A DNA stretch of 14,629 bases from the NCBI GenBank assembly GCA_001786095.1, contig MFVN01000040.1, positions 1 through 14,629 on the forward strand, in the 5' to 3' direction. Below the pieces are notes generated by a model that was given only the letters and a program-made list of their open reading frames with translations, searched no databases and was not told where the DNA came from. The DNA is from Candidatus Nomurabacteria bacterium RIFCSPLOWO2_02_FULL_42_17 (GTDB lineage Bacteria > Patescibacteriota > Minisyncoccia > Phycocordibacterales > MFVN01). Positions 1 to 14,629 of this stretch are shown one piece after another. Each line of letters starts with the position of its first letter. Within the stretch, counting starts at the first letter, position 1. The position numbers and the translations under genes were made by a program.

Positions 1-1
1 C

Positions 2-2830
2 AGCGCCAACATTTCTTCCGATGGTTCCAGTGGCTGGTGCACCGTTCAGATGACGGCCTCCAAGACCGTAACCGCCAGCTTCAAATCTAAGACGAGCTCG
101 ACCAACTATGTCTTGACTGTCAGCAAACAAAGCGTCAACGGAGGCAATGGCACGGTTACCATTTCGCCCACTACCGCCACGTCCTGTGGTTATGGCTGTT
201 TTAATTATCCGGCCGGCGAACGGGTTATTCTTGTCGCCAGTCCAAACTCTGGCTCAACTTTCTCCGGCTGGAGTGGGGATTGCGTAGGTTTGGGTTTAAC
301 CTGCAATGTGACCATGTCTTTGGCCAAGAATGTCATTGCCACCTTTAGCGCAGGCACGACGACAGGGGGAGGAGGAACCCCAGCCGGTTTTTTCAATTTA
401 TCCGTGACTAAACAAGGTTCCGGCGTGGGAACAGTGCGTTCTTTTCCGACCGGTATTGATTGCGGAACCGCCTGTGATGATGATTTTGATTCCGGCGACA
501 ATGTCATACTAACTGTCTTGGCGGATGACTCATCTATTTTTTCCGGCTGGGGAGGGGATTGTTCTGGAACAGGAATAACTTGCACTGTTTCCATGACCGC
601 TACTAAAACAGTTACAGCCAGTTTTGATACAAAAGAAATTTCTGGACCTTCTAATCCCCAACTCAAAACTTTAACTGTATCAAAAGATGGACCGGGTGTT
701 GGTGGTGTTGTTTACAGTTCTCCGCGGGGTATCGCCTGTGGCACTGTTTCTTCCGTTCCGAATGGTATCAATATTGGCCCCTTTAATCCTTTCCCTTGTA
801 CGGCCAGTTTTACCGCGGGTACCTATCTCACCTTGAACGCCTTGCCCGGCCCTATGTCATTTATCTCCGGTTGGGGTGGTTGTAATAATCAGAGTGTTTA
901 TCCTGATGGTTCTGGTTGGTGTTTGGTGCGCATAGACCCAGACCAGACAAACCAAGAAGTTGTTGCTAATTTTGAAGTGGATGTCGCTGGTATTATACGC
1001 ACCGCCGGAGGTATAGTTGGCGCGCTTAACGCCAAAACGGTTGAGGTTAATGTTTCCGGCGGGGGGCAGGGAAAGGTCTGGAGTAATGTTTCTCGTTTGA
1101 CCGGCGGTATGATTAGTTGCGAACCTGACTGCTCGCAGGACTTCACATTTCTCTCCCAGGTGTTTTTACAAGCTATACCTGACTTTGGCTCGGTCTTTGC
1201 CGGCTGGAGTGATTGCAATAGTCAAACTAATTTGTGTGAATTCTCGGCTGGAGGTATAGGTGCTGGCTTTGTAGGTGGGCGAAAAACCGTGGGCGCGCGG
1301 TTTGAATTAGACACCCGCAGATTAACCGTCACACCGCCGGCGACAAATAGCGACAAAGTTACCATCAAGGGGCAGGGAATTGATTGCGGGACTGATTGCC
1401 AAGAAGATTATATTTACAATTCTTTTACTTCTGTGACCGCCACTGCCCAAACAGGTTTTGCTATCACCGGCTGGAGCGGTTGTTCCTCTAGTAATCTTCT
1501 GGCTGGCGGAGGCGGTTATTGTATGGCGAGAATGAATAGAGATATCAATGTTTCTTTTACTGTCGGCGCGAGTAATGTAAGTGGTGTTTCTAAAAGGGAG
1601 TTAGCTATTACGAAAAAAGGCGACGGCGAAGGAGTTTTCTTTACCGCGCCGGTGGGTGCGCCTTGCGCGAACGTGGCGTTAAATTGTTCGGCTTTTAACT
1701 TAGGGCAAACCGTAACTATTCGGGTAATTCCCAATCCCGGATCCAGTCTTTTAAGTTGGTCTGAAACAAATTGTTTAAGTTCAACGACTTGCAATGTTAC
1801 TATGGATACTGACAAGGTCATTGATTTTACTCTTAAAAAGTCCACACCCGCGAACTCGCGCGCCCTGACTGTTACTAAGGTCGGTAATGGCACTGTTTCT
1901 ATTTCTCCTCGTATCGCCACGTCGTGCGGTTACGGTTGTTGGGCTTATCCCGCCGGCACATCGGTTACTCTCACCGCCAGTCCAAGTTCCGCTTTTATAT
2001 CTTGGTCGGGTGCCTGTTCGGGTTCTAACACAACTTGCACCGTTTCTATGGACAGTGATAAATCCGTAACCGCGACTTTCACGGCGACTGGTGGTGGCGG
2101 AGGGGGAGGTGGGGGTGGAACCGGTGGCCTGACACAAGAGCTTGTTGTTGGTTGGCTGACAGAGGCTTCTAATGTTAATGGTGAATACACAGTAGGCACA
2201 AGTGGAACAATTACCTCCATTCCGTCAGGCATTGTTTGTTCTTCAGTGTATTCTTCTTCTCCCCAAAATTCTCCCCCTCCCCAAACAACATCAGTCTGCA
2301 CTTATCGTTTTCCAAAAGATAGTAACGTAACCTTAACCGCGACACCAGATTCAGGTTTTGAGTTTAAGGGATGGACAGGGAGCGATTGTTTAGTTAACGA
2401 AACAAATCCAAGAATCTGCACTATTAAGATGACTGGAGATAAAAATAATAACCTGGCAACTTTTAAACCCACCACTGACGACGATGTGATAAAAGATGAT
2501 GATGTTATAAAAGATACCGACACCATCACTGGCACCAAACTCAAAAACCCCATCAATGTGGACGACTTTCCGTCTTTCATCAGAAAAATACTGGACATAC
2601 TTCTTAAAATAGGCGTGCCAGTCGTGGCAATTTTCATAATTTACTCCGGCTTCCTGTTCGTGTCTGCGCAGGGCAACAGCGAAAAACTCACCAAAGCCCG
2701 CCAAACTTTCCTTTGGACGATTGTCGGCGCGGCGATTATTCTGGGGGCGTGGGTCTTGGCGCAAGCCATCGGCGAGACGGTAGAAGAAATAAGGTCAACA
2801 GTCTTGTCGCTTTACAAGTTTTGGGCGTAG
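2..2830 (+). CDS. Giant cysteine-rich InlB-type repeat protein with pilin-like C-terminus (5' partial)
   Basis: The frame is open from the first bases, so the ATG at 50 is internal and the true start lies outside the window. The visible 943 codons contain one partial and about eight full repeats of roughly 65-110 residues. Each has a strand-rich start (LTVSK-like), paired cysteines, a GWSG/GWGG turn, a C-x-V-x-M segment and a V-x-A-x-F end. This is the pattern of divergent InlB B-repeat/Flg_new domains, which in other bacteria form rigid cell-surface stalks. Cysteines recur at matching places, so intra-repeat disulfides outside the membrane are likely (inference). A ten-glycine linker (2090-2119) and an acidic spacer lead to two hydrophobic helices near the C-terminus (about 2612-2668 and 2711-2773). 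These resemble the T4SS_pilin/TrbC-VirB2 helical pair of the following genes. Probable role: a surface adhesin or stalk anchored in, or assembled with, a pilus-like complex. No enzymatic motif is visible. Stop TAG. Confidence 0.8.
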   Translation, partial: SANISSDGSSGWCTVQMTASKTVTASFKSKTSSTNYVLTVSKQSVNGGNGTVTISPTTATSCGYGCFNYPAGERVILVASPNSGSTFSGWSGDCVGLGLTCNVTMSLAKNVIATFSAGTTTGGGGTPAGFFNLSVTKQGSGVGTVRSFPTGIDCGTACDDDFDSGDNVILTVLADDSSIFSGWGGDCSGTGITCTVSMTATKTVTASFDTKEISGPSNPQLKTLTVSKDGPGVGGVVYSSPRGIACGTVSSVPNGINIGPFNPFPCTASFTAGTYLTLNALPGPMSFISGWGGCNNQSVYPDGSGWCLVRIDPDQTNQEVVANFEVDVAGIIRTAGGIVGALNAKTVEVNVSGGGQGKVWSNVSRLTGGMISCEPDCSQDFTFLSQVFLQAIPDFGSVFAGWSDCNSQTNLCEFSAGGIGAGFVGGRKTVGARFELDTRRLTVTPPATNSDKVTIKGQGIDCGTDCQEDYIYNSFTSVTATAQTGFAITGWSGCSSSNLLAGGGGYCMARMNRDINVSFTVGASNVSGVSKRELAITKKGDGEGVFFTAPVGAPCANVALNCSAFNLGQTVTIRVIPNPGSSLLSWSETNCLSSTTCNVTMDTDKVIDFTLKKSTPANSRALTVTKVGNGTVSISPRIATSCGYGCWAYPAGTSVTLTASPSSAFISWSGACSGSNTTCTVSMDSDKSVTATFTATGGGGGGGGGGTGGLTQELVVGWLTEASNVNGEYTVGTSGTITSIPSGIVCSSVYSSSPQNSPPPQTTSVCTYRFPKDSNVTLTATPDSGFEFKGWTGSDCLVNETNPRICTIKMTGDKNNNLATFKPTTDDDVIKDDDVIKDTDTITGTKLKNPINVDDFPSFIRKILDILLKIGVPVVAIFIIYSGFLFVSAQGNSEKLTKARQTFLWTIVGAAIILGAWVLAQAIGETVEEIRSTVLSLYKFWA
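113..2470 (+). repeat. Eight InlB-B/Flg_new-like protein repeats
   Basis: Approximate repeat limits by reading the translation are 113-346, 397-624, 668-973, 1038-1305, 1319-1560, 1599-1831, 1862-2080 and 2138-2467. A further partial copy ends near 82. Landmarks shared by most copies are a Cys pair in the first half, GW(S/G)G, a Cys before and after the GW turn, and a terminal aromatic strand. Copies 3, 4 and 8 are longer, with insertions between the first cysteines or after the GW motif. Copies 1 and 7 share a TATSCGYGC...YPAG block found in no other copy. Confidence 0.7.
2477..2512 (+). repeat. Tandem 18-bp coding repeat (DDDVIK x2)
   Basis: Two consecutive 18-nt units encode DDDVIK twice, just before the C-terminal membrane segment. 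They differ only at third codon positions. The segment is a charged spacer between the repeat stalk and the membrane helices. Confidence 0.75.
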
Positions 2831-2851
2831 TCCTGTTAAAAACTTGTCATT

Positions 2852-2923
2852 AACCCCTCCCTACCTCCCCTTATCAGGGGAGGCGAGAATCAAGTCCCCC
2901 TGACAAGGGGGATTTAGGGGGTT
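2852..2923. repeat. GC-rich inverted-repeat (REP/MITE-like) element, copy 1
   Basis: Two hairpins, CCTCCCC/GGGGAGG with loop TTATCA (2864-2883) and TCCCCC/GGGGGA with loop TGACAA (2895-2912), are enclosed by an outer AACCCC (2852-2857) / GGGGTT (2918-2923) pair. A related arrangement occurs at 3343-3425. It lies between the repeat protein and the first pilin gene. It has no U-tract after the stems, so it is more probably a dispersed palindromic repeat than a classical terminator, although it could slow or stop transcription. Confidence 0.75.
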
Positions 2924-2941
2924 GTACAGGGTTTTCCACTT

Positions 2942-2968
2942 TTGTTAAAGTTTTTAATGAGATATAAT
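2942..2968 (+). promoter_or_regulatory. Promoter of first pilin gene, apparently leaderless
   Basis: There is a perfect TATAAT at 2963-2968. A weak -35 (TTGTTA, 2942-2947) lies 15 bp upstream. The ATG at 2975 begins seven bases after the last T of the -10, where transcription would normally start, so the mRNA would have no leader. No SD sequence precedes the ATG. Confidence 0.6.
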
Positions 2969-2974
2969 TTAACT

Positions 2975-3334
2975 ATGTTTAATTTAAGCAAAGTTTTCTC
3001 AAAGATAATATATCTATTAACCATGATTGCGGTCGGTTTGCCATCTGTGGCTCTGGCCGCGCCTAATAACATAAAGGATTTGCTGGATATGTTCACCGAC
3101 CTTCTTATAAACTCGGTTGTTCCTCTGCTTATCGCCGCGGCTATGGTCGTTTTTATCTGGGGTATGATTGAATTTGTAGGCAACGCCGACAACGAGGAAA
3201 AACGCGCCAAGGGCAAGCAATTGATGCTCTGGGGCATAATCGGGTTCTTCGTTATTGTGTCAATTTGGGGGCTGGTCGGGCTTTTTACAAACTTTTTCGG
3301 CGTTCCCAGCGGGATGCCTCGGTTGCCGGAGTAG
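2975..3334 (+). CDS. T4SS-pilin-like small membrane protein 1
   Basis: This encodes 119 residues. The reading frame is open further upstream and could begin at a TTG at 2942. I chose the ATG at 2975 because it gives a clean signal peptide (hydrophobic core about 10-25, AxA-type site at ALA|AP, residues 26-29) and because the -10 box lies just before it. The mature part has two membrane helices (about 48-66 and 84-106) joined by a charged loop, NADNEEKRAKGKQ. Aromatic WG pairs sit in both helices (IWG, LWG, IWG). This layout matches the pilin-like T4SS_pilin/TrbC-VirB2 families common in Patescibacteria. Probable role: subunit of a membrane-embedded or extracellular filament. No cognate secretion ATPase is present in the window, so the machine it serves cannot be seen here. 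Confidence 0.75.
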   Translation: MFNLSKVFSKIIYLLTMIAVGLPSVALAAPNNIKDLLDMFTDLLINSVVPLLIAAAMVVFIWGMIEFVGNADNEEKRAKGKQLMLWGIIGFFVIVSIWGLVGLFTNFFGVPSGMPRLPE

Positions 3335-3342
3335 GGAAATTA

Positions 3343-3425
3343 GCCTCCCCCTGATAAGGGGGAGGTGCCAAGGGCGGAGGGGGTTATATCCAAACCCCTC
3401 CCGGCCTCCCCTTATCAAGGGAGGA
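3343..3425. repeat. GC-rich inverted-repeat element, copies 2 and 3 head-to-head
   Basis: Hairpin CCTCCCCC/GGGGGAGG with loop TGATAA (3344-3365) is followed by GGAGGGGGTT (3376-3385). After about 8 bp comes the inverse AACCCCTCC (3394-3402) and a second hairpin CCTCCC...GGGAGG (3405-3424). The left half is the reverse complement of the right half, so two half-elements face each other. The sequence family is that of the element at 2852-2923. It fills the gap after pilin 1. No real gene is encoded in it; short open frames here are the translated repeat. Confidence 0.75.
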
Positions 3426-3460
3426 GAAAATGCGGGGAAAAACAATATTCACACCCCCCG

Positions 3461-3487
3461 TTGACTGGCTGTTAAGTGTGCTACAAT
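3461..3487 (+). promoter_or_regulatory. Promoter upstream of pilin genes 2 and 3
   Basis: TTGACT (3461-3466), a 15-bp spacer and TACAAT (3482-3487) preceded by TGC give an extended -10 (TGnTACAAT). The short spacer is compensated by the extended -10. Start would be near 3494, leaving a leader of about 64 nt before the ATG at 3558. It lies just past the inverted-repeat element, so pilins 2 and 3 can be expressed apart from pilin 1. Confidence 0.6.
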
Positions 3488-3537
3488 TAAGGCATTATTA
3501 AGAATTTTAAGGTCGTCAATATTAGAAGCTTATAAGG

Positions 3538-3555
3538 TTTATAAAATTTATAAAA
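3538..3555 (+). repeat. Two tandem TTTATAAAA 9-mers before pilin 2
   Basis: A perfect 9-bp tandem duplication lies directly before the ATG at 3558. No SD is visible, so the AU-rich unstructured leader itself may permit initiation. Each unit also holds a -10-like TATAAA. Confidence 0.6.
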
Positions 3556-3557
3556 TT

Positions 3558-3932
3558 ATGAAAAAGTTTATTTCAACTTTGGGCGTGGTCGCGGCGGGTC
3601 TTTTGCCTCTTTCGGTTTTGGCGCAGATCATTGGAGGAACAGGTGGAACTGCGAGCGGCACGCAAGTAACCAGTATTCTTACCCAGGTTCTCACTGTTCT
3701 TAATATCGTCATGCCAATTGTTCTCGGCCTCGGGGTTATCTATTTCATCTGGGGCGTTGTTCAATATGTAACTGCCAAAGACGAGGAGAAAAAGAAAGAA
3801 GGACGAGGCATAATGATTATGGGAATTATTGGTATTTTCATTATTGCTTCCATCTGGGGTTTGGTTGCGCTCATCGCTGGTTTCACTGGTGTTGGACAAG
3901 GTGGCGGTATTTCCAACCCATACACGATTTAA
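3558..3932 (+). CDS. T4SS-pilin-like small membrane protein 2
   Basis: This encodes 124 residues. A signal peptide covers residues 1-22 (MKK start, hydrophobic core, VLA|Q cleavage site). A Gly/Thr-rich mature N-terminus follows, then two membrane helices (about 48-70 and 86-109) joined by a charged loop (AKDEEKKKEGRG). FIWG in helix 1 and SIWGLV in helix 2 match the neighbouring proteins 1 and 3. The tail is Gly-rich. It belongs to the same pilin-like family as its neighbours but has diverged, which suggests a distinct subunit and not a recent copy. It is separated from pilin 3 by 18 bp and is probably co-transcribed with it. No SD is visible. The exact biological role is unknown. Confidence 0.75.
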   Translation: MKKFISTLGVVAAGLLPLSVLAQIIGGTGGTASGTQVTSILTQVLTVLNIVMPIVLGLGVIYFIWGVVQYVTAKDEEKKKEGRGIMIMGIIGIFIIASIWGLVALIAGFTGVGQGGGISNPYTI

Positions 3933-3950
3933 GATTTTTCACCTAAAGAT

Positions 3951-4238
3951 ATGAATTTCAGCCTAGTGGCGGTTGCCTATGCCGATTTTGACGCGGTTCT
4001 GCGCAAGGTTAACCAGACCATACTTAACCCGTTAATTGCTCTGCTCTTCGCCGTGGCTTTGGTGATGTTTATTTGGGGCGTGGTGGAGTTTACCGCCAAT
4101 GCCGGCAATGAAGAAAAGCGCACCACTGGCCGTCAGCATATTTTGTGGGGCATAGTCGGGATGATAATAATGATTTCTGTTTTCGGTATAATGCGACTTA
4201 TCACCGGCACTATCGGGTCTGATGTTCCAATTCCATAA
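3951..4238 (+). CDS. T4SS-pilin-like small membrane protein 3
   Basis: This encodes 95 residues, the shortest of the three pilin-like proteins. The N-terminus is a very short hydrophobic stretch ending AYA|D (residues 9-12), which could be a minimal signal peptide. Helices at about 25-46 and 64-86 flank the loop NAGNEEKRTTGRQ, nearly the same as in protein 1 (NADNEEKRAKGKQ). It is therefore closer to protein 1 than to protein 2, even though protein 2 lies between them. It ends just before a hairpin that could terminate the pilin transcript as well as the opposing operon. Family assignment rests on the two-helix architecture and the WG motifs; the machine is not identified. Confidence 0.72.
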   Translation: MNFSLVAVAYADFDAVLRKVNQTILNPLIALLFAVALVMFIWGVVEFTANAGNEEKRTTGRQHILWGIVGMIIMISVFGIMRLITGTIGSDVPIP

Positions 4239-4251
4239 TTTCTGTTTTCTG

Positions 4252-4292
4252 GAAATAAAAATGGGCGTCTCTGTTGTGTTAACAGGACGCCC
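4252..4292 (-). terminator. Intrinsic terminator between convergent operons
   Basis: GGGCGTC (4263-4269) plus CTGTT (4271-4275) pair with AACAG (4281-4285) and GACGCCC (4286-4292). This gives a 12-bp stem with one bulged base and a 5-nt loop. Read on the minus strand the stem is followed by ATTTTTATTT, a proper U-tract, so it ends the SPFH operon. On the plus strand the tail (GTTGGTGTTATC) is only weakly U-rich. Confidence 0.8.
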
Positions 4293-4320
4293 GTTGGTGT
4301 TATCTCAAAGAAAGAACTAA

Positions 4321-4830
4321 CTAGGTCCCGGAAAGTTTTAAAGTAACCCGTACTTGCACGGGTGCTTTTACTTTACTTTCCAGGGGTATCCTTATGGTCC
4401 GGTACCCCGATGGTCCTTGGTATCCCAAGGGTTGAAGGGGATATTTAATCCTTTCTTCCCCATCAGGAAAGCTGATTTTTATGGGAACATCTGCCTTATA
4501 ATTGGCAGTGTACCCATTTGGACCATAGAAGGAAACCTCTCCCCCGACCGGTATGGTCAGGTGAAGAACAGTCGGCGTCGGGGGTACATACGCCCGCGGA
4601 GCCGAATAAGAATAAGTCGGCTGTGGCTGGTCGTCGCCGCTGTCGCTTGTCAACAGAAGGGCAAAAAGGCAACCAATCGCGAGCAACCCCAGAATCGCCT
4701 TGAATGCATAGTAATGGCGATTCTTCTCTTCTTTTTTTTCCGGCTCTGGCGTTTCTGGTTCAGCCGGCAGTGTCCCTAGTTGTGGCTGTTCGCGTTTACG
4801 GAATGGCCACAAGATTCTCTGGATTCTCAT
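4321..4830 (-). CDS. Small single-pass membrane protein, unknown function
   Basis: This encodes 169 residues of an unrecognised family. A basic N-terminus and a Pro/Glu/Lys-rich cytoplasmic stretch (about 20-38) precede one membrane helix (about 42-62). A Pro/Tyr/Ser-rich linker and a strand-rich domain (about 86-169), which would lie outside the membrane, complete it. The latter has GEVSFYGPNGY and PLGYQGPSGY motifs, suggestive of a small beta-sandwich. The start is secure: AGGAGG sits 5 nt before the ATG, inside the last codons of the SPFH gene, and the SPFH stop TAG directly abuts this ATG. The two proteins are therefore translationally coupled and very probably work together at the membrane. 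No catalytic motif is seen. Confidence 0.7.
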   Translation of the reverse strand: MRIQRILWPFRKREQPQLGTLPAEPETPEPEKKEEKNRHYYAFKAILGLLAIGCLFALLLTSDSGDDQPQPTYSYSAPRAYVPPTPTVLHLTIPVGGEVSFYGPNGYTANYKADVPIKISFPDGEERIKYPLQPLGYQGPSGYRTIRIPLESKVKAPVQVRVTLKLSGT

Positions 4831-5880
4831 CTAATCCTCCTTTTCTTTTTTGGGAGAGACGGGAATATTAAAAAGCAAATTATCCCCACCACCTCCGGGT
4901 GTTACCAAATTAGAATTTTCTATTGCCTGAAGCCTCCGAAGTTCCGCCGCTCGCGGATTATCTTCCATCTCCTTACCAACAATTTTAAGGTGGTAAGCTT
5001 CCCCTTCAGCAACTGTTTTCTTGGCGTCGCGTTCTCCTTCTGCTTTCTCGCGCACGCCTTCCGCGTTGAGTTTGGCGATTTCCTTAGCGCGCAGGGCTTT
5101 CTTCACCTCCTCATCCGAGATTTCCTGATAGGCCACAAATTGAACAGAAACTATTTCGTGGCCTATTTCCCTTAACAGGAGCTCGTTTCTCGTCTTCTTT
5201 AGATGTTCCTCGAAAGAACTTTTGTTTTCCTTGAACTCATTTCTAAGGTCATCAAAAGATATTTTCCCCCCCGTTTCTTTTGCGCCCGTCTGAATTGTGC
5301 TGGTCAAGAAATTGATAAAATTTCCTGTCGGCAGAATTCCAAAGAACGCCCGAAAGAAATTTTTTACTTCCACCGTTACTAAGAGAAGGAAGTTAACCTT
5401 TATATTTCCTGTTAACTCCACCTCCCTGATCTCAACCGGATAGACCGTCTGGAAAAGAATACTTCCAACCGTTTCATCTCGTGGTTCAAGGGCGTAGTCG
5501 TTGCTTCCGGTTCCGCCGACCTTGGTATATTTATTCCACCGTAGGCGGAATTTCAGCACATTCCTTGGAGGAAGGCCAACCCAGTACATCCCCATCTTTT
5601 TTAGCAACCACCCCCAAAATCCTTGTTGGTCGCGCGGGTCGTCTTTGTCACCATCGGTTGCTGGCTCTGCGGCACCATCATCGTCGACTTTTTGCCCTTT
5701 TATATTTTCTATAAAGTGGTCAAAATCCTCGCCGCGCATTATTGCTCTAACGTGATTTTGCTGGCAGTAGGTCAGAATAAATTCAAACCGTGCCATGATA
5801 AGCATGGCGATATAAATCACAAAGCCTGAAATGACCGCGAACAGAATTGTCATCGCTGTCAAATTTAAAATATATTCCAT
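4831..5880 (-). CDS. SPFH/band-7 domain membrane protein
   Basis: This encodes 349 residues. An N-terminal membrane helix (about 7-30) is followed by an acidic low-complexity insert (about 62-86). An SPFH-type domain runs from about 105 to 265 (LPPRNVLKFRLRW..., EIREVELTG..., ...LTSTIQTGAKE, LLREIGHEIVSVQFVAYQEI). A charged Ala/Glu/Lys-rich coiled-coil segment (about 255-318: KALRAKEIAKLNAEGVREKA) and a short Gly-rich tail end it. These are features of stomatin/prohibitin/flotillin-like proteins, which form large ring oligomers at membranes and act as scaffolds. The cytoplasmic side is inferred. The SD AGGAGG lies about 10 nt before the ATG. It is the first gene of a two-gene operon with the downstream small membrane protein. 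No NfeD-type protease partner is present, which is the usual partner in other bacteria. Confidence 0.78.
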   Translation of the reverse strand: MEYILNLTAMTILFAVISGFVIYIAMLIMARFEFILTYCQQNHVRAIMRGEDFDHFIENIKGQKVDDDGAAEPATDGDKDDPRDQQGFWGWLLKKMGMYWVGLPPRNVLKFRLRWNKYTKVGGTGSNDYALEPRDETVGSILFQTVYPVEIREVELTGNIKVNFLLLVTVEVKNFFRAFFGILPTGNFINFLTSTIQTGAKETGGKISFDDLRNEFKENKSSFEEHLKKTRNELLLREIGHEIVSVQFVAYQEISDEEVKKALRAKEIAKLNAEGVREKAEGERDAKKTVAEGEAYHLKIVGKEMEDNPRAAELRRLQAIENSNLVTPGGGGDNLLFNIPVSPKKEKED

Positions 5881-5928
5881 GATATTCGCCCCTCCTTGGG
5901 CTTTTTTGTTAAAGAATTAAAAAAATCC

Positions 5929-5944
5929 GTGTATAATTATACAC
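5929..5944. promoter_or_regulatory. Perfect 16-bp palindrome over the -10 box
   Basis: GTGTATAATTATACAC reads the same on both strands and covers the whole -10 of the SPFH promoter. It could be an operator for a dimeric repressor. Because TATAAT also reads on the plus strand, it could instead mark a divergent start. Confidence 0.6.
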
Positions 5945-5963
5945 AATAATAAAAAAAAGTCAA
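5936..5963 (-). promoter_or_regulatory. Promoter of the SPFH operon
   Basis: On the minus strand TTGACT (5963-5958) and a perfect TATAAT (5941-5936) are 16 bp apart. The -35 begins at the base next to the 3' end of the tRNA-Leu gene. Expected start is near 5929, giving a leader of about 50 nt with SD AGGAGG. Confidence 0.75.
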
Positions 5964-6047
5964 TGCCGAGGGTGGGATTTGAACCCACAAGTCCTTGCGG
6001 ACATCAGCTCCTAAGGCTGACGCGTATTCCAGTTCCGCCACCTCGGC
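5964..6047 (-). tRNA. tRNA-Leu (anticodon UAG)
   Basis: The acceptor GCCGAGG pairs with CCTCGGC and the discriminator is A. The anticodon stem CAGC/GCTG encloses loop CTTAGGA with anticodon TAG. A long variable arm (GTCC GCAA GGAC) marks it as type II. The T-arm is GTGGG TTCAAAT CCCAC. CCA is not encoded (TTG follows). A run of eight T follows the gene on its own strand and may end the transcript. Confidence 0.95.
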
Positions 6048-6093
6048 ATTTATAAACACAATACACTATACAAAAAAAGATCTACGCGCGCCC

Positions 6094-6105
6094 GCCTGCG
6101 CAGGC
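6094..6105. repeat. 12-bp palindrome GCCTGCGCAGGC
   Basis: A perfect 12-bp palindrome abuts the downstream end of tRNA-Leu fragment A. With its flanks it can form a CCTGCC/GGCGGG hairpin on the minus strand, followed about 10 nt later by seven T. It may therefore be a weak terminator or a dispersed palindromic repeat. Confidence 0.5.
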
Positions 6106-6107
6106 AG

Positions 6108-6131
6108 GTCTGCCAATTCCGCCATCCCAGC
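6108..6131 (-). pseudogene. tRNA-Leu-like 5' fragment A
   Basis: On the minus strand this reads like the first 24 nt of a leucine tRNA: an acceptor strand starting GCTGGGA, then TGGCGGAATTGGCAGAC of the D-arm region. After GAC the sequence turns into a GC palindrome and no anticodon arm, variable arm or T-arm follows. It has the same orientation as the intact tRNA-Leu. Confidence 0.6.
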
Positions 6132-6150
6132 ACTTTGTATATGGAACAAA

Positions 6151-6173
6151 TCTGCCAATTCCGTCGCCCCCGC
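6151..6173 (-). pseudogene. tRNA-Leu-like 5' fragment B
   Basis: This is a second tRNA-Leu-like 5' end on the minus strand, 42 bp upstream of fragment A. It starts GCGGGGG and contains CGGAATTGGCAGA, identical to fragment A over that stretch. The acceptor strand differs from A, as expected for a different leucine isoacceptor. It breaks off after the D-loop. Confidence 0.58.
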
Positions 6174-6186
6174 ACTCCTCCCAATA

Positions 6187-6246
6187 TTACCCGATTAAAT
6201 CATATTCGGCTATTGCCTCGGCTACCACATGATCACCCGACCCCAT
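6187..6246 (-). other. Possible 19-codon remnant or micro-ORF
   Basis: From the ATG at 6246 the frame reads MGSGDHVVAEAIAEYDLIG and then stops (TAA). Its composition is protein-like, not low complexity. No SD precedes it and an in-frame TGA lies a few codons upstream. It may be the 3' end of a lost gene or chance. I do not recognise it. Confidence 0.2.
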
Positions 6247-6247
6247 C

Positions 6248-6275
6248 TTGACTATTTGTCACGATCGTAGATAAT
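6248..6275 (+). promoter_or_regulatory. Probable promoter of PaaX-like gene with operator in spacer
   Basis: TTGACT (6248-6253) and GATAAT (6270-6275) are 16 bp apart. The spacer contains the palindrome ACGATCGT (6261-6268), the core of the 28-bp repeat that recurs after the gene. A repressor bound there would block RNA polymerase, so autoregulation by the PaaX-like protein is plausible (inference). Confidence 0.5.
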
Positions 6276-6282
6276 AGCGATA
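6255..6282 (+). repeat. 28-bp direct repeat, left copy
   Basis: It matches 7023-7050 at 24 of 28 positions. Shared blocks are TCACGATCGTA and TAATAGC. The core ACGATCGT is a perfect palindrome, and in this copy outer TATT/AATA arms extend the dyad. Confidence 0.75.
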
Positions 6283-6295
6283 ATGAAGATGAAAA

Positions 6296-6313
6296 AAAAT
6301 ATAGAAAATATAG
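6296..6313 (+). repeat. Two tandem AAAATATAG 9-mers
   Basis: A perfect 9-bp tandem duplication ends 10 nt before the ATG at 6324, followed by an A-run. There is no SD; the leader is almost pure A/T. Confidence 0.6.
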
Positions 6314-6323
6314 AAAAAAATAC

Positions 6324-6929
6324 ATGAAGAAAAGACATAAAATTTTTAAGCGTGAGGCCGTGCTGGGCTTTCTAGCCGAGGCTGGTATTGCCACATCCGA
6401 AACGATCATAAATTTAGTTACCACAACTGCCCAACTTGGCGCGGCCATGGTTAATTCTCCGGACGTGGCTTCTAGGGCTCTACGCCGTGAAATTGTTCCC
6501 GTCCGTCTGGATAAACTGCGCTCTTTAGCCCGGAATAAAATAAGACTTCATTCTTTACTGTCTAAACTGAAGCGGGAAGGTATGATTAATCGCGTCAAGA
6601 AAGGAGCTTATAACATAACCGAGAAAGGTAGGAAATATCTACTTGAAAAAAAATCCCGTTTTGCTTGGTCTCGTCGTTATACCGTGGAAAAAACGCGCAA
6701 TAATATCTTAACCATTGTTGTTTTTGATGTTCCTGAACATGAACGGGCGAAAAGAGATTGGTTACGTTATGAACTTATACTTATGAGCTTTAAAAAACTC
6801 CAGAACAGCGTTTGGGTCGGGAACTATACATTGCCGTCGGAGTTTATTACCGATCTTCAATCTTACAATATTCTGCCTTATGTTCACATTTTTAGTGTTG
6901 ATAGAAAAGGTACAATCACTGATCAATAA
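6324..6929 (+). CDS. PaaX-like regulator with Cas2-like domain
   Basis: This encodes 201 residues. A winged-helix-like region (about 60-110: LHSLLSKLKREGMINRVKKG..YNITEKGRKYL) is followed by a ferredoxin-fold segment (about 126-195: ILTIVVFDVPEHERAKRDWLR, then SVWVGNY). The latter is the Cas2-like domain found in the central part of PaaX-family repressors. The FDVP motif (134-137) carries the Asp (135) that corresponds to the metal-site Asp of true Cas2 nucleases. In the PaaX family this domain is thought to serve dimerisation or regulation. No other cas gene or CRISPR array is present, so a transcriptional role is more likely. It is short compared with classical PaaX. It is flanked by 28-bp direct repeats and lies between two tRNA genes, an isolated accessory-looking gene. 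No SD; the ATG at 6324 is the first start in the open frame after the A-run. Confidence 0.72.
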   Translation: MKKRHKIFKREAVLGFLAEAGIATSETIINLVTTTAQLGAAMVNSPDVASRALRREIVPVRLDKLRSLARNKIRLHSLLSKLKREGMINRVKKGAYNITEKGRKYLLEKKSRFAWSRRYTVEKTRNNILTIVVFDVPEHERAKRDWLRYELILMSFKKLQNSVWVGNYTLPSEFITDLQSYNILPYVHIFSVDRKGTITDQ

Positions 6930-6957
6930 TCGTTAACCGCAATTGCTAATCGCCAAT

Positions 6958-6997
6958 CTTATTCTTCTTATTCTTCTTATCTTATTCTTATTATTCT
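6958..6997 (+). repeat. CTTATTCTT tandem pyrimidine tract
   Basis: Two perfect CTTATTCTT 9-mers (6958-6975) run into a decaying CTTAT/TATTC tract. It follows the PaaX-like stop codon. It ends in a T-run (about 6997-7003) but has no hairpin in front, so it is not a clear intrinsic terminator. Confidence 0.55.
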
Positions 6998-7022
6998 TTT
7001 TTTAAATTTTACAATATCGTTG

Positions 7023-7050
7023 TTTCTCACGATCGTAAGTAATAGCAATA
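7023..7050 (+). repeat. 28-bp direct repeat, right copy
   Basis: This is the partner of 6255-6282, same orientation, 24/28 identical, with the same ACGATCGT core (7029-7036). It lies between the PaaX-like gene and tRNA-Lys. The -35/-10 context seen at the left copy is not preserved here. Confidence 0.75.
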
Positions 7051-7076
7051 TTTAATCAAAATCTTTTTTTATCTTA

Positions 7077-7149
7077 TCCGCCCAGTAGGAGTTGAACCTA
7101 CAACCTTGTCCTTAAGAGGGACCTGCTCTGCCAATTGAGCTATGGGCGG
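7077..7149 (-). tRNA. tRNA-Lys (anticodon CUU)
   Basis: The acceptor CCGCCCA pairs with TGGGCGG and the discriminator is A. The D-arm is GCTC...GAGC. The anticodon arm GGTCC CTCTTAA GGACA has anticodon CTT, with one mismatch (G-A) at the top pair. The variable loop has five nt and the T-arm is GTAGG TTCAACT CCTAC. CCA is not encoded. Confidence 0.93.
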
Positions 7150-7160
7150 ACTTGGTTTCG

Positions 7161-7189
7161 ATTTTACTTCAAAACGACCCAAGAATCAA
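7161..7189 (-). promoter_or_regulatory. Promoter of tRNA-Lys
   Basis: On the minus strand TTGATT (7189-7184) and TAAAAT (7166-7161) are separated by exactly 17 bp. Start falls about 5 nt before the mature 5' end. It lies back to back with the parB promoter. Confidence 0.7.
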
Positions 7190-7207
7190 TTTCTTGTTTT
7201 TTATTTT

Positions 7208-7218
7208 TATGTTAAAAT
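7208..7218 (+). promoter_or_regulatory. Extended -10 promoter of parB, apparently leaderless
   Basis: TATG-T-TAAAAT (7208-7218) fits the extended -10 consensus TRTGnTATAAT. The ATG at 7225 is seven bases after the last T, the expected start of transcription. This is the same spacing as at the first pilin gene. No SD and no room for a leader. Confidence 0.6.
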
Positions 7219-7224
7219 TATCTT

Positions 7225-8130
7225 ATGTCCGGATCTTATTATGATTCAATTTTTTGGATAGAAGTAGATAAAATCAAACCCAACCCCTACCAACCACGGC
7301 GGGATTTTGATCAGGCGCGCCTACAGGAGCTGGCGGAATCCATACGCCAATATGGCGTGTTGCAACCCATAGTGGTTTCTCGGCAGGAAGTAATACGCGA
7401 TGACGGAATTGCCGTGGAGTATGAACTTATTGCCGGCGAACGTCGTTGGCGCGCCGCCGGCTTAGCCGGAATTTCGCAAGTGCCGGCCGTGATCCGCGTG
7501 GACGACGATCCAAAAATGAAACTCGAATTGGCGATAATTGAAAATCTTCAGCGCGAAGATTTAAATTCCGTAGACCGCGCGCGAGCTTTCGAACGTTTAG
7601 CTAACGAATTTAATTTCACCCATTTAGAAATTGGCCGTAAGGTCGGCAAGAGCCGTGAGTATGTTTCCAATACTATACGCATTCTGGCTTTACCTGAAGA
7701 TGTTCTGTGTGCCTTGGCTGAAGGAAAAATTATGGAAGGGCATACACGCCCGTTGCTTATGCTTACGGATCGACCCGAGGACCAGCGTTCGTTTTTTGAA
7801 CGTATGATTTCCGGCAATTTGAATGTGCGCGAGGCCGAGTTGGCCGCGCGCGGTATTGCCGTGGATCGCGCGCGCAAGCCCGCGCCACCGCCGCCCGATC
7901 CGGAAATAGTCGAGCTAGAAAAGCGTTTAGCGGAGACTTTAGGCACGCGCGTGAAAATTGAAAAAAAGGAAGACGGTGGTCAGATTAAAATAGATTTTTT
8001 CTCACCCGAAGATTTAAAAACCATACTTCTAACTTTATCAAACCCTTCTTCAGTCGCGGAAACAGCTAAAGAAAAACCTGTGTCTTCCAATGAAGACGAT
8101 TTATACAATTTGGAAAATTTCAACGTTTAA
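7225..8130 (+). CDS. parB: ParB/Spo0J chromosome-partitioning protein
   Basis: This encodes 301 residues, normal for chromosomal ParB. The N-terminal CTP-binding domain has the IKPNPYQPRRDF box (17-28), GERRWRA (71-77) and ENLQRED (106-112), the signature motifs of ParB CTPases. A central helix-turn-helix region (about 120-190) contains the GKSREYVSN segment and would bind parS. A Pro-rich linker (about 216-222) joins a C-terminal dimerisation-like domain (about 225-272), followed by an acidic 30-residue tail. The known role is to load at parS, slide as a CTP-dependent clamp and guide origin segregation with ParA. parA is not next to it here, and no canonical parS is visible. The gene ends 8 bp from the convergent rel gene. 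Confidence 0.92.
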   Translation: MSGSYYDSIFWIEVDKIKPNPYQPRRDFDQARLQELAESIRQYGVLQPIVVSRQEVIRDDGIAVEYELIAGERRWRAAGLAGISQVPAVIRVDDDPKMKLELAIIENLQREDLNSVDRARAFERLANEFNFTHLEIGRKVGKSREYVSNTIRILALPEDVLCALAEGKIMEGHTRPLLMLTDRPEDQRSFFERMISGNLNVREAELAARGIAVDRARKPAPPPPDPEIVELEKRLAETLGTRVKIEKKEDGGQIKIDFFSPEDLKTILLTLSNPSSVAETAKEKPVSSNEDDLYNLENFNV

Positions 8131-8138
8131 AACTAAAT

Positions 8139-9620
8139 CTATTTTTTGGGCATGTATTTTGATAGGCGTGACATTAAACTGTTTTTATCCAAATAATTTT
8201 TAATGTGCTTGCGTGCCAATGGTGTTTTTACATATTCCATCCACCTAGAGGACGGATGACTTTCTTTTTTAGTTACAATCTCCACAAAATCACCATTCCG
8301 GAGTTTATAATCCAGAGCAATCACCTTGCCGTTTACTTTCGCGCTCCATATATGATCGCCAATATCAGAATGAATAGTATAAGCAAAATCAATCGGACAA
8401 GATTCTTCCGGCAGATCCACCACCTCACCTTTAGGCGTGAAAACAAAGATACGATCTTTAAAAAAATCTATTTTTAAATGTTCTAAAAACTTGCTTTGTT
8501 CCAAGACGGCTTGTTGCAGGTCTTTAAGTTTATTAAGCCAAGCAAACTTAGGCCGTACTTTTCCGCTAGTTGGATGAAATCCTCCTTCTTTAAATATGAC
8601 GTGCGAAGCAATGCCGTATTTTGCTTCGCGGTACATTTCCGGAGTATAAATTTGGATTTCTACTATTCCACCCGTGCCGGTGAAAATCGTAGTATGCAAC
8701 GCGCGGTAGCCGTTTGGTTTAGCCACGGCAATATAGTCTTTTATTCTGCCCTGCAATGGCCTCCATAGGGTGTGTATAAGCCCTAGAACGCGGTAACAGC
8801 ACTCAATGCTTGGCACAATAACCCTTAAGGCCACAATATCGTAAATTTTATCAATATCCATATTATGCCGTACAAGTTTTTTATAAAGACTGTATTTGTG
8901 TTTAAAACGATAATCGATTTTAACTATTTTTATTCCCTGCTTAATTATTTCTTTTTTTATAGTTTTATAAATTTCATCCAGATATTTTTTATTAATCTCC
9001 GTTTTTTCCTGAATAAGTTTTTCAGCCATCTCATATTCTTTAGGATAAGCATAAGGAAAAGCCGCATCCTCGATATCGCCTTTAAGATTGCCCATACCCA
9101 AACGATTAGCCAGAGCAGCGTATATTTCTATTGATTCAACGGCAATACGTTTTTGTTTTTCAGGCGATAGATATTGCAAAGTTCGCAGATTATGCAGACG
9201 ATCGCATAATTTTATAATAAGCACTCGTACATCTTCCGCTATGGACATTAAGAATTTACGCAAGCTCTCAATATGCCGTTCGCGTCCGCGATATTTCACC
9301 GTGCCAAGTTTAGTTACGCCGTCCACCAATCTTGTTATATCTTCGCCGAATTCTTTAATCATAGCCACGCGCGGTACGCCGGCATCTTCCAGCGTGTCAT
9401 GTAAAAGGCCGGCCGCGATGGTTTGCGCGTTCATATTAAGTTCGGCTAATTTACGAGCGGTTTCAAAGACGTGGATAAAGTAGGGATTGCCTGATACGCG
9501 TGTTTGACCTTGGTGGGCTTTTTGAGCGAATTCAAACGCGCGTGCCACCAAAGCGCGATCATTTTTTTTCGCCCGCTTCATCAGTTTCAAAATATCTTCA
9601 ACTTTAGGCGTATTTTCCAT
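8139..9620 (-). CDS. rel: RelA/SpoT-family (p)ppGpp synthetase/hydrolase, short form
   Basis: This encodes 493 residues. The HD hydrolase domain (about 28-175) retains H50, HD at 74-75, ED at 78-79 and D140 of KLCDRLHN. The synthetase domain (about 235-345) carries HKYSLYKK, the RIKD motif (292-295, the RxKD type of bifunctional enzymes) and KPNGYRALHT. The TGS domain (about 388-450) has FVFTPKGEVVDLPEES. The protein ends soon after the TGS region (..ARKHIKNYLDKNSLMSRLSK), so the helical, zinc-finger and ACT modules of the usual 700-plus-residue enzyme are missing. Both activities should be possible from motif retention, but ribosome and amino-acid sensing may differ. It starts 7 nt after the topA stop with no SD, so it is the last gene of dprA-topA-rel. 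It converges on parB with 8 bp between stops. Confidence 0.9.
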   Translation of the reverse strand: MENTPKVEDILKLMKRAKKNDRALVARAFEFAQKAHQGQTRVSGNPYFIHVFETARKLAELNMNAQTIAAGLLHDTLEDAGVPRVAMIKEFGEDITRLVDGVTKLGTVKYRGRERHIESLRKFLMSIAEDVRVLIIKLCDRLHNLRTLQYLSPEKQKRIAVESIEIYAALANRLGMGNLKGDIEDAAFPYAYPKEYEMAEKLIQEKTEINKKYLDEIYKTIKKEIIKQGIKIVKIDYRFKHKYSLYKKLVRHNMDIDKIYDIVALRVIVPSIECCYRVLGLIHTLWRPLQGRIKDYIAVAKPNGYRALHTTIFTGTGGIVEIQIYTPEMYREAKYGIASHVIFKEGGFHPTSGKVRPKFAWLNKLKDLQQAVLEQSKFLEHLKIDFFKDRIFVFTPKGEVVDLPEESCPIDFAYTIHSDIGDHIWSAKVNGKVIALDYKLRNGDFVEIVTKKESHPSSRWMEYVKTPLARKHIKNYLDKNSLMSRLSKYMPKK

Positions 9621-9627
9621 TATGTTT

Positions 9628-11838
9628 TTATTTTACCAAATTTTTATGCGGATTGTGGTTGGAACAAGTTTTGTCCGAACAGCGTTCAGGAATGGTTTTA
9701 GTGCCTTCCATCATAAGTGAATTACATTTCTCACAGGTCTGGCCTGTGGGCTTGGCTTTAATTGCGAATTTACAATTAGGGTAATTCGAACAAGAATAAA
9801 ATATACCAAATCTCCCGCGTCGTTCAGTCAACTGGCCTTTTTTACAAGTCGGGCAAATTACGCCGGTTTTCTTTTTTTCTTCTTCGGCCTCGCTCTTTTT
9901 TACATATTTACATTTAGGATAGCGCGAGCAAGCTATAAAATTTCCAAATTTACCTTCGCGCTCTACTAATTTACCTCCCCACTTCGCCGAGGCTTCGTAG
10001 GGCAAGCCTTTTTCATCAATACCGCACTCCGGACAGTTTTCGCCAGTTTCTTTCGGCGCGGCCATTTCCTGTCCGTCAATTTTACGCGCGCCTGAACATT
10101 CCGGATAACGTTCACAGGAAAGAAAACGTCCGTTACGGCCGAGTTTAATCAGCATGCCTGAGTTACAGGTTGGACATTTTATGTTTTTATCGCCCACGCC
10201 CAATGTTGTTAGTTTCTCTATTTTTTCCTTTGATTTTATTTCCTTACTGAACGGCCCGTAAAAATCTTTAAGCGTTTTTAAGTACTCGCGCTCTCCGCGC
10301 GCGATTTCATCCAATTCGTTTTCCATTTCAGCCGTGAAAATATCACTGATATATTCGCCGAAATTTTTTTCTATAAAAGTGGAAACAACCTCGCCTGTAT
10401 CGGTTGGTTTAAGTGAACGTCCGCCAACCGGCGGATCTTTTACGACGTAAACCCGCTTTTCTAATGTATCAATTATGGAAGCGTAAGTGGACGGCCGGCC
10501 GATGCCGCGTTTTTCAAGTTCTTTAACCAAACCAGCTTCGGTGTAGCGTGGCGGTGGTTGAGTTTCTTTTTCCTCCGCGGAAAGTTTTTTAAGTTTAAGC
10601 GCGTCATTCGCCTTCAATTCCGGCAGTTCAATATCTTCTCCCCGCGAAGCGGGATCGGCTAAGAGCCAGCCCGGAAAAATCACACGCGAACCAGTGGCCG
10701 AGAAGTCGGGAATTTCACTATTTTTTATATTAGCCAAGATTTTTGTTTTCAGGACTTGGGCGTCTTTCATTTGGCTGGCCAGTGTGCGTTCGCGTATTAA
10801 TTGGTAAAGTTTTTCTTCTTCCGGCGTTCCTCCGCATCTTTTCTTTTCTATGTGCGTGGGACGGATAGCTTCGTGGGCTTCCTGCGCGTTTTTGCTTTTT
10901 GTTTTAAAAATGTGCGGTTCGGAATAATTTACGCCAAATTCACTGCTTACTGTTTTTAATATTTGTTCTTGCGCCGTCGTGGCTAAATTAGTGCTATCAG
11001 TACGCATATAGGTAATGTGTCCTTTTTCATAAAGTTTTTGGGCGACGCGCATGGTTCTAGAAGGGGAGAATCCTAAACGCGAGCTGGCTGTCTGCTGAAT
11101 AGTGGAAGTAGTAAAGGGCGCGCGAGGAGAGCGTTTGGTTTCGGTTTCTTTGACTTCGGTTACATACCAATTTCCTTTCCGCCCAATCGTCAATATTCTT
11201 TCAACTTCAGTCGCGTCCGTAGGTTCTTCAACGCAGGTGAGAATTAGAGATTGTTCAAATTCGCCCGTTATGACGAAAAATTTTTGCGGTATAAAAGCGT
11301 TTATTTCGCGTTCACGTTCAACCAAAATACGCAGAGCCGGCGATTGCACCCGTCCAGCCGATAGGCCATAGCGCACTTTTTTCCAAATAAGGCCGGAAAG
11401 GTCATAACCAAAAAGGCGATCAAGGACGCGTCGCGCCTCTTGGGCGCGACGCAAATTTGTATCTATATTACGAGGATGGTCCAGCGCTTCTTTTATCGCC
11501 TCTTTTGTTATTTCATGAAAAACGATTCTTTTTGGTTTTTTTAATTTAAGAATTTCAGCGACATGCCAAGCAATGGCCTCGCCTTCGCGATCGGGGTCAG
11601 TGGCCAATATAACTTCATCGGCCGATTGGGAGGCGTGCGTCAATTCTTGCACCACATGTTCTTTACCGCGCGAGATTTCATAATGCGGAATAAAACCGCC
11701 CGCCACGTCTATGGCGTTTTTGTTTGATTTGGGTAAATCGCGTATGTGTCCGACTGAAGCCTTAACTTTATAATCTCGGCCCAGATATTTCTCAATCGTT
11801 TTAGCTTTAGCCGGCGATTCTACGATAACTAATTTCAT
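9628..11838 (-). CDS. topA: DNA topoisomerase I
   Basis: This encodes 736 residues of a type IA topoisomerase that relaxes negative supercoils. The TOPRIM domain contains VESPAKAKTIEKYLG (Glu7) and DPDREGE (Asp81, Asp83, Glu85). The active-site tyrosine is Tyr277 in ITYMRTDSTNL. RPSTYASIIDTLEKRGYV-like motifs follow at 448-466. Four C-terminal four-cysteine zinc-ribbon modules are present (C555-C581, C602-C643, C662-C689, C702-C725), the last ending six residues from a Lys/His-rich tail. All core motifs are intact. The ATG at 11838 has no SD. The upstream 78-bp spacer after dprA contains a 7-bp-period CTAG array. Placement between dprA and rel suggests one operon. Confidence 0.95.
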   Translation of the reverse strand: MKLVIVESPAKAKTIEKYLGRDYKVKASVGHIRDLPKSNKNAIDVAGGFIPHYEISRGKEHVVQELTHASQSADEVILATDPDREGEAIAWHVAEILKLKKPKRIVFHEITKEAIKEALDHPRNIDTNLRRAQEARRVLDRLFGYDLSGLIWKKVRYGLSAGRVQSPALRILVEREREINAFIPQKFFVITGEFEQSLILTCVEEPTDATEVERILTIGRKGNWYVTEVKETETKRSPRAPFTTSTIQQTASSRLGFSPSRTMRVAQKLYEKGHITYMRTDSTNLATTAQEQILKTVSSEFGVNYSEPHIFKTKSKNAQEAHEAIRPTHIEKKRCGGTPEEEKLYQLIRERTLASQMKDAQVLKTKILANIKNSEIPDFSATGSRVIFPGWLLADPASRGEDIELPELKANDALKLKKLSAEEKETQPPPRYTEAGLVKELEKRGIGRPSTYASIIDTLEKRVYVVKDPPVGGRSLKPTDTGEVVSTFIEKNFGEYISDIFTAEMENELDEIARGEREYLKTLKDFYGPFSKEIKSKEKIEKLTTLGVGDKNIKCPTCNSGMLIKLGRNGRFLSCERYPECSGARKIDGQEMAAPKETGENCPECGIDEKGLPYEASAKWGGKLVEREGKFGNFIACSRYPKCKYVKKSEAEEEKKKTGVICPTCKKGQLTERRGRFGIFYSCSNYPNCKFAIKAKPTGQTCEKCNSLMMEGTKTIPERCSDKTCSNHNPHKNLVK

Positions 11839-11848
11839 AAATTAGGTT

Positions 11849-11876
11849 CTAGTTTCTAGTCACTAGCCACTAGTAC
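11849..11876. repeat. Four-unit heptamer array (CTAGnnn)
   Basis: CTAG starts at 11849, 11856, 11863 and 11870, exactly 7 bp apart, with variable three-base fillers. It ends 10 bp before the topA start codon on the minus strand. CTAG is normally rare in bacterial DNA. The rest of the 78-bp spacer holds nothing I recognise. Confidence 0.75.
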
Positions 11877-11916
11877 CTAATCCACAGTATTACATAAATC
11901 CGACAAAAACATCAAA

Positions 11917-12774
11917 TCATATACGGTGGAGTTCGCCTAAAGATTCTTTTATAAGACCTTTAAGTTCCAGTGTCGCCAGCACCGCGCTGGCCTTGGACGC
12001 GCTCCAATCAAGTTGGCGGATTATTTCGTCGCGGGGCAAAGTTTCTATTAAAAGATCCAGCACTGCTCGTTCTTCTGGCGAACAATCTTCAAAAAGCATT
12101 TTTTGGTCTGGTCGCTCCACCGAAAAACCCAGCGCTTCCAACAAATCTTCGGGCGAAGTAATGGGCGTGGCGCCTTGCCGGATGAGCCAGTTGGTGCCTT
12201 GGGAGTTGGGTGCGAAAATCGGCCCCGGCACAGCCAACACATCGCGATTGTAATCCAGCGCCAAACGCGCGGTAATTAAAGTGCCTGATTTTTGTCCGGC
12301 TTCCACAATCAGCACCGCGCGCGCCAATCCGGCCATCAAGCGATTTCTCTGTGGAAAACCCCATTGAGTAGCTTTTGTTTCGGGGGGAAATTCGGAAAGC
12401 AGGCATCCGCCGTTTTCCACAATACGATCAGCCAAACTGATATTTGAAGATGGGTAAATTACTTCGCGTGAAAGTCCCGAACCGGGCAGAGCCATAGCGG
12501 GCAATCCCGCCTCCAACGCTGTCTGGTGGGCGATCGTGTCTATGCCTACGGCCAACCCAGAAACAATAACCACCGGATAGCCCTTGAGACCGGAAATCAA
12601 TTTACGACATACTTCTTTGCCGTAAGAGGTGAGTCGTCGCGAGCCCACCACGCACAGTAAAATCTTTTCGTCCGACGGTAAAACACCCTCTAACCATAGT
12701 TCTTTCGGCGGTTGAGGAATTTCCAACAGCGTCTTTGGGAATTCCTCCTTTTTAAGTTTTCTTATATTTGCCAT
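11917..12774 (-). CDS. dprA: DNA processing protein DprA
   Basis: This encodes 285 residues. A Rossmann-like DprA domain (about 35-210) carries VGSRRLTSYG (43-52), VSGLAVGIDTIAH (71-83), SEFPPE (127-132), FPQRNRLMAGL (140-150), EAGQKSGTLITAR (158-170) and VPGP (182-185). These are the family signatures. A C-terminal winged helix (about 232-285) resembles the DML1-like domain. The N-terminal SAM-like domain of longer homologues is absent. DprA binds incoming single-stranded DNA and loads RecA during natural transformation; its presence suggests competence (inference). SD AGGAG lies 4 nt before the ATG. It ends with TGA, the only conserved gene here to do so. First gene of dprA-topA-rel and divergent from serS. 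Confidence 0.93.
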   Translation of the reverse strand: MANIRKLKKEEFPKTLLEIPQPPKELWLEGVLPSDEKILLCVVGSRRLTSYGKEVCRKLISGLKGYPVVIVSGLAVGIDTIAHQTALEAGLPAMALPGSGLSREVIYPSSNISLADRIVENGGCLLSEFPPETKATQWGFPQRNRLMAGLARAVLIVEAGQKSGTLITARLALDYNRDVLAVPGPIFAPNSQGTNWLIRQGATPITSPEDLLEALGFSVERPDQKMLFEDCSPEERAVLDLLIETLPRDEIIRQLDWSASKASAVLATLELKGLIKESLGELHRI

Positions 12775-12788
12775 ATTGCTCCTGTATA

Positions 12789-12816
12789 CTATCTCCTATA
12801 TACTATATTCTATATC
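12789..12816. repeat. Four-unit heptamer array (CTATnnn)
   Basis: CTAT starts at 12789, 12796, 12803 and 12810, exactly 7 bp apart, in the dprA-serS divergent spacer, ending 4 bp before the serS ATG. The units contain overlapping -10-like hexamers (TATACT at 12799, TATATT at 12804, TATATC at 12811). The array may therefore act as a promoter for serS, dprA or both. Confidence 0.75.
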
Positions 12817-12820
12817 ATTT

Positions 12821-14128
12821 ATGCTAGACATAAAATTCATTCGGGAAAACAAGGACTTGATCGCACTGGCGATTAAAAACAAGAAAGTCAAAGAAAAAGT
12901 TGACCTTGATAAAATGATTGCCTTGTTCGACGAGCGCCAGAATCTTAAAAAAGAAATTGATGAACTTAATCATAAAAGAAACGAAGCGGCGCGTCAGCGT
13001 CTGATTGAAGAAGGTTCGCGTCTTAAAAAAGAGCTCGCGGAACTGGAAAAAAAATTTGAAGCCGTAAGTCAAAAATTCATGTCTTTGATGCTTTTAATAC
13101 CCAATGTTCCTTCTCCGGACACGCCGGTTGGGGAAGACGAAACTCATAATAAAGTTTTGCGTCAATGGGGTACGCCTCGCCAGTTTGATTTCCAGCCGAA
13201 AAATCATATGGGTCTCGGGGTCAGTTTGGGTTTGATTAACAACGAGCGCGCCGCCCTGGTTTCCGGCACGCGTTTTTCTTATCTCAAGGGCGATTTGGTG
13301 CTTATGCAATTTGCTTTGATTAATTACGCTTTTTCCATACTGACTAATAAGAAGAAACTGGAAGAAATCGCGCAGGCCGCCGGATTGAATATAAAAGTTA
13401 CGCCTTTTGTTCCGATAATACCGCCGGTTATGATTAAGCCGGCTGTACTCAATCGAATGGCGCGTCTTGAACCGCGCGACGAGCGTTATCATATTCCGAC
13501 CGATGATCTTTATTTGATCGGTAGCGCCGAACATTCCATAGGGCCGATGCATATGGATGAAACTTTTGAAGAAGCCGATTTACCTGTTCGCTATGTCGGC
13601 TATTCCACCGCTTTTCGCCGCGAGGCCGGCTCTTATGGCAAAGACACGCATGGTATATTTCGCGTGCATCAATTTGATAAAATGGAAATGGAAACTTTTT
13701 GCCTGCCGGAAAATTCTTTTCAGGAGCAGGAATTTCTTGTGGCTATCCAAGAATATTTAGTAAAATCTTTAAACTTACCCTATCAAGCCGTTATTTTGTG
13801 CACGGGGGATATGGGTTTGCCCGATTATCGGCAGATTGATATTGAAACTTGGATGCCGGGCGAAGGAAAATATCGCGAAACGCACAGCGCGGATTTGGTA
13901 ACCAGCTTTCAACCGCGCCGTCTTAATACTAAAGTAAAAAGGTCAGACCCCTCCGCTGGCGGGGCGGGTGATCGCGCCGAACCGGTGCATATGAACGACG
14001 CCACGGTTTTTGCCGGCCGGACCCTCATCGCTATTTTAGAAAACTATCAGTGTGCCGACGGCACGGTGGAAATACCCGAAGTTCTGCGTTCATATATGGG
14101 AAAAAATTCCATCGGCCATGAACGCTAG
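12821..14128 (+). CDS. serS: Seryl-tRNA synthetase
   Basis: This encodes 435 residues. The ATG at 12821 was chosen because MLDIKFIREN aligns with the usual SerRS beginning; the frame is open to a TTG at 12776, but that extension only translates the heptamer array. An N-terminal antiparallel coiled coil (about 28-90) binds the long variable arm of tRNA-Ser. The class II core contains SAE (235-237, the serine-site TAE/SAE), motif 2 FRREAGSYGKDTHGIFRVHQF (265-285) and motif 3 GRTLIAILENYQ (399-410). Between RRLN (366-369) and VHMND (389-393) there are 19 residues where I expect about 12. The extra part (about 374-385, RSDPSAGGAGDR) is encoded by a GC palindrome-like element. Catalytic motifs are intact, so the enzyme should be active. 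No SD is visible. Confidence 0.93.
   Translation: MLDIKFIRENKDLIALAIKNKKVKEKVDLDKMIALFDERQNLKKEIDELNHKRNEAARQRLIEEGSRLKKELAELEKKFEAVSQKFMSLMLLIPNVPSPDTPVGEDETHNKVLRQWGTPRQFDFQPKNHMGLGVSLGLINNERAALVSGTRFSYLKGDLVLMQFALINYAFSILTNKKKLEEIAQAAGLNIKVTPFVPIIPPVMIKPAVLNRMARLEPRDERYHIPTDDLYLIGSAEHSIGPMHMDETFEEADLPVRYVGYSTAFRREAGSYGKDTHGIFRVHQFDKMEMETFCLPENSFQEQEFLVAIQEYLVKSLNLPYQAVILCTGDMGLPDYRQIDIETWMPGEGKYRETHSADLVTSFQPRRLNTKVKRSDPSAGGAGDRAEPVHMNDATVFAGRTLIAILENYQCADGTVEIPEVLRSYMGKNSIGHER
13933..13971. repeat. REP-like palindromic insertion inside serS
   Basis: A GGTCAGACCCC core (13941-13951) is followed by CCGC-TG-GCGG (13953-13962) and a G-run. GGTCAGACCCC resembles REP cores linked to REP-associated transposases in other bacteria (from memory, not searched). 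It keeps the serS reading frame and coincides with a loop before motif 3 that is about seven residues longer than expected. Confidence 0.45.
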
Positions 14129-14629
14129 AGAAATTTCCAAACCCAGGAGGCTTGTGGATCGCCGTCGGCGGGTCTTGATATGGCGTCTAGTAATCACATT
14201 AGTTATTTTGGGCGGACTTCTGGGCGGTTTAGTGGTATTTTTACGTTTGCCGGTGTTGGCTATCAAAAACATTGAAGTCCAGGGCGCCAGCGCGCTGGAT
14301 AAGGCGGAATTGGCGGCAGTAGCCGAAAGTGTACTGCAAAACAATTTCACTGGTTTATTCCCTAGAAAAAATTTTCTTATTTATCCGCGCCGGCAAATAA
14401 AAGAAATTCTTTCCGAGCGTTTTCAGCGCATAGAACAAATGTCGCTAAAGGTTGAAGAAGATAATATTTTGGTAGTGGAAATTAAAGAACGACAAGGCGA
14501 ATATTTGTGGTGCGGACTAGAACCGTTGGAACCGGACCCGTCTGGGGAATGTTTTTTCACCGATGCGCAAGGTTATATTTTTGATCAAGCCCCTTATTTT
14601 TCTGGCAATGTTTATTTTAAAATTTACGG
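14118..14629 (+). CDS. ftsQ: FtsQ/DivIB-like POTRA cell-division protein (3' partial)
   Basis: The frame is open from ATG 14118 to the right edge (170 codons) and overlaps the serS end by 11 bp. A basic cytoplasmic N-terminus (1-19: KPRR, RRRR), one membrane helix (about 20-42) and an FtsQ-type POTRA start (IKNIEVQGASALDKAELAAVAES, about 49-71) are visible. The following stretch ends ..FFTDAQGYIFDQAP. This order is that of FtsQ/DivIB, which links the FtsBL complex to the divisome outside the membrane. Start alternative: an in-frame GTG at 14154 has a perfect AGGAGG (14145-14150), but only 3 nt away, which is too close for ideal use. The ATG has no SD but would be coupled to serS termination. 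The C-terminal half is outside the window. Confidence 0.78.
   Translation, partial: MNAREISKPRRLVDRRRRVLIWRLVITLVILGGLLGGLVVFLRLPVLAIKNIEVQGASALDKAELAAVAESVLQNNFTGLFPRKNFLIYPRRQIKEILSERFQRIEQMSLKVEEDNILVVEIKERQGEYLWCGLEPLEPDPSGECFFTDAQGYIFDQAPYFSGNVYFKIY

Follow-up and report, generated by a model that had tools for sequence, protein, structure and literature searches.

Does a gene that starts as a long cysteine-rich stalk and ends in a pilin-like hairpin encode a subunit of a pilus, or a surface protein that has merely kept two helices as its anchor? The question is raised by the gene at the left end of the window, by which we mean the whole 14,629-nucleotide stretch analysed here, contig MFVN01000040.1 (C40 below) of Candidatus Nomurabacteria bacterium RIFCSPLOWO2_02_FULL_42_17. 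The initial annotation, made from the letters alone, had described at least eight InlB-B-like, disulfide-capable repeats followed by a two-helix segment resembling the three small proteins encoded next, and had suggested a stalk built into, or capping, a pilus. The matter deserves attention because epibiotic growth requires T4SS pilin genes in the one species tested, Southlakia epibionticum (PMC10633639), yet PrgB-like adhesins were not found in the Patescibacteria T4SS dataset of a phylum-wide survey (PMC12102498), as far as the available text of these papers goes. According to the accessible parts of two reports, pilin arrays are known in Patescibacteria (PMC12102498), and T4SS pilins are among the highly expressed secreted genes of Paceibacterales living with methanogens (PMC10936435).

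The product of the gene at 2..2830 consists of a long adhesin-like stalk, rich in cysteine, and a T4SS-type pilin domain (Table 1). The window comprises all of contig C40, which leaves the ORF open at its 5' end. Pfam identified the stalk as divergent InlB B-repeat, PF18998, with an E-value of 2.1e-45 and 153 bits against a cut-off of 23.6, in seven stretches, and division by eye gave eight complete repeats and the tail of a ninth. The product has 33 cysteines, exactly four in each of the eight complete repeats and one in the tail of R0, while the linkers and the pilin part have none. The repeat count of the initial annotation thus stands. Internalin B of Listeria is the prototype of the InlB B-repeat proteins, and the window protein shares their repeat family; it differs in its four cysteines per repeat, in its C-terminal pilin hairpin, and in that no LRR family was among the Pfam matches of the ORF at E up to 1.

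Table 1. Features of the fused gene and its neighbours; positions are those of the window except where contig C9 is named
Feature	Position	Strand	Remark
Fused gene, InlB-B repeat stalk and C-terminal T4SS pilin domain	2..2830	+	942 aa here, 5' end cut by contig end
Tail of first repeat R0, 1 Cys	2..91	+	beginning probably on contig C9 257..3 (-)
Repeat R1, 4 Cys	104..352	+	PF18998 profile, division by eye
Repeat R2, 4 Cys	389..631	+	
Repeat R3, 4 Cys, holds insert	662..979	+	divided by eye
Repeat R4, 4 Cys	1031..1312	+	
Repeat R5, 4 Cys	1313..1579	+	
Repeat R6, 4 Cys	1595..1837	+	
Repeat R7, 4 Cys	1856..2089	+	
Glycine-rich linker	2090..2128	+	
Repeat R8, 4 Cys, holds inserts	2129..2485	+	
Asp/Lys-rich linker ahead of pilin domain	2486..2545	+	
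T4SS pilin domain assigned to class B, two-helix hairpin, short charged loop	2546..2827	+	
Small class A pilin	2942..3334	+	PF18895, 48.1 bits
Small class A pilin	3558..3932	+	PF18895, 45.9 bits
Small class A pilin	3951..4238	+	PF18895, 37.7 bits
Probable start of fused gene	C9 257..3	-	signal-like N-terminus and first InlB-like repeat, cut by contig end

The C-terminus (residues 857-923) matched PF18895, T4SS_pilin, with an E-value of 1.7e-8 and 34.9 bits against a cut-off of 26.6, and all three small ORFs 3' of the fusion exceeded the same cut-off, so that the proposed likeness between the hairpin and its neighbours was borne out. AlphaFold2, applied to the C-terminus alone, predicted two long helices (model residues 147-179 and 184-232, block pLDDT 85-95), with the repeat and linker portion of the model poor. 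The TrbC/VirB2 profile PF04956, which describes a similar two-helix pilin, gave the window protein 21.4 bits, below its cut-off of 27.9, and no match in the window's own genome at E 0.001; the cut-off was exceeded in 28 of 98 genomes of the order, in 30 rows, of which at least 14, by our own comparison with the matches listed, fell on places of class B pilins as defined below. One B protein (L122) passed both PF18895 and PF04956. To our knowledge, classical VirB2 lacks a large ectodomain. Against the Mbov_0395 model of a pilin-like conjugal transfer protein (NF045849, cut-off 40), the three class A pilins scored 38.3, 30.7 and 38.5 bits, two of them less than 2 bits short, and the fused protein was far below at 16. 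None of the solved T4SS pilins was matched by sequence, and fold comparison of the two-helix hairpin gave nothing usable.

To collect relatives, GTDB genomes were searched with the pilin domains of the fusion and of nine relatives; of 160 confirmed matches the best 80, all at named loci, are described here, and contig ends truncate a good many of them. Their labels are mostly Nomurabacteria, Kaiserbacteria, Wolfebacteria, Giovannonibacteria or other Patescibacteria names, and for some just 'bacterium'; one (L100) is labelled Burkholderiales, perhaps a mislabel. The pilin classes A, B and C are our own labels, from small seed profiles that include the window and C9 sequences, and the class B profile was re-tested without the window row. 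Within these best 80 of 160, B was followed by A in 75 loci and preceded by C in 60, with a solute-binding gene upstream in 73 (same strand in 73 of 73) and gyrA before it in 68. The initial annotation's alternative, homologues that lack neighbouring pilin genes, is contradicted by this order. A class B match was found in 276 of 297 genomes of the order, and the class is normally small, with a median of 53 residues ahead of the hairpin against about 900 in the window protein. Class B ORFs of at least 300 aa made up seven of 150 rows among the matches listed, the window's 942 aa being the largest and 405 aa the next. The same best 80 of 160 loci held 396 pilin domains, all of 54-70 aa; therefore nothing large is inserted in the hairpin, and the extensions lie at the ends. 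Judging from the charged loop and from what is known of VirB2, the pilin ends, where the extensions sit, should face outside.

The missing 5' end could probably be recovered from contig C9, where a stub at the contig's end opens with a hydrophobic stretch ending ...FSANAQ (signal-peptide-like by eye) and leads into an InlB-like repeat. In the whole genome, PF18998 matches at E up to 0.01 were confined to the window ORF (seven) and this stub (one, below the cut-off); therefore the fused gene probably begins on C9. Immediately upstream of the stub is a small standalone class C pilin (PF18895, 31.7 bits), and further upstream are a solute-binding protein, a methyltransferase and gyrA, of which gyrA was confirmed. 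C9 and C40, which we kept as separate contigs, both end within the repeat region, and together they read gyrA - methyltransferase - solute-binding protein - pilin C - pilin B - A-A-A. As this is the gene order of the relatives, the placing of the fusion in slot B of a conserved pilin cluster is well supported by sequence and position.

Scores of the hairpin agree with this assignment. The fusion's pilin domain is 43-62% identical to the B domains of nine relatives, seven of which lie in ORFs of 132-229 aa (stop to stop). With the class B profile built without the window row, the fusion scored 133.2 bits, the C9 pilin 39.0 and a pilin-domain protein on contig C15 15.7; by this measure no clear class B pilin other than the fusion was seen in its genome. 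The pass of PF18895, the identity to other B domains and the B slot do not fit the alternative, also named at the outset, that the helices match only generic membrane anchors, and the sequence evidence supports a T4SS-type pilin domain instead. In a tree of 96 domains (omitting five duplicate loci, domains of less than 78 aa and ORFs not labelled B, with one tip, L065, a C gene), the fusion had a terminal branch of 0.19 against a median of 0.26 and the 7th shortest root-to-tip distance of 96; therefore its hairpin is not accelerated. Some other extended B domains had long branches of 0.38-0.72. A hairpin outside any cluster (L037) had a terminal branch of 0.97 but ranked 6th of 96 from root to tip, as short from the root as the window's; it does not show that anchors diverge, and the branch evidence is weak.

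The machinery that might assemble such a pilus is encoded elsewhere in this draft genome (509 kb in 46 contigs, 87% complete). Contig C15 has a VirB4 of the CD1110 family (NF045971, 364.8 bits against 325), a PrgI (PF12666, 46.7 bits against 27), two further proteins that we named TrsD-like and VirB6-like by position and eye, and the adjoining pilin-domain protein scored above. The TrsD-like protein matched only TraC_F_IV, below the cut-off, and the VirB6-like protein had no match in Pfam or NCBIfam. Relatives of VirB4, PrgI and the two further proteins were found by phmmer at E 1e-5 in none of the flanks of the best 80 of 160 loci, searched up to 10 kb a side, where only 28 loci reach 20 kb or more. 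The link to a T4SS therefore does not come from the neighbourhood, and the assembling machine is one that we infer. As far as the available text of PMC12102498 and PMC10633639 shows, the PF18895 pilin arrays of other Patescibacteria are alike in domain family, multi-gene array, two-hairpin topology and a genome with VirB4 and PrgI. The VirB2-like proteins of those accessible parts are small pilins, with extensions unmentioned, whereas the fusion has about 900 aa before its hairpin. The arrays of PMC12102498 also differ in position: there the pilin cluster is reported near virB4 in 1135 of 1948 assemblies, and a cluster of the window type is not beside it. No match to VirB5 (PF07996) was found at E up to 1 in the genome, which is 87% complete, and the profile's cut-off was not reached in any of 14 control genomes.

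With somewhat more confidence than doubt, we propose that the fusion is a minor pilin, secreted and inserted in the membrane, that displays an adhesin stalk on a VirB2-like (T4SS-type) pilus. A putative signal peptide, in the start seen on C9, would export the protein, and about nine InlB-type repeats would fold outside the cell. Adjacent VKOR and DsbA-like genes on contig C35 make disulfides feasible, and with four cysteines in each complete repeat this pair might lock most repeats by two disulfides. The C-terminal hairpin would enter the membrane as the cluster's class B pilin, in keeping with its sequence and slot. The T4SS motor (VirB4 and PrgI, on another contig) may then draw the fusion into the pilus with class A and C pilins, presumably at the tip or sparsely, as a minor subunit, since a shaft consisting only of the fusion would be crowded by stalks this large. 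There it would project outward and bind a partner cell, which elsewhere is the job of the VirB5 tip protein or of PrgB-type adhesins, and the likeness to these lies in the proposed role only, T4SS contact with a partner cell; incorporation into the pilus and partner binding are steps that we infer. In the accessible text, VirB5 forms the pilus tip in Gram-negative systems (PMC12624023) and adhesins such as PrgB are often used by Gram-positive ones (PMC12857230).

Of the checks suggested with the initial annotation, the HMM search and the recovery of the 5' end spoke for it; the survey of related genomes for the same fusion turned up pilins extended in other ways, and not a second InlB array in slot B. 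Extension lengths were taken from the ORF's first Met codon, signal peptide included, and are thus upper bounds. At least one pilin gene was extended by 150 aa or more in 22 of the best 80 of 160 loci, mostly in class C and at the N-terminus (15 of 61 class C genes against 2 of 81 class B). We scanned 20 extended proteins, 17 of them in or near pilin clusters or in the B slot. Surface-type domains reached the cut-off in four of these 17 (purple-acid-phosphatase-N in L062 and L094, chitobiase-C and Fn3-associated in L069, InlB in L096) and were present below the cut-off only in another four (L057, L061, L075, L100); nine of the 17 had no extension domain at E 0.01. Three genomes of one family (L147, L148, L153) have a Cys-rich module in common in slot B. 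No other genome, and none of the best 80 of 160 loci, yielded an InlB array in slot B; the 374 pilin genes of these loci included a single one with an InlB repeat, that of L096 in slot C. InlB repeats and a pilin domain were seen together in the window (slot B), in L096, and in L037 and L038, both outside C-B-A clusters. What recurs is the extended pilin gene, and the exact fusion, an InlB array in slot B, was found here alone.

It is possible, although we consider it doubtful, that the protein is a membrane-anchored surface protein, in which the hairpin survives for anchorage alone, as two helices in the membrane, and the InlB array stands on the cell membrane as an ordinary stalk with no connection to a filament. 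The proteins of L037 (1649 aa) and L038 (718 aa, hairpin near the N-terminal end) carry InlB repeats on hairpins outside clusters, and therefore a hairpin may serve as an anchor; the flanks examined contain no other pilin gene, save that L038 has two InlB-hairpin proteins. This reading also accommodates the large extensions that are common on other pilin-cluster members and the lack of VirB4 near the cluster in the flanks of the best 80 of 160 loci. Yet the window's hairpin retains a clear, unaccelerated class B sequence and fills the standard B pilin slot, in a genome with no second clear B pilin. We examined 41 InlB ORFs in relatives, drawing on 40 of the regions with InlB matches, four of which gave no ORF over the score filter; 39 of the ORFs lacked a pilin domain, and the other two were L037 and L038, which had been fetched for theirs. 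The hairpin is therefore not the usual anchor for InlB proteins in the order. A hydrophobicity scan of these ORFs beyond the signal-like start found internal helices only in L184 and L195, plus a single helix close to where L192 is cut.

Other explanations accept or deny the pilus link in different ways. The stalk could be a pilus-linked non-adhesin, that is, a spacer, lid or scaffold such as a plug or a wall-spanning collar for extruding A pilins. InlB B-repeats can be plain spacer modules, Pfam found no known-ligand domain, lectin or other binding domain in the window ORF, and many extensions of other clusters match no known domain. The extensions nevertheless vary by lineage (Ig-, Fn3-, chitobiase-C- or InlB-like, or the shared Cys-rich module, several of them below the cut-off), as expected for recognition and not for a conserved collar, and we judge such a role improbable. 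An assembly chimera, with repeats and pilin brought together from separate genes or genomes, might be suspected in a draft of 46 contigs where C9 and C40 both end inside repeats. It is very improbable, since C9 independently has a stalk start in slot B directly behind pilin C, the C40 stalk runs into pilin B and then A, the repeats fall, in base composition, within the spread of the window's other genes, and other genomes carry other extensions in the same slot.

If the fusion is indeed a minor pilin with an adhesin stalk, its presence in a cluster where the relatives usually have a plain, small pilin suggests a way in which such cells could hold on to partner cells. A wider proposal, which we put forward tentatively, is that across the Paceibacteria fixed subunit slots of the conserved C-B-A-A-A cluster may be loaded with lineage-specific adhesin ectodomains, so that the pilus itself bears the host-recognition module and replaces VirB5 and PrgB. 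If true, adhesin-pilins would explain partner finding by a T4SS that lacks known adhesins. Our literature search returned no report of adhesin-pilin fusions, and PMC12281837, searched for pili, mentions in its available text type IV pili only. In a slot that recurs with different extensions, such a pilin points to a set of candidate partner-binding subunits, which gene order alone is enough to locate. The longest B-slot case among the matches listed is the window's nine-repeat B pilin.

The gene for a solute-binding protein (SBP_bac_8) lies behind gyrA and upstream of the pilin cluster. It was found upstream of the class B pilin gene in 73 of the 80 loci compared, and in each of these 73 the solute-binding gene and the pilin cluster are on the same strand. 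In 19 of the 80 loci, class A genes take the form of a single ORF with two or three tandem pilin domains, so that adjacent pilin subunits would be covalently joined.

On C15, the contig of the same genome that carries VirB4 and PrgI, a protein of 476 aa encoded near VirB4 has a central pilin domain followed by a further C-terminal part, and in five fetched loci (L044, L046, L047, L048 and L055) VirB4 and pilin-domain proteins are found within the same locus. Two further loci, L037 and L038, encode large surface proteins that lie outside the conserved C-B-A clusters and combine an M64-type metallopeptidase match with a C-terminal pilin hairpin.

Ten InlB-repeat proteins, in L158, L166, L167, L171, L180, L184, L187 (two), L189 and L193, end with [YF]xEF at the extreme C-terminus. 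Among all fetched ORFs of at least 300 aa, a biased sample because the regions had been fetched for InlB, this ending was present in 9 of the 181 that have a signal-like start but lack any other membrane helix, in 1 of the 94 that combine such a start with a further helix, in 0 of the 53 that have a membrane helix alone, and in 1 of the 252 that have neither. The [YF]xEF ending is possibly an unnamed C-terminal sorting signal.

Within the window, two pilin genes are separated by a palindrome-rich element. Counting copies that differ by no more than two mismatches, the core of this element is present at five places in the genome (control, 0), and the region containing it (3335-3557), folded as DNA, gave a folding z-score of -4.0. 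The window also encodes a PaaX-type protein in which the central domain is Cas2-like (PF20803, E 5.1e-15).

Coordinates of features in the window and in fetched loci (L numbers, mostly from genomes of relatives)
Feature	Locus	Position	Strand	Remark
Tandem-pilin class A ORF, example	L108	10274-11191
Tandem-pilin class A ORF, example	L119	10268-11176
Pilin-domain protein, 476 aa	L052 (C15)	3529-4959	-
M64-type and pilin hairpin protein	L037	4325-9271		metallopeptidase match over cut-off
M64-type and pilin hairpin protein	L038	6789-9713		metallopeptidase match under cut-off
Solute-binding protein (SBP_bac_8)	L053	651-1967
Palindrome-rich element	window	3344-3424
PaaX-type protein	window	6324-6926
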